Source: Leptolyngbya subtilissima AS-A7
Lineage (GTDB): Bacteria; Cyanobacteriota; Cyanobacteriia; Phormidesmidales; Phormidesmidaceae
DNA: 64,000 nucleotides
Assembly: GCF_039962255.1 (NCBI RefSeq)
Contig: NZ_JAMPKY010000003.1
Coordinates: 124,001 to 188,000 of the forward strand
Reading direction: 5' to 3'
Shown here: piece by piece, positions 1-64,000 of the stretch
How positions within the stretch are numbered: position 1 is the stretch's first letter
Layout: the number at the start of each line of letters is the position of its first letter
Translations under genes and position numbers: made by a program
Notes under the pieces: model-generated
Databases searched by the model: none
What the model saw: the letters and a program-made list of their open reading frames with translations, nothing else
Told to the model about the DNA's origin: nothing

Positions 1-626
1 CCGTGGGCGCGGGCGTAGTTGACCCAGGCTTGCAAATGCTCTTTGCTGGCGACCGCCCCGGTGGGGTTGTTGGGGAAGCAGAGATAGATCAGATCTACTT
101 TTTCGTGGGGGATGCTGGCGGTGAAGGCATTGGCGGCGCTGATCGGCAGGTAGGTGAGGCCGCCGTACTCGCCGTTTTCGTTGGCGGGGCCGGTGTGGCC
201 TGCCATCACATTAGTGTCGACATAGACGGGGTAGACCGGGTCGGTGACGGCGATCGAGTTGTTGCTGCCAAAAATATCGAGAATGTTGCCGCAGTCGCAC
301 TTGGAGCCGTCGGAGATAAAGATTTCGCTGGCATCAATGTCGCAGCCCCGGCTCTGAAAATCGTGTTGGGCAATTTTTTCGCGCAGCCAGAGGTAGCCCT
401 GCTCAGGGCCGTAGCCGTGGAAGGAGGTGCGATCGCCCATGTCTTCCACCGCTTTGACCATGGCGGTGCGGCAGGCTTCGGGCAGGGGCTCGGTCACATC
501 GCCAATGCCCAGCTTAATAATCGGAGCGTCGGGGTTGGCCTCGGCAAAAGCGCTGACCCGGCGAGCAATTTCGGGGAACAGGTAGCCCGCTTTAAGCTTG
601 AGATAGTTGTCGTTGATAGTGGCCAT
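1..626 (-). CDS. dapL: LL-diaminopimelate aminotransferase, N-terminal part (cut by window edge)
   Basis: The reverse complement reads an open frame from ATG at 626 down to the window edge, about 208 residues of a family usually about 410 long. It starts [20 protein letters not shown] and contains the fold-type I aminotransferase segment FPNNPTGA, with NPTG typical of PLP-binding class I/II aminotransferases. DapL makes LL-diaminopimelate from tetrahydrodipicolinate and glutamate in the cytoplasm, the lysine/peptidoglycan route used by cyanobacteria and plants. The PLP-binding lysine lies beyond the edge and cannot be checked. It is divergent from purC across a 190-bp spacer. The identification rests on the near-intact N-terminal motif order and is firm. 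Confidence 0.9.
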
Positions 627-669
627 GGAGCGTTGCGCGATGGTGACAGTTACTTAACTAAGGGTACAG

Positions 670-775
670 CGCGACGGGGGAGTAGGGGAGTGGATGGGTG
701 GCGAGTAGGGGAGTGGATGGGTAGGGGGTGGATGGGTAGGGAGTAGAACTAGCTCATCCACCCATCCACCCCCGA
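670..775. repeat. GGATGGGT/ACCCATCC short-repeat cluster
   Basis: This stretch is built of variants of GGAGTGGATGGGT and GGGTGGATGGGTAG, then the reverse complement CCACCCATCCACCCCC. The G-rich arm (about 722-737) and the C-rich arm (about 760-775) can pair as a hairpin between the divergent dapL and purC genes. The same sequence family recurs at 10.65, 11.64, 12.56-12.71 and 51.18 kb, always between genes. Confidence 0.8.
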
Positions 776-815
776 GGACGCTAGTATGGGATGTCCCTGA
801 TACCGCCCCACGACT

Positions 816-1562
816 ATGGTCCCTGGTGAATCTTTTGGCGAAAAACTCTACGAAGGCAAGGCCAAAATTATCTATGCCACCGACGACCCGGCGGTGCTGC
901 TGACCTACTTTAAAGATGACGCCACTGCTTTTAATGCCCAAAAGAAGGGCCAGATAGTTGGCAAGGGGCACATCAACTGCGCTATCTCTACCTATCTTTT
1001 TAAGCAGCTTGAGGCAGCAGGCATTGAGACCCATTGGCTAGAAACAACGGGCGATCGCACCATGCGGGTCAAAGCCCTCCAGATCATTCCCCTCGAAGTC
1101 GTCGTTAGAAATTTGGCGGCGGGCAGCCTCTGCAAGCAGACCGGTCTGCCCCTAGGCCAGCGCCTCGATCCGCCGCTGGTGGAGTTCTATTATAAGGACG
1201 ACGCACTGGGTGATCCGCTGCTGACGGGCGATCGCATTCGCGCCATGGCAATCGCCAGTGAGGAACAGATCGCCACTCTGCGCCGTCTTGCCCTCAGAAT
1301 CAATCAAATCCTGACGGATTTCTTCATGGGTTGCGCTATCACCCTGGTTGACTTCAAGCTGGAGTTTGGCCTCGATACCCAACAGCAGATTTTGCTGGGC
1401 GACGAAATTAGCCCTGACACCTGCCGTCTATGGGATCAAACCACCGACGACGAAGCTCAACGGGTGCTCGACAAAGATCGCTTTCGGCAAGATCTGGGCC
1501 AAGTCGAAGCAGCTTACCAGCGTGTGCTAGAAAAGGTGGCGGCACAATCGGCCAAGAATTAG
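816..1562 (+). CDS. purC: Phosphoribosylaminoimidazole-succinocarboxamide synthase (SAICAR synthetase)
   Basis: The 248-residue length is normal for bacterial PurC. It condenses CAIR and aspartate with ATP to give SAICAR in de novo purine synthesis in the cytoplasm. Visible family motifs are LYEGKAKIIY near the N terminus, KKGQIVGKGHINCAIS, PLEVVVRNLAAGSL, DFKLEFGLD and the C-terminal LGDEISPDTCRLWD. The ATG at 816 sits about nine residues before the first conserved motif, as in homologues. The gene is alone, with a repeat-rich spacer upstream and the Omp85 operon 127 bp downstream. Confidence 0.95.
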   Translation: MVPGESFGEKLYEGKAKIIYATDDPAVLLTYFKDDATAFNAQKKGQIVGKGHINCAISTYLFKQLEAAGIETHWLETTGDRTMRVKALQIIPLEVVVRNLAAGSLCKQTGLPLGQRLDPPLVEFYYKDDALGDPLLTGDRIRAMAIASEEQIATLRRLALRINQILTDFFMGCAITLVDFKLEFGLDTQQQILLGDEISPDTCRLWDQTTDDEAQRVLDKDRFRQDLGQVEAAYQRVLEKVAAQSAKN

Positions 1563-1689
1563 CACCATCAATGCGGTAGAATTTGTCCGATTGTGGGGGC
1601 AGTGGCCCGCCCAGGGCAGTTTTCCCTGGCTCTCAGCCCGGGAGAGGGTCCTTGATTGGTGTGTGGACGTGTTTAGCAGGTGTGTTTAG

Positions 1690-4065
1690 ATGCGGGTTTC
1701 TCCTAATTATTTATTGGCCGTGTTGGCCACCTCTGGGCTGGTAGGGCTGATTGCTGCCCCGGCCCACGCCGATCCAGTCGCCCTAGAATTTGTCGTGCAG
1801 GCAGATTCCTCCGCAGCTGAACCCTCGGAGACCCTCGAACCAGGCTATAGCCAAAGTGCTGATGCCCTGGCTGAGCCTGTTATAGGTATCTCCGATCCCG
1901 CCAGCACTATCGACTTTGACCAGGTTCAGCCCGACCTCGGCCCTAGCCCAGTCGCCGAAAACCTCCAGAGTGCGATCGACGGCTACCGTTCTGTTGAAGG
2001 TGAGGCCGACGCAGATGCTGCCACTGCCCTCTCGCCCGCCACTAGCTCAGAGTCTAGTGTTGAACAGAGTGCCCAGCTAGAGAGTGCTCAGCTGGCTCAA
2101 ACCCCCAGCACCCAGCGTGAAATCAGCCCCGAAGAGGCCCAGCGCATTTTAGATGGAGCCGTGCAGCGCCGTAGCCAGCCCCAGCCAGCCCCCACGCAAG
2201 AGCAACCCGAGACTCCTGAAGCCACACCCGCCGATGAGGAAGCCGACGAGCCTGCTGAAGAAGCTCCTGAAGAACCAGCCGCAGAGGTTGAAGAGCCCCG
2301 AGTTCTAGTCGCCGAAGTTCAGGTGCAACCCAATCAAGGCGAACTCGATCCGTCCCTTGAGAACTTGATCTACAGCGTAATTGAAACCCAAGCCGGGCGC
2401 ACAACTACCCGTACCCAGCTTCAGCAAGACATCAACAGCATTTTTGCCACCGGTTACTTCGCCGATGTCGATGCCCAGCCCGAAGACACTGATTTAGGGG
2501 TGCGAGTCACCTTCTTGGTGCAGCCCAACCCGGTGCTCACCGACGTGCGGCTGGAGGGTAACGAAGTCCTGCCCCAAACCATCGTCGATGATATTTTCGA
2601 CGAACAAAAGGGTGAGATCATCAACCTGATTGACTTTCAGGAAGGAATTCTAGAGCTCAACCAGTGGTACCAAGACCAGGGTTACGTGCTAGCCCAGGTG
2701 GTCGCCGCTCCCCAAGTCTCACCCGACGGGGTCGTCACCCTAGAGGTAGCAGAAGGGGTAATTGAAAGCATCGAGGTGCGTTATATCAACGACCTGGGTC
2801 AGTCTGTTGACGAGGAGGGCAATCCGGTGCGGGGGCGGACTCGGCCTTTTATCATTACCCGCGAGTTTGAGACCGAGCCCGGTGAAGTGTTCAACCAAGC
2901 CCGCATTGAGCAAGATTTTCAGCGGGTGTTTGGCCTGGGAATTTTTGAGGATGTGGTACCCGGGCTAGAACCTGCCGAAGACGACCCGCGCAAAGTTAAG
3001 CTGATTGTCAACGTATCTGAGCGCAACACTGGTTCTGTAGCGGCTGGTCTAGGCTTTAACTTTACTGGCGATCTCTTCGGTACGGTGAGCTTCCGCCAGG
3101 ACAACTTTGGCGGCAACAACCAAAAATTCAGCGCTGAGGCTCAGCTCAGCACCCGAGACATTCTGTTTGACGTGTCATTTACGGACCCTTGGATTGCGGG
3201 TGATCCCTTCCGGACTTCCTACACTGTTAACGCCTTTGCTCGCTCAGCCAACAACCTCAATTTTGAGGACGGCCCTAACCCCATCAACCTAGCTAACGGC
3301 GATCAGGTGCGCATTCGCCGCCTGGGCACCGGCATTACCTTTAGTCGTCCCTTTGATAATGGTTGGACGGTGGCGGTAGGCACTTTGATTCAAAACGTGT
3401 CGGCTCGCGATGCCGATGGTAGGGTCAATGCTGTAGACGCCGCTGGCAACCCCCTGACGGCAAGCAGTCGTGGGGTTGATGACCTCTGGACATTCCCTGT
3501 CAGTGCTACTCTCGATCGCCGCAATGATGCCTTCAACCCCACCAGCGGCAGCGTTCTGCGGCTCAACACCGAGCAGTCGGTACCCCTAGGGCGGGGCAGC
3601 ATCTTGATGAATCGGCTGCGGGGAAGCTATAGCTACTACATTCCCCTCAGACTGCTGAACTTTGCTGAAGGCCCCCAGGCATTGGCCCTCAACTTTCAGG
3701 CGGGCACCATTATTGGCGAATTACCCCCCTATGAGGCGTTTACTCTAGGCGGCACCAACTCCATTCGCGGTTATGACGAAGGCGAAGTGGGGAGTGGACG
3801 TAGCTATGCTCAATTCACCGCCGAATATCGCTTTCCGCTGTTTTCGTTTTTGGGCGGTGCTTTATTCCTAGATGTTGGCAGTGACCTGGGCAGCGGCAAT
3901 GCCGTACCCGGTGCCCCTGGTCCGTCACGGGGTAAGCCCGGCAGCGGCATTGGCTATGGAGCTGGGGTACGGGTTTCGACTCCCCTGGGTCCTCTGCGGG
4001 TTGACTACGGCTTTAGCAATCAGGGCGAGGGCCGCATCCACTTCGGGTTTGGAGAGCGCTTTTAA
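1690..4065 (+). CDS. bamA: Omp85/BamA-type outer-membrane protein assembly factor (Toc75-like)
   Basis: This is a 791-residue outer-membrane beta-barrel insertase. Residues 1-27 form a signal peptide ending PAHA. Residues about 28-210 are a Pro/Glu/Ala-rich low-complexity stretch typical of cyanobacterial Omp85. Three POTRA-like domains follow (about 210-450, with [18 protein letters not shown] opening the second). The C-terminal barrel (about 455-791) contains the loop motif IRGY near residue 692 and ends in phenylalanine, as expected of Omp85 substrates and members. It is the first gene of a conserved envelope operon. Its TAA stop shares one base with the lpxC ATG, which suggests translational coupling. 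Confidence 0.93.
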
Positions 4066-4976
4066 TGGTGCAAACAGGTCTTGACTCAGAGCGATCGACC
4101 CAGTCAAGCTGGGGCATAGCCGCCAGGCAAACTACCTTGGCCACTGTGGTAGACCGGCAGGGCATAGGCCTCCATTCGGGCCTTGCGACCACGGTTACCT
4201 TGAGGCCAGCGGCACCCGGCCAAGGGCGTTTCTTTGTTCGCACCGATCTGCCGGGCCAACCCTCGGTGGCTGCTAGCCTCGCCGCGGTAAACCCAACTGT
4301 GCTATCGACAGAGCTTTGCCAAGGGGAGGCTGCGGTACGCACGATCGAGCACCTGTTGGCGGCCCTAGTGGGGTTGGGCATTGACAACGTTCGCATTGAT
4401 ATTACTGGCCCAGAGGTGCCCTTGCTGGATGGGTCAGCCCTGGGCTGGGTAGAGGCCATTCGCCAGGCGGGGCGGCAAGAGCTTGAGGCACCTCGCACTG
4501 TAGCGCATTTAGAACAGCCGGTGACAATTCACCAGGGTGATGCCTTTGTCGCCGCTTTTCCGGCTTCAGTAGCACGGTATACCTACGGCATTGACTTTGA
4601 GGTGGCAGCGATTGGCAATCAGTGGTTTAGCTGGTCACCCAGTGCCGAACCCTTTGGCCTGGATGGATTTGCCACCACCATTGCCCCAGCCCGCACCTTT
4701 GGTCTGGCCCACCAAATCGAGCAGCTGCGCGCCAGTGGTTTGATCCAGGGGGGTAGCCTTGACAACGCTCTAGTGTGCGGTGAAGAGGGCTGGCTGAATC
4801 CACCCCTGCGGTTTGAGAACGAACCGGCTCGCCACAAAATGCTGGATCTGATTGGCGATCTGAGCCTGTTGGGCAGTTTGCCCACGGCCCATATTGTGGC
4901 CTACAAGGCGAGCCACCGTCTCCACGGTGAGTTAGCGGCGGCGCTAGTACCGGCTCTCGTTTATGGCACCCTCTAG
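4065..4976 (+). CDS. lpxC: UDP-3-O-acyl-N-acetylglucosamine deacetylase
   Basis: The 303-residue protein is the zinc-dependent deacetylase that commits UDP-3-O-acyl-GlcNAc to lipid A synthesis in the cytoplasm. Zinc ligands are visible as H96 in EHLLAAL and H257/D261 in [12 protein letters not shown]. The late catalytic histidine motif [11 protein letters not shown] is near the C terminus, and PLLDGSA is also present. The start codon overlaps the bamA stop. An N-terminal extension of about 20 residues precedes the first conserved block ([16 protein letters not shown]), so a slightly later start is conceivable but no better ribosome-binding site is evident. Confidence 0.95.
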
Positions 4977-4999
4977 TGGCAAAATCAATCTAGGCATAT

Positions 5000-5578
5000 T
5001 TGCCTGCTGCACCTTACTGTACTGACTCACCTATTGTGATTGACGCAACTGCATCGAGCCCCCTGACCACGACCTTGGACGGCGTTGAAGCTGCTTCAGC
5101 GGCGGAACCGATGGCGGTTCCCAAGACTAGCTATAGCGCTGAAGAGATCCATGCCCTGCTGCCTCACCGCTATCCCTTTGCCCTAGTCGATCGCATTGTC
5201 GACTATGTTCCAGCCAAGCATGCCATTGGCATTAAAAATGTCACGTTCAACGAGCCTCACTTTCAGGGGCATTTCCCGGGGCACCCGATTATGCCAGGGG
5301 TGTTGATTGTCGAGGCCATGGCCCAAGTGGGTGGCATTGTGCTGATGCAGATCCCAGGAGTTCAGGGGTTGTGCGTGTTTGCCGGCATTGACAAGGTGCG
5401 GTTTCGTCGCCCTGTGGTGCCTGGGGATCAGCTGGTAATGACCGTAGAACTGTTGGCTCTAAAGCGGCAGCGGTTTGGCAAAATGCGGGGTCGGGCTGAG
5501 GTTGATGGGCAACTGGTCTGCGAAGGTGAGCTAATGTTCTCTGTGGTGGAGCCGGCAACAACTCCCCAGGGGAAATAG
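5000..5578 (+). CDS. fabZ: 3-hydroxyacyl-[acyl-carrier-protein] dehydratase
   Basis: A hot-dog-fold dehydratase that converts 3-hydroxyacyl-ACP to trans-2-enoyl-ACP in fatty-acid elongation. The catalytic helix region [20 protein letters not shown] (histidine and glutamate) and [13 protein letters not shown] are intact. The longest frame gives 192 residues from a TTG at 5000, but the family is about 140-165 long. ATG at 5111 (residue 38, MAVPKTSYS) is a credible alternative start, so the first 37 codons are doubtful. It lies 23 bp after lpxC and 9 bp before the lpxA frame, the usual lpxC-fabZ-lpxA order. Confidence 0.93.
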
Positions 5579-5587
5579 GAAAACCAT

Positions 5588-6451
5588 GTGTCTACGTTGC
5601 AATCTCTGGGTTTTGGAGGCGGGCCATTGACTACCCTGATTCATCCCACAGCAGTGGTTCACGAGGGTGCTCAGGTGCACCCCAGCGTCAAGATCGGCCC
5701 CTATGCGGTGATTGGTGAGCAGGTAAGCATTGGCCCTGGCACCGAAATTGGCGCTCACGCAGTGATTGATGGCCAAACAACAATTGGGTCCCAAAACCGA
5801 ATTTTTCCTGGGGCGGCCATTGGTCTGGAGTCGCAGGATCTCAAGTACGACGGCTCGATGAGTCGGGTGGTGGTTGGCGACAACAACCTGATTCGGGAAT
5901 ACGTCACCATTAACCGAGCTACCGACGCCGGGGCAGTGACCCTAGTGGGCAGCAATTGCCTGCTGATGGCCTACTCCCACGTGGCCCACAACTGCGTGGT
6001 TGAGGATCACGTCATTCTCGCCAACTCAGTAGCGCTGGCTGGCCACGTGTATGTGGAGTCGGGTGCGCGAATTAGCGGCATGGTAGGCGTTCACCAGTTT
6101 GTGCGGGTTGGGCGGCTGGTGATGATTGGCGGGCTCAGCCGCATCGATCGCGACGTGCCGCCCTTTACCCTGGTCAACGGCAATCCGGCTGAGGTGCGGG
6201 GGCTCAATCAGATCGGCTTGCAGCGAGCGGGTCTCACCGCTGACCCCCAGGCCTATCGTGAACTGAAGCAGGCCTATCGGTTGGTCTATCGTTCGGGCAT
6301 ATCGCTCAGTGAAGCGGTGAGCAAACTCAATCAGGATGAGTCGAACGACTTGGTGCGGCACTTTAGTGAGTTCTTGCGGGCCGCCCAGCAGCCCGATCGC
6401 CGCGGATTGACTCCCGGCCGCCGCCGCAACAAGCACAGCGATGATGAGTAG
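5588..6451 (+). CDS. lpxA: UDP-N-acetylglucosamine acyltransferase
   Basis: A left-handed beta-helix acyltransferase that transfers a 3-hydroxyacyl chain from ACP to UDP-GlcNAc, the first step of lipid A synthesis. Hexapeptide repeats start at LIHPTAVV and run to about residue 200. The catalytic histidine lies in the segment YSHVAHNC. The C-terminal helical domain follows. The frame opens at GTG 5588, and the ATG two bases earlier is out of frame and short. TTG at 5627 (LTTLIHPTAV) matches the usual family N terminus and may be the real start, so the first 13 residues are uncertain. Confidence 0.94.
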   Translation: MSTLQSLGFGGGPLTTLIHPTAVVHEGAQVHPSVKIGPYAVIGEQVSIGPGTEIGAHAVIDGQTTIGSQNRIFPGAAIGLESQDLKYDGSMSRVVVGDNNLIREYVTINRATDAGAVTLVGSNCLLMAYSHVAHNCVVEDHVILANSVALAGHVYVESGARISGMVGVHQFVRVGRLVMIGGLSRIDRDVPPFTLVNGNPAEVRGLNQIGLQRAGLTADPQAYRELKQAYRLVYRSGISLSEAVSKLNQDESNDLVRHFSEFLRAAQQPDRRGLTPGRRRNKHSDDE

Positions 6452-6470
6452 TTGGGGAGCCGCGTAGGGA

Positions 6471-7655
6471 ATGGCTGACCTCACTCGGCGACGGATTTTT
6501 ATCAGCACCGGCGAGGTGTCGGGCGATTTGCAGGGGGCGCTATTGATTGAGGCGTTGATGCAACGGGCGCGCGATCGCCACCTCAGCCTAGAGATCTCGG
6601 CCTTGGGTGGCCCCCGCATGGCCAAAGCGGGGGCCAAGCTAGTGGGCGAAACCACGGGCATTGGCTCGGTGGGCATTTTTGAGGCGTTGCCCTACCTGGT
6701 GCCGACCCTGCGTCTGCAGCGGGTGGCCAAGGCGGCGCTCGATGCCCAGCCGCCCGACATTGCCGTGCTGATCGACTACATGAACCCCAACCTGGTGATG
6801 GGCAACTACCTTAAAACCCATCATCCCCAGGTGCCGGTGATCTACTACATTGCCCCGCAACAGTGGGTGTGGGCCTTTTCTGAAAATGACACCCGCAAGT
6901 TGGTGCAGTGCAGCGATCGCATGCTGGCCATCTTCAAAGCCGAAGCCGACTACTTTCAACGATTTGGGGCTGACACTACCTGGGTTGGCCATCCGTTGGT
7001 CGATCGCTACCCTGGCCCCGCCGACCAGGCCGCTGCCCGTCAGCAGTTAGGTCTGCCGCTGGATACCCCGGTGGTGACGCTGCTGCCCGCCTCCCGGCAG
7101 CAGGAGGTGAAATATCTCATGCCGGTATTGCTCAAGGCCGCGCAGATCATCCAGGCCCAGTGCCCCAAGGTCACGTTCTTGCTGCCGGTGTCGATTCCGG
7201 CGTTGCAGGCCAATTTTGAGCAGGGGCTAGCCGCCCATGGGTTAAATGGTCGAGTGATTGACGAGGGCAGCCAGGGAGCGATCGCCGCCGCCGATGTCGC
7301 CATCACCAAATCGGGCACCGCCAACCTCGAAATTGCCCTAATGGATGTGCCTCAAGTGGTGGCCTACCGCATTCACCCTCTCAGCGCCCGCATTGCCCAC
7401 TACTTGCTGAAGTTTGACGTGCCCTACGTGTCGCCGGTCAACCTGGTGGTCAACCAGCCCGTCGTGCCCGAATTTTTGCAGTGGCAGGCGACCCCCGAGG
7501 CGATCGCCGCTGCGGCTCTAGAACTGCTGCACAGCGAAACCGCTCGCCAGACCATGCGGGCAGGCTACGCCAAGATGCGCGAAGAGCTGGGGCCACCCGG
7601 CGTTTGCCAGCGCACCGCAGATTTGATCTTGGATGCTCTGCCTAAAATGTCGTGA
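6471..7655 (+). CDS. lpxB: Lipid-A-disaccharide synthase
   Basis: This 394-residue GT19-family glycosyltransferase condenses UDP-diacylglucosamine and lipid X to the lipid A disaccharide at the inner face of the cytoplasmic membrane. Recognisable segments are IFISTGEVSGDLQGALL at the N terminus, IYYIAPQQWVWAF in the middle, TLLPASRQQEVKYLMPVLL, and TKSGTANLEIAL near the nucleotide-binding C-terminal half. ATG at 6471 follows lpxA by 19 bp, making this the last gene of the bamA-lpxC-fabZ-lpxA-lpxB run. No acyltransferase or Kdo genes are nearby, as usual for the simple cyanobacterial lipid A. Confidence 0.95.
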   Translation: MADLTRRRIFISTGEVSGDLQGALLIEALMQRARDRHLSLEISALGGPRMAKAGAKLVGETTGIGSVGIFEALPYLVPTLRLQRVAKAALDAQPPDIAVLIDYMNPNLVMGNYLKTHHPQVPVIYYIAPQQWVWAFSENDTRKLVQCSDRMLAIFKAEADYFQRFGADTTWVGHPLVDRYPGPADQAAARQQLGLPLDTPVVTLLPASRQQEVKYLMPVLLKAAQIIQAQCPKVTFLLPVSIPALQANFEQGLAAHGLNGRVIDEGSQGAIAAADVAITKSGTANLEIALMDVPQVVAYRIHPLSARIAHYLLKFDVPYVSPVNLVVNQPVVPEFLQWQATPEAIAAAALELLHSETARQTMRAGYAKMREELGPPGVCQRTADLILDALPKMS

Positions 7656-7689
7656 CGGGATGCCCTCGATATGAATCGACCTGAAACTG

Positions 7690-7716
7690 TTGAAGCGTCC
7701 CCAAAGTCACTACAAT
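7690..7716 (+). promoter_or_regulatory. Possible sigma-70-type promoter before exbB
   Basis: TTGAAG (7690-7695) and TACAAT (7711-7716) lie 15 bp apart in the 135-bp gap between lpxB and the ExbB gene. The spacing is shorter than the ideal 17 bp, so this is only a candidate. Confidence 0.25.
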
Positions 7717-7790
7717 TGTTATGCTTTGCCGGAAAGAGGTCGCTCTGTCTCGTTTGACAGCCCGGTCCGGTGGTGACAGGAGGATCTTTA

Positions 7791-8528
7791 GTGAATATAC
7801 CTGAGCTATTTGCCCGTGGCGGTCCTGCCATGTGGCCGCTGCTCCTACTCTCAATCTTGGCTGTGGGCACCATTTTGGAGCGCATCTGGTTTTGGTCGCG
7901 CATTTTGACCCGCGAACGCGAGGTGTCTGGGCGTGTGTTGGAGGCCGCCCGTCGCGACTGGGCGGCGGCGGCCGATATCTCTTATCGCTCTGCGGCACTG
8001 CCTATGGGGCGGTTTTTGTCGGCTCCCCTCAAACTGCAATCCCCCGATCCAGAAGTGTTTCGTCTGGCCCTAGAAACTTCGGCCAACGAAGAACTGCTGG
8101 CTATGAGCCGGGGCGAAAAAATTCTTGAGGCCGTTGCTACCCTGTCCCCTTTGCTGGGCTTGTTGGGTACCGTGTTGGGCCTGATCAACTCCTTAAGTTC
8201 TATTCAAATTACTGACCTGGGCAGCGGGGATGCCACCGCAGGTACCTCGTTGGGTATCAGCGAGGCGCTGATTAGTACCGCTACCGGCCTGATTATTGCT
8301 ATTACCGCCCTAGCCTTTTATCGGTTGTTTCAGGGGTTTGTGTTTGGCCAAGCCAAGATGTTCCGCCAAGCGGGTAGCGAGCTAGAGCTGCTTTACCGGC
8401 AGAGCTGGGCCCATCTCCACGGGGTGTCGCCCATGCCAGTGCCGGTGCCGGTGCCCGCAGACGCCCTGGTTGAGCCAAATTCCTCTGTGCTCGATGCTAC
8501 GCCATCTGCGGAGAACCCCTCACTATGA
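7791..8528 (+). CDS. exbB: ExbB/TolQ/MotA-family proton channel protein
   Basis: Predicted inner-membrane subunit of a proton-motive-force-driven energiser (ExbB-ExbD or TolQ-TolR type), 245 residues. The start is set by a strong AGGAGG at 7778-7783, which places GTG 7791 seven bases downstream; an in-frame codon further up (7770) lacks such a site. Membrane segments are around residues 14-32, 110-135 ([18 protein letters not shown]) and 155-180 ([17 protein letters not shown]). The C-terminal tail has a proline/valine run. The stop overlaps the following exbD ATG by 4 bp, indicating coupled translation. Confidence 0.88.
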
Positions 8529-9178
8529 AAATAGATCTGCTCGACAATCCCTCCAGGGATGTGCACATCGAGATTGTGCCGCTGATCGACGTGATTTTTT
8601 GCATTCTGACGTTCTTCATTTTGGCGGCGGTGGGTTTGACTCGGCAGCAGGCCATCGACTTAGACTTGCCTACGGCCCAAACGGGGCAACCTTTGCCCGG
8701 ACAGGTTGGTCAGGGGGCCGATCGCCTCTACGTCAGCATCGATGGCTTCGGCCAAGTGTATCTTGACCAGCAGCCTGTGCCCATCGAGCTGCTCAGAGAT
8801 GTGCTGGGTCAGTTTAACCAAGTCAACCCCGGTGGGCTGATTGTGCTCTATGCCGCTCGTGATGCGCGCTACGAAGATGTGGTCGTGGTGCTTGATGAGC
8901 TGCGGGCTGTAGGGGGCGATCGCGTCGCCCTCGCCACCCTGCCTGCCGATACCACCCTTGGGCCAGAGGACGCTGCCCCTGGTGACGATCCAGCTCAGCT
9001 CCCTGAAGGGTTTCCTCAGCAGACTCCCGAGGGTCAGCTGCCGCCTGGTTTTGGTCAACCCGGCAGCCAGCCCCAATCGCCGACCTCGCCACTGTTTCCC
9101 AATGAGCCGACTGCGCCGTCCCAAGAACCGGCTTCGCCGCTCCAGCCTGCACCCCAGCCCAGTCCGGCGCGGCCTTAG
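8525..9178 (+). CDS. exbD: ExbD/TolR-family biopolymer transport protein
   Basis: Partner subunit of the upstream ExbB. One N-terminal membrane helix at about residues 18-38 carries the essential aspartate at position 22 ([14 protein letters not shown]), followed by a periplasmic domain with [17 protein letters not shown]. The last roughly 65 residues (about 150-217) are Pro/Gln/Ser-rich, which is unusual for ExbD (normally about 140 residues) and may span or bind the peptidoglycan layer. The start ATG overlaps the exbB stop as ATGA. No tonB-like gene or TonB-dependent receptor is adjacent, so the energised partner is unknown. Confidence 0.87.
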
Positions 9179-9309
9179 GTCATACCTAAAGAGAAAATCT
9201 TTCCCTAGGTAGAGGTTGGGCTACTAGCATTCCGGTTTTATGAGGAGACCTGGGTTGGTCCTGTCGAAACTTCAGCTTCGACTTTGAATCAGTGGAATAT
9301 TAGTTGGGT

Positions 9310-9345
9310 AGCCCGGGAACGTTCGATTTCCGGGCTTAAATTTTG
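9310..9345 (+). terminator. Terminator-like hairpin after exbD
   Basis: AGCCCGG (9310-9316) pairs with CCGGGCT (9330-9336), with a loop of about 13 bases, followed by TAAATTTT. It probably ends the exbBD transcript. It abuts the first possible start codon (TTG 9343) of the next gene, favouring a later start there. Confidence 0.5.
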
Positions 9346-10644
9346 CGTGAATACCGGTTTCCCTTTCTGAGACGCGGTCGGGTGCGTCTTAGCCGATTTT
9401 TGTTCGCGTTGGTTGCGATCGCCGCTACGGTGCTGGTCGGTGCCCATGTCTGGTCACAGCAGCCGGTCACTATCTCCTTTTTGCTGCGAGCGGTGGAAGC
9501 CGACCAAATGCAGGGCTTGGCTGAGCAGTTTATGGCCGAAAACTCCGATATTCGCATCGAGATGGTGCGCGGCCCCAACGCTGCCGACGCCGTCGAAAAC
9601 CTTTACACCACCTCCTTTTTGCTGGGCGACTCGCCCTACGACATCCTCTTCTCAGACGTCGTTTGGATTCCCAAGTTTGCCGCTGCCGGGTGGCTAATAG
9701 ACCTGTCGGACCGCGTCAGTGAAGCCGATCTGTCCGACTTTTTGCCGGCCGACGTGGCCGCTGGCCTCTACCAAGGTGGCCTCTACCGCATGCCATTTCG
9801 CTCCGACATGGGCATGCTTTACTACCGCACCGACCTGCTCGACCAGGTCGGGCTCGAACCGCCCGAGACCTTTGACGACCTGATTGCTGCCGCCGAGACC
9901 ATCCAAGCCCAGACCGACGTGGACTGGGGATTTACGTGGCAGGGCTTGCAGTACGAGGGTTTAGTCACTAATTTTGTCGAAATTATCGCTGGCTACGGCG
10001 GTTTTTGGATTGACCCCACCACCCTAGAAGTGGGCTTAGATCAGCCCGCTGGGGTGCAGGCCGTGGAGTTTATGAAGGGCCTGATTGACCAACGCATTTC
10101 TCCCCCCGGTGTGACCAACTACATTGAGGAAGATTCGCTCCGCCAGTTTCAGAACGGCAATGTGGCCTTTTTGCGCAACTGGCCCTACGCCTGGGCCGAG
10201 GCCAACCGCGAGGGCACGCCTGTAGCCGGTAAGATTGCCCTCAAGCCCATGGTGCATGCCGCAGGCCAGCAGCCCGCTGCCTGCTTAGGAGGCTGGGGCT
10301 TTGGGATTTCGTCGACCACTCCTCACCCCGAGGAAGCCTGGCGGGTGGTGAAATTTTTTACTAGCCCTGAACCGATGAAAGATTTCATCACCGAGTTTGC
10401 CTATGTGCCTAGCCGCCGCGCCCTGTTCACCGATCCAGACGTGCTGGCGACGTTTCCTCACTACGCGCAGCTGTTAGAAGTGGCAGAAACGGCGGTACCT
10501 CGCCCTCCTGTCGGTCAATACGCCCAGGTTTCAGACATTCTGCAACGCTATCTGAGCGCGGCCATCAGTGACCAAATGACGGCTGAAGATGCCATGCGGG
10601 CGGCAGCGGGTGAGAGTCGGCGGGTGTTGGGGGTAGAGGGGTAG
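9343..10644 (+). CDS. Carbohydrate ABC transporter, extracellular solute-binding protein
   Basis: A MalE/UgpB-type (family 1) periplasmic sugar-binding protein of 433 residues. An N-terminal membrane/signal segment (FLFALVAIAATVLVGAHVW, about 18-36) is followed by the mature domain ITISFLLRA-type start and the typical FRSDMGMLYYRTDLLDQVGL region. The frame can start at TTG 9343, which overlaps a terminator-like hairpin, or at GTG 9382 directly before RLSRFLFAL, which would leave a tidier signal peptide. It heads a binding protein-permease-permease-ATPase operon. The substrate is not readable. Cyanobacterial relatives import trehalose, glucosylglycerol or maltodextrins. Confidence 0.87.
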   Translation: MREYRFPFLRRGRVRLSRFLFALVAIAATVLVGAHVWSQQPVTISFLLRAVEADQMQGLAEQFMAENSDIRIEMVRGPNAADAVENLYTTSFLLGDSPYDILFSDVVWIPKFAAAGWLIDLSDRVSEADLSDFLPADVAAGLYQGGLYRMPFRSDMGMLYYRTDLLDQVGLEPPETFDDLIAAAETIQAQTDVDWGFTWQGLQYEGLVTNFVEIIAGYGGFWIDPTTLEVGLDQPAGVQAVEFMKGLIDQRISPPGVTNYIEEDSLRQFQNGNVAFLRNWPYAWAEANREGTPVAGKIALKPMVHAAGQQPAACLGGWGFGISSTTPHPEEAWRVVKFFTSPEPMKDFITEFAYVPSRRALFTDPDVLATFPHYAQLLEVAETAVPRPPVGQYAQVSDILQRYLSAAISDQMTAEDAMRAAAGESRRVLGVEG

Positions 10645-10690
10645 AAGGGTGGATGGGTAGGGGGTGGATGGGTGAATGAGTATGGGGACG
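10643..10690 (+). repeat. G-rich copy of the GGATGGGT repeat
   Basis: GGGTGGATGGGTAGGGG-type units begin right at the stop codon of the sugar-binding protein and fill the spacer to the first permease gene. Four or more GGG tracts lie on the coding strand, so RNA or DNA quadruplexes are possible. Confidence 0.75.
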
Positions 10691-10697
10691 AGGGCTA

Positions 10698-11597
10698 ATG
10701 GCTAAGGACTATATTCGGCAGCGGGAACGGCGGACAGGGTGGCTGCTAATGTTGCCAGCGCTGCTGGTGTTGCTGTTGGTCTATGCCTTTCCGATTTTGA
10801 GGACTTTTTGGCTGAGCTTTTTTACTGAGAACCTCAGCACCAACCTAGAGCCAGTGTTTAGCGGCTTAGACAACTACGGGCTGATGGTGGGGGACGGTCG
10901 CTTCTGGCAGAGTATGCGGAATACGGCTGTGTTTACCCTGTTTACGCTGGTCTTTGAGCTGGGGTTGGGATTGATCATTGCCCTGGCCCTCGATCAGGCT
11001 TTTCGCGGGCGGGGCCTGGCGCGGACGATCGCTATTCTGCCCTGGGCGTTGCCCACCGCCTTAATTGCCCTGGCCTGGCGCTGGATTTTTAATACCGAGT
11101 TTGGCGTCTGGAACGACATGCTGATGCGATTGCATCTGATCGACAACCCGGTGAACTGGCTGGGAGAACCCTTTTGGGCCATGGTGGCGGTAATTGCTGC
11201 CGATGTCTGGAAGACGACCTCCTTTGTGGCGATTTTGCTGCTGGCGGGGCTGCAGTCGGTTTCTCAGGATCTGTACGAAGCCCACGCTCTAGATGGGGCT
11301 AGCCCCTGGCAAAGCTTTCGGCAAATTACGCTGCCGCTAATTGCGCCGCAGATTGTAATTGCCATGCTGTTTCGCTTTGCCCAGTCCTTTGGCATTTTTG
11401 ACCTAATTCAGGTGATGACCGGTGGTGGCCCCGGCGGAGCCACAGAGACGGTATCGATCTACATCTACGCCGCTGTCATGCGGTATTTGGACTTTGGCTA
11501 TGGGGCCGCCCTCGTGACGGTGACATTTTTGGTGCTGGTGGCGGTGGTAGGCCTGAGCTGGCTATACATCTCCCGACTCCGAGCTAAGACCGAGTAA
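10698..11597 (+). CDS. Carbohydrate ABC transporter permease (MalF/UgpA type)
   Basis: An integral inner-membrane subunit of 299 residues with six predicted membrane helices. The first is LLMLPALLVLLLVYAFPILRT near residues 16-37. The cytoplasmic EAA loop that contacts the ATPase is visible as EAHALDGASPWQSFRQITLPL at about 194-215. It pairs with the MalG-type permease downstream to form the channel of the sugar importer. ATG 10698 follows the repeat spacer without a strong ribosome-binding site. Confidence 0.9.
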   Translation: MAKDYIRQRERRTGWLLMLPALLVLLLVYAFPILRTFWLSFFTENLSTNLEPVFSGLDNYGLMVGDGRFWQSMRNTAVFTLFTLVFELGLGLIIALALDQAFRGRGLARTIAILPWALPTALIALAWRWIFNTEFGVWNDMLMRLHLIDNPVNWLGEPFWAMVAVIAADVWKTTSFVAILLLAGLQSVSQDLYEAHALDGASPWQSFRQITLPLIAPQIVIAMLFRFAQSFGIFDLIQVMTGGGPGGATETVSIYIYAAVMRYLDFGYGAALVTVTFLVLVAVVGLSWLYISRLRAKTE

Positions 11598-11636
11598 CCG
11601 TGGTCGAGTTCCTCCAGGAGCAAACACGTTAGCCTG

Positions 11637-11670
11637 CCCTACCCATCCACCCCCTACCCATCCACCCTCC
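11637..11670 (+). repeat. C-rich copy of the ACCCATCC repeat
   Basis: Two tandem CTACCCATCCACC units end immediately before the ATG of the second permease. On the mRNA this is the complement of the G-rich copy at 10643, so the two copies could pair across the first permease gene. Confidence 0.75.
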
Positions 11671-12555
11671 ATGACCACCGTCCCCCAAACTACCGCCCCT
11701 CCCCAGACCCCCGAGCGCAGCATTCCCTGGATGCGGGTGCTGCTGTGGCTGGCGATCGCGTTCACCGTCATCTTTAGCCTGGCGCCGGTGCTGTGGCAGG
11801 TGCTGACCTCGTTCAAGACCAATGCGGCCATCACCCAGACCCCAGTGGTCTACCTGCCGGGGTTCGGCCAGCTCACTTTGACCCACTATGCGGATCTGTT
11901 TCGACTCAATCAGTTCCACGTCTACATGTTCAACAGCGCTCTAGTGGCGATCGTCTCCACGGTGCTGTGCCTGGCGCTCGGATCTCCGGCGGCCTACGCC
12001 TTAGCCCGCCTGCGGATTCCAGGGGAGCAGGTGATTTTGGCGATCGTGCTGGTGGTGACCCTGTTTCCCTACATTTTGCTGTTCCTGGGCCTGCTCGAAC
12101 TTGTGCGCGCCTTTGGCCTCGCCAACAACTACCTGGCGCTGATCATTCCCTACACCGCCATCAACCTGCCCCTGACGATTTTGGTCATGCGCAGCTTTTT
12201 TCAGCAGTTGCCCAAAGACCTGGAGGACTCGGCCCGCGTAGATGGCTACAACACGGTGCAAATGCTCTGGCGCATCGTGCTGCCCATGACCCTGCCTGCC
12301 CTAATCACCACTGGCATTCTGGCCTTTATCTTCGCCTGGAATGAGTACCTGTTTGCCCTGACCTTCATGACTCGCGAGGGCATGAAAACCATCCCCGTCG
12401 CCGCCGCCCAGCTCGGTGGCACCACTCTGTTTGAAGTGCCCTACGGTCCTCTAGCCGCCGCCACCGTAGTCGGCACCCTACCCCTAGTGCTGCTGGTGCT
12501 GTTCTTCCAGCGCCGCATTGTGCAAGGCCTCACCTCTGGCTCTGTTAAGGGGTAG
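11671..12555 (+). CDS. Carbohydrate ABC transporter permease (MalG/UgpE type)
   Basis: The second membrane subunit, 294 residues, with six helices. The first is LLWLAIAFTVIFSLAPVLWQ after a Pro/Thr-rich N-terminal tail. The EAA-type loop reads DSARVDGYNTVQMLWRIVLP at about residues 188-207, and the C-terminal helix LPLVLLVLFFQRRIVQG ends in the MalG-typical QRRIVQGLTSGSVKG. It is followed by a long repeat spacer before the ATPase gene. No ribosome-binding site is visible because the C-rich repeat reaches the ATG, so initiation may depend on coupling or local structure. Confidence 0.9.
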   Translation: MTTVPQTTAPPQTPERSIPWMRVLLWLAIAFTVIFSLAPVLWQVLTSFKTNAAITQTPVVYLPGFGQLTLTHYADLFRLNQFHVYMFNSALVAIVSTVLCLALGSPAAYALARLRIPGEQVILAIVLVVTLFPYILLFLGLLELVRAFGLANNYLALIIPYTAINLPLTILVMRSFFQQLPKDLEDSARVDGYNTVQMLWRIVLPMTLPALITTGILAFIFAWNEYLFALTFMTREGMKTIPVAAAQLGGTTLFEVPYGPLAAATVVGTLPLVLLVLFFQRRIVQGLTSGSVKG

Positions 12556-12716
12556 ATGGGTGGATGGGTAGGCGGGTAGATGGGTAGGCGGGTAGGCGGG
12601 TGGATGGGTAAATGAGTTCAACAACTTCACTCCCTCACCCATCCACGCTCCCACCCATCCACACTCCCACTCATCCACGCTCCCACCCACCCACACTCCC
12701 ACCCACCTACCTCTAC
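12553..12716 (+). repeat. Large inverted G-rich/C-rich repeat block
   Basis: From the permease stop, GGGTGGATGGGTAGGCGGGTAG-like units run to about 12608. They are followed after a short spacer (AATGAGTTCAACAACTTCACT) by C-rich units CCCACCCATCCACACTCCC to 12716. The arms are reverse complements in register, so the transcript between permease and ATPase genes should form an extended, imperfect stem. This is the largest of the five loci of this repeat. Confidence 0.8.
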
Positions 12717-12720
12717 GATC

Positions 12721-13785
12721 ATGGCTAAACTCGAACTCCAAAATCTCGCCAAAGCCTATAGCCGCGACATTGTGCCGGTGAAGCAGCTCAATTTGGTGGT
12801 GGAAGATAACGAGTTTTTGACCCTGGTGGGGCCATCGGGCTGTGGTAAGTCCACTATTCTTAGGCTGATTGCGGGGCTGGATCAGCCTACGGAGGGGCGG
12901 GTGATGATTGGCGATCGCGATGTTAGCCCACTGCCGCCGGGCGATCGCAATATTGCCATGGTCTTCCAGAGCTATGCTCTCTATCCCCACATGACGGTGC
13001 GCGACAATGTGGCTTCGGGGCTCAAATTGCGCCATCTGCCGGCGGGCGACATTCAAAAGCGGGTGCAGGAAGTCTCTGAGGTGCTGGGCCTCGACCCGCT
13101 GCTCGATCGCAAGCCTGCGAAACTCTCGGGTGGGCAGCGCCAGCGGGTGGCCCTGGCCCGCGCCCTAGTGCGCAACCCCGACGTGTTTCTGCTCGACGAA
13201 CCCCTGAGTAACCTAGATGCCCTACTGCGCGAGCAGGTGCGGGCCGACCTCAAGCAGATTTTTGCTGACCAAAAATCACCTATTGTCTACGTCACCCACG
13301 ATCAGACCGAGGCCATGACCCTTTCAACCAAGGTGGCGGTGCTCAACAACGGCTATCTGCAACAGCTAGGCCACCCCCACGATATCTACAAAACCCCAGC
13401 CAATCGGTTTGTGGCTAGCTTCATCGGCAGCCCTCAGATGAACCTCGTTACTCTTAGCCGCACCGGCAACACTGTTGCCTTGGGTGATTTTGCCATACCG
13501 CTGCCGGTTGGAGTCCAGGCGACCTCTGTGGTGTTAGGCATTCGCCCCGAGCATCTGCGGCTGCCCCGCGAGGGCGATGTTCACACCGTCAGCGGACAGG
13601 TGTTTCTGGTGGAAAACCTGGGCATGCACGACCTAGTCAGCCTGCGGGTGCAGGGCGACCCCACCCTGACTCTGCGGGCGCTGCTACCCGCCGATGCCGC
13701 CTGGAGCAAGGAAAATCTGAAGCTGGCGTTGCCGCCCGAGTCAATCCACTGGTTCGATGGCAATACCGAGCAGCGCCTTGGGTAA
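12721..13785 (+). CDS. Carbohydrate ABC transporter ATP-binding protein (MalK/UgpC type)
   Basis: The 354-residue ATPase energises the sugar importer at the cytoplasmic face. Walker A is GPSGCGKST (about 38-46), the signature is LSGGQRQRVALARAL (about 136-150), Walker B is VFLLDEPLSNLD, and the switch histidine lies in VTHDQTEAM. A C-terminal TOBE/OB region of about 110 residues (GIRPEHLRLP) is the usual sugar-importer regulatory domain. It is the last gene of the operon. The next gene starts 69 bp later and belongs to a different transporter. Confidence 0.92.
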   Translation: MAKLELQNLAKAYSRDIVPVKQLNLVVEDNEFLTLVGPSGCGKSTILRLIAGLDQPTEGRVMIGDRDVSPLPPGDRNIAMVFQSYALYPHMTVRDNVASGLKLRHLPAGDIQKRVQEVSEVLGLDPLLDRKPAKLSGGQRQRVALARALVRNPDVFLLDEPLSNLDALLREQVRADLKQIFADQKSPIVYVTHDQTEAMTLSTKVAVLNNGYLQQLGHPHDIYKTPANRFVASFIGSPQMNLVTLSRTGNTVALGDFAIPLPVGVQATSVVLGIRPEHLRLPREGDVHTVSGQVFLVENLGMHDLVSLRVQGDPTLTLRALLPADAAWSKENLKLALPPESIHWFDGNTEQRLG

Positions 13786-13854
13786 TGTTCCGTGGAACTT
13801 TCCTGGTCACAAACTCGGGGTAATGTAGGGGCAGTAATGCCCTAGGTCTGTCCT

Positions 13855-14499
13855 ATGCTGCAAAACGCCTACCAATATGCGCTAGATAATAGCGATCGCA
13901 TCCTTACCGCTCTGCAACAGCACCTGCTGCTGGTGGCGGTGCCCTTGGCGATTGGGCTACTGGTGGGGTTGCCGCTGGGGTTGTGGAGTGCGCGATCGCG
14001 CCTCATCTCTACCGTCATGCTCAATAGCTTCAATGCCCTGCGGGTGATTCCTAGCCTGGCGGTGCTGTTTTTGGCGGTGCCCGTGCTGGGGCTGAGCTTT
14101 TGGTCGGCGGTGCTGGCCCTGACGCTGCTGGTGATGCCGCCCATTCTGATCAGCACCGACGTGGCCTTTCGCAATATCAGCCCCGCCATTCGCGAGGCGG
14201 CAACGGGCATGGGCATGCCCCCCGGCGACATTCTCAAAACGGTCGAAATTCCCCTGGCGCTGCCAGTGGTGATTGCTGGCATCAAAACCGCCGCAGTGGA
14301 GGTGATCGCCAGCGCTACTCTGGCCGCCTTTGTGGGAGCGGGTGGGTTAGGAGCGTTTATTGTACTGGGGTTCGCCGCTTACGATCCGGCGATTTTGCTG
14401 GTGGGGGCGGTGCCGGTGGCGCTGCTGGCGCTGCTGGTGGAGGTAGGGTTGAGTGCAGTGCAGCGAGCTGCGCAGCCTCCAGGAGTGCGATCGGTTTAA
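13855..14499 (+). CDS. Glycine betaine/choline-type ABC transporter permease (OpuB/ProW family), lone copy
   Basis: A 214-residue inner-membrane permease of the osmoprotectant importer family. Membrane helices include LLLVAVPLAIGLLVGLPLGL and LALTLLVMPPILIST. The EAA-like loop IREAATGMGMPPGDILKTVEIPLALPVVIAG (read as two parts around residue 125-150) is characteristic. Its probable partners (second permease, ATPase, binding protein) lie 3 kb away on the other strand at 17421-19955. Such systems normally encode both permeases in one operon around the ATPase and binding-protein genes. The 3-kb insert between them suggests a rearrangement. Confidence 0.85.
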   Translation: MLQNAYQYALDNSDRILTALQQHLLLVAVPLAIGLLVGLPLGLWSARSRLISTVMLNSFNALRVIPSLAVLFLAVPVLGLSFWSAVLALTLLVMPPILISTDVAFRNISPAIREAATGMGMPPGDILKTVEIPLALPVVIAGIKTAAVEVIASATLAAFVGAGGLGAFIVLGFAAYDPAILLVGAVPVALLALLVEVGLSAVQRAAQPPGVRSV

Positions 14500-14738
14500 G
14501 GTTAATTTAGCTTGATGGATTTAGCAGTCCTAGGTGAGTTCTGCCTAGATAACGTTTCTAGTCACACAACCAGACATGCAGCGAATGCACAATAAGTTTA
14601 GCTGTCAGTGTTGATGAAGTTTCTGCATATTAAACTGCCCAATAACTGAAAGGGAAAGCTACTTTTCTAGATCTGATCAAGCTGTGTTTGATAATTGTGG
14701 AATACGCTGCCTTCGATTATAGGGTTGCTAAAACAGCA

Positions 14739-15941
14739 CTAGAAAATATCGATCGTAGGAAACTGAGATTGTGCTTGCAAGCAGTCCCACAGATATATTG
14801 CTAGACCGAGGTCTCCTGTCCAGAGGGGATAGCGCAGCTGTCGATAGAGTTGTTGCGACAGTTGGTACTGTTCGATTGCATGCATCGCGAAGACTCTAGC
14901 GCGATCGAGCCACATCTGATTGCCAGTTCGGGTAAACAACTTGAGAAATGCGTAGCCATTACCCCCTGTACCATGACACAGATTTGATCCCTTCTTTAAT
15001 GGACCTGCTTGCCAAGTCAGCTCTCCACCTTGCTCTAAAATGCGATCAAATTGCTCATTGACCCCTCTTGGTAGCGTTGCCAAAGCCGTCACCATTCCGG
15101 GCGCTCCATGACAGTATTGCACTAAGTTTGGAGCTTGACGAGTATGGGCTTTGTCGTAAATAGCTGGCCAGTTTGCTGCGCCATCGTCCGTCACTGCGGT
15201 TTGAATCACAGTTATCATCGCTTGGGTTGAGATGTCTTGAAATTCCTCATTGGTTAATAGGGACTGTCCGACAAGCAATGGTGTTAAATTACTGGCAAAG
15301 CCATGTACAGGTCCCAACCACTGTTGTTGGCCACCGTACAAGTCGATTGTCCACAGGTATCCAATTTCACCAACAGGTTGCCACTCCTGTAGCAGTAAAC
15401 TTGCTTGCAGTTTGAAAACCTCTTGCCATCTTGATTCTTGCGTCCACTGATACATAAAGTAAGCCGCTAGCATCGACCCGGCTATGCCCCACATCAGCTC
15501 TCGAACGGGCTGGGGGTCATTCTTATGAATCGATTGCAAAATTTGGATGGCTTTGTCTTCTGAGGGAGATAATTTATACTGCAGCAGCAGTAGTGGCAGT
15601 TCTCCAAACAAATAAGACGACTGCTCGGGATAGGGACTGACTTTGGGATAACGCTGCTGATTTTGTTCTAATGACTCATTGAGATGAGTCGTGACATCAA
15701 TGGTTGAGTCAATTGCTCCAACTGTTTGCAGATACTGGATCGCCCATAGAACGCCAGCTTTACCAAAATATAGGTCGCTGCCAAATGCTTGATCGTCCAT
15801 CGGGTGCCCATTCAACAACGGCATAGTTTGCAGTTGAGTAATGGTTTCACGGGCGATCGCACAAATTGCTTCTTGAACCGCATTCGGCTCCCAATCGAGC
15901 TGCAAGAGTGGATAGTGTCTAGCTGGATCAAACAGTGTCAT
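14739..15941 (-). CDS. LanC/LANCL-like zinc protein
   Basis: A 400-residue alpha-toroid protein of the lanthionine synthetase C-like superfamily. The three zinc ligands can be read as C277 in YCHGAPG and C322-H323 in NLCHGTGG. Supporting motifs are LYFGKAGVLWA (about 57-67), GPVHGFASN with H213 near the putative base position, and LWTGDLGLAIYL at 373-384. The CHGAPG plus LCHGxxGNGYAFL pattern resembles the stand-alone LANCL group more than modification-cluster LanC. LanC cyclises dehydrated peptides by adding cysteine thiols; LANCL proteins add glutathione to dehydroamino acids. No LanB, LanM, precursor or exporter gene is nearby, so a detoxifying or unknown role is more likely than lanthipeptide synthesis. 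Base composition is lower in GC than its neighbours. Confidence 0.82.
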   Translation of the reverse strand: MTLFDPARHYPLLQLDWEPNAVQEAICAIARETITQLQTMPLLNGHPMDDQAFGSDLYFGKAGVLWAIQYLQTVGAIDSTIDVTTHLNESLEQNQQRYPKVSPYPEQSSYLFGELPLLLLQYKLSPSEDKAIQILQSIHKNDPQPVRELMWGIAGSMLAAYFMYQWTQESRWQEVFKLQASLLLQEWQPVGEIGYLWTIDLYGGQQQWLGPVHGFASNLTPLLVGQSLLTNEEFQDISTQAMITVIQTAVTDDGAANWPAIYDKAHTRQAPNLVQYCHGAPGMVTALATLPRGVNEQFDRILEQGGELTWQAGPLKKGSNLCHGTGGNGYAFLKLFTRTGNQMWLDRARVFAMHAIEQYQLSQQLYRQLRYPLWTGDLGLAIYLWDCLQAQSQFPTIDIF

Positions 15942-16186
15942 TTTTCTTGTCTTATGAGTTAAGACCGAATGTTATCTGCGCGTTGTTATCGACCACTTGT
16001 TGAAACTAGATTTCAGATTGGGAGAATCAATGAGTTCATTCCAATGCCTTCCAGCTACTTTTAAGTAAACAGCTTTGAAGTCTAACGACCCAAGCTTAGC
16101 GACCCGGCGCACGGAACGCAACGATCGCAACCGCACCGCTGTAGCTGGGTTCGCTGCAGCGCATGGTCAGGCGATGTCATTGTTGG

Positions 16187-16660
16187 TCACGGAGCCGTCT
16201 GCATAACTGCATCAACAAACTCTTTGGGTGGAAGGTAGTCATGAGCCTCGACGTGATGCAGGATCATGACGGGTGAGGCGTAAATGCGACCATTCAGTCC
16301 CATGACACGAATCTCGGCAGAACTAAAACGCCCGTCTTCAAAACATGAGTGATACAACGCCTGGTCCTGCTCGGTCCAGTTTCCTGATGTCAGCAGTGAG
16401 TGAAGCTCGGGACAAAATGGGCAAACTTCGAACCCCCGCATCTGCTTCACGCGAGTGCGAGATAAAAGCCGAAGACGGTCTAAGAAACCCAGTGGTGGAG
16501 TCTCTTTGGTGAACTCGTGCTCCGCGTCGAGCCACCCGATGTTAAGAGCAGGTGGCTCGCCTTCCTCGACGTAGTATTCGTATGGTGTCAGGTCAGGAAA
16601 ATACATGGCGTGGTAGTCGCATAACGGCTGAGCTAACCGGACGACAGCGAACTCTACCAC
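16187..16660 (-). CDS. Conserved hypothetical protein with CPFC motif
   Basis: No function recognised. The 157-residue soluble protein has MYFPDLTPYEYY (possible internal start, residue 19), LNIGWLD, a central GFEVCPFCPEL, then RVMGLNGRIYASPVMILHHV and AHDYLPPKEFVDAV. The pair of cysteines in CPFC could bind a metal but no second pair is obvious. The layout (short N-terminal PDLTPY, CPFC, then LP-PxEF at the end) resembles small uncharacterised bacterial proteins often found beside immunity-type genes, but this is impression only. The gene lies between the LanC-like gene and a plus-strand membrane protein, inside the interrupted Opu locus. Confidence 0.6.
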   Translation of the reverse strand: MVEFAVVRLAQPLCDYHAMYFPDLTPYEYYVEEGEPPALNIGWLDAEHEFTKETPPLGFLDRLRLLSRTRVKQMRGFEVCPFCPELHSLLTSGNWTEQDQALYHSCFEDGRFSSAEIRVMGLNGRIYASPVMILHHVEAHDYLPPKEFVDAVMQTAP

Positions 16661-16766
16661 TCAATCAGACTTATACTGCGTTCCGGTTCAGCGATTGGTT
16701 GGCTGGCACTATGCAAGACAATTAAAGCACGCGGGCATACTGAGAATACTATTTCTCTATAGACTA

Positions 16767-17273
16767 ATGCTTATTCGGCGGTCACCTTACTGCTTAACGC
16801 TATATATAAGTTCCCTGGGTATCAGAATCACAGCTGGCTTTATCATCGGTTTAGGTATTTTCCTCCTGTTTTCAATCCGTCTTGAAAACCTGGCTCCTTT
16901 ATTTTCCGCTGTACTGATGATCCTTGGCGGGTTGTTGTTTCTACAACAATGTGGAGGAGTAACGATTGTCTACTTTGATAAGCAAAAAGACCTAATCAGC
17001 GTTCATCATCAGAAACTTTTAGGTGCAAAAACAGAGAGTTTTGATATTCCACTCAAAGATGTCGTCGATGTTTATGTGGAACAAAACTCTGATGTTTCTT
17101 TAGAGGAAGGATGTAGAGGAGAAAAACGGGTTACAACTCATTACTTCCGCTTGCTGATCAAGATGCGCGAGGGATATTCTTTGCCCTTAACTCGTTCTGG
17201 TGATGGTGGACATGATGCAGAGAAAAAGCATCAAGTAACTGCACAAGAAATTAGACAGTTTCTAAATCTCTAA
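16767..17273 (+). CDS. Hypothetical membrane protein with PH-like C-terminal domain
   Basis: Function unknown. ATG 16767 (MLIRRSPYCL) gives 168 residues; a longer frame from TTG 16695 exists but runs into the divergent gene's promoter region. Two membrane helices (ITAGFIIGLGIFLLF and LFSAVLMILGGLLFLQQC, about residues 21-65) precede a beta-rich domain (VTIVYFDKQKDLISVHHQ, then FDIPLKDVVDVYVEQ) like bacterial PH-like membrane-anchored domains. It is lower in GC than the surrounding transport genes, as is the rest of the insert. Confidence 0.55.
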   Translation: MLIRRSPYCLTLYISSLGIRITAGFIIGLGIFLLFSIRLENLAPLFSAVLMILGGLLFLQQCGGVTIVYFDKQKDLISVHHQKLLGAKTESFDIPLKDVVDVYVEQNSDVSLEEGCRGEKRVTTHYFRLLIKMREGYSLPLTRSGDGGHDAEKKHQVTAQEIRQFLNL

Positions 17274-17420
17274 AGAGGTATCCTTAATCCGATCAAAGCT
17301 ATCAGAGAAAATTTCTTAATGTATTAGCTGACAACTTTTATGCCGACAGTTGCCGTATAATTGTCCTTTCAAAGTAAGTTATACGAACAGTGGCTTCGCT
17401 AGCCGTAACTACTGTCTTAC

Positions 17421-18050
17421 TCACTGCTTGAGTCGTCGCTGGGGTTGGGCGTAGTGCTCTAGGGCCAGCAGCAGCCCGTTGATCACCAGAGCTAGAACTG
17501 CTACCGCGATCGCACCCGCCACAATCTTGTCATAGCGACTAGTTTGGATGCCATCAAACAGCAGCTTGCCTAGACCGCCAGCGTTGAACTTGGCCCCAAT
17601 AGTGGCGATCGCAATGGCCACGATCGCCGCAATTCTCACCCCGGCCAAAAACACCGGCAGCACCAACGGCACCTGCACCCGCCACCAGCGCTGGGCCACG
17701 CTCATGCCCATGCCCCGCGCCGCTTCTAGCACCGCCGGGTTGATGCCCGCCAGCCCCACCGTCAGGTTGCGCACCAAAATCACCTGGGTGTAGAGCACCA
17801 TGGCCACGATCACCGAGGTGGCATTGAGGCCAAACAGCGGCACCAAAAAGATAATTAGCGCCAGGCTGGGGATGGTGTAGAGCACCCCCAGCCCGCCGAG
17901 CACGGGCACCGCCAGCCAGCGCAGGCGCGAGACCAGCAGGGCGAGGGGAACCGATAGGGCGATCGCAATGCCCAGCGCAATCCCTGTCATCCGCAGGTGT
18001 TGCAGCAGCAGAGTCAGCACGTCGCCAGGGTTGCTCAGCAGATAGCTCAT
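17421..18050 (-). CDS. Glycine betaine/choline-type ABC transporter permease (OpuB/ProW family)
   Basis: A 209-residue membrane permease with helices such as MTGIALGIAIALSVPLALLV and VPVLGGLGVLYTIPSLALII. The coupling loop VLEAARGMGMSVAQRWWRVQ is at about residues 109-128. Its start overlaps the stop of the ATPase gene by 4 bp, so the two are translated together. Similar in architecture to the plus-strand permease at 13855, which probably supplies the other half of a heterodimeric channel. Confidence 0.9.
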   Translation of the reverse strand: MSYLLSNPGDVLTLLLQHLRMTGIALGIAIALSVPLALLVSRLRWLAVPVLGGLGVLYTIPSLALIIFLVPLFGLNATSVIVAMVLYTQVILVRNLTVGLAGINPAVLEAARGMGMSVAQRWWRVQVPLVLPVFLAGVRIAAIVAIAIATIGAKFNAGGLGKLLFDGIQTSRYDKIVAGAIAVAVLALVINGLLLALEHYAQPQRRLKQ

Positions 18051-19006
18051 CGCCCGTTCACCGCCGACTCGCGAATGTGGTCGAGGGTGAGCAGACCCAC
18101 CGGGTTGCCCCCTTCTAGCACTGTCAGCGCCGGTGCCCCAGTTTTAAGAATCAGCGACAGCGCATCCCGCAGGCTATCTAGGTGGGAGAGGGTGGGGTTG
18201 TGGCCGTTGCTGTAGTTGGGCGGCAGCGCCATCATCGCCGAACCCACCCGCAGCAGACCCAGCTGGCGCACCATGTCGTCGGCCCCTAGCAGAGTGTGCA
18301 CAAACTCATCAGCGGGTTTAGTCAGCAGGTTAAAGGGAGTGTCGAACTGCACCACTTCGCCCAGGCGCATGATCAAGATGCGATCGGCCAGGCGTAGGGC
18401 CTCTTCCACATCGTGGGAGACAAACAGAATTGTCTTTTTAAGCTGGCCTTGGAGGCGCAAAATCTCGTCTTGCAAGGCTGTGCGCGTGATCGCATCGATC
18501 GCTCCGAAGGGCTCATCCATCAGCATGATGGCGGGGTTGCCCGCCAGCGCTCGAGCAATGCCTACCCGCTGCTGCTGTCCACCAGAAAGTTGAGCGGGGT
18601 AGCGATCGCGAAATTCTCCCGGCGATAGCTTTACCAAGTCCAGCAGCTCATCGATGCGGGCCTGAATTTTGGGTTTGGGCCAGCCCAGCAGCTTGGGTAC
18701 CACCGCCACATTGTCGGCCACCGTCATGTGGGGAAACAGCCCCGACTGCTGAATTACGTAGCCGATCTGCTGCCGCAGCTTGGTCGCCTTCAGCTGGCGA
18801 ATATTTGTCTCGTCGAGAAAGATGTTGCCGCCAGTAGGTTCGTAAAGGCGGTTTACCATCTTGAGCAGCGTGGTTTTGCCACAGCCCGAAGGCCCCAAGA
18901 TCACCACAATCTCGCCCGAACTGACCTGGCAGGTCACCCGGTTCACGGCCGGGCGGGCACCCCCAGCAAACCGCAGCGAAACATCGTCAAACTGGAGGTT
19001 GCTCAT
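18047..19006 (-). CDS. Glycine betaine/choline-type ABC transporter ATP-binding protein (OpuBA/ProV family)
   Basis: A 319-residue ATPase. Walker A is GPSGCGKTT (about 38-46), the Q loop YVIQQSGLFPH, the signature LSGGQQQRVGIARAL and Walker B IMLMDEPFGAID. A single C-terminal CBS-like half (about 265-319, ALTVLEGGNPVGLLTLDHIRE) is typical of osmoregulated OpuA/ProV ATPases, where CBS modules sense ionic strength or nucleotides. It lies between the binding-protein gene (31 bp after its stop) and the permease (4-bp overlap). Confidence 0.92.
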   Translation of the reverse strand: MSNLQFDDVSLRFAGGARPAVNRVTCQVSSGEIVVILGPSGCGKTTLLKMVNRLYEPTGGNIFLDETNIRQLKATKLRQQIGYVIQQSGLFPHMTVADNVAVVPKLLGWPKPKIQARIDELLDLVKLSPGEFRDRYPAQLSGGQQQRVGIARALAGNPAIMLMDEPFGAIDAITRTALQDEILRLQGQLKKTILFVSHDVEEALRLADRILIMRLGEVVQFDTPFNLLTKPADEFVHTLLGADDMVRQLGLLRVGSAMMALPPNYSNGHNPTLSHLDSLRDALSLILKTGAPALTVLEGGNPVGLLTLDHIRESAVNGR

Positions 19007-19037
19007 GGCTTTTCTTGGGGGGCTTCTCGTTAGGGAG

Positions 19038-19955
19038 CTACTCTGAAACTAGACCCGCATCGACCAAAAATTCGCGCGCTACTTCTGCCGGTTCACGCTG
19101 GTTGCCGCTGACCTCGTAGTTGAGCTGGCGCATGACCTCGTCGTTGAGTAGGGGCGAAACCTGATTGAGGGCCTCAGCGATCGCAGGGTTAGCATCCAAC
19201 GCTGCCTGGCTGACAATGGGTGCCACTTGATAGGGCGGAAACAGCCCCTTGTCGTCTTCGAGCACCACCAGGTTAAAGGCGCTGATTTCGCCATCGGTGC
19301 CAAAGGCCACGGCCACGTCGGCCTCGCCATCCACCAGCCCCTTGTAGCGCAGACCCGCATCTACAGCCTTATATTCTTTGACCGAAAAATCGCCGTAGGC
19401 CTCTTGCAGACCGGGAAGACCGTCTTCGCGCGCCTCAAACTCTGGTGGCCCAATCAGGGTGAGGTCGCTGGCTTGGGCGGCGAAGTCGGAGATCGTGCGA
19501 ATGCCCAAGGCCTCGGCTCGTTCCTCGGTCATGGCCAGGGCCTGGGTGTTGTTCATTGGTGAGGGGTCGAGCCACACCAGGTTAAATTGCTCTTGGTAAG
19601 CCTGCTTGACGGTGTCGAAAACCTCTTGCTGGTCGCTGCTGACCGGCTGCTTGAGGACGGTGAGTAGCGCGGTGCCGGTGTACTCGGGGTAGAGGTCGAT
19701 TTCGCCGCTCTCGATCGCGGCCTGGGCCACCGGAGTGCCCCCCAAGTTGAGCTTGCGCTCAACGGTTAGGCCGTTTTCTTCAAGCACCAGGGCGTACATC
19801 TCGCCGATGATCAGCTGCTCGGTAAAATCTTTTGAGCCGACGCTGACAACATCACCGCCACCTCCGCCATCACCGCCACCGCCGCAGGCCACTGCCACCA
19901 GCGCTGTCGCTACCCCCAGGCAGGCCTGGCTAAACCACCGTCGAGTTAACGTCAT
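19038..19955 (-). CDS. Glycine betaine/choline/osmoprotectant-binding lipoprotein (OpuBC family)
   Basis: A 305-residue binding protein anchored by a lipobox (ALVAVACGG, cysteine near residue 24), followed by a Gly/Asp-rich tether and VVSVGSKDFTEQLIIGEMYA, the hallmark N terminus of QAC/OpuAC-type proteins. ATG 19955 (MTLTRRWFSQ) is chosen over a start 16 codons earlier because it gives a compact twin-basic signal sequence. Other family blocks are LYPEYTGTALLTVLK and YKAVDAGLRYKGLVDGEADVAVAF. First gene of the minus-strand transport operon. Binding-site aromatics were not assigned, so the ligand remains open. Confidence 0.9.
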   Translation of the reverse strand: MTLTRRWFSQACLGVATALVAVACGGGGDGGGGGDVVSVGSKDFTEQLIIGEMYALVLEENGLTVERKLNLGGTPVAQAAIESGEIDLYPEYTGTALLTVLKQPVSSDQQEVFDTVKQAYQEQFNLVWLDPSPMNNTQALAMTEERAEALGIRTISDFAAQASDLTLIGPPEFEAREDGLPGLQEAYGDFSVKEYKAVDAGLRYKGLVDGEADVAVAFGTDGEISAFNLVVLEDDKGLFPPYQVAPIVSQAALDANPAIAEALNQVSPLLNDEVMRQLNYEVSGNQREPAEVAREFLVDAGLVSE

Positions 19956-20269
19956 AGGGTTAAAAGGGCTGAAAACTGGATAATTCTGGCATTGCGCCAC
20001 CATTCCCCTGAGAATATCACAGGTCTTTTAGGCACGGGTTTTTGCTAAACAATTCTCCCTCAGCAGGGAGAGCTAGGGCCTACTCTGCCCAGAGCAGCGC
20101 TCAGGGTCATGGGGTACGAAGGTTGGGAAGTGCAGCGTGAAGCCTGCGGTATTCGGGAATCGCATCGGCTCGTTTGTACCTGTCCCGTTTCGACAGTATT
20201 TTGCTGTCGCCGATGACAGCGGAGTCTGAGTTAGGCCACTCTGGGGTAGCGTTATAGCCATCTGCCCCT
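19956..20269. other. Intergenic, divergent promoters expected
   Basis: The gap separates the divergent binding-protein gene and the plus-strand membrane gene. No ORF with coding character, repeat or convincing terminator was seen. Confidence 0.5.
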
Positions 20270-20989
20270 ATGTCTAGCCACAACATGCCTGCGAGCAAAC
20301 CTGCGGCTCACGCCCTGGGTCAGCGCTTCACCCGTCGCCCTAGATGGAGAACTCTACTGCTGGGTTGGGCCATGCTTGCCGCTTTGGGCTGGCTGGGGTA
20401 TTTACCCTTTGTTGGGGGGGCTGTACCCGGCATTCATGGGTTGGCTTGGGTTTACAGCAAACTCTTTGCGATCGCGCTGCTGACCCTGCTTGCCGTGATT
20501 GTTTTGCTGATAGTAGGTGGCTTGGCCCTCTGTCTGCTGCTGCTCCTAAGCTTTAACCTAAGCTGGCGACAGAGTGCTCGGCGGGGCGCAGCAAAAGTGG
20601 TCTGGCTGTTGGTCACAGGCGTCCTTTTGCTGGTGGCTTTGCTGCCGGCCTTGTTAGCAGGCTATGCTCCCCAGGCTAAACAGGACATCGCGCCCTGGAG
20701 TGTTACCTATCGCACGGTGTATGTGGCCTTTCCCCTCGATGACAACTACGGCGACCTGATGCTGCTCAGCTGCCGATCGCTGGGGCCGTGCCATCAGGTC
20801 TATCGCGGCTATACCGATATCGTTTCTGCGGGTGATGCTGCTCTGGCGTTTAACGCTGTGACCAACCAGGTAGCGCTGAACTTGCAGGGGCAGTGGGTCT
20901 ATGTTCGATCGCCCGACAAAGAGCTTTGCAGTCGATCATCGCAACTTACAAACGGCAACGGCTCCTGTAGCTTTGTGCCTAACGAGTAA
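20270..20989 (+). CDS. Hypothetical membrane protein
   Basis: No family recognised. 239 residues. Three strongly hydrophobic segments (TLLLGWAMLAALGWLGYL at about 26-43; LFAIALLTLLAVIVLLIVGGLALCLLLLL in two parts at about 65-95; VVWLLVTGVLLLVALLPALLAGY at about 108-130) are followed by a soluble C-terminal domain of about 105 residues with four cysteines (SCRSLGPCHQ, LCSRSSQLTNGNGSCSF). If the C-terminal domain is outside, two disulphides are possible. ATG 20270 is the first good start. Confidence 0.6.
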   Translation: MSSHNMPASKPAAHALGQRFTRRPRWRTLLLGWAMLAALGWLGYLPFVGGAVPGIHGLAWVYSKLFAIALLTLLAVIVLLIVGGLALCLLLLLSFNLSWRQSARRGAAKVVWLLVTGVLLLVALLPALLAGYAPQAKQDIAPWSVTYRTVYVAFPLDDNYGDLMLLSCRSLGPCHQVYRGYTDIVSAGDAALAFNAVTNQVALNLQGQWVYVRSPDKELCSRSSQLTNGNGSCSFVPNE

Positions 20990-21124
20990 GACTCAGATAG
21001 ATTTGTAGCGCCTTAGCAAGGACAAACTTAGCCAAATCGCTTCTATATGTAGAGCCGTGAAGCAAACGAGGTTGGAGATTTCGGGTCACCCTACAATGAG
21101 TCCATACCTTACCCATTTGAACCT

Positions 21125-21340
21125 ATGCCTGTAGAAACCGTTGGTACCCCGCCCCCCGAGGCCGATCAGGTGCGCTCTGTGCTGGAGCAGCAGCTGCCAG
21201 AAATTATTGCCAGCTTTAATCAAGTGCTGCGAGAGCAGTACGGAGTAGAGGGCGTTAGCGTGGGCGGGTTCACCGTGGTACCCGAGAGTGCGGTGGCGTC
21301 TAAAGTCACCTGCGACCAAGACAGCTGCACGATTAACTAA
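21125..21340 (+). CDS. Small hypothetical protein
   Basis: A 71-residue acidic protein of unknown function, ending VTCDQDSCTIN with two cysteines separated by five residues. It has an amphipathic helix-like middle (VRSVLEQQLPEIIASFNQVL). A clean ATG and a following gene 17 bp downstream on the same strand (cupin) suggest a two-gene unit. The coding assignment is supported by length and reading-frame composition only. Confidence 0.5.
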   Translation: MPVETVGTPPPEADQVRSVLEQQLPEIIASFNQVLREQYGVEGVSVGGFTVVPESAVASKVTCDQDSCTIN

Positions 21341-21357
21341 GCTGTCTCGGGTCCGCT

Positions 21358-21693
21358 ATGCCCCCCGTGCCACAGTCCGGCAATCTGTTTCAGCTGCCCG
21401 ATCCGTTACCGACGGCGGAATTGTTTACCGCCCTGTTTGAAACGCCCCAGCTGCGGATTGAGCGCATTCTCTCGATCGGGCAGACCACACCCCCCGACGA
21501 GTGGTACGACCAAAGCCAGGATGAGTGGGTTGTCCTGCTACAGGGAAGCGCCACCCTCACCTACGAGGATGGCGCTTCTTTAGTACTGGGGCTAGGAGAC
21601 TATGTGCTCATACCCGCTCGCAGGCGTCACCGGGTCGATTTCACTAGCAGCGAGCCGCCCTGCATTTGGCTGGCAATTCACAGTTTTGGGTAA
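21358..21693 (+). CDS. Cupin-domain protein
   Basis: A 111-residue single-domain cupin. The first cupin motif is degenerate (QSQDEWVVLLQGSATLTYEDG, about 53-73), and the second region reads LGDYVLIPARRRHRVDF (about 80-96) with the HRV histidine retained. Such small cupins bind a metal or small ligand, and the catalytic role cannot be told from sequence. It is 17 bp downstream of the small 71-residue gene. Confidence 0.75.
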   Translation: MPPVPQSGNLFQLPDPLPTAELFTALFETPQLRIERILSIGQTTPPDEWYDQSQDEWVVLLQGSATLTYEDGASLVLGLGDYVLIPARRRHRVDFTSSEPPCIWLAIHSFG

Positions 21694-21774
21694 GCAGTCC
21701 AGCTGCGAAGTCGCTCTAGTAAAGTGTCAAGACTGGAAGTCAAGGTTTCTCATCGATTGGGTGACGCGTTGGCC

Positions 21775-21958
21775 TCAGTAGATCACAAACACGCCTTTCT
21801 TGCAGTAATCTAGCCCTCGCCCTAAATCCCTCTCCCAAGCTGGGAGAGGGACTTTGAATTTTGCTTCCGGCTCCCTTCCCCTCTCCCAGAGAGGAGAGGG
21901 GAGGGGGGTGTAGCTTGCTTCCCGCAGGGTGGGCTGCGGGGACTTTGTAATCTACTGA
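21775..21958. mobile_element. MITE-like element, copy 1 (184 bp)
   Basis: The ends are TCAGTAGATCACAAA (21775) and the reverse complement of TCAGTAGATTACAAA (to 21958): 15-bp terminal inverted repeats with one mismatch. The interior is a GAGAGGG-rich palindrome (CCCTCTCCCAAGCTGGGAGAGGG, then CCCCTCTCCCAGAGAGGAGAGGGG). A second copy in the opposite orientation lies at 48181-48336. It has no coding capacity. It sits between the convergent cupin and SLH genes. Confidence 0.75.
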
Positions 21959-21986
21959 ACCAACAACTAATAGGCTTTCAAGCCTA

Positions 21987-23264
21987 TTAGTTGACGATCG
22001 CGTCTACCGTCAGGTCAGAGCGCAGGGTGAGGTCGAGATCGCTGGGGCTAATGACCACTACCGCGCTGTTAGAGGTCACCTGGTTGTCGCCGTTGATGAC
22101 GGCCCCAACCACGCTACCCAAGCCGCTGTTGCCGGTAATCCTACCTAGGATCGATTCGGCTGCACCGGTAATTAGTGCCCCTTGCAGGCTGCCGCCGCTG
22201 ACGCTGTTGGTGGCAGCGATCGCGCTGGACTCGGCGTTGACGCTGTAGGTGCGGCCGTTGATCGTGAGGTTGTCGGCGACAAACTTAGCAGCTGTGATTG
22301 AGGAACCACGAATTTCTACCGGCACGATACGGCCCACGATGGTGCTGCCCGCAGGAACCAGCACTTGACCCTGGCTATTGCGAATTGGCTCGGTAGTTTG
22401 CAGGCTAGTGGCAACGGTTTGGCCAGGGGCTACCACAATATCCACATCGGCGCTGTTGTTGGGGTAGCGCACTGCTAGCTCAGTGCCGCTGGGTACTAGG
22501 CGGGGCGAGCTGGTGGAAGTTCCAGTGCCGGTACCAGTACCTGTACCGGTGCCAGTGCCAGTGCCGACTCCCACGATATAGCTGTTGGCGTTTTGCCCAG
22601 CTTGCAGCGCGGGCACGCGGCCCTGAGCCACCAGTGCCTGGTAGATAAAGGCCGCCACATCAGCCCGGGTAGCGGTGCGCTGGGGCTGCAGGGTGTCTAC
22701 GTTGGGGTAGTTGACCACCAGTCGGTTTTCGGTGGCAGCCGCTACCGGCCCTTCGCCATAGCTAGGAATTTGACCGCGATCGCGGTAGACGCCCAACACT
22801 TCGTTGACAGAACCCCGAGGGCTGTAGTCGAGACCGTTGGCCAGAGCAACTAGGGCCTGCACCCGAGGAATTTGCTGCTCAGGCTGGAAAGCGCCGTTGG
22901 GATAGCCCGAGAGAAAGCCCTGGCCGTAGGCGTCTGCGATCGCAGCGCTAGCCCAGTAGTTGCTAGAGACATCGCTGAAGCGAGGCGCGGTGCGATCGAG
23001 GGGCTGGTCGAAGGCATTGCGCACAATGGCGGCAAACTGGGCTCGGGTCACCGGCTGGTCGGGGCGAAAGGTGCCGTCGGGGAACCCGGCAATGATTTGC
23101 TCAGCGGCAAGGGTCTCAATAAAGGGCCGCGCCCAGTAGCCCGAACCAACATCAGTAAACTCGGCGGTTTGGGCGGTGGCAGGCAGCGCCAACCCCATAA
23201 ACGCTACAGAACCCAGGGCCACGAAGGCAGTGGTCTTGGCAGATAGATTCAGTACGGTGCTCAT
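21987..23264 (-). CDS. SLH-domain protein, secreted (paralogue of 62688-63923)
   Basis: A 425-residue exported protein. Signal peptide at about 1-31 ending ALPATAQ. Two clear S-layer homology domains follow (FTDVGSGYWARPFIETLA with AGFPDGTFRPDQPVTRAQFA; FSDVSSNYWASAAIADAY) and a third degenerate one (RTATRADVAAFIYQAL), to about residue 215. SLH domains anchor proteins to peptidoglycan-linked polymers. Then comes a microsatellite-coded Gly-Thr run (about residues 231-248) and a C-terminal domain (about 260-425) shared with the second SLH protein. No outer-membrane barrel is obvious, unlike cyanobacterial SLH porins. Confidence 0.85.
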   Translation of the reverse strand: MSTVLNLSAKTTAFVALGSVAFMGLALPATAQTAEFTDVGSGYWARPFIETLAAEQIIAGFPDGTFRPDQPVTRAQFAAIVRNAFDQPLDRTAPRFSDVSSNYWASAAIADAYGQGFLSGYPNGAFQPEQQIPRVQALVALANGLDYSPRGSVNEVLGVYRDRGQIPSYGEGPVAAATENRLVVNYPNVDTLQPQRTATRADVAAFIYQALVAQGRVPALQAGQNANSYIVGVGTGTGTGTGTGTGTGTSTSSPRLVPSGTELAVRYPNNSADVDIVVAPGQTVATSLQTTEPIRNSQGQVLVPAGSTIVGRIVPVEIRGSSITAAKFVADNLTINGRTYSVNAESSAIAATNSVSGGSLQGALITGAAESILGRITGNSGLGSVVGAVINGDNQVTSNSAVVVISPSDLDLTLRSDLTVDAIVN

Positions 23265-23814
23265 ACTCAGTGATTCCTAGAAAAGCGGGGTGTTAACAGA
23301 GTCAATAGAAGGACAATAGAAATGGGCGTTATCCATAGCAAAATGGCCCCAAAACTAGCTAGAGCGAGTCAGAGGCAGCGCTATAGAAACGGGTTGCTCT
23401 ACCGAAGCATCTCCGGTAGAACCAACAGCTTGGGGCAAATTATTCGCAAAACCCTGGGAATGGGGTTTGATGTTTAGCCGAGCCAAGTGGTAAATGCACG
23501 GGAACCTATGGGAGAAACGCTGCGCTTTTGGTTACGAGACCATCAGCACCGGGCTATTGTTCCCCCTTTTTGGGCTTATTTCCCAAAAGATTCGGTAAAT
23601 CAGCCTTAGGAGATAGGGCGATCGCCCTTTTCCGCCCTTTCAAGCTCAGTCTAGTTAGTTTTGCTCTAAAGCGCCTGTGCCAACGGAGAGGCTTTGCGAA
23701 TCACTATTCCAGTCGATGACTGGCGGACTTCAAACCTTAGCCCCCTAAAAACCGGCTTATCCTAAGGACGGACCCTTTGCTCTGCATCTGCGCGCAGCGA
23801 GCGCTCAATTCCCT
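23265..23814. other. Intergenic region with 5' leader hairpin
   Basis: 550 bp with no coding region recognised. On the SLH-gene side, TCTACCG (23398-23404) and CGGTAGA (23414-23420) form a hairpin in the presumed SLH leader. The rest is low in repeats, and promoters for both flanking genes must lie here. Confidence 0.4.
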
Positions 23815-24831
23815 ATGAAAGCTGTTGCCCTCACCCACTATTTGCCCATTGGCGACCCAGAATCGCTCTTTGACGCCAGACTGCCTAAGCCCAGCCCCAC
23901 CGGCCATGATCTGCTGGTTCGCGTAGAGGCCGTGTCTGTCAACCCGGTAGACGCCAAGGTGCGCGCTCCCAAAGACAAAGTCGAAGATAATCCTAAGGTG
24001 CTGGGCTACGATGCCGCCGGGGTGGTGGAAAGCGTCGGCGATGCGGTGACGCGCTTCAAGCCCGGCGATGCGGTCTATTATGCCGGAGACATCACCCGCC
24101 CCGGCTCCAACGCCGAGTTTCACCTGGTGGATGAGCGCATTGTTGGGGCTATGCCCCAAACCCTCTCCTTTTCTGAGGCCGCCGCTCTGCCCCTGACCAC
24201 TATCACCGCCTGGGAAGCCCTGTTTACTCGCCTGGGCATTGATCGCAATGGCGGCCACCAAGGCCAGACGATTCTGATCATTGGCGGGGCCGGGGGCGTG
24301 GGGTCGATCGCCATTCAACTGGCCAAACTGGCTGGACTGGTGGTGATTGCCACCGCGTCGCGACCCCAGTCGCAGGCTTGGGTGAGAGAGCTAGGGGCTG
24401 ACTACAGCGTCGACTACAGCGATGCCCTGATCGAAGAAATGGCCCAGCTCGGCCACCGCGAGGTCGATTTCATTGCCAACTTCAGCAACACCGATGCCTA
24501 CTGGGGCGTGATGGCCGAGTTGATTCGCCCTCAGGGCAAAATCGTTGGCATTGTCGAAAACACCGACCCGCTAGACCTCAACCTGCTAAAGAGCAAAAGC
24601 GCTACCTTTGCTTGGGAATTTATGTTTACCCGCTCGATGTACCAAACCGCCGACATGGCCGACCAGGGCCACCTGCTCGACGAGGTCGCGGCGCTGATCG
24701 ATGCTAAGACAATTCGCACCTCCTTGGGGCAAACGCTCTCGCCGATCAACGCTGCCAACCTGCGCCAGGCCCACGCCCAGATTGAGTCGGGGCGGACGAT
24801 TGGCAAGCTGGTGTTGACGGGCTGGGGATAG
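23815..24831 (+). CDS. Zinc-type alcohol dehydrogenase-like protein (quinone oxidoreductase group)
   Basis: A 338-residue medium-chain dehydrogenase/reductase. The N-terminal GroES-like domain has VRVEAVSVNPVDAKVRAP and VLGYDAAGVVESVGDAV. The Rossmann domain has ILIIGGAGGVGSIAIQLAKL (about 158-177). The N-terminal part lacks the catalytic zinc cysteine and the structural four-cysteine cluster, so it is probably a zinc-independent NADPH-dependent enone/quinone reductase despite the common name. Single gene; the C terminus INAANLRQAHAQIESGRTIGK is family-typical. Confidence 0.85.
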   Translation: MKAVALTHYLPIGDPESLFDARLPKPSPTGHDLLVRVEAVSVNPVDAKVRAPKDKVEDNPKVLGYDAAGVVESVGDAVTRFKPGDAVYYAGDITRPGSNAEFHLVDERIVGAMPQTLSFSEAAALPLTTITAWEALFTRLGIDRNGGHQGQTILIIGGAGGVGSIAIQLAKLAGLVVIATASRPQSQAWVRELGADYSVDYSDALIEEMAQLGHREVDFIANFSNTDAYWGVMAELIRPQGKIVGIVENTDPLDLNLLKSKSATFAWEFMFTRSMYQTADMADQGHLLDEVAALIDAKTIRTSLGQTLSPINAANLRQAHAQIESGRTIGKLVLTGWG

Positions 24832-24947
24832 GGTGAGCCCGCTAGCTGGGCAGTGGCCCCGAGCCTCCACGCTAACCAAAAACTATCGCAAGCTGGCCAG
24901 CGCTAGGGGCGGTGGGGCAGGGCAGTCTCGGGTTCTCGCTCCACTTA

Positions 24948-24953
24948 TATAAT
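24948..24953 (+). promoter_or_regulatory. Candidate -10 element of the STAND ATPase gene
   Basis: A consensus TATAAT lies 36-107 bp upstream of the possible start codons (24982, 24989, 25055). No good -35 hexamer is visible at the matching distance, so an activator-dependent promoter is possible. Confidence 0.4.
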
Positions 24954-24988
24954 TGCAGTAGGCGCAGGTCTAACGATCTCCATGAGTC

Positions 24989-27900
24989 TTGATCGGGCGA
25001 TCGCAGAACTGGGCTACGGATACAGCGATCGCTACCCAATTCCAGGGCCGCGTAGTGAAAAGTCCTCTAAGTTCGAGACCTGCCATCGACTGGGGCGAAG
25101 CTCCAGATGTCTCGGTTTTCTTCGGTCGCGAGGTGGAGATTGCCACCTTGTCGCGATGGGTAGTTGACGATGGCTGTCGCCTGGTCGCGGTGTTGGGCAT
25201 GGGCGGCATCGGCAAAACCACGCTGACCGCCAAGCTGGTCGAAACCCTAGTAGACCTACCCCAGGCTCCCTTTGAGAGAATCATTTGGCGATCGCTACGC
25301 CACGCCCCCAGGCTCGATGAACTGCTCGAAGATCTGGTGGGGTTTGTCTCTGACCAGCACGATACCCGAGGCACGCTAAAACAGCTGCTCTACTGGCTGC
25401 GTCAGACCCGGTGTCTGCTGCTGCTCGACAACATGGAAACCCTGTTGCACGAGGGGGAACGAGCGGGCTATTTTCGCGATGGCTATGAAGACTATGGCGA
25501 TCTGCTACAGCTTGTGGCAGAAACCCGCCACCAAAGCTGTGTGGTGCTAACCAGTCGAGAGCAACCCGCCGTGGTGGGCATGTTGGCCGGTAACGAGTTG
25601 CCGGTGCGATCGCATCTGCTGACAGGCTCCCTAGAAGCGGCCCTTGCTCTGTGTGAGGCCAAAGGGCTAACCGGCTCAGACGCCGAAAAGCGTCAGCTGA
25701 CCCACCGCTATGGCAACAGCCCCCTGGCCTTAAAAATTGTCGCTACCTCGATACAGAGCCTGTTCGACGGAGATATTGCCGAGTTTCTAGCCGAAGACAC
25801 CGTTATTTTCAACGGGTTGCAGCGCCTGCTCGATCAGCAGTTTCGGCGGCTGTCTGAGCTAGAGCGAACGGTTATGTACTGGCTGGCCATCAACCGCGAT
25901 TGGACTTCGATTTCAGAGTTGGTTGCCGATATTCAACCCCCGGCCTCTCGCCCACAGGTGCTAGAAGTTCTAGAGTCATTGCGCTGGAGAAGCCTGATTG
26001 AGACTCAGTCGGGACGCTATAGTCAGCAGCCCGTGGTGATGGAGTACGTGAGCGACCAGCTGATTGAGCAGATTTCCCACGAGTTGGCTAGCGTCGAGCC
26101 AGTTCTGTTTCTGCGCCATGCCCTGCTCAAAACCACCGTCAATGACTACCTGCGCGACAGTCAGAGGCGGCTGATATTGCAGCCGATCGCCCGCCAATTG
26201 AGCCAAACCTTTAGCTCTGAATCGGCTCTAGAGCAGCAAATGCTGCTGCTGCTGGAGAGTGTGCGCGGCCGCGAAACTCAGATGCCAGGCTATGGGGGCG
26301 GCAACTTGATCAATCTCTGTGCTCAGCTTGGCCTTGACTTAGCTGGCTACGATTTTTCTCACCTTAGCCTGCGCCACGCTTGTCTACCCAAGGCCAAGCT
26401 GCACCGGGTCAATTTTACCCAAGCCCATTTTATCCACACGGTCTTTAGTCAGACCTTTAGCAGCATTTTATCCATAGCCTATAGCCCAGACCGCACCCTG
26501 CTGGCAGCTGGAGACAGCAACGGTGGGCTACGGGTGTGGCGACTGGCCGACTATCAGCTGCTTCTCACCGTACAGGGGCACACCGACTGGGCCAAGGCGG
26601 TGGCCTTTAGCCCCGATGGACGCACCTTGGCTAGCGGCGGCGACGATGCCATGATTCATCTGTGGGACATCGCCACGGGCCAGGCGATGCTGACCCTCTC
26701 GGGCCACACTAACTATGTGCAGGCGATCGCCTTTCATCCCCAGGGGCAGCTGGCCAGCGGCAGCCACGACGGCACCCTCAAACTGTGGGATACCCACACC
26801 GGCAACGCCGTGGCGACCCTTGTGGGCCACAGCGCCCCCGTGCGCGCCGTGGCCTTTAGCCCCGACGGCACCTACCTGGCTAGCGGTAGCTCTGACTGCA
26901 CAGTGAAACTTTGGGATGCCGCCACGGGCAGCTGCTTGGGCACTCTGGATGGTCATCGCGATCGCATCTGGACGCTGGCCTGGCATGGGGATAGCAAAAC
27001 CCTGGCCAGCGGCAGCTCCGATAAAACAATTCGGCTGTGGGATGTGGCTACCCAAACCGGCATTCTGACCCTGTATGGCCACAGTCAACCCGTTCTCGCT
27101 GTGGACTTTAGCGCCGACGGCCAGCTGTTGGCTAGCAGCAGCGCTGATCAAACCATCAAACTGTGGGAGATCCCATCGGGCAACGCGCTGCGAACCCTGC
27201 GCGACCACCACGACTGGGTGTGGGCCTTGGCCTTTAACCAGCCACAGTTGGCCAGCGGGGGAGATGACCAGACCCTAAAATTTTGGGATGTGCAGACCGG
27301 CCACTGCCTCAAAACCCTGCGGGGGTTTACCAACCAGATCTTTGCGGTCGCTTTTCATCCCCACCAGCCCTGGTTGGTAAGCGGCAGCCTAGACGGCCTG
27401 GTGCGCCTCTGGAACTGGCAGACCGGGGAAACCCTGGCCACCCTGTCGGGACACAGCCTCTGGGTGCGTGCCACTCAGTTCAGCCCCGATGGCTGCACCC
27501 TGGCCAGTAGCAGCACCGACAAAACGATTCGCCTGTGGCAGGGGGCGCTCGCTCAATCCCCGCGGGAAAGAACCAGCCAAATCTTGCGGGGCCATACCGA
27601 CTCGGTGCGTTCCCTCGCCTGGGACCCCACCAGTCAGTGGCTGGCCAGCGGCAGTGCCGACTGCACCATTCGGCTGTGGCAGGTAGCCACTGGTCAGTGC
27701 CTGCGGGTGTTAAGCGGCCATACAAACAAGGTGCGATCGGTGGCCTGGAATCCGGTGCAGCCCCTGCTAGCCAGCGTCGGCGATGACGAAACCCTGCGGC
27801 TCTGGCATACCGAAACCGGCGAGCAAATGCGGCTGTTGCAGGGCCACGACAAGTGGCTGCTTACCGTCGCCTGGCACCCCAACGGCCGATGGTTGGCCAG

Positions 27901-29266
27901 CGGCGGTGCCGACCAGACTATTCGCCTGTGGGATAGCGCCAGTGGCGAACTGTTGCAGGTCTTTAGGGGCCACCGCAGTCAGGTGCAATCGGTCGTGTTT
28001 AGCCCAGTTGAGCCAATTCTGGCTAGCGCCAGTGGCGACTCTACCATTCGGCTCTGGAGCATTGAGACCGGATCGGTACTGCGCATCCTGGGCGGCCACA
28101 CCAACCAGGTGCAGGCCGTGGCTTTTAGCGCCGATGGGCAAACCCTGGCCAGCAGCAGCAACGACGGCATGATCAAACTCTGGCGCTGTGCTACTGGCGA
28201 GGAGGTGCGATCGCTCCAGCCCGAGCGCCCCTACGAAGGCATGGTGATTACCGGAGTCCAGGGGCTCACCGCTGGCCAGCTGGCGGTGCTGAAGGAACTA
28301 GGGGCCGTTGATCATGCCTCGCCCCCTGAGCTACCGCCCGCGCCGCCCGCTGCCTCAGCCCAACCCGCTGCCGACTCACCATGGGAAACCGCCGCTAGCT
28401 TTCCCAGCCACCTCACCGGCTACGACCCCACACTGGGCTGGAGAGGGCCGATCGCTGAGTCTTCAATCATCGGCGCGTCCTTGACTCCGAGGCCATCAGC
28501 GGTGGGCGGGAGCGCCCCAATTCTAGTTCCGGTAACCGGTCTACAAATACAGCTTTTTGACGGCTTCAGCCTTCGCTATAGCGGCGAGGTCGTGGCCGTC
28601 ACTAGCGAGCGATCGCAGGCCTTACTGGCCTACCTGGTGCTCCACCCCCAGAGTCCCCATCGACGCCAGCAGATGGCCTACTGTCTCTACCCAGACCTCG
28701 GTGAAGCCCAGGCCCGCACGGCCCTGCGCAAAGATCTGTACAACTTGCGGCAGGCGCTGCCTGAGCCAGACTCGTTTTTGCACATTGAGGCCCAGCTGGT
28801 GCAGTGGAAACCAGGGTCTAGCTTTAGCCTCGACGTGGCCGCTTTTGAAGCTGCCCTAGACCGCGCCGAGGCCGCCCCGGCCGAAGACAGGGCCAGTCAG
28901 CAGCACGACCTAGAAGCGGCGATCGCCCACTACAGCGGTGCCTTGCTGCCCCAGCTAGATTATGAGTGGCTAGCGCAGGCTCGAGAACGCCTCCACCAGC
29001 GCTACCTAGAGGCGCTAGATCGTCTCATTGCTGTACTTCAGCACCAGCAGCAGTATCACCAAGCCATTCGCTACGGCCAGCTGCTGCTGCAAACCGACCC
29101 TCTGCGCGAATCGACCTACCAAGCGCTGATGCAGCTCCACCGCCAAAACGGCGATCGCGCCACAGCCATTCAGATCTATCACCAGTGCATGCAGGTCTTG
29201 CAGGATGAGTTGGGCCTCGACCCCAGCGCTGACACTCAGCGGATTTATCAAACCCTGCTGCAATAG
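24989..29266 (+). CDS. STAND ATPase (NB-ARC type) with 14 WD40 repeats and C-terminal SARP/BTAD module
   Basis: A 1425-residue multidomain signalling protein. DWGEAPDVSVFFGRE (about 34-48) leads into the NTPase with P-loop GMGGIGKTT (70-78) and Walker B-like CLLLLDNME (about 146). Fourteen WD40 units from about residue 490 to 1073 (each ending in xLWD-like strands) would make two seven-bladed propellers. A Pro-rich linker (about 1074-1185) is followed by a winged-helix-like segment (LQIQLFDGFSLRYSGE, LRKDLYNLRQAL) and a BTAD helical domain (DVAAFEAALDRAEAA, LYHQ-type TPR helices, LQDELGLDPSADTQRIYQ) to the end. In Streptomyces AfsR-like proteins the SARP part is N-terminal; here the order is reversed. 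The start is uncertain: TTG 24989 or GTG 25055 in frame, ATG 24982 out of frame. Confidence 0.85.
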   Translation: MIGRSQNWATDTAIATQFQGRVVKSPLSSRPAIDWGEAPDVSVFFGREVEIATLSRWVVDDGCRLVAVLGMGGIGKTTLTAKLVETLVDLPQAPFERIIWRSLRHAPRLDELLEDLVGFVSDQHDTRGTLKQLLYWLRQTRCLLLLDNMETLLHEGERAGYFRDGYEDYGDLLQLVAETRHQSCVVLTSREQPAVVGMLAGNELPVRSHLLTGSLEAALALCEAKGLTGSDAEKRQLTHRYGNSPLALKIVATSIQSLFDGDIAEFLAEDTVIFNGLQRLLDQQFRRLSELERTVMYWLAINRDWTSISELVADIQPPASRPQVLEVLESLRWRSLIETQSGRYSQQPVVMEYVSDQLIEQISHELASVEPVLFLRHALLKTTVNDYLRDSQRRLILQPIARQLSQTFSSESALEQQMLLLLESVRGRETQMPGYGGGNLINLCAQLGLDLAGYDFSHLSLRHACLPKAKLHRVNFTQAHFIHTVFSQTFSSILSIAYSPDRTLLAAGDSNGGLRVWRLADYQLLLTVQGHTDWAKAVAFSPDGRTLASGGDDAMIHLWDIATGQAMLTLSGHTNYVQAIAFHPQGQLASGSHDGTLKLWDTHTGNAVATLVGHSAPVRAVAFSPDGTYLASGSSDCTVKLWDAATGSCLGTLDGHRDRIWTLAWHGDSKTLASGSSDKTIRLWDVATQTGILTLYGHSQPVLAVDFSADGQLLASSSADQTIKLWEIPSGNALRTLRDHHDWVWALAFNQPQLASGGDDQTLKFWDVQTGHCLKTLRGFTNQIFAVAFHPHQPWLVSGSLDGLVRLWNWQTGETLATLSGHSLWVRATQFSPDGCTLASSSTDKTIRLWQGALAQSPRERTSQILRGHTDSVRSLAWDPTSQWLASGSADCTIRLWQVATGQCLRVLSGHTNKVRSVAWNPVQPLLASVGDDETLRLWHTETGEQMRLLQGHDKWLLTVAWHPNGRWLASGGADQTIRLWDSASGELLQVFRGHRSQVQSVVFSPVEPILASASGDSTIRLWSIETGSVLRILGGHTNQVQAVAFSADGQTLASSSNDGMIKLWRCATGEEVRSLQPERPYEGMVITGVQGLTAGQLAVLKELGAVDHASPPELPPAPPAASAQPAADSPWETAASFPSHLTGYDPTLGWRGPIAESSIIGASLTPRPSAVGGSAPILVPVTGLQIQLFDGFSLRYSGEVVAVTSERSQALLAYLVLHPQSPHRRQQMAYCLYPDLGEAQARTALRKDLYNLRQALPEPDSFLHIEAQLVQWKPGSSFSLDVAAFEAALDRAEAAPAEDRASQQHDLEAAIAHYSGALLPQLDYEWLAQARERLHQRYLEALDRLIAVLQHQQQYHQAIRYGQLLLQTDPLRESTYQALMQLHRQNGDRATAIQIYHQCMQVLQDELGLDPSADTQRIYQTLLQ

Positions 29267-29328
29267 ATCAACTTCACAGCTACAGCCGTTGCTCCATTCA
29301 CTTCACTAAGACATTAGGCATCTGTGAA

Positions 29329-29358
29329 AACGTTCAAATGTTTGGACGTTTATATTTT
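29329..29358 (+). terminator. Imperfect palindrome and T-rich tail after the STAND gene
   Basis: AACGTTCAAA (29329-29338) and TTTGGACGTT (29341-29350) pair with one mismatch around TG and are followed by TATATTTT. It could be a terminator for the STAND gene. The near-perfect 22-bp dyad could equally be an operator. Confidence 0.45.
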
Positions 29359-29431
29359 GCAATGTTTTGACTGAACTGGTGACGGCGGTAACGCCTTGTA
29401 TTTACTGCCGTTTACCCCTAGCCAGCCCGAC

Positions 29432-29472
29432 AGAACGCTGCTGGAACGCCCTGGAACGGTTTAGTAACGCCT
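29432..29472 (+). promoter_or_regulatory. Four helically phased AACG direct repeats (candidate SARP operator)
   Basis: AACG occurs at 29434, 29445, 29455 and 29466, i.e. spaced 11, 10 and 11 bp, in the contexts AGAACGCT, GGAACGCC, GGAACGGT and GTAACGCC. A further GGTAACGCC is at 29387-29395. SARP-family regulators are known to bind heptamer direct repeats one helical turn apart. This array lies about 90 bp before the ATG at 29562. Confidence 0.5.
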
Positions 29473-29561
29473 CGCCCCTTAGGGTGGAACCAACCTGATA
29501 GATGACTCAGTTCGATAGCTACACCTGAACTGATTTATTTAGCCCCCAAGGAGCCAAATTC

Positions 29562-30104
29562 ATGAAACGCTTTGCACTGTCTATATTAGCTGCCTCCGTT
29601 GCGGCGATCGCGATTGCTCCCGTAGCCTATGCGGTTGACTTTGATCAGCTACGCCAGGAAAACCTCGATAAAGATGCCGTTGATTTCGATCGCACTCGTC
29701 GCGAGAACCTGGAGAAATCCAACGCGGTTGACTTCGATCAGCTACGCCAGGAAAACCTCGACAAAGATGCTGCTAACTTCGATCGCACTCGTCGCGAGAA
29801 TCTGGAGAAATCTAACGCGGTTAACTTCGATCGGTTACGCCAGGAAAACCTCGAGAAAAGTGCCATTGACTTTGACAGCGTCCGTCGCGAGAACCTAGAG
29901 AAATCCAACGTGATTGATTTCAAGCAGCTGCGCCAGGAAAACCTCGAAAAAAGTGCTGTTGACTTCGAGCGCCTGCGTCTCGAGAACCTGGAAAAATCTA
30001 GCGCGGTTGATTTCGAGCAGCTGCGTCAGGAAAACCTGGAAAAAAGTGCCGTCAGTTCTGATGAGCTGAGGCGGGAACATCTAGGGTTCGCGCTCGCTTA
30101 CTAG
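29562..30104 (+). CDS. Secreted tandem-repeat protein (DFxxLRxENLEKS repeats)
   Basis: No known family recognised. A 180-residue protein with a clear signal peptide (MKRFALSILAASVAAIAIAP, cleavage near VAYA, residue 24). Almost all of the mature part is ten copies of a 15- or 16-residue unit, consensus AVDFDQLRQENLDKD alternating with VDFDRTRRENLEKSN. The last copy is degenerate (VSSDELRREHLGFALAY). The repeats are highly charged and should form helices with a regular Asp/Arg/Glu/Lys pattern. AAGGAG at 29548-29553 gives an eight-base spacing to the ATG, and the gene is preceded by the phased AACG array. Function unknown; a periplasmic or extracellular structural, buffering or ion-binding role is only a guess. 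Confidence 0.75.
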   Translation: MKRFALSILAASVAAIAIAPVAYAVDFDQLRQENLDKDAVDFDRTRRENLEKSNAVDFDQLRQENLDKDAANFDRTRRENLEKSNAVNFDRLRQENLEKSAIDFDSVRRENLEKSNVIDFKQLRQENLEKSAVDFERLRLENLEKSSAVDFEQLRQENLEKSAVSSDELRREHLGFALAY

Positions 30105-30134
30105 GTTGTGGTTTTGTAGATGACTCATGTCTTA

Positions 30135-30168
30135 AGCAGTGTCTCCGCGCCTTTCTGGGGACACTGCT
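30135..30168 (+). terminator. Hairpin after the tandem-repeat protein gene
   Basis: AGCAGTGTCTCC (30135-30146) pairs with GGGGACACTGCT (30157-30168), 12 bp with one G-U pair. There is no U-run after it, so it may act as a transcript-end stabiliser rather than a classical terminator. Confidence 0.5.
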
Positions 30169-30277
30169 CCACTCAAACCTGAACGCCCAGGTTCAGAACA
30201 GATATTGCAAAGAACTTGCTATCAAATGACATCCCGAACAGCACAGTACAGCCCCAACTATGCAGGAGAATTATTCG

Positions 30278-30919
30278 ATGCAGAACACAAATTCTGAATT
30301 CAAAATTATGGGTTTGAACCATGTCGCTCTAGTTTGCAAAGACATGGAACGCACAGTTGATTTTTACACCAACGTGCTCGGTATGAAGCTTGTCAAAGCC
30401 TTTGACCTGCCAGCCGGTCTTGGGCAGCACTTCTTCTTCGACATGGGTGAAGGCGAGTGCCTCGCCTTCTTCTGGTTCTCCGAAGCAGCCGATCGCCAAC
30501 CCGGCCTTTCAAATCCTCGCGGCAGTCTGGATATGGCGGTTGATTTTGGTGATCCAGCTTCCCTAGTCTCATCCCATGGATCAATGAATCATTTCGCCTT
30601 TAACGTGCCGGCGGAGAACATCGAGGCATACCGACAAAAACTGATCGAGAAGGGCGTTCAGGTTAGTCCGGTAATTCACCACGATAACTCGCCGATGCAG
30701 GCCTCAGATCATGTTAACGATCAAACTTTTGTGAGTTCGATCTATTTTCAAGACCCGGACGGTATCGTGCTCGAATTTGCCGGTTGGCATCGAGAGTTCA
30801 GCACGTTATATGGCGACACCACCGATTGCCAACCGGCAACCCCGAAGGATGTTGAAAAATATCGGGCAGCAGGGAGAGCCTTCGCAATGTCCATGGCCGC
30901 TGCCAACGCGGGGGCGTGA
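30278..30919 (+). CDS. VOC-superfamily (glyoxalase/dioxygenase-like) protein
   Basis: ATG 30278 is preferred over the in-frame ATG 30260 because AGGAGA at 30264-30269 lies just upstream of it with eight bases spacing. That gives 213 residues. Features are GLNHVALVCKDMERTVDFYTNVLGMKLV at the N terminus (first metal-ligand histidine in LNHVAL), MNHFAFNVPAENIEAYRQ (second histidine), and YFQDPDGIVLEFAGW (glutamate ligand), i.e. two paired beta-alpha-beta modules. It is probably a metal-dependent lyase, isomerase or ring-cleaving dioxygenase, substrate unknown. Confidence 0.85.
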   Translation: MQNTNSEFKIMGLNHVALVCKDMERTVDFYTNVLGMKLVKAFDLPAGLGQHFFFDMGEGECLAFFWFSEAADRQPGLSNPRGSLDMAVDFGDPASLVSSHGSMNHFAFNVPAENIEAYRQKLIEKGVQVSPVIHHDNSPMQASDHVNDQTFVSSIYFQDPDGIVLEFAGWHREFSTLYGDTTDCQPATPKDVEKYRAAGRAFAMSMAAANAGA

Positions 30920-31157
30920 GAAATTAGCTCGCTCGACCTAGCCTCTGAATTTTTAGGTTTAGCAAAGTTGCCCTTAGCTGGCGACTGCGAAACCCACCTA
31001 GCACTTAGCGTCTTCCATCGGAAGACCGCCAAACCTTAGGGGCTGTGTTTCCCCTTGGGATAGTTTCGCCGTTGTCTTTGAGCAGGGAACGGCGATCGCA
31101 AAGCAACATCCCACGCCCTGCACACCCGACTTATTTACATCAAAAGGAAATTTGATC

Positions 31158-33221
31158 ATGGCGCTTATTACTGGCAGCAACGACAGCGACTTTGGCACCT
31201 CTGGCCTGGGCAATTTGCTCGGCACCGAAGATATCGACACAATTTTTGGCTTAGACGGGGACGACCTGATCGCTAGCTTGGGTGGCAACGACACACTGCT
31301 GGCTGGCGCAGGCAATGACTCAGTTTTCGGTGGCGATGGCGATGACCTGGCTTTTCTCGGTGATGGCAACGACCTCTTTGGCTGGAACCCTGGTGAGGAC
31401 AATGACACCATCGAAGGCGGCAATGGGCTCGACACCATGCTCTTTAACGGTGCCAATGTCGCTGAACAGGTTGACATGTCTGCGGTGGGCGAGCGGCTAC
31501 GCTTTTTCCGCGACATAGCCAACGTGGTGATGGATACGAACGATCTGGAGCAGGTCGACTTTAACGCCCTAGGCGGAGTCGACAACATCACCATCAACGA
31601 CCTGACGGGCACCGACGTCAAGCAGATCAACCTCAATCTGGCCGCCGCTGGCTCAACGGCTGGCGATGGAGCGATCGACACCATCATTCTCAATGGCTCG
31701 GGCAATGGCGATGCGATCAAAGTCAGCGGGGGTGCGGGCAAAACCACTGTCAAAGGCCTAGCTGCTCAGGTGGACATTGTGGGCGGTGAAGGCGAGCGCG
31801 ATCGCCTCGTCATCAACCCGTTGTCGGGGGTTGATCAGGTCACCGTTGACGACCTGACCGGGGCCGGGTTGCAGGCCGTCGAAGTCAATCTAGCGGCCTC
31901 GGGCTCAACCACCGGCGATGGCGCACCCGATCTCACTACCGTCAATGCTTCTCACCGCAACGATGTGCTCAACATCAGCGGCATTGGCAACAGCGCCACG
32001 GTGTCGGGGCTGGGGGCCGAGGTCAAAGTTTTGGGGGCTGACCTGGGGCAAGACCTGCTAGTGGTAAATGGCTTAGACGGCAACGACACGATTGACGCCA
32101 CCAATCTCCTGGCTGACCCCAGCAGTTCTCCAGCGAGGGCCATGCAGATTTTGCTGGATGGCGGCAAAGGCAATGACTTGCTGCTGGGCGGTGCCGCCGA
32201 TGACACGCTGCTGGGCGGCGACGGCAACGACTTTGTCGATGGCAAGCGCGGCAACGACAGGGCGTTCTTAGGGTCGGGCAACGATGCCTTTCTCTGGAAC
32301 CCCGGCGAGGGAAACGACACCATCGACGGTGGCGCCGGCTATGACACGATGCTCTTCAACGGCGCCAATGCCAATGAAATCATTGGCATGCTAGCCAATG
32401 GCGAGCGGTTTACCTTCCTGCGCAATGTTGGTGCCGTGGTAATGGATACCAACAACTTGGAGCAGGTAGACTTCCGGGCCTTTGGGGGCGCCGACACCAT
32501 CAATATCAATGACCTGACCGGCACCGACATTAAGCAAATCAACCTGAATTTGGGCATTTCGGGTACCACTGGAGGCGATGGCGAAATCGACACCATCAAC
32601 ATCGCCGGTTCAGCCCGTCACGATGCTATTCGCATCGCCACCTCAGGTCACGATGTAGTGGTCTCTGGGCTCACCGCCGACGTGTCAATTTTCCGGGCCG
32701 ATGCCAGCGATCGCCTGCTGGTGTTCGGTGGCGACGGCAACGACCAAATCAAAGCCGACCACCTGGATCTAAACCGCATTCAGCTCACTATCGAAGGGGG
32801 CGCTGGCCACGACAACATGGTCGGCAGCGTCAACAGCGACACCGTGCTCGGCGGGTTGGGGAACGATAATCTGCTCGGCGGCAAGGGTGCAGACATCCTA
32901 ACGGGGAATGAGGGCAGCGACTCCTTCCGCTTTGACCACCTAGATCAGGCGGGTGACACGATTACTGACTTTGTCGCCGCTGACGACCAAATCCTGATTC
33001 GGGCGGGCTTTGGCGGCGGGTTAAATGCCGGTGCCGCGATTTCAGCTAGTCAGTTTGTGCTGGGTGCTGCCGCCGCTGATGGCAGCGATCGATTCATCTA
33101 CAACAACACCTCCGGCGAGCTGTTCTTTGACCGCGATGGCAACGGTAGCCATGCCCAGGTGCTGCTGACCACGCTGGGCGGTGCGCCGACGATTAGCAAC
33201 GCCGACATTGTCGTAGTTTAA
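31158..33221 (+). CDS. RTX-type calcium-binding repeat protein
   Basis: ATG 31158 follows AAAGGAAA with proper spacing and is preferred to an upstream in-frame TTG. That gives 687 residues. Three clusters of GGxGxDxxx nonapeptides are visible (about 35-75, 345-385 and 540-575). An internal duplication of about 240 residues repeats the block FLWNPGEGNDTIDGG ... DTMLFNGAN ... EQVDF ... INDLTGTD. There is no N-terminal signal peptide. The C-terminal ~95 residues (DSFRFDHLDQAGDTITDF ... NADIVVV) match those of the protein at 33953 and probably carry the type I secretion signal. No HlyB/HlyD/TolC genes are in the window. Confidence 0.87.
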   Translation: MALITGSNDSDFGTSGLGNLLGTEDIDTIFGLDGDDLIASLGGNDTLLAGAGNDSVFGGDGDDLAFLGDGNDLFGWNPGEDNDTIEGGNGLDTMLFNGANVAEQVDMSAVGERLRFFRDIANVVMDTNDLEQVDFNALGGVDNITINDLTGTDVKQINLNLAAAGSTAGDGAIDTIILNGSGNGDAIKVSGGAGKTTVKGLAAQVDIVGGEGERDRLVINPLSGVDQVTVDDLTGAGLQAVEVNLAASGSTTGDGAPDLTTVNASHRNDVLNISGIGNSATVSGLGAEVKVLGADLGQDLLVVNGLDGNDTIDATNLLADPSSSPARAMQILLDGGKGNDLLLGGAADDTLLGGDGNDFVDGKRGNDRAFLGSGNDAFLWNPGEGNDTIDGGAGYDTMLFNGANANEIIGMLANGERFTFLRNVGAVVMDTNNLEQVDFRAFGGADTININDLTGTDIKQINLNLGISGTTGGDGEIDTINIAGSARHDAIRIATSGHDVVVSGLTADVSIFRADASDRLLVFGGDGNDQIKADHLDLNRIQLTIEGGAGHDNMVGSVNSDTVLGGLGNDNLLGGKGADILTGNEGSDSFRFDHLDQAGDTITDFVAADDQILIRAGFGGGLNAGAAISASQFVLGAAAADGSDRFIYNNTSGELFFDRDGNGSHAQVLLTTLGGAPTISNADIVVV

Positions 33222-33235
33222 GCGGAGATTGAGAG

Positions 33236-33865
33236 ATGAACATTGTCATTTTCGGAGCGAGTGGAGGCGTGGGCCGTTGCCTCATTGAGCAAGCCCTGGC
33301 GCAGAATCATCACGTTACAGCGGCAGTGCGGAATCCTGCAGCAGTAAATATCATTCACGAACAACTGCGCGTTGTGTCTTGCGATGTGTTCGACGCAGCT
33401 GCGGTCAGTCAGGCAATTGCAGGGCAGGATGTAGTGTTTTGCACATTGGGGACTGATGCCGAAGCACCCACGACCTTGTATTCAGCAGGTGCCCAAAACA
33501 TTGTGCAAGCAATGCAAGCGCATCAGGTACGCCGACTCATTTTTCTCTCAAATTTCGGTGTACTCAGCGAAAAGGCGCAGGATTTGCCAGGAGCCGTACT
33601 CCTGTTTTTAATCAAATGCTTTATTCCCCATACCCTGGCCGATCATCGTCGGGCGCTGGAGAAAATTCGGGAGCACGCCCCGGAATGGATTGTCGTACGC
33701 CCCATGGCACTGACCAATGGTGCGTGGGGAGGGCGCTACCGCACAGTTGTTGATGGGCTTCCCGCTAAGGGTATGCGTATCGCACGGGCAGATGTCGCAG
33801 ATTTCATGCTGCAACAGGCAACTAGCGATGACTATCTGTATCAGGTTCCGGCGATCGCCTACTAA
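33236..33865 (+). CDS. NAD(P)-binding oxidoreductase, NmrA/SDR-a type
   Basis: A 209-residue Rossmann-fold protein. The dinucleotide motif is GASGGVGRCLIEQAL (about 7-21), followed by DVVFCTLGTDAEAP and RLIFLSNFGVLSEKAQ. It resembles the short atypical SDR group called NAD(P)H-binding or flavin-reductase-like (BLVRB-like), often stress related. It starts 14 bp after the RTX gene with GGAG upstream and is likely cotranscribed with it. Substrate unknown. Confidence 0.83.
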   Translation: MNIVIFGASGGVGRCLIEQALAQNHHVTAAVRNPAAVNIIHEQLRVVSCDVFDAAAVSQAIAGQDVVFCTLGTDAEAPTTLYSAGAQNIVQAMQAHQVRRLIFLSNFGVLSEKAQDLPGAVLLFLIKCFIPHTLADHRRALEKIREHAPEWIVVRPMALTNGAWGGRYRTVVDGLPAKGMRIARADVADFMLQQATSDDYLYQVPAIAY

Positions 33866-33952
33866 CAGGGCGGGGCTCCTGCCTCGGAGCCCCGCTGACA
33901 TCGCTGTGATTGAGATGGACTTAATACTGGACGCAGGCAAAAGAAGATTCCT

Positions 33953-35620
33953 ATGGCCCCTACAATTTACGCAGAAACCCACACCCAACAAGTCTTGTTG
34001 GGCATGGAAGCCAATAACATTAGCCCTGGGCTTGTTCAGCAGGATTTGTTTTTCGGACGCAATATTGCCGGTGATGGTGAAGTTTCAGAGGCCGATTTTC
34101 AGGCGTTTATCGATACCGAAATCACACCGCGATTCCCCAACGGCCTGACGGTCTACGGCGCCGATGGGCAGTTCCTAGACAGCACTGGCAGTCAAATTCA
34201 AGAACCCAGCCAGGTGGTCACTCTCATCTTTGAGAACACTTTGGAAAACCAGGCAGAAGTTGACCAGATCATCGAAACCTATAAGCAGCAGTTTCAGCAA
34301 GAATCAGTTTTAGAAATTGTCAATGCCGATTATCTTAAGGTTGGCTTTGACGAAGCTGACGACCTGATTGAAAATGACCCGATTCCAGAGCTGATTCAAG
34401 AGGATCTGTACTTTGGCCGCAACATTGCTGGGGGCGGCCAGGTCTCAGAGACTGAGTTTCAAGCTTTCATCGACACCGAAATTACACCGCGATTTCCCAA
34501 TGGGTTAACGGCCTATGATGCCGATGGGCAGTTCTTGGACAGCGCTGGAAACTTGGTTCAAGAACCCAGTCAGGTGGTCTCGCTCATTTTTGAAGACACG
34601 GCGGCAAATGAGCAAAGTATCGATCAAATTATTGCTGCCTACAAGCAACAGTTCCAGCAAGAATCGGTTTTAGAAGTCGTCAACGAAGCTGTCAAAGTAG
34701 GCTTCGGACAATCGGAAGATCTAATCGACAATGACCCGATTCCAGAATTAATCCAAACTGATCTATACTTTGGCCGCAACATTGCCGAGGGTGGTGAAGT
34801 CTCAGAGGCAGAGTTTCAGCAGTTTTTAGATCAGGAGATTACCCCACGATTTCCCGATGGGCTCACGGTTTACGATGCTGATGGACAGTTCCTCAGCAGC
34901 ACAAATGCCCTGGTTAAAGAGCCTAGTAAAATCGTTTCGCTCATCTTTGAAGACACCGTAGAAAACGAAGCGGCGATCGACCAGATTATCCAGGCCTACA
35001 AGCAAGAATTTGACCAAGAATCGGTTTTACAGGTTGTTGACGAAGACATTCAGGTCGCCTTTGACACTGACACGATCTTCCTAGGCGATTTGAACGATAG
35101 ATTTGGGGGTTTCAAAGACTCCAACGACATCATTGATGGCCAGGGCGGCAGCGATCGCATTCGAGGTCTAAGCGGAGATGATCTGATACGCGGTGGGGCC
35201 GGCCACGATCGGCTCAAGGGTGATTCTGGTGATGACATTTTGCTCGGTGAAGACGGCAACGACACCCTCCTTGGCGGCAAAGGAATCGATACTTTAACCG
35301 GTGGCGCGGGTTGTGACGCATTCCGCTTTGACAGCTTGCATCAAGCCGGTGACAGGATCACTGATTTTGCTAGCGAAGGCGATCGCATCCTAATTCGAGC
35401 AGCAGGTTTTGGTGGCGGATTGGTAGCGGGCGTCGCCATTTCGCCAGAGCAATTTCGCTTAGGCACAGCGGCTGTCGATGGCAAAGATCGCTTTATCTAC
35501 AACAATCTGTCAGGCGAATTGTTCTTTGACCCCGATGGTAATGGCTGCCAAGCCCAAGTGCTATTGGCCAAGCTTAGCGGTGCGCCCGCTCTAAGTAACG
35601 CTGATATTGTCGTGGTCTAG
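33953..35620 (+). CDS. Triple DUF3574 protein fused to RTX calcium-binding C terminus
   Basis: A 555-residue protein. Three tandem copies of a roughly 115-residue domain each read DLYFGRNIAGGG-VSE-FQAFIDTEITPRFPNGLT-YDADGQFL-EPSQVVSLIFEDT-IDQIIAAYKQQF-QESVL (starting near residues 25, 145 and 263). They match the DUF3574 pattern of small secreted single-domain proteins. The region from about 400 is RTX: GGxGxDxx repeats (DIIDGQGGSDRIRGL, DDILLGEDGNDTLLGG), then a C-terminal cassette of about 95 residues ending NADIVVV like the neighbour at 31158. No signal peptide, so export by type I secretion is inferred. DUF3574 has no established function. Confidence 0.82.
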   Translation: MAPTIYAETHTQQVLLGMEANNISPGLVQQDLFFGRNIAGDGEVSEADFQAFIDTEITPRFPNGLTVYGADGQFLDSTGSQIQEPSQVVTLIFENTLENQAEVDQIIETYKQQFQQESVLEIVNADYLKVGFDEADDLIENDPIPELIQEDLYFGRNIAGGGQVSETEFQAFIDTEITPRFPNGLTAYDADGQFLDSAGNLVQEPSQVVSLIFEDTAANEQSIDQIIAAYKQQFQQESVLEVVNEAVKVGFGQSEDLIDNDPIPELIQTDLYFGRNIAEGGEVSEAEFQQFLDQEITPRFPDGLTVYDADGQFLSSTNALVKEPSKIVSLIFEDTVENEAAIDQIIQAYKQEFDQESVLQVVDEDIQVAFDTDTIFLGDLNDRFGGFKDSNDIIDGQGGSDRIRGLSGDDLIRGGAGHDRLKGDSGDDILLGEDGNDTLLGGKGIDTLTGGAGCDAFRFDSLHQAGDRITDFASEGDRILIRAAGFGGGLVAGVAISPEQFRLGTAAVDGKDRFIYNNLSGELFFDPDGNGCQAQVLLAKLSGAPALSNADIVVV

Positions 35621-35764
35621 GCCACGCTCAAGCCCAAACTTTCCAACTGATGTGATCAAAGCCCCTCCAAGTTGAGGTCAGTAGAGCTTTGATTAACGTC
35701 AAGAATTGAGATTTTCACAACTAACTTCAAAACTACCACACCTCTAAAAAAGCAGGAGATTACT

Positions 35765-36886
35765 GTGTCCAATCTTCGTTCCGAAAACTTTCAACAGTCC
35801 ATCAAACCTGAGCAAGCTGTGGGTATTGCTTCTCAAACTAGCCAGCGCGATCGCCTCCCGTTTGAAACTGACACCGAAATTGATGAACGGCAAAAGGTCA
35901 ATATCGGCGACGGCAGAGTATTCGCCGGGCCAGATCTCTCGCCCCCCTTCCCCGAGGGAATTGTCGCCGATCGCAACCGCATCTATGTGGCCGGACCCGC
36001 CGCCTTGGGCGACAACGGCGGCCGCCCTTCAGAGGTGCGGGTCTTCCACCGGCTCACGGGCGAACTCCTCACAACTATTTTTCTCGAGGGAGAGCGGCTG
36101 TCAGAGATTCACGGGGTGGCTGGGGTAGCCGTAGATGGTCAACATCGCGTCTATGTGGTCAGCAGCCAGCTTGGTATTGTGCGTCTGAGTCCCCAGGATC
36201 AAGGCTACCGCCAGGAGATCTACTCCCCCGTTCTCCCTGAAATAGCCTGCAATCCGTCACTGCCGCCCACCCTGCCCTGTTCCCTACCCAATGAGATTAC
36301 CTTTGGCCCCGACGGCTACCTCTACTGGAGTGACTCGTTTCAGAACACGATTTTCCGCGTTCCGCCCGGTGGTGGGCTGGCCGAGCCGTGGTTTCAGAGC
36401 GATCGCCTAGCAGGCTCGGCGACGGCCCCGTTTCCGGTTGGCCCCAACGGCATCAAGGTAACCCCAGATGGCACCGAGCTATATGTTGCGGTCACCACCT
36501 CCGCCTCGGCACCGGGTGGCGCCATCTACCGACTGCCCTTCGTCAATGCCCCTGCGGAGAATGACCTCAAGCTCTTTCATCAATATTTGCAAGGCGAAAT
36601 GCCCGACGGCATTGCCTTTGGTCAGTCTGGCAAGCTCTATGTCGCGCTCCAGTCGCCCAGCGAAATCTCGATTCTTGCCCCCAGTGGTCGGGAGGAAGCG
36701 CGGCTCAAAGGTCCGACCAACTGCCCCATTGCCTACGATGCCCCAGCAGATTTTGCCTTTGACGATCGGGGCTCGGTGCTGGTGACCAACCACGCGCTGT
36801 TTAGCGGTAACCCGGCAGCGTTCGCTGTGCTCAAGGTCTTTGTCGGCGATCGCGGGGTAGAGACTGATGTGCCACCCCTGCCCTAA
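35765..36886 (+). CDS. SMP-30/NHL-like beta-propeller protein
   Basis: Starts at GTG 35765, five bases after AGGAGA (35754-35759). 373 residues. Propeller-like repeats include EGIVADRNRIYVAGP, GVAGVAVDGQHRVYVVSS, NEITFGPDGYLYWSD, NGIKVTPDGTELYVAV and DGIAFGQSGKLYVALQ. These resemble SMP-30/gluconolactonase or strictosidine-synthase-type six-bladed propellers. Candidate metal ligands (E of PEGIVAD, N of PNEIT, N of PNGIKV, D of PDGIAF) are at the usual blade positions. No signal peptide is apparent, so it is probably cytoplasmic. Substrate unknown. Confidence 0.75.
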   Translation: MSNLRSENFQQSIKPEQAVGIASQTSQRDRLPFETDTEIDERQKVNIGDGRVFAGPDLSPPFPEGIVADRNRIYVAGPAALGDNGGRPSEVRVFHRLTGELLTTIFLEGERLSEIHGVAGVAVDGQHRVYVVSSQLGIVRLSPQDQGYRQEIYSPVLPEIACNPSLPPTLPCSLPNEITFGPDGYLYWSDSFQNTIFRVPPGGGLAEPWFQSDRLAGSATAPFPVGPNGIKVTPDGTELYVAVTTSASAPGGAIYRLPFVNAPAENDLKLFHQYLQGEMPDGIAFGQSGKLYVALQSPSEISILAPSGREEARLKGPTNCPIAYDAPADFAFDDRGSVLVTNHALFSGNPAAFAVLKVFVGDRGVETDVPPLP

Positions 36887-36945
36887 AGACAGTTTTAAGC
36901 CATTACCTAACCCCTAAACCCCCCCAACTAGGAGAGCAAATCACC

Positions 36946-37419
36946 ATGATTCACCATATTTCTATCGATGCTCAAGAGCCCCTACGCGTTGCCAGCGTCT
37001 TAGCTGAGATCTGGCAGGGAAAGGTCTACAAATTTTTGGTCCCCGGTAGCTTTTTGGTCATGCCTTTTGACGACTACGGCACCCACATTGTGGTGTTTAA
37101 GCAAGGCGATGCTTGGATGCCAGGAGCTGATACTGAGTCAGCTAAAGTTCGTCAAACTGCACCCGCTCAGTTTATGCCCTCCCATGCGGCTATTTCCGTG
37201 CCCACTAGTCCTGATCAAATTGAGCAGATTGGGCAGCGCGAGGGATGGCGGGTGATGGCTCGCATTCGGGGTGACGTTGTGCCCTTCAGCGTAGTTGAGT
37301 TTTGGGCCGAAAATCGCACCTTGTTTGAGTTTATGCCGCCAGAGTTTGTGCCCCAGTATGAAGAAGCAATGCAGCCCGAGTCGATTCAAAAAATGATGGG
37401 CCAGCCATTAAATTCATAA
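36946..37419 (+). CDS. VOC-like conserved hypothetical protein
   Basis: A 157-residue protein that starts MIHHISIDAQEPLRVASVLAEIW and has FEFMPPEFVPQYEEAM near the end. This resembles a single VOC (glyoxalase-like) module with the first histidine pair and the late glutamate, but the match is weak. A well-placed AGGAGA (36930-36935) supports the ATG at 36946. It follows the propeller gene by 60 bp on the same strand. Confidence 0.65.
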   Translation: MIHHISIDAQEPLRVASVLAEIWQGKVYKFLVPGSFLVMPFDDYGTHIVVFKQGDAWMPGADTESAKVRQTAPAQFMPSHAAISVPTSPDQIEQIGQREGWRVMARIRGDVVPFSVVEFWAENRTLFEFMPPEFVPQYEEAMQPESIQKMMGQPLNS

Positions 37420-37538
37420 TTAACTTGGCGCAACGTACGGCAATGAGAGCCGACTGATTCAGCCCTTCTTAGTCGGTGAGAGTTTTCAGAACTGAGAGGC
37501 TCTAATCATTACAGTTTTTTGCTGAATCGTTTATCACG

Positions 37539-38240
37539 GTGGATTCCCACCGTAACTATCATGCACAATTTATCGCTAGAACTAGTTATCACTACTTCTG
37601 TCCTTTTGTACAGCGTGCAGTCATTCTACTGCTCGAAAAGGAGATTCCCCATCAGCTAATCCACATCGACTTAATGAACAAACCGGATTGGTTCCTTGAG
37701 ATTTCTCCTTTGGGAAAAGTTCCTCTGCTAAAAGTGGGTTCGGAAGTGCTATTTGAATCGTCTGTTATTTGCGAATATCTGGACGAAACTACGCCAGGCT
37801 CGCTGCATCCACAGGATCCTCTTGAAAAGGCAAAGCACCGCGCTTGGATCGAATTTGCCTCCGCTACGCTCGTGGTTATGTATGACTTCTTGAATGCACC
37901 GACAAAAGAAACCTTTGGTCAAAAGCACCAAGAGTTAATGGGTAAGCTGGCCTGGATTGAGAGAAATCTGAGCACACCTTACTTCGGTGGCAAGAATTTT
38001 TCATTGGTGGATGCAGCCTATGCACCCATGTTTTACTACTTCGATGCCCTTGACGAGATTGCTGATTTTGGGTTGGCAAAGGCCCCTAAAGTAAATAACT
38101 GGAGACAAGATGTAAAGTCGCGCCCCTCTGTTCAGCGTGCTTTTGACAAAGACTATGCTCAAAAACTGCTGCTTATGTTAGATCAGCGCGATTCACATTT
38201 GTCTAGACTGGCACGGCATTCTAAGGTTCTGAGCAAATAA
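37539..38240 (+). CDS. Glutathione S-transferase family protein
   Basis: A 233-residue protein with a thioredoxin-like N domain: YHYFCPFVQRAVILLLEKE (CPF with cysteine as possible catalytic thiol, about 22-26), NPLG-like ISPLGKVPLLKVG and ESSVICEYLDE binding glutathione. A helical C-terminal domain (SLVDAAYAPMFYYFDAL) follows. The cysteine type suggests omega/DHAR-like thiol transfer rather than conjugation. The frame opens at GTG 37539, with about 15 residues before the fold, so the start is approximate. The next gene begins 4 bp after its stop. Confidence 0.85.
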   Translation: MDSHRNYHAQFIARTSYHYFCPFVQRAVILLLEKEIPHQLIHIDLMNKPDWFLEISPLGKVPLLKVGSEVLFESSVICEYLDETTPGSLHPQDPLEKAKHRAWIEFASATLVVMYDFLNAPTKETFGQKHQELMGKLAWIERNLSTPYFGGKNFSLVDAAYAPMFYYFDALDEIADFGLAKAPKVNNWRQDVKSRPSVQRAFDKDYAQKLLLMLDQRDSHLSRLARHSKVLSK

Positions 38241-38244
38241 ATCA

Positions 38245-38769
38245 ATGATTAAAACTAAAAACCTTCAGCTACGCGCCGTGAAACCAATTCACATAGAACT
38301 GTTTTGGCGCAGTAGGGACGAGCTAGCAACTCTCCTACAGACCACCCTACCTAAACATTGGCCTCATTTCCCGGAAGCCTTTTCTCCTACTACCAATGAG
38401 CCTGCCGATGCTAACTCAGGGCTAACTCACTGGCGCGGATATTTCTTTATCTGGCCAGCTGGCGGCGTGCTGGTCGGCAATGGCGGATTTAACGGTCCCC
38501 CTGATCGCTCAGGGACGGTGGAGATTGGATACGAAATTGCCGCCGACTATTGGAATCGTGGATTTGCGACTGAGGCTGCTCAGAGAATGATTGATTATGC
38601 TTTTGCGCAAAGGGAAGTGCAAACGGTTGTAGCCCATACCCTAGCCGAAAAAAACGCCTCAAATCGTGTGCTGCAAAAAGTAGGGATGAGGTATGTCGCT
38701 GAGGTAGATAGCTCTGAAGTAGGCAAAATATACCGTTGTCAAATTAGCAGAGAGGAATATACACCGTGA
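38245..38769 (+). CDS. GNAT-family N-acetyltransferase (RimJ-like)
   Basis: A 174-residue protein. Acetyl-CoA-binding region: VGNGGFNGPPDRSGTVEIGYEIAADYWNRGFATEAAQRMIDYAF, with the Q/R-G-x-G/A motif read as RGFATEA (about 106-112), and AEKNASNRVLQKVGMRYV as the conserved motif B region. Probably acetylates an amino group on a protein or small molecule; acceptor unknown. It lies 4 bp after the GST gene and overlaps the DUF924 gene by 4 bp. Confidence 0.88.
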   Translation: MIKTKNLQLRAVKPIHIELFWRSRDELATLLQTTLPKHWPHFPEAFSPTTNEPADANSGLTHWRGYFFIWPAGGVLVGNGGFNGPPDRSGTVEIGYEIAADYWNRGFATEAAQRMIDYAFAQREVQTVVAHTLAEKNASNRVLQKVGMRYVAEVDSSEVGKIYRCQISREEYTP

Positions 38770-39416
38770 CTATTCAACCATTTGAAATGGTGCTTCAGTT
38801 CTGGTTTCCTGACCAGCTGAACCAGGGGCAGGCCGCCATCGTTCGCCAGTGGCAGTGGTGGTTTCGAGGTGGTATGAGCGCCAGTGAGAACGAGCGTTTT
38901 TTGCCGTTGCTCGAGCAGGCTATCCGAGGCGATCTTGACCACTGGGCTGAGGAGCCGCGATCGCGCTTAGCGCTCATCATTCTTCTAGACCAGTTTTCTC
39001 GAGCGATCTATCAAGGCACGGCTCGAGCCTTTGCCCAGGATGCGAAGGCCTGTCTACTGGCATTGGAGGGCATTAATGTCGGCCATTACTCCGCCCTCAA
39101 AACACCTTGGGAAAAGACGTTTTTCTTGCTGCCGCTAGGTCATTCTGAATCGTTGAAAAAACTGGATTTAGCGGTTCAACTGGCCGACGAACTGGTGCAA
39201 GAGGCCCTACCTAAAAATCGCGAATTGCTGGCATTTTCTGCCTCCCAAGCGCGTGCCCATCGAGAGGTGATTGCCCGGTTTGGGCGACAGCCCCACCGCA
39301 ATGCTGTGCTAGGACGCATCTCAACTCCTGAAGAACTCGATTACCTAGCTACAGGCCAGTTGGTCCACACCCGTTCAATGCCGCCTCACCTGTCTGCACT
39401 GCTTAACGATGCATAA
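38766..39416 (+). CDS. DUF924 family protein
   Basis: Starts at GTG 38766, overlapping the acetyltransferase stop. 216 residues with the DUF924 landmarks VLQFWFPD at the start, LALIILLDQFSRAIYQGTARAF in the middle and FGRQPHRNAVLGRISTPEE at the end. All-helical TPR-like fold, biochemical role unknown. It completes a tight GST-GNAT-DUF924 unit. Confidence 0.9.
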   Translation: MTIQPFEMVLQFWFPDQLNQGQAAIVRQWQWWFRGGMSASENERFLPLLEQAIRGDLDHWAEEPRSRLALIILLDQFSRAIYQGTARAFAQDAKACLLALEGINVGHYSALKTPWEKTFFLLPLGHSESLKKLDLAVQLADELVQEALPKNRELLAFSASQARAHREVIARFGRQPHRNAVLGRISTPEELDYLATGQLVHTRSMPPHLSALLNDA

Positions 39417-39474
39417 CAGTGGAGAGTAATCTTACTTGCACTAATCAAGCTTGTTATTACGGATACTAAATAAG

Positions 39475-39927
39475 ATGGATTTCCCCCACAGTTTTCTATT
39501 GTTTTACAGTATGCTCGTCTGCTATAACCTTGGCATCATCTGGTTTGGGCAGATTGTAGTCTATCCTCTGTTTGCAAAGGTTGGCTCAGCAGACTACGTC
39601 GCATACCACAGATTTTATTCTAGTCGAATACCGCTGCCCGTCATTCTTCCAGGTTTTGCCTGTTTGCTCTTGCCGATCGCACTCATTTTTCTTCGACCCG
39701 CGTCCGTGCCGTTAATGCTTGCTTTGGCTAATGCGGCCTGTGGTCTATTAGCGCTATGGGTAACGGTAGCGCTAGAAATCCCGCGCCATGCTCAGCTTGA
39801 GCAGGACGGTAAGCAGCCTGAGGTTATTCAAGAGTTAGTTCGCTATAACTGGCCACGAACACTTAGTATTTCTGGTTCTGCTGGTTTTACTTTAGCCATG
39901 GTGATGACGGCGTTCTCGCCAGCTTAA
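39475..39927 (+). CDS. Membrane protein, tandem copy 1
   Basis: 150 residues from ATG 39475 (MDFPHSFLLFY), the same length as its neighbour at 40067; a longer frame from 39451 is ignored for that reason. Four hydrophobic segments are predicted, including VILPGFACLLLPIALIFL and ALANAACGLLALWVTVAL. Conserved features between copies are YNLG-IWF, VVYPLFAKVG, EIPRH and GKQPEVIQELVxYNWPRT. Function unknown; the layout resembles small DUF1772-type membrane proteins. Its codons are more AT-rich than copy 2. Confidence 0.7.
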   Translation: MDFPHSFLLFYSMLVCYNLGIIWFGQIVVYPLFAKVGSADYVAYHRFYSSRIPLPVILPGFACLLLPIALIFLRPASVPLMLALANAACGLLALWVTVALEIPRHAQLEQDGKQPEVIQELVRYNWPRTLSISGSAGFTLAMVMTAFSPA

Positions 39928-40066
39928 TTAAATAGTAAAACTAGCTTGTCACACAGTTAGAAATATAGTTGCTGGTGCTTGAAAAAGTCCGCTCTTGAAG
40001 GGGCACTGAATAGTTTGTTTTACAGTTTGACTTGCAATAACAATCTCACTACGAAGGCTAAATACG

Positions 40067-40519
40067 ATGGATTTTTCTCACGGTTTTTTACTGTTCTACA
40101 CGGTGCTGATCTGCTACAACCTCGGCACCATCTGGTTCGTGCAGCTTGTGGTCTATCCTCTTTTTGCTAAGGTTGGCCCAGCAGAATATGTCGATTACCA
40201 CAAGTTCTATTCCAGTCAAATACCGCTGCCGGTCATTATTCCGGGGTTTTCCTGCTTTCTTGTGCCCCTAGCGATCATCTTTCTGCGCCCCGAGTCAGTG
40301 CCCCTGGGGTTGGCCCTAGCCAATGCCGCCTGCGGTCTGCTGGGGCTGTGGGTCACGGTAGCGCTAGAAATTCCGCGCCATTTTCGGCTGGAGCGGGGCG
40401 GTAAACAGCCTGAGGTGATTCAGGAGTTGATCGCCTACAATTGGCCGCGAACTTTTGGCATCACCGGTTCGGCGGTCTTCACGCTGGCTATGCTGGCCCT
40501 GGCCTTTGCGCCAGCCTGA
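40067..40519 (+). CDS. Membrane protein, tandem copy 2
   Basis: 150 residues, roughly three quarters identical by eye to the gene at 39475. The match extends upstream (ACTTGCA-TAA-CAA and TACG-A-GCTAAATACGATGGATTT-like leader), so the duplication included the promoter-proximal region. Four hydrophobic segments. Third codon positions are clearly richer in GC than in copy 1, which suggests either an older duplication or different origins. Confidence 0.7.
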   Translation: MDFSHGFLLFYTVLICYNLGTIWFVQLVVYPLFAKVGPAEYVDYHKFYSSQIPLPVIIPGFSCFLVPLAIIFLRPESVPLGLALANAACGLLGLWVTVALEIPRHFRLERGGKQPEVIQELIAYNWPRTFGITGSAVFTLAMLALAFAPA

Positions 40520-40594
40520 GTGCGATCCTGCAATTGAGCGCACGGTGGGTGTCAAGAAGCTCCTAAGATTCTCAGCAACTCGACACCCGTACCG

Positions 40595-41044
40595 TTATTT
40601 CACCGAAACGCGGCCATCGGGTTCGATGGTGATGCTGCGATCGCTCGGCTCACTGGGCGCGTCGTACAGTTCTACCCGCAGGATGTTGGGGCTGGGGCGA
40701 TTGAGACGAACCCGCACGGGCAGCCGCTCTTGCGACCAGAAAAAGAACGAGGGTTTGGGCTGCCCAGCCCAGTTAAGACGGGTTTCGAAGCTGTTGCCGG
40801 TGTAGAGCAAGCGGGGACCGAGCAGGGGCGGCTGCTCTAGGCTGAGGGGGCGACTGCCCACATTGACGACTTGCACGGTGATGCGATCGCCTGGCGTAAA
40901 CTGAATCTGCCCTGAGCGACAGTTGACGGTGCAGGGGTCAGCTACAGCAGCGGGCACGCTCCACAGCCAAGCCGCTAGGCCCATCAAACATCCCCCAATT
41001 AAAAAACCAGACGGCAAACGCTTCTTCACAGCAACGATCCTCAC
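40595..41044 (-). CDS. Hypothetical exported protein
   Basis: 149 residues. N-terminal signal segment FLIGGCLMGLAAWLWSVPAAVA (about 14-35, cleavage near VADP) and a small beta-rich mature domain of about 110 residues with two cysteines (CTVNCRSGQ). No family recognised. The end of the gene faces the tandem membrane genes convergently. Confidence 0.65.
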   Translation of the reverse strand: MRIVAVKKRLPSGFLIGGCLMGLAAWLWSVPAAVADPCTVNCRSGQIQFTPGDRITVQVVNVGSRPLSLEQPPLLGPRLLYTGNSFETRLNWAGQPKPSFFFWSQERLPVRVRLNRPSPNILRVELYDAPSEPSDRSITIEPDGRVSVK

Positions 41045-41164
41045 AGGAAACGGATCTTTTGTTGTAATCGCTACCAGGGTACGCTGGAGCCCTGTCTACA
41101 CATCTCGTAGGAATTGCTAGCTATAGCGAGTTAGAGGGTTAGGGAAGGTATGTCACAACCGCAA

Positions 41165-41310
41165 CCCTAGGGTAATTCACTATGTCTAGGGCATCTTGCT
41201 GTTCTTCGCGGCAAGATTTGAGGCTGTGGCATTGCTCCAAACTCTTTGCAGGCGGGCATCTTGCCGTGGAAGGTGCCATTTTTTAGAAGCTTATAGGTGG
41301 CTTCGTGCAT
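41165..41310 (-). pseudogene. HicB-type antitoxin remnant (frameshifted)
   Basis: The minus strand from ATG 41310 reads ATYKLLKNGTFHGKMPACKEFGA, matching the HicB start (YxxLEDGTFYGEIPGCQGVWA). After two small frame changes (about 41231-41222) it continues as SNATA then SLKSCREEQQDALDIV, matching the HicB continuation ANATSLEECREELQEVLE. No intact reading frame remains and no HicA toxin is seen. The identification is by pattern across frames, so moderate. Confidence 0.5.
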
Positions 41311-41334
41311 CGGAGCCTAATGTAGCGAGTCAGC

Positions 41335-41580
41335 ACAGCTTGCTGTCCTAAAACCTTGCCACCTAGACGGCACCTCACCCTGCTTGATGGTTTTGTTTTC
41401 GCGCTGGGTATTGCTCCGCTTAGGCAGCGGAATCAGCGCTGTATCTACGGTTGGTCCATACTTGAGCGCGATCGCTTGCCCCTTGCAGACAGGCACCAAA
41501 CTGCTCGAACAACTCCTTGGCTGAGCCTTGCTGCTGCAACTGTTCTCTACCCATTGATAGAGTTCATCGTTCGCAGGAGT
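41335..41580 (-). pseudogene. IS5-type transposase fragment (frameshifted)
   Basis: Minus-strand segments read REQLQQQGSAKELFEQFGA (about 41550-41495) and, in another frame, TVDTALIPLPKRSNTQRENK and IKQGEVPSRWQ (about 41440-41345). The latter is the IS5/IS1182-like transposase segment IVDATLIPVPKQRNSREEN...IKxGxVP. At least one frameshift separates the two parts, and the rest of the enzyme and both ends are absent. It directly follows the HicB remnant, marking a decayed insertion site. Confidence 0.55.
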
Positions 41581-41590
41581 AAATTAAGCT

Positions 41591-41988
41591 ACCCACAGTT
41601 TTGGCATTACTCCAGGATGATTCAAAAGAAGGGTGTTTTTGGAATCGTAACTTTTTGGGAGTTTGCCAAGTCTATCCGAATTCGAGTTTTTATTTACTCT
41701 TATTTTGTGGCGTCGGATTGGCTCTTCCAGCTATAGCTTTGTTGAAGCTTTTCACCTCAATGGCCCCTCAACATCTGCCAACTACTGAAGAATTTTCAGG
41801 CAGTTTGTTGAGGTAAAAATTGAGCGCAACTTGTTGGGCTGTCAAAGCCCCTTGTTCTAGACCATTTTTGGTCTATGGCAAATCATTCGTAGTGGAACGG
41901 TTTTGTGGAAATGGCTGCTTTTAGCATCTCCACCGACATATCTGCGTCCACTGGTTCCCTTAACTCAACGAAATTATCATTTAGAGTC
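41591..41988. other. AT-rich leader region before the mycosporine operon
   Basis: No gene recognised. Small hairpins are GGGCT-GTCAA-AGCCC at 41836-41850 and TAGACCA-TTTT-TGGTCTA at 41858-41875, close to the operon start. They could be an upstream terminator or a leader structure. Confidence 0.4.
41858..41875 (+). promoter_or_regulatory. Hairpin/dyad upstream of mysA
   Basis: TAGACCA and TGGTCTA are a perfect 7-bp dyad with TTTT between, about 30 bp before the first in-frame GTG and 114 bp before the preferred ATG. Operator or leader hairpin; function not known. Confidence 0.35.
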
Positions 41989-43242
41989 ATGAGCAATATT
42001 CAGGCGCAGTTTTCTGCCACTTCAGCCGGCTTTCAAGTTGAAGGCTATGAAAAGATCGAACTCAGTTTTCAGTTTGTTGAACGGTTATTCGACATTCATC
42101 AACCTGAATTGGCAAGTTATTACACGTCACTCAAGCGGTGTCTTGCAATTGTAGATGATACCGTTAACCAGTTGTACGGTTCTCAATTGCAGCAATACTT
42201 TCAGTACTACGGAGTTGAATTAACGGTCTTTCCGGTCTCTATTAAAGAGCCTGATAAGACGATCGCAACTTGGCAGACCATCATTGATGCCTTTTGCCGC
42301 TTTAATCTTTTACGCAAAGAACCTGTTTTGGTAATTGGTGGTGGTTTGGTGACAGATGTAGCAGGGTTTGCCTGTGCTGCCTATCGCCGGAGCACAAACT
42401 ATATTCGGATTCCGACTACGTTGATTGGTCTGATTGATGCCGGAATCGCCATCAAAGTGGCGGTCAATCACGGTAAGTTGAAAAACCGTTTAGGGGCTTA
42501 CCATGCTCCGAAAGCAACCTTCCTCAATTTTTCATTTCTGCGGACGCTGCCCGTCGATCAAATTCGCAATGGCATGGCAGAACTAGTCAAGATTGCTGTC
42601 GTCTCCAATCGACAAGTGTTTGACCTGCTCGATCGCTACGGTGAAGATCTGTTATACACCCACTTTGGCTACCGCAATGATGATAGTGCTCTGCAAAAGA
42701 TTGGACATCAGGTAAACTACGAATCGATCAAAACCATGCTGGAGCTAGAAACTCCTAATTTGCATGAGTTGATGCTCGATCGCGTGATTGCCTATGGTCA
42801 CACCTGGAGCCCAACCTTAGAACTCACGCCAGATCCACCGCTACTCCACGGTCATGCCGTCAACATTGACATGGCATTTTCCGCCACCCTTGCCGCCCGT
42901 CGGGGTTACATTACCTCGGCAGAGCGCGATCGCATTTTAGGATTAATGAGCCGTTTGGGATTAGCTCTGGATCATCCTAGTTTAGATATTGAACTGCTTT
43001 GGAAAGCCAATCAATCCATTACTCTCACCCGTGATGGTTTACTGCGGGCAGCGGTTCCCCATCCCATTGGGAAATGCCACTTCGTCAATGATTTAACCCG
43101 TGAGGAACTAGAAGCAACGTTGCAAGAGCACAAGAATTTATGTGCCGATTATCCCAGAGCAGGGGATGGGCTCGATGCCTACGTGAAGCCAGAAGAGAGC
43201 TTCGCTAAACCCGTTCCTTCCCTGGTGGGAGGTAAAGTATGA
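41989..43242 (+). CDS. mysA: Demethyl-4-deoxygadusol synthase (sedoheptulose 7-phosphate cyclase)
   Basis: First enzyme of mycosporine synthesis: cyclises sedoheptulose 7-phosphate to demethyl-4-deoxygadusol with NAD and zinc. ATG 41989 ([11 protein letters not shown]) gives 417 residues, close to cyanobacterial MysA (about 410). In-frame codons at 41905 and 41911 would add 28 and 26 residues. Dehydroquinate-synthase-like motifs are [43 protein letters not shown] and the zinc histidines in IAYGHTWSP and [15 protein letters not shown]. Overlaps mysB by 4 bp. Regulation, usually UV or osmotic induced, is not visible. Confidence 0.93.
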
Positions 43243-44084
43243 CCTTCGGCGGCACCAATTCCATGCCCACACCTCCACCCCGCCCCATTACTCCTGTAAC
43301 TATTGCGGCTCACCATTTGGAGAAGGCGATCGCCCTGTTGCCTCGGGTGACAGATAATCCTGGCGATTTAAGCACCCATCTCCAAAAAGCACTGCTGCTA
43401 ATCGCCGGGTTGGATGGCTATCTAGAGCGATCGACTACACCCGAATCACCTGCTTTGACGCAGATTGCTCAAAAAACGCAGCACGAACCCTGGCAGGCAA
43501 AATTTGAGGGCGGGGAAACGGAACAACAGCTAGAGCAGGAAATGCTAACCGGGCATCTAGAAGGGCAAGCCTTGAAGATGTTTGTGCGCATGACCGGGGC
43601 AAAGCGAATTCTAGATATTGGAATGTTTACCGGATACTCGGCCCTAGCAATGGCAGAGGGCTTACCCGATGATGGTCATATGATTGCTTGCGAAATTGAC
43701 CCCTACGCCGCCCGATTTGCCCAAAATTTGTTTGAGCAATCGCCCCACGGACACAAGATCGATGTCAAATTAGGGCCTGCCTCCGACACCCTGGATCAAC
43801 TGATTGCCGACCAGGCAAGCTTTGATTTTGCCTTTATTGATGCGAATAAGGCGGGTTACGTGGATTACTACGAAAAGCTGATTGGCAGCAATTTACTGGC
43901 CCCCAATGGCTATATCTGTGCGGACAACACCCTGTTTTTGGGAGAAGTTTACCTAGCAGAATCAGAGCGATCGGATACTGCTCAGGCGATCGCCCACTTT
44001 AACCAGGTCGTTGCTAATGATCCCCGGACCGAACAGGTGCTCCTCCCGGTGCGGGACGGGCTCACGCTCATTCGTCGAGTTTGA
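43239..44084 (+). CDS. mysB: Mycosporine pathway O-methyltransferase
   Basis: A 281-residue SAM-dependent methyltransferase that converts demethyl-4-deoxygadusol to 4-deoxygadusol. The family-specific N-terminal region [17 protein letters not shown] is followed by the class I methyltransferase core: [18 protein letters not shown] (SAM motif I, about 124-141), [36 protein letters not shown] (metal/catechol-type motif) and [12 protein letters not shown]. The ATG overlaps the mysA stop as ATGA, and the downstream mysC frame follows without a gap. Confidence 0.93.
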
Positions 44085-44101
44085 GGGATGGGCTAAAGAT
44101 C

Positions 44102-45526
44102 ATGACTGAAACATACCGATCCATGTCAACTGAAACGCTACTGCCTAGGCAGGCAGACACAACATCCCCGACCAAAACCGTTACAGCAGTCCGCAATCTT
44201 CAGACCGTCATTTGGGCAATTCTACAAAATTTTGGCGTATTGGCTTTATTGGCAATCGCCCTGCCCTTCAATTTGGCGATCGTGCTGGGGTCGCTTCTCT
44301 GGAGTCGGTTACGTCGTTCCTCACCTTCGATCATTGCAGCCGAGCAGCCAAAAAGCATCTTAATTGCAGGCGGCAGAATGACTAAGGCACTTCAGCTGGC
44401 CCGTTCATTTCATGCGGCTGGGCATCGGGCAATTTTGATTGATACAGAAAAGTTTTGGCATAGCGGCAATCAATATTCCAACGCGGTTGCGGCGTTTTAT
44501 ACCGTGCCCGATCCGGCAAAAGATTTGCAGGGTTATATCAATGCCCTGCAGGCGATCGCCCGGAGAGAGAAGATTGACTTGTTTATTCCCGTTGCAATTT
44601 TCTCTGTGCTTTACTACGACGGAATGACAGAGCATCCATTAGCAGACTATTGTGAGGTCTGTCATTTTGACGCTGAAACGATTCGGATGCTGGATGATAA
44701 ATTTGCCTTTGCAGAACAGGCGCGATCGCTCGCTTTGACCGTGCCAAAGTCCTATCAAATTACATCCCCAGAACAGGTCTTAAACTTCGACTTTTCTAAA
44801 GAGAAGCGAAAGTATATTCTCAAAAGTATTCCCTACGATTCTAAACATCGGCTCGATCTGACCAAACTGCCTTGTGAAACCTCAGAAGCTACGGCTACAT
44901 TCGTGAATGGTTTACCCATCAGCGAAGCCAAGCCCTGGATTCTGCAAGAGTTCATTCCAGGGCAGGAATATTGCACCCACAGCACCGTTCGCGACGGTCG
45001 ATCAACGCTCTACTGCTGTTGCAAATCCTCCGCCTTCCAGGTGAATTATCAGCAGGTTGATAAACCCGAAATCGTCGCTTGGGTCGAAAGGTTTTTGTCG
45101 GCTGTTCCAGGCTACGGGCAGGCTTCTTTTGACTTGATTCAAGCCGAAGACGGAACGGTTTATGCGATCGAGTGTAACCCCCGCACCCACTCGGCACTCA
45201 CCATGTTTTATAACCATCCCGGTGTTGCCGACGCTTACCTCAATCCCACAGCTTCCCTAGAACCCCTGCAACCGCTCACGAGCAGCAAACCTACGTACTG
45301 GCTTTACCACGAACTCTGGCGGTTAAACGAGGTGCGATCGCTCCAACAACTGCAACGCTGGTTCAGCAATATCTGGCAGGGTAAGGAAGCCATTTTCATG
45401 GTGAATGACCCGCTCCCGTTCTTGATGGTGCACCACTGGCAAATTCCCCTGCTGCTGCTCAATAGTTTGAGGAAGCTGAGGAGTTGGATTCGCATTGATT
45501 TTAATATTGGAGAATTGATTGAGTAA
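44102..45526 (+). CDS. mysC: 4-deoxygadusol-glycine ligase, ATP-grasp (mycosporine-glycine synthase)
   Basis: 474 residues from ATG 44102 (MTETYRSMS), chosen over an in-frame TTG at 44081. N-terminal membrane-like helix FGVLALLAIALPFNLAIVLG (about 42-61), as in known MysC, then the carboxylate-amine ligase domain: ILIAGGRMTKALQLARSFHAAGH, RKYILKSIPYDSKHRLDL, WILQEFIPGQEYCTHS, and IECNPRTHSALTMFYNHPG (metal-binding ATP-grasp end). It joins glycine to 4-deoxygadusol to give mycosporine-glycine. No mysD (D-Ala-D-Ala ligase-like) or mysE (NRPS) follows; the next gene is on the other strand. Confidence 0.93.
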   Translation: MTETYRSMSTETLLPRQADTTSPTKTVTAVRNLQTVIWAILQNFGVLALLAIALPFNLAIVLGSLLWSRLRRSSPSIIAAEQPKSILIAGGRMTKALQLARSFHAAGHRAILIDTEKFWHSGNQYSNAVAAFYTVPDPAKDLQGYINALQAIARREKIDLFIPVAIFSVLYYDGMTEHPLADYCEVCHFDAETIRMLDDKFAFAEQARSLALTVPKSYQITSPEQVLNFDFSKEKRKYILKSIPYDSKHRLDLTKLPCETSEATATFVNGLPISEAKPWILQEFIPGQEYCTHSTVRDGRSTLYCCCKSSAFQVNYQQVDKPEIVAWVERFLSAVPGYGQASFDLIQAEDGTVYAIECNPRTHSALTMFYNHPGVADAYLNPTASLEPLQPLTSSKPTYWLYHELWRLNEVRSLQQLQRWFSNIWQGKEAIFMVNDPLPFLMVHHWQIPLLLLNSLRKLRSWIRIDFNIGELIE

Positions 45527-45583
45527 GGATCTGCTGGTTCTGACTCAGTTTGGTAAAATCTTCTCGAAGCCGTGCATGGCTTA

Positions 45584-46273
45584 CTACTCAGCTAACTTGG
45601 GAAGAAATGAAAGATCAACGAAGTATTTTTTAGGATTTTCTCTCTCGATAAACACGGTAATTGGGTCACCTGTCATAAATTCGGATGGGTCATACCATAA
45701 GCAGCTGCTCTTGAATACGTGTATCTCTGTAGTAGACGGATTCTGCCATTGCGTCATGATCCGGAAAGGGTGATTTCCATTGACCGATACCGTAGTATCA
45801 ACGTCTATGTTCTTAAATTTGGTCTCAATGGGAGTTCCCTGCTGCCTCAAATATTTTTCCTCACGTTCTTTCACCATGGGCACAACGAGGAGGCCAGTGC
45901 CAACTGTAGAAAATATGCTGCCTAGTGCACCTAAAATAGTTGGCAAACCCCACAATGAAAAGAATCCATTAATTTCAGCTTTCTGTGGATTGTCTGGCAG
46001 ATAAAAAATCTCTACTGCTTGCCCCTTTGAGTAACTTGGCGGGTTAGAGCCTGACAACGAGGTGAACTCAATTTCTTCGCCTTCTTGACTAACAAAAACC
46101 ACAACCGGCTGGTACGTTACTGAATCGTCTGATTGAGACCGTATCAGCTCTATCACCGTCCCTTCTGTTTTGATGGCATCTTTGAGGAAGGTGTTGGTAT
46201 TTGTGTATGTGAAGAATGTGGCTGCCAACATGCCAATTCCGGTTAAAAGGAAAGGGTATCCTATTGCTTTCAT
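45584..46273 (-). CDS. DUF3592 membrane protein
   Basis: 229 residues. An N-terminal helix (IGYPFLLTGIGMLAATFF), an extracytoplasmic-like domain with TEGTVIELIRSQSDDSVTYQPVVVF and IEFTSLSGSNPPSYSKGQAVEIFYLPDNPQKAEI (DUF3592 pattern), and a second helix LPTILGALGSIFSTVGTGLLVVP. A repeat of the same domain style occupies the C terminus (NIDVDTTVSVNGNHPFRI ... FMTGDPITVFIERENPKKYFVD). Function unknown. It is convergent with mysC, with a 57-bp gap. Confidence 0.8.
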   Translation of the reverse strand: MKAIGYPFLLTGIGMLAATFFTYTNTNTFLKDAIKTEGTVIELIRSQSDDSVTYQPVVVFVSQEGEEIEFTSLSGSNPPSYSKGQAVEIFYLPDNPQKAEINGFFSLWGLPTILGALGSIFSTVGTGLLVVPMVKEREEKYLRQQGTPIETKFKNIDVDTTVSVNGNHPFRIMTQWQNPSTTEIHVFKSSCLWYDPSEFMTGDPITVFIERENPKKYFVDLSFLPKLAE

Positions 46274-46505
46274 CGTTTCGGCTCAACTGCGGGTGATTTA
46301 GTGCTTTGGCTGGCAACCTGTGCTGGTTTTAGGGAGGCTGCTGTACTAAGTAGTAAGTGAATTTAGCGTTCCCAAAGGGTGTCATTTATCACTAACGAGA
46401 GCGCTCTCTTTTCTGCCAAAAGGTAACAGTCACCGCAATCGCTCCTACTACAGCGGCGATCGCCTTGCAAATGTTGTAGAGATTGCTGGGGCGATCGCAA
46501 TACTC

Positions 46506-46688
46506 GTGTTTACCGTCGTCAACTCAAGGGAGAAGACCTCACTGAAGCTGACCTACTTCCCCAATGCCGACACTCTATATATTGATCTAGCCGATCGCCC
46601 CAGTGCCGAATCAGAAGGGCTGAACGAGAACCTAATTATTGACCTAGACAATGAGGGCCGCCCGGTAGGCATTACAGTCAGACCGTAA
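46506..46688 (+). CDS. DUF2283-type small protein
   Basis: A 60-residue frame from GTG 46506. KLTYFPNADTLYIDLADRPSAES and NLIIDLDNEGRPVGITV match the DUF2283 pattern (YDxEADALYIxL ... DxDxxGxxVGIE). The first dozen residues may not be translated. Proteins of this group are often found beside toxin-like DUF4258 genes, and the 65 bp upstream could hold a truncated partner, but no intact one is seen. Confidence 0.6.
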   Translation: MFTVVNSREKTSLKLTYFPNADTLYIDLADRPSAESEGLNENLIIDLDNEGRPVGITVRP

Positions 46689-46965
46689 GCACCCCTGCTA
46701 TAGACGTGAGCCTGCCAAGGGAATTACTCCCGACATCGGCAGCGAACTAGCTCGGCGTTACGGGTAAAGATTAAAATTCATTGAGGCGATCGCATCCCAA
46801 TCCTCCACCCATAACCCGCTATCCCAAATAGGATGCTGCTAACTTGAAGGGTTTATCCGGCAATGCACCTGGTATGCATCCGGGTGCATCCGGCAATACA
46901 CCCTGTTTTTGGATCTCCACACAACCCGCTATCCTAGAGAATGTGCTGCACCCGGTGAAGACTCA

Positions 46966-48174
46966 ATGGATACCAAGGCCTTTAAGCGCTCTCTCAACCA
47001 CTCCGATAAGTACTTTCGCCAAGGGTTTGGCCACGGGGAAGACGTCGCCGGGCAGATGCAGACCGAGTACAACAGCGGGCTAATCCAGGAAATCCGCGAT
47101 CGCAGCTACACCCTCACTCGCGGCAACGTCACCATCAAGCTGGCCCAGTCCTTTGGCTTTTGCTGGGGAGTCGAGCGAGCGGTGGCCATGGCCTACGAAA
47201 CCCGTCAGCACTTCCCCACCGAGCGCATTTGGATCACCAACGAAATCATCCACAACCCCAGCGTCAACCAGCGCCTCAAAGACATGGCGGTGGAGTTCAT
47301 TGAAGTAGTAGACGGCGAGAAAGATTTCTCTATTGTCGGCCAAGGCGACGTGGTAATTCTCCCCGCCTTTGGAGCCAGCGTGCAGGAAATGCAGCTGCTC
47401 AACGACAAGGGCTGCACCATCGTTGACACTACCTGCCCCTGGGTTTCTAAGGTGTGGAACACCGTCGAAAAACATAAGAAACGCGACCACACCTCCATCA
47501 TCCACGGCAAGTACAACCACGAAGAAACCGTGGCCACCAGCTCCTTTGCGGGCAAGTACCTAGTGGTGCTGAATCTAGATCAGGCAAACTACGTGGCCGA
47601 CTACATTCTCAACGGCGGCGACAAAGCCGAATTTATGGCCAAGTTTGGCAATGCCTGCTCCCCTGGGTTTGACCCCGACACCGACCTCGATCGCATCGGT
47701 GTTGCCAACCAGACCACCATGCTCAAGGGCGAAACCGAGCAAATCGGCAAACTATTCGAGCACACTATCTTGAAGAAATTTGGTCCCCAGGCCCTCAACG
47801 ACCACTTTCTCAGCTTCAACACCATCTGCGACGCCACCCAAGAGCGCCAAGATGCCATGTTTGAGCTAGTGGATGAAAAGCTCGATTTGATGGTGGTGAT
47901 CGGCGGCTACAACTCGTCAAACACTACTCACTTGCAAGAAATTGCGATCGATCGCAGCATTCCCTCGTACCACATCGACAGCGCCAGCCGCATTGGCCCC
48001 GGCAACCGCATCGAGCACAAGCCGCTCCATGGTGACCTAACGGTGACGGAAAACTGGCTGCTCGATGGCCCCATTACCGTGGGCGTCACCTCTGGCGCTT
48101 CGACCCCCGATCGCTCGGTGGAAGAGACTATCGCGCATATTTTTGCTATCAAGGCCGATATGGCCGTGGTTTAG
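46966..48174 (+). CDS. ispH: 4-hydroxy-3-methylbut-2-enyl diphosphate reductase
   Basis: 402 residues from ATG 46966 ([20 protein letters not shown]), the typical cyanobacterial/plant-type start; an upstream frame of 19 more codons is considered non-translated. It catalyses the last MEP-pathway step to IPP and DMAPP with a [4Fe-4S] cluster. The three cluster cysteines are visible in [22 protein letters not shown] and [11 protein letters not shown], and the substrate loop [13 protein letters not shown] is near the C terminus. Confidence 0.95.
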
Positions 48175-48180
48175 GAAAAC

Positions 48181-48336
48181 TTAGTAGCTCACAAAGTCCT
48201 CGTCCCTCTCCCCCAGCCCCTCTCCCAGGGAGGAGAGGGGAGCCGGAAACAAACTTTAAAGTCCCTCTCCCAGCTTGGGAGAGGGACTTAGGGTGAGGGC
48301 TGGATTATGGAAGAAAGCGTATTTATGATCTACTGA
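48181..48336. mobile_element. MITE-like element, copy 2 (156 bp, inverted relative to copy 1)
   Basis: The end at 48336 is the reverse complement of TCAGTAGATCATAAA. The other end is TTAGTAGCTCACAAAGTCC (48181). The interior carries the same palindromes as copy 1 (CCCCTCTCCCAGGGAGGAGAGGGG, CCCTCTCCCAGCTTGGGAGAGGG). It follows the ispH stop by 6 bp, so it will lie in the ispH 3' transcript. Confidence 0.75.
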
Positions 48337-48472
48337 AACTAGGCTGGCATCGTGAGACCGACAGCGGCTTACCTCGCTATGGTTGATAATGTGCAATTGC
48401 CCTCCTAGGTCGCTTTGACCATCGCCGCCAGACTAAAATAACAGTGTGCCGCTATAGGTTGAGGCCAGAGCC

Positions 48473-48670
48473 ATGACCACCGCCACTACCCTCAAAGACC
48501 AAATTCTAGAAGCGATCGATCATCTGCCCGCGGAAACGCTGGCCGAAATTTTGGTCTATGTGCAGGGGTTGAGAACCGACTCAAACGTGGATCAAGACCA
48601 GGTGTGGCAAGCCTATCTAGAGTCTGAGAAAGAACGTGAAGAGGTATATCGTCGCCTTGCCGACTCCTAA
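48473..48670 (+). CDS. Small putative antitoxin (DUF2281-like)
   Basis: A 65-residue protein with LKDQILEAIDHLPAETLAEILVYVQGLR as a short helical unit and an acidic C terminus (ESEKEREEVYRRLADS). It resembles the DUF2281 family of small proteins encoded before toxins. Its last 35 bp overlap the Doc-like gene, the usual antitoxin-toxin arrangement. Not of the Phd type normally paired with Doc. Confidence 0.7.
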   Translation: MTTATTLKDQILEAIDHLPAETLAEILVYVQGLRTDSNVDQDQVWQAYLESEKEREEVYRRLADS

Positions 48671-49052
48671 GTTTTTAGATGCAGAAGCCGTTCTGCGGCT
48701 CCATGCAAGGCAAATTGAGCGGTTTGGGGGTACTGCTGGCGTGCGAGATGCAGGTCTGCTAGATTCAGCTTTAGCTCAGCCTCAGGCCACCTTTGACGGC
48801 GAGCTACTACATCCGACCCTGACGGAGCAGGCGGCAGCGTATCTATATCATTTGTCCAAAAATCATCCTTTTGTAGATGGCAACAAGCGCACAGCGTTTG
48901 CGGTGATGGATACCTTTTTGCGGCTGAATGGTAAACGGCTGCTGTTGACGAATGACGACGTTTACGATTTGGTGATGCAGGTCGCCCAGGGCCAGATCGA
49001 CAAACCTACGTTGGTCATTCTCCTTGCGGCCGCTATCCAAAGCTTGCCCTAG
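48636..49052 (+). CDS. Doc/Fic-family toxin
   Basis: 138 residues from GTG 48636. The catalytic Fic motif HPFVDGNKRTAF is at residues 77-88 (H77, D81, N83, K84, R85), in the Doc form. Doc phosphorylates EF-Tu and stops translation; a Fic adenylyltransferase normally has xGNGR at the end, whereas here it is GNKR as in Doc. The core N terminus is FLDAEAVLRLHARQIERFGG. Encoded after and overlapping its putative antitoxin. Confidence 0.85.
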   Translation: MKRYIVALPTPKFLDAEAVLRLHARQIERFGGTAGVRDAGLLDSALAQPQATFDGELLHPTLTEQAAAYLYHLSKNHPFVDGNKRTAFAVMDTFLRLNGKRLLLTNDDVYDLVMQVAQGQIDKPTLVILLAAAIQSLP

Positions 49053-49119
49053 GATGAAGTCTCCCCTGTCTGAGACCGTGAATCAGGCTAACCTGGGATA
49101 GAACATCTGTTCCCTGCCC

Positions 49120-50424
49120 ATGGCTGTATCCCCATCCAAATCTGCTAAAGCTGACCTGGCGCTCACCGCCGAGCAAGAGGCCGCTCTGGATGCTCTGGAC
49201 GCCTTTGTGCAGGGCACCGAAAAGCTGTATCTGCTAACCGGCTACGCAGGTACGGGCAAAACGACGCTGCTTCAGGTATTTGTGAACGGGCTGCGCGATC
49301 GCGGCGACGATCGCCCCATTGTGCTCAGCGCCTTCAGCAACAAAGCCACCAAGGTGCTGGCGGCGATGGCGGCCCAGTGGCGGCTCGATATTGACGCCAT
49401 GACCTGCTGCAAGCTGTTGGGCCTGCGCCCGGTGATCGACGAAGAGAACGGCAAGCAGGTGTTTGCGATCGATCGCCAGCAGGCCAGCCAGATCGATCGC
49501 TACCGCCTGGTGATCATCGACGAATGCTCGATGATCAACCAGGAGTTGTGGGATCTGCTGGTGAATGCCGTGTCGAACCTGTACCGGGGCACCCAGATTT
49601 TATTCGTAGGCGATTCGGCCCAGTTGCCGCCGGTCAACGAGCCTGAGTCGGCCTGCTTTCGGCAGATCATTCACAAATCACAGCTTACCGAGGTGGTGCG
49701 CTATGGCGGCGCGATCGGCGTGATCGCTGAAGACATTCGCCGCAACCTGGAGCGCGATGCCCTGCCCCACTTTGCCAACGACACCAACGCCGACAATACC
49801 GAAGGCTGCTTTGTGCTGCCCCGCCAAGCCTGGCACGATCTGCTGATTCGCGCCTTTACCAGCCCCGCCTATCAGAAAAATCCTGACCAGGTGCGCGCCC
49901 TGGCCTACACCAACCGCCGGGTGGCCCAGCTCAACCACACCATTCGCGCCGCCATCTACGGCCCCAACGCTAAGCGATTTGTGCCCGGCGATCGCCTCAT
50001 CGCCGTTAATCCCTGTTTAGAAAAAGAGGCGGTCGTGCTGCCCACCTCCGCCGAGTGCGAGGTGCTCAACATTGCCCGAGGTCGCGAGGGCGAGTGGCCA
50101 CTGTGGATGCTCGAAGTCGAGACCGAAACCGGCGACTACAAGACCCTGCAGGTATTGCACGAGTCGGGCCAAGCCGAGTTCAAAACCAGGCTCGACTTTC
50201 TTGCCAAAGAAAAGCGCTGGATGGAATTTTGGGATTTGCAGCAGCGCTTCCACGCCGTTGACTACGCCTATAGCCTCACCATTCACAAAAGCCAGGGGTC
50301 AACCTTTCAAGATGTGTTTGTGGATGTGCCGTCGATGGCTGCTAACCGCAACGCGATCGAGCGCAATCAGCTCTGCTATGTCGCTTTCACTCGCGCTGCC
50401 AAACGGCTGTTTTTGTATCAATAA
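49120..50424 (+). CDS. ATP-dependent RecD-like DNA helicase
   Basis: 434 residues. Walker A GYAGTGKTTLLQVF (about 42-55), Walker B-like YRLVIIDECSMINQ (about 128-141), QILFVGDSAQLPPV, and the C-terminal UvrD-like segment YSLTIHKSQGSTFQDVFVD with LCYVAFTRAAKRLFLY at the end. This is a superfamily 1 helicase (RecD2/Dda group), likely in DNA repair or replication-fork repair. No RecBC partner is nearby; single gene. Confidence 0.87.
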   Translation: MAVSPSKSAKADLALTAEQEAALDALDAFVQGTEKLYLLTGYAGTGKTTLLQVFVNGLRDRGDDRPIVLSAFSNKATKVLAAMAAQWRLDIDAMTCCKLLGLRPVIDEENGKQVFAIDRQQASQIDRYRLVIIDECSMINQELWDLLVNAVSNLYRGTQILFVGDSAQLPPVNEPESACFRQIIHKSQLTEVVRYGGAIGVIAEDIRRNLERDALPHFANDTNADNTEGCFVLPRQAWHDLLIRAFTSPAYQKNPDQVRALAYTNRRVAQLNHTIRAAIYGPNAKRFVPGDRLIAVNPCLEKEAVVLPTSAECEVLNIARGREGEWPLWMLEVETETGDYKTLQVLHESGQAEFKTRLDFLAKEKRWMEFWDLQQRFHAVDYAYSLTIHKSQGSTFQDVFVDVPSMAANRNAIERNQLCYVAFTRAAKRLFLYQ

Positions 50425-50515
50425 TCTTCCTGCCGTAGAAATGCTTCAGCGGTGCGTTATGGCCAAGCGCAGGTGATGTGTGGTCACCCAATCCGGCCTG
50501 CGGCCTAACAGCACC

Positions 50516-51133
50516 CTACTCCCCCACTTCTCTGATCACAACCTCATCCCCTGCTGCCAGGCCCAGCTCAGCGGCGCGCCCGGACCGTAGCTCAATCACG
50601 TGATCCACTAGCTGATTGCCCGGGCCATAGGTGGGGCAAGGATCAGCGGTGCAGGGAGGTGCCTCCGCCAGACCTACGATCTGCCCTTGGTAGACAAACA
50701 CCATGTCCAGCGCCACTGGCACATTCTTCATCCAAAAGCTCACTGGGCGAGGCCGACCCATGGGAAACAGCATGCCGCGATCGCCGGGCAGCGCATCGCG
50801 ATACATCAGCCCTAGGGCCTGCTGCTGTGGGGTGGTCGCCACTTCTAGAAAAATCTCTTCACCGCCCAGGGTCGTAACCGCTGTGACGGCAAGCTGTTGG
50901 CCGCGAGGGTCAGCCATAGGGGTTTCGGTGGCAGTCGGCGTTGATGGGGTGTTGTCGGTCGTAGACGGTGGCTCAGCTGTAGAAGGGGTTGGCCCGCACC
51001 CGGCCCCCAACACCAGCGCGCTGAGCATCAAACTCAAGGCCATACCCTGCCGCAGCCATAGATAAAGCCGTTGGGAAGCCAAACCAGCAAAACGATAGGA
51101 CATGGAAAAACCAGGAAATGCAACTGTGGGCAC
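50516..51133 (-). CDS. DUF192 lipoprotein
   Basis: 205 residues. Lipobox ALVLGAGCGPT (cysteine near residue 46), a Thr/Pro-rich tether, then a DUF192 domain of about 110 residues: EVATTPQQQALGLMYRDALPGDRGMLFPM, FWMKNVPVALDMVFVYQGQIVG and YVLEL-like VIELRSGRAAELGLAAGDEV. The domain is a small beta-barrel of unknown function. The N terminus before the lipobox is long (about 45), so a later start may apply. Confidence 0.85.
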   Translation of the reverse strand: MPTVAFPGFSMSYRFAGLASQRLYLWLRQGMALSLMLSALVLGAGCGPTPSTAEPPSTTDNTPSTPTATETPMADPRGQQLAVTAVTTLGGEEIFLEVATTPQQQALGLMYRDALPGDRGMLFPMGRPRPVSFWMKNVPVALDMVFVYQGQIVGLAEAPPCTADPCPTYGPGNQLVDHVIELRSGRAAELGLAAGDEVVIREVGE

Positions 51134-51180
51134 CCAACCAGGGCGCTAACATTCTAGTCGTTCACCCGGTAACTATTGGC

Positions 51181-51229
51181 CCCCACCCATCCACCCATCT
51201 ACCCGTCCACTCATCCACTCACCAACCGA
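51181..51229. repeat. C-rich copy of the ACCCATCC repeat
   Basis: CCCACCCATCCACCCATCTACCCGTCCACTC-type units lie between the minus-strand regulator stop at 51230 and the divergently read lipoprotein start region. It reads C-rich on plus and is the fifth locus of the family. Confidence 0.75.
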
Positions 51230-51925
51230 CTAACTCTCCCGCAGCACGTACCCCACACCCCGCACGGTCTGAATCAGGCGCTTGTCGTCTTCGCCGTCAA
51301 TTTTAAGGCGCAGGTAGCGTACATAAACCTCAATCACATTCGACTCACCCACAAAGTCGTAGCCCCAGACATTCTCCAAAATCTGCTCGCGGGGCAGCAC
51401 CTCGCGGGGGTGCTCCATCATATATTTGAGCAGCTCAAATTCTTTCATCGTCAGCTCAATGACGCGATCGCCCCGCAGCGCTTGGCGATTGTCTAAGTCC
51501 AGCGTCAGGTCGCCAAAGCGCAGGTGCTCGACCTCTCCTGGGGCTGACTGCAGGTAGAGCTGCACAATTTTTAAGAAGGCGTCGGCGCGGTAGGGTTTGA
51601 GAAAGTAGTCGTCGGCGCCGCACTCGAGGCAGGCTACCCGGTCTTCGAGGCTGTCTTTGGCCATCAGCAGCACAATCGGCGATTTGATGCCCTGGCTGCG
51701 CAGGGTTTGGCACAGCGCCAGCCCCGACTCGCCCCCCAGTAAGCGATCGACTACAACTAGCGCCGGGTGGCTCTCAGTCGCTAGGGCAAGGCCTGCCTTA
51801 GCACTGCTGGCCACTACGGGATGATAGCCGGACTCTTGGAGGTCAAACTCCATCTGGCGAATTTGGCCCTCGTTGGTGCCCACCAGCAAAATGTGGGTGC
51901 CCTGATCGGCGATAGATGTGCCCAT
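51230..51925 (-). CDS. OmpR/PhoB-family response regulator with atypical receiver
   Basis: 231 residues from ATG 51925 (MGTSIADQG); a TTG six codons earlier is not preferred. Receiver at about 11-125: phosphoacceptor D60 (LVVVDRLLG) and K110 (FLKPY) are kept. The acidic pair is replaced by G16-T17 (ILLVGTNE) and the conserved Thr/Ser by M88. The winged-helix domain has LTMKEFELLKYMMEHPREVL and NVIEVYVRYLRLKI. Such atypical receivers in cyanobacteria include NblR, but the assignment is not proved. No histidine kinase is next to it. Confidence 0.83.
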   Translation of the reverse strand: MGTSIADQGTHILLVGTNEGQIRQMEFDLQESGYHPVVASSAKAGLALATESHPALVVVDRLLGGESGLALCQTLRSQGIKSPIVLLMAKDSLEDRVACLECGADDYFLKPYRADAFLKIVQLYLQSAPGEVEHLRFGDLTLDLDNRQALRGDRVIELTMKEFELLKYMMEHPREVLPREQILENVWGYDFVGESNVIEVYVRYLRLKIDGEDDKRLIQTVRGVGYVLRES

Positions 51926-52246
51926 AGGATTTAAACGTCTCAACGCCTGGGGCTTGGGTCAGCGATTCATCGAGTCAGCGTTTCACAGACAACGCCTGCA
52001 AAGGATCGCGATCGATTATAGCGCGGCACTCTGGGCGGCACGGTAGTTAGAGAAACGACCGCTGCTGCCGCTAGAGCGATCGCTGCTAGAAAACAGTATT
52101 AAACCCCTTTTTTCCTCAGTTGCCCCCTCTAAGTGCCCATTGTTACCGTTAGTAACGGGGGCAAAAACCCTCACCAAATCTTCCCCTTGCTTCTTAATTG
52201 TGTGTGTTAGATTGGGCGTAATTTGCTGCTAGAACCTATATCACAC
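51926..52246. other. Divergent intergenic region (regulator / protease)
   Basis: About 320 bp holding promoters for both flanking genes. The one notable element is the CCGTTA-G-TAACGG dyad near its centre. No coding region is seen. Confidence 0.4.
52146..52158. promoter_or_regulatory. CCGTTA-G-TAACGG palindrome before the protease gene
   Basis: A perfect 6-bp dyad around a single base, about 90 bp upstream of the protease ATG. Possible operator; no regulator assigned. Confidence 0.3.
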
Positions 52247-53545
52247 ATGACATTTGCAAAGCGCGGACTGATCCTAGGTGCCACGGCCGTTGCTGTGGCG
52301 GCGGTAACTGTAACCGGCGCTGGGATTCACCTGTCCCAAAGCAAAGCTTTCTTTGAAGAAAGCCCAAAGGAACTGATTGATCAAGTTTGGCAGCTGATTG
52401 ACCGCAATTTCGTCGATGCTACCTTTAACCAGGTCGATTGGGATGCGGTGCGGACAGACTACCTGGGGCGGAACTATGCCGACCAGGAAGAAGCCTATGG
52501 CGCCATCCGCGAGATGCTAGAAAAGCTGGAAGATCCCTACACCCGCTTCATGGATCCTGAAGAGTTTCGCAGCATGCAGATTGACACCTCCGGCGAACTC
52601 ACCGGGGTTGGTATTCAAATCTCTCAGGATGAAGAGAGCAAAGAAATAGTCGTCGTAGCTCCCATCGAAGACACCCCGGCCTTCGACGCGGGCATTCGCC
52701 CCCAAGATGTGATTTTGGCCATTGATGGCGAATCCACCGAGGGCATGGAGCTCAACGATGCAGTGAGCAAAATTCGTGGCACCGTTGGCTCTGAGGTTAC
52801 CCTCACCCTGCGCCGGGGCGAAGAACAATTGGAATTCTCCATGGTGCGTGCGCGCATCGAAATCCATCCGGTGCGCTACAACGTGCAGGCTGGCCCTGAG
52901 GGACAGGTAGGCTATATTCGCCTCAACCAGTTCAGCGCTAATGCCGCCGAAGAAATGGGTGCTGCCATCGACGATCTCGAAGGTCAGGGAGTAACGGGCT
53001 ACGTGCTCGACCTGCGCTCGAACCCTGGTGGGTTGCTGTACTCCAGCATTGACATCGCCCGCATGTGGATCGACAACGGCATTATTGTGTCGACGGTGAA
53101 CCGCCAGGGGGTGGTGGATGAAGAAACCGCCAACAGCCGCGCCTTGACCGATAAGCCCCTCGTGGTGCTGGTTGACGGTGGCTCGGCCAGCGCCAGCGAA
53201 ATTTTGTCGGGGGCTCTAAGAGATAACGAGCGGGCGGTTTTGGTGGGCACTCGCACCTTCGGCAAGGGTCTGGTGCAGTCGGTGCGCAGCCTGGGCGATG
53301 GCTCTGGGGTGGCTATCACGGTGGCCAAGTACCTCACCCCCGACGGCACCGACATTAACAAGTCTGGCATTGAGCCCGACATTTCGATCGAGCTGACCGA
53401 AGAGCAGCAGGAAGAACTTTCAACGAATCGCGAGGCTATCGGCACCGAAGCCGACCCTCAATATGCGGCGGCATTGGAAGCGTTAAGCACCGAAATTAAG
53501 GAAGCCCGCGCTGGCGACAGCGTCACGACGGCACCGGGCAACTAG
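52247..53545 (+). CDS. Carboxyl-terminal processing protease (S41, CtpA/CtpB type)
   Basis: 432 residues from ATG 52247. Signal/membrane segment GLILGATAVAVAAVTVTGAG (about 7-26), helical N domain (LIDQVWQLIDRNFVD), a PDZ domain (LTGVGIQISQDEESKEI to LTLRRGEEQLEFSMVRA) and the S41 core with YIRLNQFSANAAEEM, the serine in DGGSASASEILSGAL and the lysine in TFGKGLVQSV. CtpA removes the C-terminal extension of photosystem II D1 in the lumen; paralogues act in the periplasm. Which paralogue this is cannot be told. Confidence 0.9.
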   Translation: MTFAKRGLILGATAVAVAAVTVTGAGIHLSQSKAFFEESPKELIDQVWQLIDRNFVDATFNQVDWDAVRTDYLGRNYADQEEAYGAIREMLEKLEDPYTRFMDPEEFRSMQIDTSGELTGVGIQISQDEESKEIVVVAPIEDTPAFDAGIRPQDVILAIDGESTEGMELNDAVSKIRGTVGSEVTLTLRRGEEQLEFSMVRARIEIHPVRYNVQAGPEGQVGYIRLNQFSANAAEEMGAAIDDLEGQGVTGYVLDLRSNPGGLLYSSIDIARMWIDNGIIVSTVNRQGVVDEETANSRALTDKPLVVLVDGGSASASEILSGALRDNERAVLVGTRTFGKGLVQSVRSLGDGSGVAITVAKYLTPDGTDINKSGIEPDISIELTEEQQEELSTNREAIGTEADPQYAAALEALSTEIKEARAGDSVTTAPGN

Positions 53546-53579
53546 CCAAACACCGGGTTAACAACTCGACCTGAGCAAA

Positions 53580-53607
53580 GGTCTGGGCTACGGCTCAGAC
53601 CTTTTTT
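53580..53607 (+). terminator. Rho-independent terminator of the protease gene
   Basis: GGTCTGGGC and GCTCAGACC form a 9-bp stem (one G-U) with a TACG loop, followed by TTTTTT. It overlaps the 3' end of the convergent LapA-like gene. Confidence 0.9.
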
Positions 53608-53830
53608 GACGGCGAGGTGCTCGCAGGGGATTTCCTCCCAGCACCAGCAGCACCAGGGCAGCGGCCACCATACCAGCGGCGACACAAAAGGCCAGCAGCA
53701 CCCCAAAGGGAATCGCGATCGATTGCAGGGTCAGCAATTGAATGGAGACAGGGGTGGCGTTTTGCACGGCGATAATGGCGATCGCAATCACCCAGACCGC
53801 GGGTACCAGGGCAAACACAAGTCTAATCAT
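53588..53830 (-). CDS. LapA-like (DUF1049) membrane protein
   Basis: 80 residues from ATG 53830 (MIRLVFALVPAVW); a start 16 codons upstream is possible but adds a Pro/Ser-rich tail. Two helices: VFALVPAVWVIAIAIIAVQNA (LapA-type VQNATPVSIQLL after it) and IAIPFGVLLAFCVAAGMVAAALVLLVL. The short lipopolysaccharide-assembly-protein A domain pattern matches, but the role in cyanobacteria is unknown. Confidence 0.72.
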   Translation of the reverse strand: MIRLVFALVPAVWVIAIAIIAVQNATPVSIQLLTLQSIAIPFGVLLAFCVAAGMVAAALVLLVLGGNPLRAPRRQKRSEP

Positions 53831-53890
53831 GGGCCAGGGTAGGTTGTGGGGCGACGGGGAAGGGTTGCCAAGAGACAACGCCTTTGGGTA

Positions 53891-53911
53891 GTATAGTCAA
53901 CTGGGCTATAC
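53891..53911 (+). promoter_or_regulatory. GTATAG-N9-CTATAC dyad before rplI
   Basis: A perfect 6-bp inverted repeat immediately upstream of the L9 ribosome-binding region. Each half resembles a -10 hexamer, so it may be a promoter core or an operator. Confidence 0.35.
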
Positions 53912-53921
53912 GAGAAAAATC

Positions 53922-54380
53922 ATGGCAAAACGGGTACAGGTAGTTCTCACAGAAGATGTTCGCAAGCTGGGCTATAACGGCGACTTGGTAGATGTGGCCC
54001 CTGGCTATGCACGTAATTATCTTATCCCTAACGGGAAAGCGGTGCGCACTACCCCCGGCGTGCTAAAGCAAGTAGAGCGTCGGCGCGAGGCGCAAAAGCA
54101 GCGGTTGCTAGAGATTAAGCAGGAGGCCGAAGCCACCAAGACGGCATTGACCACCATCGGCATGTTCACCATTCAAAAGCCTGTGGGTGAAAACGAAGCC
54201 ATTTTTGGTACCGTCACCTCTGCTGATGTGGCCGACGTGATCAAGTCGCTGGCGGACAAAGAAGTCGATCGCCGCGATATTTCGCTCCCCGACATCAACA
54301 AGTTGGGCGAATACCAGGCTGAAGTGAAGCTACACCCCGAAGTGACTGCTGTTGTCAACCTGCGGGTAGTTGCCGAATAA
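53922..54380 (+). CDS. rplI: 50S ribosomal protein L9
   Basis: 152 residues, normal for L9. The N domain [35 protein letters not shown] binds 23S rRNA; a long connecting helix ([19 protein letters not shown]) leads to the C domain with [14 protein letters not shown]. Stand-alone here, separate from rpsF/rpsR, with its own promoter-like dyad and a terminator 54 bp after the stop. Confidence 0.97.
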
Positions 54381-54433
54381 ACTGGGCTGATCTCCTGCTG
54401 GGGCAAGCCACGGGACATACAGTATTGACATTA

Positions 54434-54478
54434 AAATCGCCGTTGGGGACGCTGAGCCGTCTCGAACGGCGATTTTTT
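54434..54478 (+). terminator. Rho-independent terminator of rplI
   Basis: AATCGCCGTT (54435-54444) and AACGGCGATT (54465-54474) form a perfect 10-bp stem that continues into TTTTTT. Confidence 0.88.
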
Positions 54479-54638
54479 GTCAGTAGGGTAGCTACCGGCT
54501 GGCCTAGTTTCTTGCCATAAATTAGGAGCACTACCAAGCAAAGGGTCGATGGCTGATTTCTGAGCACCATGGGCTACAATCAAGCCACGCCCCAACATGT
54601 AGTGGTCTTCCTCCCGGCCACCGCGCAGCTTCAACACT

Positions 54639-56582
54639 ATGGATACCCCTCGCCTCCACCCCGACACTATCGAAGCGGTGCGCGATCGCGCCGATATTGT
54701 CGATGTGGTCTCCCAGCATGTGGTGCTGAAAAAGCAGGGTAAAGATTTTGTCGGCCTCTGCCCTTTCCACGAAGACAAGTCGCCCAGCTTTAGCGTCAGC
54801 CCCGGCAAGCAGTTTTACTACTGCTTTTCCTGCGGAGCCGGGGGCAACGCCTTTAAGTTCTTGATGGAGCTGAACAAGCGCTCCTTTGCCGACGTGGTGC
54901 TCGATCTAGCTCAGCGCTATCAAGTGCCGGTCACCACCCTAGAACCAGCAAAACGACAGGAGCTTCAGCGGCAGCTCACCCTGCGGGAGCAGCTCTACGA
55001 GATTTTGGCCCTGACGGCTAAATTTTATGAGCACGCCCTCCAGCAGATCGACGGGGCCACGGCCCTAGCCTACCTCTACGAGCGGGGCCTGAGCGACGCT
55101 ACCATTCAGCAGTTTCAGCTGGGGTTTGCCCCGGGGGGGTGGCAGACCCTCTATGGCTACCTGGTTGAGCAAAAGCACTACCCCGTCGAGCTAGTGGAAA
55201 AGGCGGGGCTGATTGTGCCTCGCCAAAAAGGGGATGGCTACTACGATCGCTTCCGCGATCGCCTGATGATTCCCATTCGCGATGGGCAGAGCCGAGTGAT
55301 TGGCTTTGGCGGCCGCGCCCTGGGCGACGAAAAGCCCAAATATCTCAACTCGCCCGACACCGAGCTGTTTGACAAGGGCAAGACTCTGTATGGGCTGGAT
55401 TTAGCACGGGCGGCGATCGCCAAAGATGACTGCGCCATCGTTGTCGAAGGCTATTTCGACGTCATTGCTCTCCACGCCGCAGGGCTCGAGAACTCTGTCG
55501 CCGCCCTGGGCACGGCCTTAAACGCCGCCCAGGTGCGCCAGCTGCTGCGCTACACCGAATCCAAACAAATTTTGCTCAACTTCGACGCCGATGCCGCTGG
55601 AGTCAAGGCGGCCCAGCGGGCGATCGGCGAGGTCGAAGATATGGCATACCGGGGTGACGTGCAGCTGCGGGTGCTCAACATTCCCGACGGCAAAGACCCC
55701 GACGAGTTTCTGCGGCACCACAGCGCTGCCGCTTACCGAGATTTGATTGAGGCCGCCCCCCTCTGGATTGACTGGCAGATCAATAACCTGATTGGCGGCA
55801 AAGATCTGCGCCAGGCCGACCAGTTTCAGCAGACCAGCCAGGCGGTGGTCAAGCTGCTCAGTGATATCGCCAACGCCGATACCCGCACCCACTACGTGCG
55901 CTACTGCGCCGAAATCTTTAGCAACGGCGACAGCCGCTTAGTGCCTTTGCTGGCTGAAAACCTCGTTACCCAGGTACGCCGCCAGCGCCGGACGACCTCA
56001 TCAGAAGCGCCTACCCGATCTGCCCCTGCCACCACCCCCAGCGCCAGTTCCCTAGAACAGGCCGAGGCCGCCCTGTTGCGTATTTTTCTCCACGATGCTG
56101 CTCACCGCGACGAAATTCGTCAGGTGCTCGAAGACCGCGACCTGCAATTTAGCTACTCTCACCACCGGGCCCTGTGGCGGCAGATGCAGCGACTGCTCAG
56201 CGAATCTGACGATCCCAGAGTTGATTTGGTCAACCTATTACGTAACCAACTCGCTGATACTGGCCTGGCTACCACGCCCCTGCAAGCCCTACTGCACCTC
56301 AGCGAAAAGACCAAACGCGACGTGATCCGCGCCTCCCTAATCGTTCGCGCCGCCGCCGCCTGCATGGAAAAGAACCTTTGCGAAAAGCGCTACCGCCACT
56401 TCCTTGCCCTGTGGGAAAAGACTGACTGCACCACCGCCCCCGAGCAGTTCGCCGAGTACCAGCGCCAAATCTACGCCGAAAAACGCCGTATCGAAGCTCT
56501 AGAGAAAGATCGCCAGGTCAGCTTCGAAGATCTAGCGACCATGCCCTGGGTTGGCGAGCAATACGATTCTCTCGATCGATAG
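54639..56582 (+). CDS. dnaG: DNA primase
   Basis: 647 residues. CHC2 zinc finger with C41, H44, C62 and C65 (CPFHEDKSPSFSVSPG ... YCFSCGAGG). Catalytic core with the N subdomain IPIRDGQSRVIGFGGRALG, the TOPRIM glutamate in VVEGYFDVIALH (about 266-280) and the metal aspartates in LLNFDADAAGVKAAQRA. A C-terminal helicase-binding domain follows from about residue 450. It synthesises RNA primers with DnaB. Followed by a REP-like palindrome 14 bp after the stop. Confidence 0.96.
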   Translation: MDTPRLHPDTIEAVRDRADIVDVVSQHVVLKKQGKDFVGLCPFHEDKSPSFSVSPGKQFYYCFSCGAGGNAFKFLMELNKRSFADVVLDLAQRYQVPVTTLEPAKRQELQRQLTLREQLYEILALTAKFYEHALQQIDGATALAYLYERGLSDATIQQFQLGFAPGGWQTLYGYLVEQKHYPVELVEKAGLIVPRQKGDGYYDRFRDRLMIPIRDGQSRVIGFGGRALGDEKPKYLNSPDTELFDKGKTLYGLDLARAAIAKDDCAIVVEGYFDVIALHAAGLENSVAALGTALNAAQVRQLLRYTESKQILLNFDADAAGVKAAQRAIGEVEDMAYRGDVQLRVLNIPDGKDPDEFLRHHSAAAYRDLIEAAPLWIDWQINNLIGGKDLRQADQFQQTSQAVVKLLSDIANADTRTHYVRYCAEIFSNGDSRLVPLLAENLVTQVRRQRRTTSSEAPTRSAPATTPSASSLEQAEAALLRIFLHDAAHRDEIRQVLEDRDLQFSYSHHRALWRQMQRLLSESDDPRVDLVNLLRNQLADTGLATTPLQALLHLSEKTKRDVIRASLIVRAAAACMEKNLCEKRYRHFLALWEKTDCTTAPEQFAEYQRQIYAEKRRIEALEKDRQVSFEDLATMPWVGEQYDSLDR

Positions 56583-56595
56583 CCTTCAGTCCAAC

Positions 56596-56612
56596 GGTGG
56601 GCACTGCCCACC
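56596..56612. repeat. REP-like palindrome GGTGGGCA/TGCCCACC
   Basis: A perfect 8-bp inverted repeat with a single-base centre, then CTAC. This is a common cyanobacterial intergenic palindrome type. Confidence 0.65.
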
Positions 56613-56864
56613 CTACAGCGTCTTGAGCCGAGTGATGGAGAACAACGGGGTTTGTGTCCTCTCTAGGCTCATTGGCAGGACAGAGGTTTAAACCGATGAT
56701 TGATCAATCCTTTCCGTGAGGTCAAGGACGACGGAACGTCTTTGTCGACGGGGGTCTGGGGCCAGCGAAATGGCCCCAGCGGCAGATTTGGCTTTGATTT
56801 CAATTGTGCGCCGCCACGGTCTGCGCGATCGCCAACAAGCAACTCATAACTACACTCCTAGAAT

Positions 56865-56888
56865 GGTGCACTGCTTTGCGAGTGCACC
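56865..56888. repeat. REP-like palindrome GGTGCACT/AGTGCACC
   Basis: A perfect 8-bp inverted repeat around an 8-base loop, followed by CTAC as in the neighbouring dyad. Confidence 0.6.
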
Positions 56889-56996
56889 CTACGATTTTCT
56901 TTATGGGGTAGCTGCTCAAGTACAGGAAGATGGGCACGAAGCCCCGCAACCGAGCGCTATTCTGAACAAAAGCTCACCAAAAATCCTCACTAAACC

Positions 56997-58226
56997 ATGC
57001 CTAGAGTTGCGATCGTTGGCGCTGGCCCTACCGGAGCCACCCTAGCCTTCATGCTGGCCCAACGCGGCATCCCCGTTACCCTAATTGAAGCCGCCCGCGA
57101 CTTTCAGCGTCAGTTTCGCGGTGAGGGGCTGATGCCCAGCGGCCTCGATGCCCTCACCCAAATGGGGCTAGACCCACTGCTGAAGACAGTGCCTCATCGC
57201 CCCCTCAGCGCCTGGGAATTTTGGCTCAACGATCGCCGCCTATTCCGTGCCGACGAGCCCTTGGGGGCATCCCGTCCCTGCACCCTAGTTTCCCAACCGC
57301 CGCTGTTAGAAGCCTTAGTGCAAGCTGCCCAGCGCGAACCCAATTTTGAATGGATAGCCGGAACCGCCGTGAAGGATCTGCTCTGGCAGAACGTTGACGA
57401 AGCCTCCCAAAGCGAAAATCGTGTCACTGGCATTCAACTTGCCGATGGCCGCACCATAGCCGCTGATCTGGTGATTGGAGCCGACGGTCGTGCCTCCGCA
57501 ATTCGCCAAAAAGCCGGGCTAACGCTAGAAACTCAGCCCAAAAGTATCGATGTGCTCTGGTTTAAGTTGCCCACGCCACCAGGCTATGCCGCCGACAATC
57601 GCTTTTGCACTGTGGTTAAAAAGGGACGAGTTTTCAGCCTCTTCCACGGAGCGGAAGAGGGCAAAATGCACCTCGCCTGGGCGATCGCCCCCGACGAACC
57701 CACCGAGCAGAAAGACTGGGCCACTACCTTCGCTGCCCTGGTACCACCAGAGTTCGTGGAACACTTCCAATCGGCGGGAGAGAGTATCTCATCTCCCATG
57801 CGGCTCTCGGTTCTGGTTGGTCGCTGCCCCCGCTGGCACCGTCCCGGTCTGCTGCTGCTGGGTGACGCCGCCCACCCCATGTCGCCGGTGCGCGCCCAAG
57901 GTATCAACCTGGCTTTGCGGGATGCGATCGCAGCCGCCAACCACCTGATCCCGGTGCTCAAAACCACCGACGCAGCAGCCCCAGACCTCACCGCTCTCGA
58001 TCGCGCTTTAGCCTGCATCCAAGCCGAACGCGAGCCTGAGATAATCCAGGCCCAAAAGCTCCAGGCCCACGAAGCCGGTCGGGGAGAACTACTGCGTCGC
58101 TCTGGAATTCTGCGCCAGGGGCTTAGCACCTTCTCCCCTATCCTTGGTCCCTTGGTTAAACAAGTTTGGACCCAGCAACAGCGGCCGCTGCGCGAAGGGA
58201 TGACAACAGTACGGCTGCAATCTTAG
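56997..58226 (+). CDS. FAD-dependent aromatic-type monooxygenase
   Basis: 409 residues. FAD-binding GAGPTGATLAFMLAQRGIPVTLIEA at the N terminus (about 7-31), the middle DG motif DLVIGADGRASAIRQ (about 158-172) and the second FAD motif LLLLGDAAHPMSPVRAQGINLALRDAI (about 287-313). PHBH/UbiH-like (group A) flavoprotein monooxygenase or oxidoreductase. No clear substrate; a ubiquinone-like hydroxylase is unlikely since cyanobacteria lack ubiquinone. Single gene. Confidence 0.86.
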   Translation: MPRVAIVGAGPTGATLAFMLAQRGIPVTLIEAARDFQRQFRGEGLMPSGLDALTQMGLDPLLKTVPHRPLSAWEFWLNDRRLFRADEPLGASRPCTLVSQPPLLEALVQAAQREPNFEWIAGTAVKDLLWQNVDEASQSENRVTGIQLADGRTIAADLVIGADGRASAIRQKAGLTLETQPKSIDVLWFKLPTPPGYAADNRFCTVVKKGRVFSLFHGAEEGKMHLAWAIAPDEPTEQKDWATTFAALVPPEFVEHFQSAGESISSPMRLSVLVGRCPRWHRPGLLLLGDAAHPMSPVRAQGINLALRDAIAAANHLIPVLKTTDAAAPDLTALDRALACIQAEREPEIIQAQKLQAHEAGRGELLRRSGILRQGLSTFSPILGPLVKQVWTQQQRPLREGMTTVRLQS

Positions 58227-58290
58227 GTAGGCCCCCCTCCCCCCAAAACTGAGATGGGAGCCGCTGAGATCGCACCAACGGCTTGCAAAA

Positions 58291-58332
58291 GCCCGCTGCT
58301 GTTTACCAAGGAATAGGTAAACAGCAGCGGGC
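58291..58332 (+). terminator. Perfect 17-bp hairpin after the monooxygenase gene
   Basis: GCCCGCTGCTGTTTACC and GGTAAACAGCAGCGGGC pair perfectly around AAGGAATA. No U-run follows, so termination is inferred from stem strength and position between convergent genes. Confidence 0.65.
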
Positions 58333-58389
58333 AGAGCTGCCAATACAGCAGTTAATTTAATTGACACTTTGATAACCAGAATTCTCTGT

Positions 58390-58418
58390 GTAGGGGCGTT
58401 GCAGTGCAACGCCCCTAC
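58390..58418. repeat. REP-like palindrome GTAGGGGCGTTGCA/TGCAACGCCCCTAC
   Basis: A perfect 14-bp inverted repeat around a single G. This sequence type is widespread between cyanobacterial genes and lies 56 bp from the lipoprotein stop. Confidence 0.75.
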
Positions 58419-58473
58419 GTTGACCTGTCCTAACCCGATGGACGCTGCTGTTAGGAGCGTCACAATAGCGATG

Positions 58474-59298
58474 CTATTCAGGAATAGCCGAAGGGTAGAT
58501 TTGGGTCGCAATCAGAACCGGCTTTTCGCTGTAGTCTGCCTCTAGCTGCTGTAACACTTCAGCATCCCAGGTCAAATCATAGTCGCGCTCCAGTTCACTG
58601 ACGACGAAGGGGCGCAGCACACCGGTAACCGCAACCTGTTCATTGTCAGTAATGGTAGGTGGTACCGCCTCAGACGCCGAACCTGCCTTGGGTTGGGCAT
58701 AGACAACCAGCAGGCTGTCTGCCCCTAACAGCTGGTCTTCCTGAAGGGTGAATGTGTCTTCACTCTGAATATCTTCCACGTCGCCAGTTACGGCTAAGGT
58801 CTCGCCATAGTACTGCTCAGGATTTTCAGAAATTTCACCAGGCTCTGGTGCCAGCGCGATCGACTGAGCAATGATAACCGGCTGATCCTCGTACTCTTCG
58901 TAGAGGTTTTGGTCAAGGGTTAGATCAAACTCTTGATTGACCTCTGAAATTAAGAAGTTACGAACTTCACCGGTTACCTGTACCTCAACATCGCCCTCTG
59001 GCAGTAGCAGGGGTTCGCCCGAAGCATTGATGACTAGAATGGGCTCGCTGCCAAAGAATTGTTCATCGTTGACGGTGAAAGAGTTGTCGCCTACTTTCTC
59101 GACCGGTGCGCTCCGAATAGTGACGATTTGGCCGATGTAGCCTTCGGTATTTTCAGCAACTTCCTCAGTTTGCACATTCGTCGAACCATCGGAAGTTTCC
59201 CGCTCAGGTGCGGTTTCGGCACAGGCACCCACCAGTCCGGCAATCAGACTGAGGGCAAGGGTGCTTTGAAAAAATTTCTGCTTAGTTGACCGAGCCAT
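58474..59298 (-). CDS. Lipoprotein with duplicated domain
   Basis: 274 residues from ATG 59298 (MARSTKQKFFQ). Signal peptide with lipobox LIAGLVGACAE (cysteine at about 26). The mature part holds two related halves of about 110 residues. Half 1: YIGQIVTIRSAPVEKV ... DEQFFGSEPILVINASGE ... VQVTGEVRNFLISEVNQEFDLTLD. Half 2: YYGETLAVTGDVEDIQ ... EDQLLGADSLLVVYAQ ... VAVTGVLRPFVVSELERDYDLTWD. Both end in PVII- or PVLIA-Q. Beta-rich, OB-like appearance; function unknown. AT-rich 300-bp upstream region. Confidence 0.78.
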   Translation of the reverse strand: MARSTKQKFFQSTLALSLIAGLVGACAETAPERETSDGSTNVQTEEVAENTEGYIGQIVTIRSAPVEKVGDNSFTVNDEQFFGSEPILVINASGEPLLLPEGDVEVQVTGEVRNFLISEVNQEFDLTLDQNLYEEYEDQPVIIAQSIALAPEPGEISENPEQYYGETLAVTGDVEDIQSEDTFTLQEDQLLGADSLLVVYAQPKAGSASEAVPPTITDNEQVAVTGVLRPFVVSELERDYDLTWDAEVLQQLEADYSEKPVLIATQIYPSAIPE

Positions 59299-59964
59299 AA
59301 TCTTATACTCCAAACTCAACACAACTGTTGCTGAAAAGCTGACTTTCAAAATGCTTTACTAGTGATTCCAGCCTTGCTGTTCAAAAACAAGGTTTTTTGT
59401 AGTGCACTGAATATCCAACCGTTACTTTTTTTGTCGCTAGTTTCGCTAATCACTTTTCTACTCAACACCTGTTATATGTGTTTGTGAGAGTATAGGTCAT
59501 CTGTCTAAATGCTAGTAACTATGTCTGCCCATAGATAGAAAAAGAAATAGCCTAAACGAGTGTTTGAATTATTAATTTCTGTAACTGTTTTTGCGTTTAT
59601 TTAGAAAGGGAAATTTAGCGAGTGGTTTTGGCGGGCCACCGAAGCTGCTGCAAAGCCACTAGGGCTATGCGGTACTACTTTTGTATAGTTTCCAGGTCTT
59701 ATTGGTGGTTGGGGTCTTCTGGCTACTGTGCCAGATGGCTTCAAAGTGCTCTTGCGGAATGTAGTGCTGTTTTAAGCGAATAAACGAGGCAATGGCGGCA
59801 TCGCCCTCAGCACCCACAGCAATATGCTCAAGCACGGATAGCCTGGCAGTAAGTATTACCGCCAGGCTAAAAAAGGCTCAGCGAAGTCGCCACTGCAGGC
59901 GGGTGCACCACACCAGCACTTTCAAATTTCAGATTGAGGATGGCCCGGACTATGCAGCGATCGC
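59299..59964. other. Intergenic region, mostly AT-rich
   Basis: 666 bp. The first ~340 bp (to 59640) hold the lipoprotein promoter and nothing else recognised. Then a short minus-strand frame (59665-59835) and an imperfect 13-bp hairpin AGCCTGGCAGTAA/TTACCGCCAGGCT (59839-59869) that is followed by A6 on plus. Confidence 0.4.
59665..59835 (-). CDS. Possible small ORF or gene remnant
   Basis: A 56-codon frame from GTG 59835: VLEHIAVGAEGDAAIASF, RLKQHYIPQEHFEAIWH and KTPTTNKTWKLYKSSTA. The amino-acid composition looks protein-like, but no family was recognised and no ribosome-binding site was seen. It may be the C-terminal scrap of a lost gene. Confidence 0.3.
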   Translation of the reverse strand: MLEHIAVGAEGDAAIASFIRLKQHYIPQEHFEAIWHSSQKTPTTNKTWKLYKSSTA

Positions 59965-60951
59965 TTAATCGAGCCCCAGCTCGCGCTTGAGCAAGTTGAT
60001 CGACTTTTCGCCGATGTAGTTGTCACAGACGATTAGCTTGGGAGGGCGAATCAAGTCTTCGCGGGCTTCGGCGATCGCCTCTTTGACCGTGGGCAAACTT
60101 GCCTCGTCAAACACCACAATGGTCTGGGCACTGTGGATCACGGCATTGAGCTTGTAGGGGTCATCGGTTTGGGCCGACATCAGCAAAATTTCGTCGCCCC
60201 GGAGGCTGTAGCTAATCACCTCCGCTGCCCGCAAAATGCCGGTGCTGACGCTGACCATGCCCAGGCAGGTGCCCTTGGGCAAATCCTTCAGCAGGCCCAG
60301 CTCTTTTTTATAGTCGTAGATATCGACGGGGATGACCCGCACCGACTTGGGAGCCGCGATCGCCTCCGCTTCGCTAATGAAGTAGCGACTGGTGACCACC
60401 GTACCTGAGCGGGTCTGGGCCAAAATCGTGTCGAGTTCTTCGAGGGGCACCAGCTGCACTGGAATGTGCAGGGCGCTCTCTAGCTCACGCACCATCAGCT
60501 GCCCGGCCCCAATGTCTTGCCCCGGGGCGGTGACCAGTACCCGAGCGCTACAGCGCAGCCGCCAGTCGATCTCCGCCAAGAACAATTCTCGCGCCTGGTT
60601 GAGCGAGCAGCCCTGGCGCAGCAGCTCGTCTAGCCCAGTCTCGACCACATCGCGCGCCTGGGGAAACTCGGCCCATAGCACGGTCTGGGGACGAGCGCTG
60701 TCGGTGCTGTTTTGCTCGCGCACGTAGATGCCAGAGCCGGGCATGGCCTCGACCACGCCGGCGTCTTCGAGCTGACGATAGACCTTGCTGATGGTGTTGC
60801 GGTGCAGGCCCGTCTGCATGGCTAGCTGCCGGGTGCTGGGCAGCCGATAGCCAGGTGGATACTGCCGGGATGCGATCGCAAACCAAATCTGGTCGTAGAG
60901 CTGGGTCGACGCCGGAATCTCGCTATCGGGCTGAATGTGAAACTGCACCAC
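59965..60951 (-). CDS. GntR-family transcriptional regulator
   Basis: 328 residues from GTG 60951 (VVQFHIQPDSEIPAS), preferred over longer frames that lack conserved sequence. N-terminal winged helix of about 75 residues: QLYDQIWFAIASRQYPPGYRLPSTRQLAMQTGLHRNTISKVYRQLEDAGVV. The C-terminal part (about 90-328) is not of the common FCD or UTRA type; it has ARVLVTAPGQDIGAGQL and TVVTSRYFISEAEAIA. It is a cyanobacterium-typical arrangement whose ligand is unknown. Divergent from the dienelactone hydrolase gene, which it may control. Confidence 0.85.
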   Translation of the reverse strand: MVQFHIQPDSEIPASTQLYDQIWFAIASRQYPPGYRLPSTRQLAMQTGLHRNTISKVYRQLEDAGVVEAMPGSGIYVREQNSTDSARPQTVLWAEFPQARDVVETGLDELLRQGCSLNQARELFLAEIDWRLRCSARVLVTAPGQDIGAGQLMVRELESALHIPVQLVPLEELDTILAQTRSGTVVTSRYFISEAEAIAAPKSVRVIPVDIYDYKKELGLLKDLPKGTCLGMVSVSTGILRAAEVISYSLRGDEILLMSAQTDDPYKLNAVIHSAQTIVVFDEASLPTVKEAIAEAREDLIRPPKLIVCDNYIGEKSINLLKRELGLD

Positions 60952-61209
60952 CAAACCACCTCCAGGCTTTTGCCAGACAAACCATCGTGCCCATTTTGTG
61001 ATCAAACCAGTAGGTCAGACCAACATGAGGGCCACTGAGAACTAAATACACCGCCCGTACTGACAATTTAGGACGATTCTTAAAAAGTGGCTGGGTTTTG
61101 TTAGCCGCCCCCGCCTGCCGCAATGTTTTTTGACAATTGTAGGCCTCCCCACCAGCGCTCAGGCCAGCGTTAAAGTAAGAGTAATCAGTATAGACAACGA
61201 CAACTCGCC

Positions 61210-61965
61210 ATGCCGTCCCTAGTGCGTACCGAGACAATCGCTATCCCCAGCGGCGACACCGAGATTTTGGCTTACTTGGCCGAGCCCTCCGGCCCGGGCC
61301 GGTTTGGTGCCGTCGTCGTGATTCAAGAGGTGTATGGAGTCAACAGCCACATTCGTGAGGTGGCCGAACGGCTGGCGAGGGCGGGCTACGTAGCGATCGC
61401 CCCCCACATCTATCACCGCCAGGCCCCCAGCTTTGAGGTGGGCTACACCCAGGAAGAACTGGAGCTGGGCCGCAGCTACAAGCAAGGCACAACGGCCAAA
61501 GAACTGATCATGGATGTGCAGGGGGCGATCGCCTACCTCTACAGCAAAGCCAACGTAATCCCTGAGGGCGTCGGCTGCCTCGGCTTTTGTTTTGGCGGCC
61601 ACGTTGCCTACCTGGCCGCCACCCTGCTCCAAGTCAAGGCCACGGCTTCCTTCTATGGAGCAGGTATTGCCACCATGACCCCCGGGGGCGGTGACCCTAC
61701 CCTCAGCCGCACCCCCGAGATCAAGGGCACCCTCTATGGCTTCTTCGGTGAAAAAGACCCCTTGATTGCGGCTGACGAGGTAGACCAAATCGAAGCGGCC
61801 TTAAAGGACCATGGCGTGCCCCACCAAATCTTTCGCTACCCCGGTGCTGAGCACGGCTTTTTCTGCGATCAGCGCCATAGCTACCACCCCGAAGCCGCCA
61901 GCGATGCCTGGGAGCAGGTGCTCCAGCTATTCAAGACCACTCTGCCCACAGCGCTACAAGTCTAG
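61210..61965 (+). CDS. Dienelactone hydrolase family protein
   Basis: 251-residue alpha/beta hydrolase. The nucleophile elbow is LGFCFGGH (cysteine, about 122), with the late acid/histidine in PGAEHGFF (H about 217). N-terminal VVVIQEVYGVNSHIREVAERLARAGYVAIAPHIY is family-typical. It probably hydrolyses a lactone or ester; the true substrate in cyanobacteria is unknown. Single gene, divergent from the GntR regulator. Confidence 0.88.
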   Translation: MPSLVRTETIAIPSGDTEILAYLAEPSGPGRFGAVVVIQEVYGVNSHIREVAERLARAGYVAIAPHIYHRQAPSFEVGYTQEELELGRSYKQGTTAKELIMDVQGAIAYLYSKANVIPEGVGCLGFCFGGHVAYLAATLLQVKATASFYGAGIATMTPGGGDPTLSRTPEIKGTLYGFFGEKDPLIAADEVDQIEAALKDHGVPHQIFRYPGAEHGFFCDQRHSYHPEAASDAWEQVLQLFKTTLPTALQV

Positions 61966-62687
61966 CTAGGTAAGGGCAGTTGCCTGGCTTCTAACTGATT
62001 CTCGGCTGCGTTCTCGCTCAGAGGGCGTCTACAACGTCCTGTTTTGGTAGCAAAAGGCTGAGATCTGGCTTGAATGAGGATGTTGAGCCCCAACGCCCTC
62101 CAAAGGCCAGAAGGGAGCAGTAGGTGACGAGGGCTAAAAAAACTGGGATACATCCGTGACGAGGGTTACGAAAGAGCCTTCTGCAAATAGCCCCTGCTGA
62201 GGCCTCCCCGAACGAAATTTTAGGCCTAGATTATTGTCAATTAAATGGCTGGAACTTTTTGGCAGAGCTATAAGTCAATTACCGATCGCTTGCCTGAAGC
62301 CAGGCAATTGTTCAGTAATTCAAAAAGCTTTCTAATGTGACAGTTGAAATAGCGGAAAGACTATTCGTCACATTGGCAAAAGCAGCTTTAGATTAAGGAA
62401 AGCGAGACACAGTTATCTGTTCGCCTTTAAAACAAGAGTCGCCAAGGCTATGCAGTCATCCTATTGCTATGTAGAAACTTACTTTGGCTGACTTCTCTAC
62501 TTATTAAAAGGCAAAAAGCAGTTCTTAAAGCCAGATAGACAGAGTGAGGAAGACAGGCAAATGCTCTGTTTACCACGAAGAGGGGTGCGCAAAAGCATCT
62601 TGAGTCGAATCTGCTGAGATGAATTTGCCACGGCGAATTTGATAAAGCTGTGTCCGTCCGTTGTTTGACTTTGGAGTTTATTCAAAA
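61966..62687. other. Long AT-rich leader of the second SLH gene
   Basis: 722 bp. The first ~190 bp are GC-rich without a recognised gene. From about 62230 it turns AT-rich and non-coding; promoter and a long 5' leader of the SLH gene are expected. No terminator-like hairpin for the hydrolase gene was found. Confidence 0.4.
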
Positions 62688-63923
62688 ATGTCTAATTCTT
62701 TTCGTCTAAAGTCTGGAACCGCTCTGATGTTGGCCCTAGGGTTGACCGTAGGCGCCTTTACTCCAGTGATCACCGCTGCTCCGGTAGTTGCCCAAACCCA
62801 AACTCAAACTCAATTTAGCGATGTGTCCGCCAACCACTGGGCGCGTCAGTTCATTACTAGTTTGGCGGGCAGAGGCGTGATCGCTGGTTTCCCAGACGGT
62901 ACCTTCCGTCCCGATGAACCGGTGACCCGCGCTCAGTATGCCGCTATGGTGCGTCAGGCGTTTAGCCAGTCCTCCGTGCGGACCGCGACCACTTTTGTGG
63001 ACGTGCCAGCTGACTATTGGGCCGCTGCAGCGATTCGTGAGGCCGATATGATGGGCTTTTTGTCGGGCTACCCCGGCAATATCTTCCAGCCCGATCAGAA
63101 TATCCCTCGGGCCCAGGTGCTGGTTTCCCTAGCCAATGGATTGAACTACACCGCCAGCAGCCAGAATAGCGTTAGCGTCTATCAGGATGCCTCCTCGATT
63201 CCTGAGTATGCGGTGGCTAGCCTAGCCGCTGCTACAGAGCGGCGGTTGGTGGTGAACTACCCCAATGTGCAGGTCTTACGGCCCAACCAAACGGCAACTC
63301 GGGCCGATGTGGCGGCCTTTATTTACCAGGCCCTGGCTAGCCAAAATCAGGTGGCCACGGTCAACTCCCCCTACATTGTGGGGCAGCAGGTGGCGGCTCA
63401 ATCCAGCCTACCGGCAGGCACAGTTCTGACTACGAACTATGCAGAGAGCAACAAAATTGTCGTGCTCCCCGATGAGACCGCTGATCTAACCCTGACGGTT
63501 GCCCAGGCGATCACCGACAGCACCGGTCGCGTCTTAGTGCCAGCGGGCAGTCAGGTAGTGGGAGAACTGCGTCCTAGCGGCAACGGCTCACAGTTTGTGG
63601 CCCAGGAACTGGTGCTGCCCGGCGGTCAACGGCTGGCAATTAACGCCACCTCGCAGACCGTGACCACGACGGAAACTGTTCGCCGAGGAGCTACCCTTGG
63701 CGAGACCCTGGCTGGAGCGGTGCTGGGTTCAGGTGCGGCGGCGGCGATCTCTCGCACCACTGGCGACCAAAGTGTTGGCACCCTAGAGGTCTTGGCCGGA
63801 ACCGCCACTGGAGCCACCCTGGCCCGGCTCTTTGGCCGCGACCGGGTCGAGGTAATTGCCATCAACCCCAGCCAAGATCTCACCCTGACCCTCAACCAAC
63901 CTCTGGTGCTGTCGGCTCGTTAA
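62688..63923 (+). CDS. SLH-domain protein, secreted (paralogue of 21987-23264)
   Basis: 411 residues from ATG 62688 (MSNSFRLKSGT). Signal peptide to about 40 (VVAQTQTQTQ). SLH domain 1 FSDVSANHWARQFITSLAGR with AGFPDGTFRPDEPVTRAQYA, domain 2 FVDVPADYWAAAAIREADMM, and a third degenerate one RPNQTATRADVAAFIYQALA. The C-terminal domain (about 245-411) parallels the first paralogue (LPAGTVLTTNY, VLVPAGSQVVGELRP) but has no Gly-Thr run. No barrel region. Cell-envelope location inferred. Confidence 0.86.
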   Translation: MSNSFRLKSGTALMLALGLTVGAFTPVITAAPVVAQTQTQTQFSDVSANHWARQFITSLAGRGVIAGFPDGTFRPDEPVTRAQYAAMVRQAFSQSSVRTATTFVDVPADYWAAAAIREADMMGFLSGYPGNIFQPDQNIPRAQVLVSLANGLNYTASSQNSVSVYQDASSIPEYAVASLAAATERRLVVNYPNVQVLRPNQTATRADVAAFIYQALASQNQVATVNSPYIVGQQVAAQSSLPAGTVLTTNYAESNKIVVLPDETADLTLTVAQAITDSTGRVLVPAGSQVVGELRPSGNGSQFVAQELVLPGGQRLAINATSQTVTTTETVRRGATLGETLAGAVLGSGAAAAISRTTGDQSVGTLEVLAGTATGATLARLFGRDRVEVIAINPSQDLTLTLNQPLVLSAR

Positions 63924-63954
63924 TAGGCGCTGTCTAGTCACTTAGTGCAGTTAA

Positions 63955-63992
63955 CAAACCCCTCAGTTCCCAAACGGGAACTGAGGGGTTTG
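63955..63992 (+). terminator. Terminator of the SLH gene
   Basis: CAAACCCCTCAGTTCCC and GGGAACTGAGGGGTTTG form a perfect 17-bp stem around AAAC, 31 bp after the stop. Only a short T-rich tail is visible before the window ends. Confidence 0.85.
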
Positions 63993-64000
63993 TCTTGGCA

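Follow-up and report, generated by a model that had tools for sequence, protein, structure and literature searches.

SARP proteins bind heptamer direct repeats one helical turn apart near the -35 region, and to our knowledge they have been known almost only as activators of antibiotic production in Streptomyces. The SARP operators that we found in the literature searched come from that genus as well. AfsR of Streptomyces coelicolor binds two 11-bp repeats at the afsS promoter, from -40 to -30 and from -29 to -19, touching the first 8 bp of both, and where the -35 element is poor it gives sigma region 4 a place to dock (PMC10936776). The operator of PimR from Streptomyces natalensis consists of three heptamers (CGGCAAG) with 4-bp spacers, has no overlap with the -35 element, and serves a regulator of polyene synthesis; PimR also binds a secondary operator with a 10-bp unit (PMC5930380). 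For cyanobacteria, an older paper noted no associated regulators in natural-product clusters (PMC2799420). In the cyanobacterium Moorena producens, a SARP-family gene, ORF 2, does lie close to the hectoramide B cluster, and the part of that source consulted was not found to describe its operator or target (PMC10949194). No operator of any cyanobacterial SARP was found in the literature searched, most subscription journals lying outside the search.

The locus described here lies in a window of 64 kb, by which we mean the whole stretch of DNA analyzed. A regulator gene with a SARP domain and a gene for a secreted repeat protein are separated by a 295-bp spacer, and the features of the region are as follows.

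24989 to 29266, + strand: gene for a STAND (NB-ARC)-WD40-SARP regulator of 1425 aa (Pfam NB-ARC 1.8e-10, WD40, BTAD 7e-27).
28547 to 29263, + strand: C-terminal SARP domain, OmpR-type winged helix plus BTAD (AlphaFold pLDDT 94, Foldseek, phmmer AfsR 4.8e-9).
29327 to 29358, + strand: hairpin AAACGTTC...GGACGTTT and then a T-rich tail ATATTTTG, after the SARP stop (fold of -10.4 kcal/mol for 29320-29365).
29432 to 29437, + strand: putative operator repeat 1, AGAACG (from array and footprint).
29443 to 29448, + strand: putative operator repeat 2, GGAACG, step 11 (from array and footprint).
29453 to 29458, + strand: putative operator repeat 3, GGAACG, step 10; upstream half-site in the AfsR register, -40 to -33, TGGAACGG (from array, footprint and -10 register).
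29464 to 29469, + strand: putative operator repeat 4, GTAACG, step 11; downstream half-site in the AfsR register, -29 to -22, AGTAACGC (from array, footprint and -10 register).
29480 to 29485, + strand: predicted -10 hexamer TAGGGT, 10 bp past the last repeat (from alignments of homologous sites and boxes).
29492, + strand: predicted transcription start, with the -10 hexamer taken as -12 to -7.
29548 to 29553, + strand: ribosome-binding site AAGGAG (from sequence).
29562 to 30104, + strand: putative target gene, encoding a secreted 180-aa protein with F-D-x-x-R-x-E-N-L-(D/E)-K repeats and a signal-peptide-like N terminus (from sequence).

An earlier note on this DNA had reported AACG at 29434, 29445, 29455 and 29466, in steps of 11, 10 and 11 bp, and these positions proved exact; all four lie in the spacer, past the stop codon of the SARP gene (24989-29266) and ahead of the ATG at 29562. 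AACG was the sole tetramer with four copies at 10/11-bp steps on the + strand of the window, where random sequence (30 windows from a first-order Markov model) would be expected to yield 0.03 such arrays per window, and the probability of any tetramer array inside the spacer was 0.00065. Pairs of AACG about 11 bp apart occurred at chance level (5 seen versus 6 expected), and the evidential weight therefore lies in the four-fold array. The word itself is better written as GGAACG in an 11-bp unit.

Two neighboring sequences were considered as further operator elements and rejected. The word GGTAACGCC, which the same note had added to the array, is indeed present at 29387-29395, but it does not belong to the operator: it is absent in three of the related genomes (G007, G008 and G017), and where a similar word is present it stands at a varying distance from the array (44, 44, 45 and 43 bp). 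The AAACGTTC/GGACGTTT inverted repeat at 29327 resembles a hairpin terminator and is poorly kept in G007; from its sequence, the hairpin with its T-rich tail is likely a weak terminator between the SARP and target transcripts.

The predicted promoter that follows the array resembles that of afsS, which likewise has a poor -35 and a suboptimal -10 (PMC10936776). TAGGGT at 29480 is weak, and no good -35 precedes it, the hexamer at 17-bp spacing being CGGTTT. Reckoned from this predicted -10, the two promoter-proximal half-sites are in the same register as those of AfsR at afsS. Like the afs box and the PimR operator, the array has direct repeats of about one helical turn, its steps of 11, 10 and 11 bp fitting the direct repeats 11 or 22 bp apart of SARP operators. 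The one 10-bp step, between repeats 2 and 3, is a departure of the window lineage from a strict 11-bp period, for which the 10-bp unit that PimR binds provides a precedent (PMC5930380). The GGAACG box differs from the afs box in its word, GGAACG in place of the afs word, and in having three to four repeats rather than two.

The adjacent protein contains the arrangement that marks a SARP, an OmpR-type winged helix followed by a BTAD (7e-27). The best Foldseek matches of the modeled domain were AfsR (8k60/8hvr, TM 0.82-0.84) and EmbR of Mycobacterium tuberculosis (TM 0.79-0.81), these being the best folds over 238 columns, and the domain is thus predicted to fold like AfsR. A phmmer search with the winged helix alone found no relative. 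EmbR shares the winged-helix and BTAD fold, but it has an FHA domain where the window protein has STAND/WD40, and it serves other targets in another organism. AfsR is, like the window protein, a large SARP with a STAND/NOD ATPase part (PMC10936776). The SARP domain of AfsR is N-terminal, before NOD and TPR, whereas here it is C-terminal, after NB-ARC and WD40, and we therefore class the window protein as a variant of the AfsR-type large SARP. The residues by which AfsR contacts the DNA backbone, R87 and R94, are retained as R61, which is invariant, and R68, which is found in at least 90% of 24 sequences. In contrast, the base-contacting T88 and R92 of AfsR align with K62 and N66, which fits a different repeat word. 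We also considered whether helix residue 66 specifies the letters of the box one to one, and dropped the idea, as N, Y and H all occur with GGAACG, R occurs with GGGACG/GAGACG or GGATCG, and the cases are too few.

We then searched related genomes for the array, the closest SARP-bearing relatives of the window organism being Nodosilinea strains. The exact array AACG-N7-AACG-N6-AACG-N7-AACG was found in 7 of 59 genomes, all seven of which carry the SARP gene at 82% identity or more. It occurs once per genome (G000, for example, has one SARP gene and one exact array) except in G007, where the SARP/repeat-protein locus is found with identical matches on contigs G007:C27 and G007:C34, from duplication or assembly redundancy. 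Unvarying in the seven orthologous promoters are GAACG, GGAACG, GGAACG, TTTAGTAACGCCTCG and TTAGGGT. To the left of the box, G008 and G017 have a spacer unrelated to the one in the window, and the box is intact in both; in G008 the SARP gene and the box are about 1.7 kb apart with another gene between them, and both box and target promoter are again intact. That intervening gene has a weak match to sulfate permeases and its own divergent box (AGAACG, TGAACG, GGAACG, N10, TAGGTT). This second, divergent box (L168:12177- and L170:6364-) stands before the sulfate-permease-like gene in G008 and before only a short ORF in G017. The two other close SARP orthologues are in G024, which has a variant box, and in G026, where the contig ends inside the SARP gene; beside a second SARP of G026 that adjoins a repeat-protein gene, no GGAACG triplet was found. 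One-mismatch matches to the four-repeat pattern in G050, G045, G001, G002 and G037 were taken as chance, four of these genomes having no SARP match and the fifth having its SARP on another contig.

The earlier note had tied the repeats to the gene pair, and they are kept wherever the SARP/repeat-protein pair is kept, the four AACG being invariant in all seven genomes, two of them with an unrelated flanking spacer. For the array as a product of chance, or of tandem duplication devoid of regulatory meaning, only the shortness of AACG speaks. The array is above chance expectation, its step size and its distance to the -10 are fixed across loci, and its conservation despite turnover of the flanking spacer refutes such an origin, to which we give a negligible probability.

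The G024 locus differs in its target. Here the SARP domain is 74% identical, and the box, directly after the SARP stop, reads ATCG, AACG, AACG, AACG at steps of 11, 11 and 11 bp, followed by N10-TAGGGT. The gene behind it encodes an Rv2258c-like SAM methyltransferase in place of the repeat protein, and a search of the other nine same-genus genomes yielded no orthologue of this enzyme. Sequence common to G024 and the repeat-protein promoters continues through the -10 to CCAACCTGATAG and ends there. The target has been exchanged in G024, with box and -10 kept and the gene replaced.

The repeat-protein gene, with its FDQLRQENLDK-type repeats, has paralogues in loci without a SARP (upstream of the matches L005, L008, L010, L013, L017, L024, L026 and L030). 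These have a different phased promoter, with TCAG at -17, -28, -39, -61 and -70 from TATAGG and TTAAG near -50, and the TCAG array is probably the box of an OmpR/PhoB-type activator. The 5' leader of the paralogues is similar to that of the window despite the other promoter (GACTCA-GTTGAT versus GACTCAGTTCGAT). On the simplest reading, a gene once controlled by another regulator acquired the SARP box. Two genes for RTX-repeat proteins also lie near downstream in the window (31152-33221 and 33953-35620), one of them with three DUF3574 stretches.

We extended the search beyond the genus. Among 65 genomes of the order, the gap to TAGGGT was exactly 10 in all 12 homologous sites, although gaps of 4 to 18 were allowed; three of these sites, from another genus (G029, G070 and G074), all lie close to SARP genes and precede a methyltransferase of the same type. 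From named genomes, 80 SARP loci were taken, and the cyanobacterial ones among them contained 21 GGAACG triplets at 10/11-bp steps, versus 0 to 3 for eight other step settings. Seventeen boxes were picked from SARP loci with no reference to the -10, and in 17 of 17 TAnnnT follows exactly 10 bp after the last repeat. The 8-bp unit GGAACGCn accordingly ends 8 bp before TAnnnT in every one, in agreement with the approximately 8 bp between the 3' repeat and the -10 in SARP operators. Boxes with this fixed -10 distance also adjoin divergent SARP genes of other families. The consensus over the 17 boxes is (G/A)GAACG, and the steps are 11/11(/11) in nearly all boxes outside the window clade.

A class-wide definition of two repeats plus the -10 was then applied to 390 genomes and found in 20, of which 17 have a SARP match as against 78 of the 390 overall (Fisher 2e-10, a value that overstates independence because the genomes are related). 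Within SARP genomes, 24 of 33 sites fall within 10 kb of a SARP gene, counts that are dependent by descent; seven of the remaining nine are on other contigs, one is at 13 kb and one at 1.4 Mb. The reversed control pattern gave about 11 scattered matches. The targets are mostly the same type of methyltransferase, followed by secreted repeat proteins, PPC/RTX-type proteins and GNAT enzymes. In one genome, G157 (L270-L273), there are at least five boxes, before genes for a PPC-like protein, a membrane protein, a methyltransferase, a small protein and a secreted repeat protein (MNRFILASLSVLALSAVAAPS..FEQERQDTLN). The secreted repeat proteins of the window and G157, both repetitive, match with an E value of 9e-7. 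A degenerate box in Tolypothrix sp. FACHB-123 (L176:14044+) lies about 3.3 kb from a SARP domain, before a condensation/PapA_C-type acyltransferase gene.

Direct repeats spaced by about a helical turn are, as is generally known, also bound by OmpR-family response regulators, and a box of that kind with another sequence (TCAG from TATAGG) precedes the paralogous repeat-protein genes, so that another OmpR/PhoB-family regulator might control the repeat-protein gene with the SARP gene as a bystander. We hold this to be very unlikely, as the GGAACG box tracks the presence of SARPs across genomes, adjoins SARP genes before targets as unrelated as methyltransferase, GNAT and PPC-domain proteins, and in G024 remains beside the SARP gene in front of a different target. 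The box does not have a single cognate SARP, however. G074 has kept the box and lost the C-terminal-type SARP, an N-terminal-type SARP starts beside the box, and GGAACG boxes occur at other loci whose SARPs share its helix residues (K62/Y66); judged from these sequences, the N-terminal type may read the GGAACG box as well. Just after the SARP stop in Nodosilinea nodulosa PCC 7104 (L212/L085) is GGACGAT-TCCC-GGACGAT-TTTA-GGACAGG, an 11-bp repeat of another word adjoining a SARP with a different recognition helix (R62/E66).

Conservation, linkage to SARPs and the fixed distance to the -10 thus support the earlier note's proposal that the array is the operator of the adjacent STAND-SARP protein and the gene at 29562 its target. 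The four repeats are very probably the operator at which this STAND-WD40-SARP activator switches on the secreted repeat-protein gene, as one case of a general cyanobacterial SARP promoter with three to four GGAACG at 11-bp steps and the last CG 10 bp before TAnnnT. We infer that the STAND/WD40 part would sense a signal, upon which SARP domains would bind the DNA side by side on one face, one per 11-bp repeat. The promoter-proximal repeats, at -40 to -33 and -29 to -22 where AfsR binds afsS, would dock sigma region 4 and RNA polymerase in place of the missing -35, the two repeats farther upstream would add protomers and cooperativity, and the bound SARP would switch on the gene at 29562. That the array binds the SARP but represses, or regulates the SARP gene instead of the secreted protein, might be suggested by the divergent intergenic boxes near the SARP start in some relatives (e.g., G074, G157 and G174). 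In the window, however, the box lies on the downstream side of the SARP gene, the promoter of which is about 4.5 kb away and has no GGAACG triplet before it, and the box occupies the position of the AfsR activator at a promoter with a weak -10 and no -35; we consider this possibility very unlikely as well.

More broadly, we consider it probable that STAND-coupled SARP sensors, with the SARP domain at either end, read one GGAACG box across the cyanobacteria and switch on mostly extracellular or modifying products, such as secreted repeat proteins, PPC/RTX-type secreted proteins and Rv2258c-like methyltransferases, and that in Nodosilinea a secreted-protein gene with paralogues under a different regulator came to be joined to a ready-made box, a system that we did not find described in the literature searched. 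The class-wide operator and the rewired target are the main points of interest. The likeness to afsS suggests that the AfsR promoter geometry has been kept across phyla, and G024 offers a clean natural case of promoter exchange, with box and -10 retained and another gene as the target. STAND proteins being sensors, the secretion of the targets hints that the system responds to a signal from outside the cell. Such a box, recognizable in the sequence by its fixed spacing from the -10, would supply candidate regulons for many uncharacterized cyanobacterial STAND-SARP sensors.
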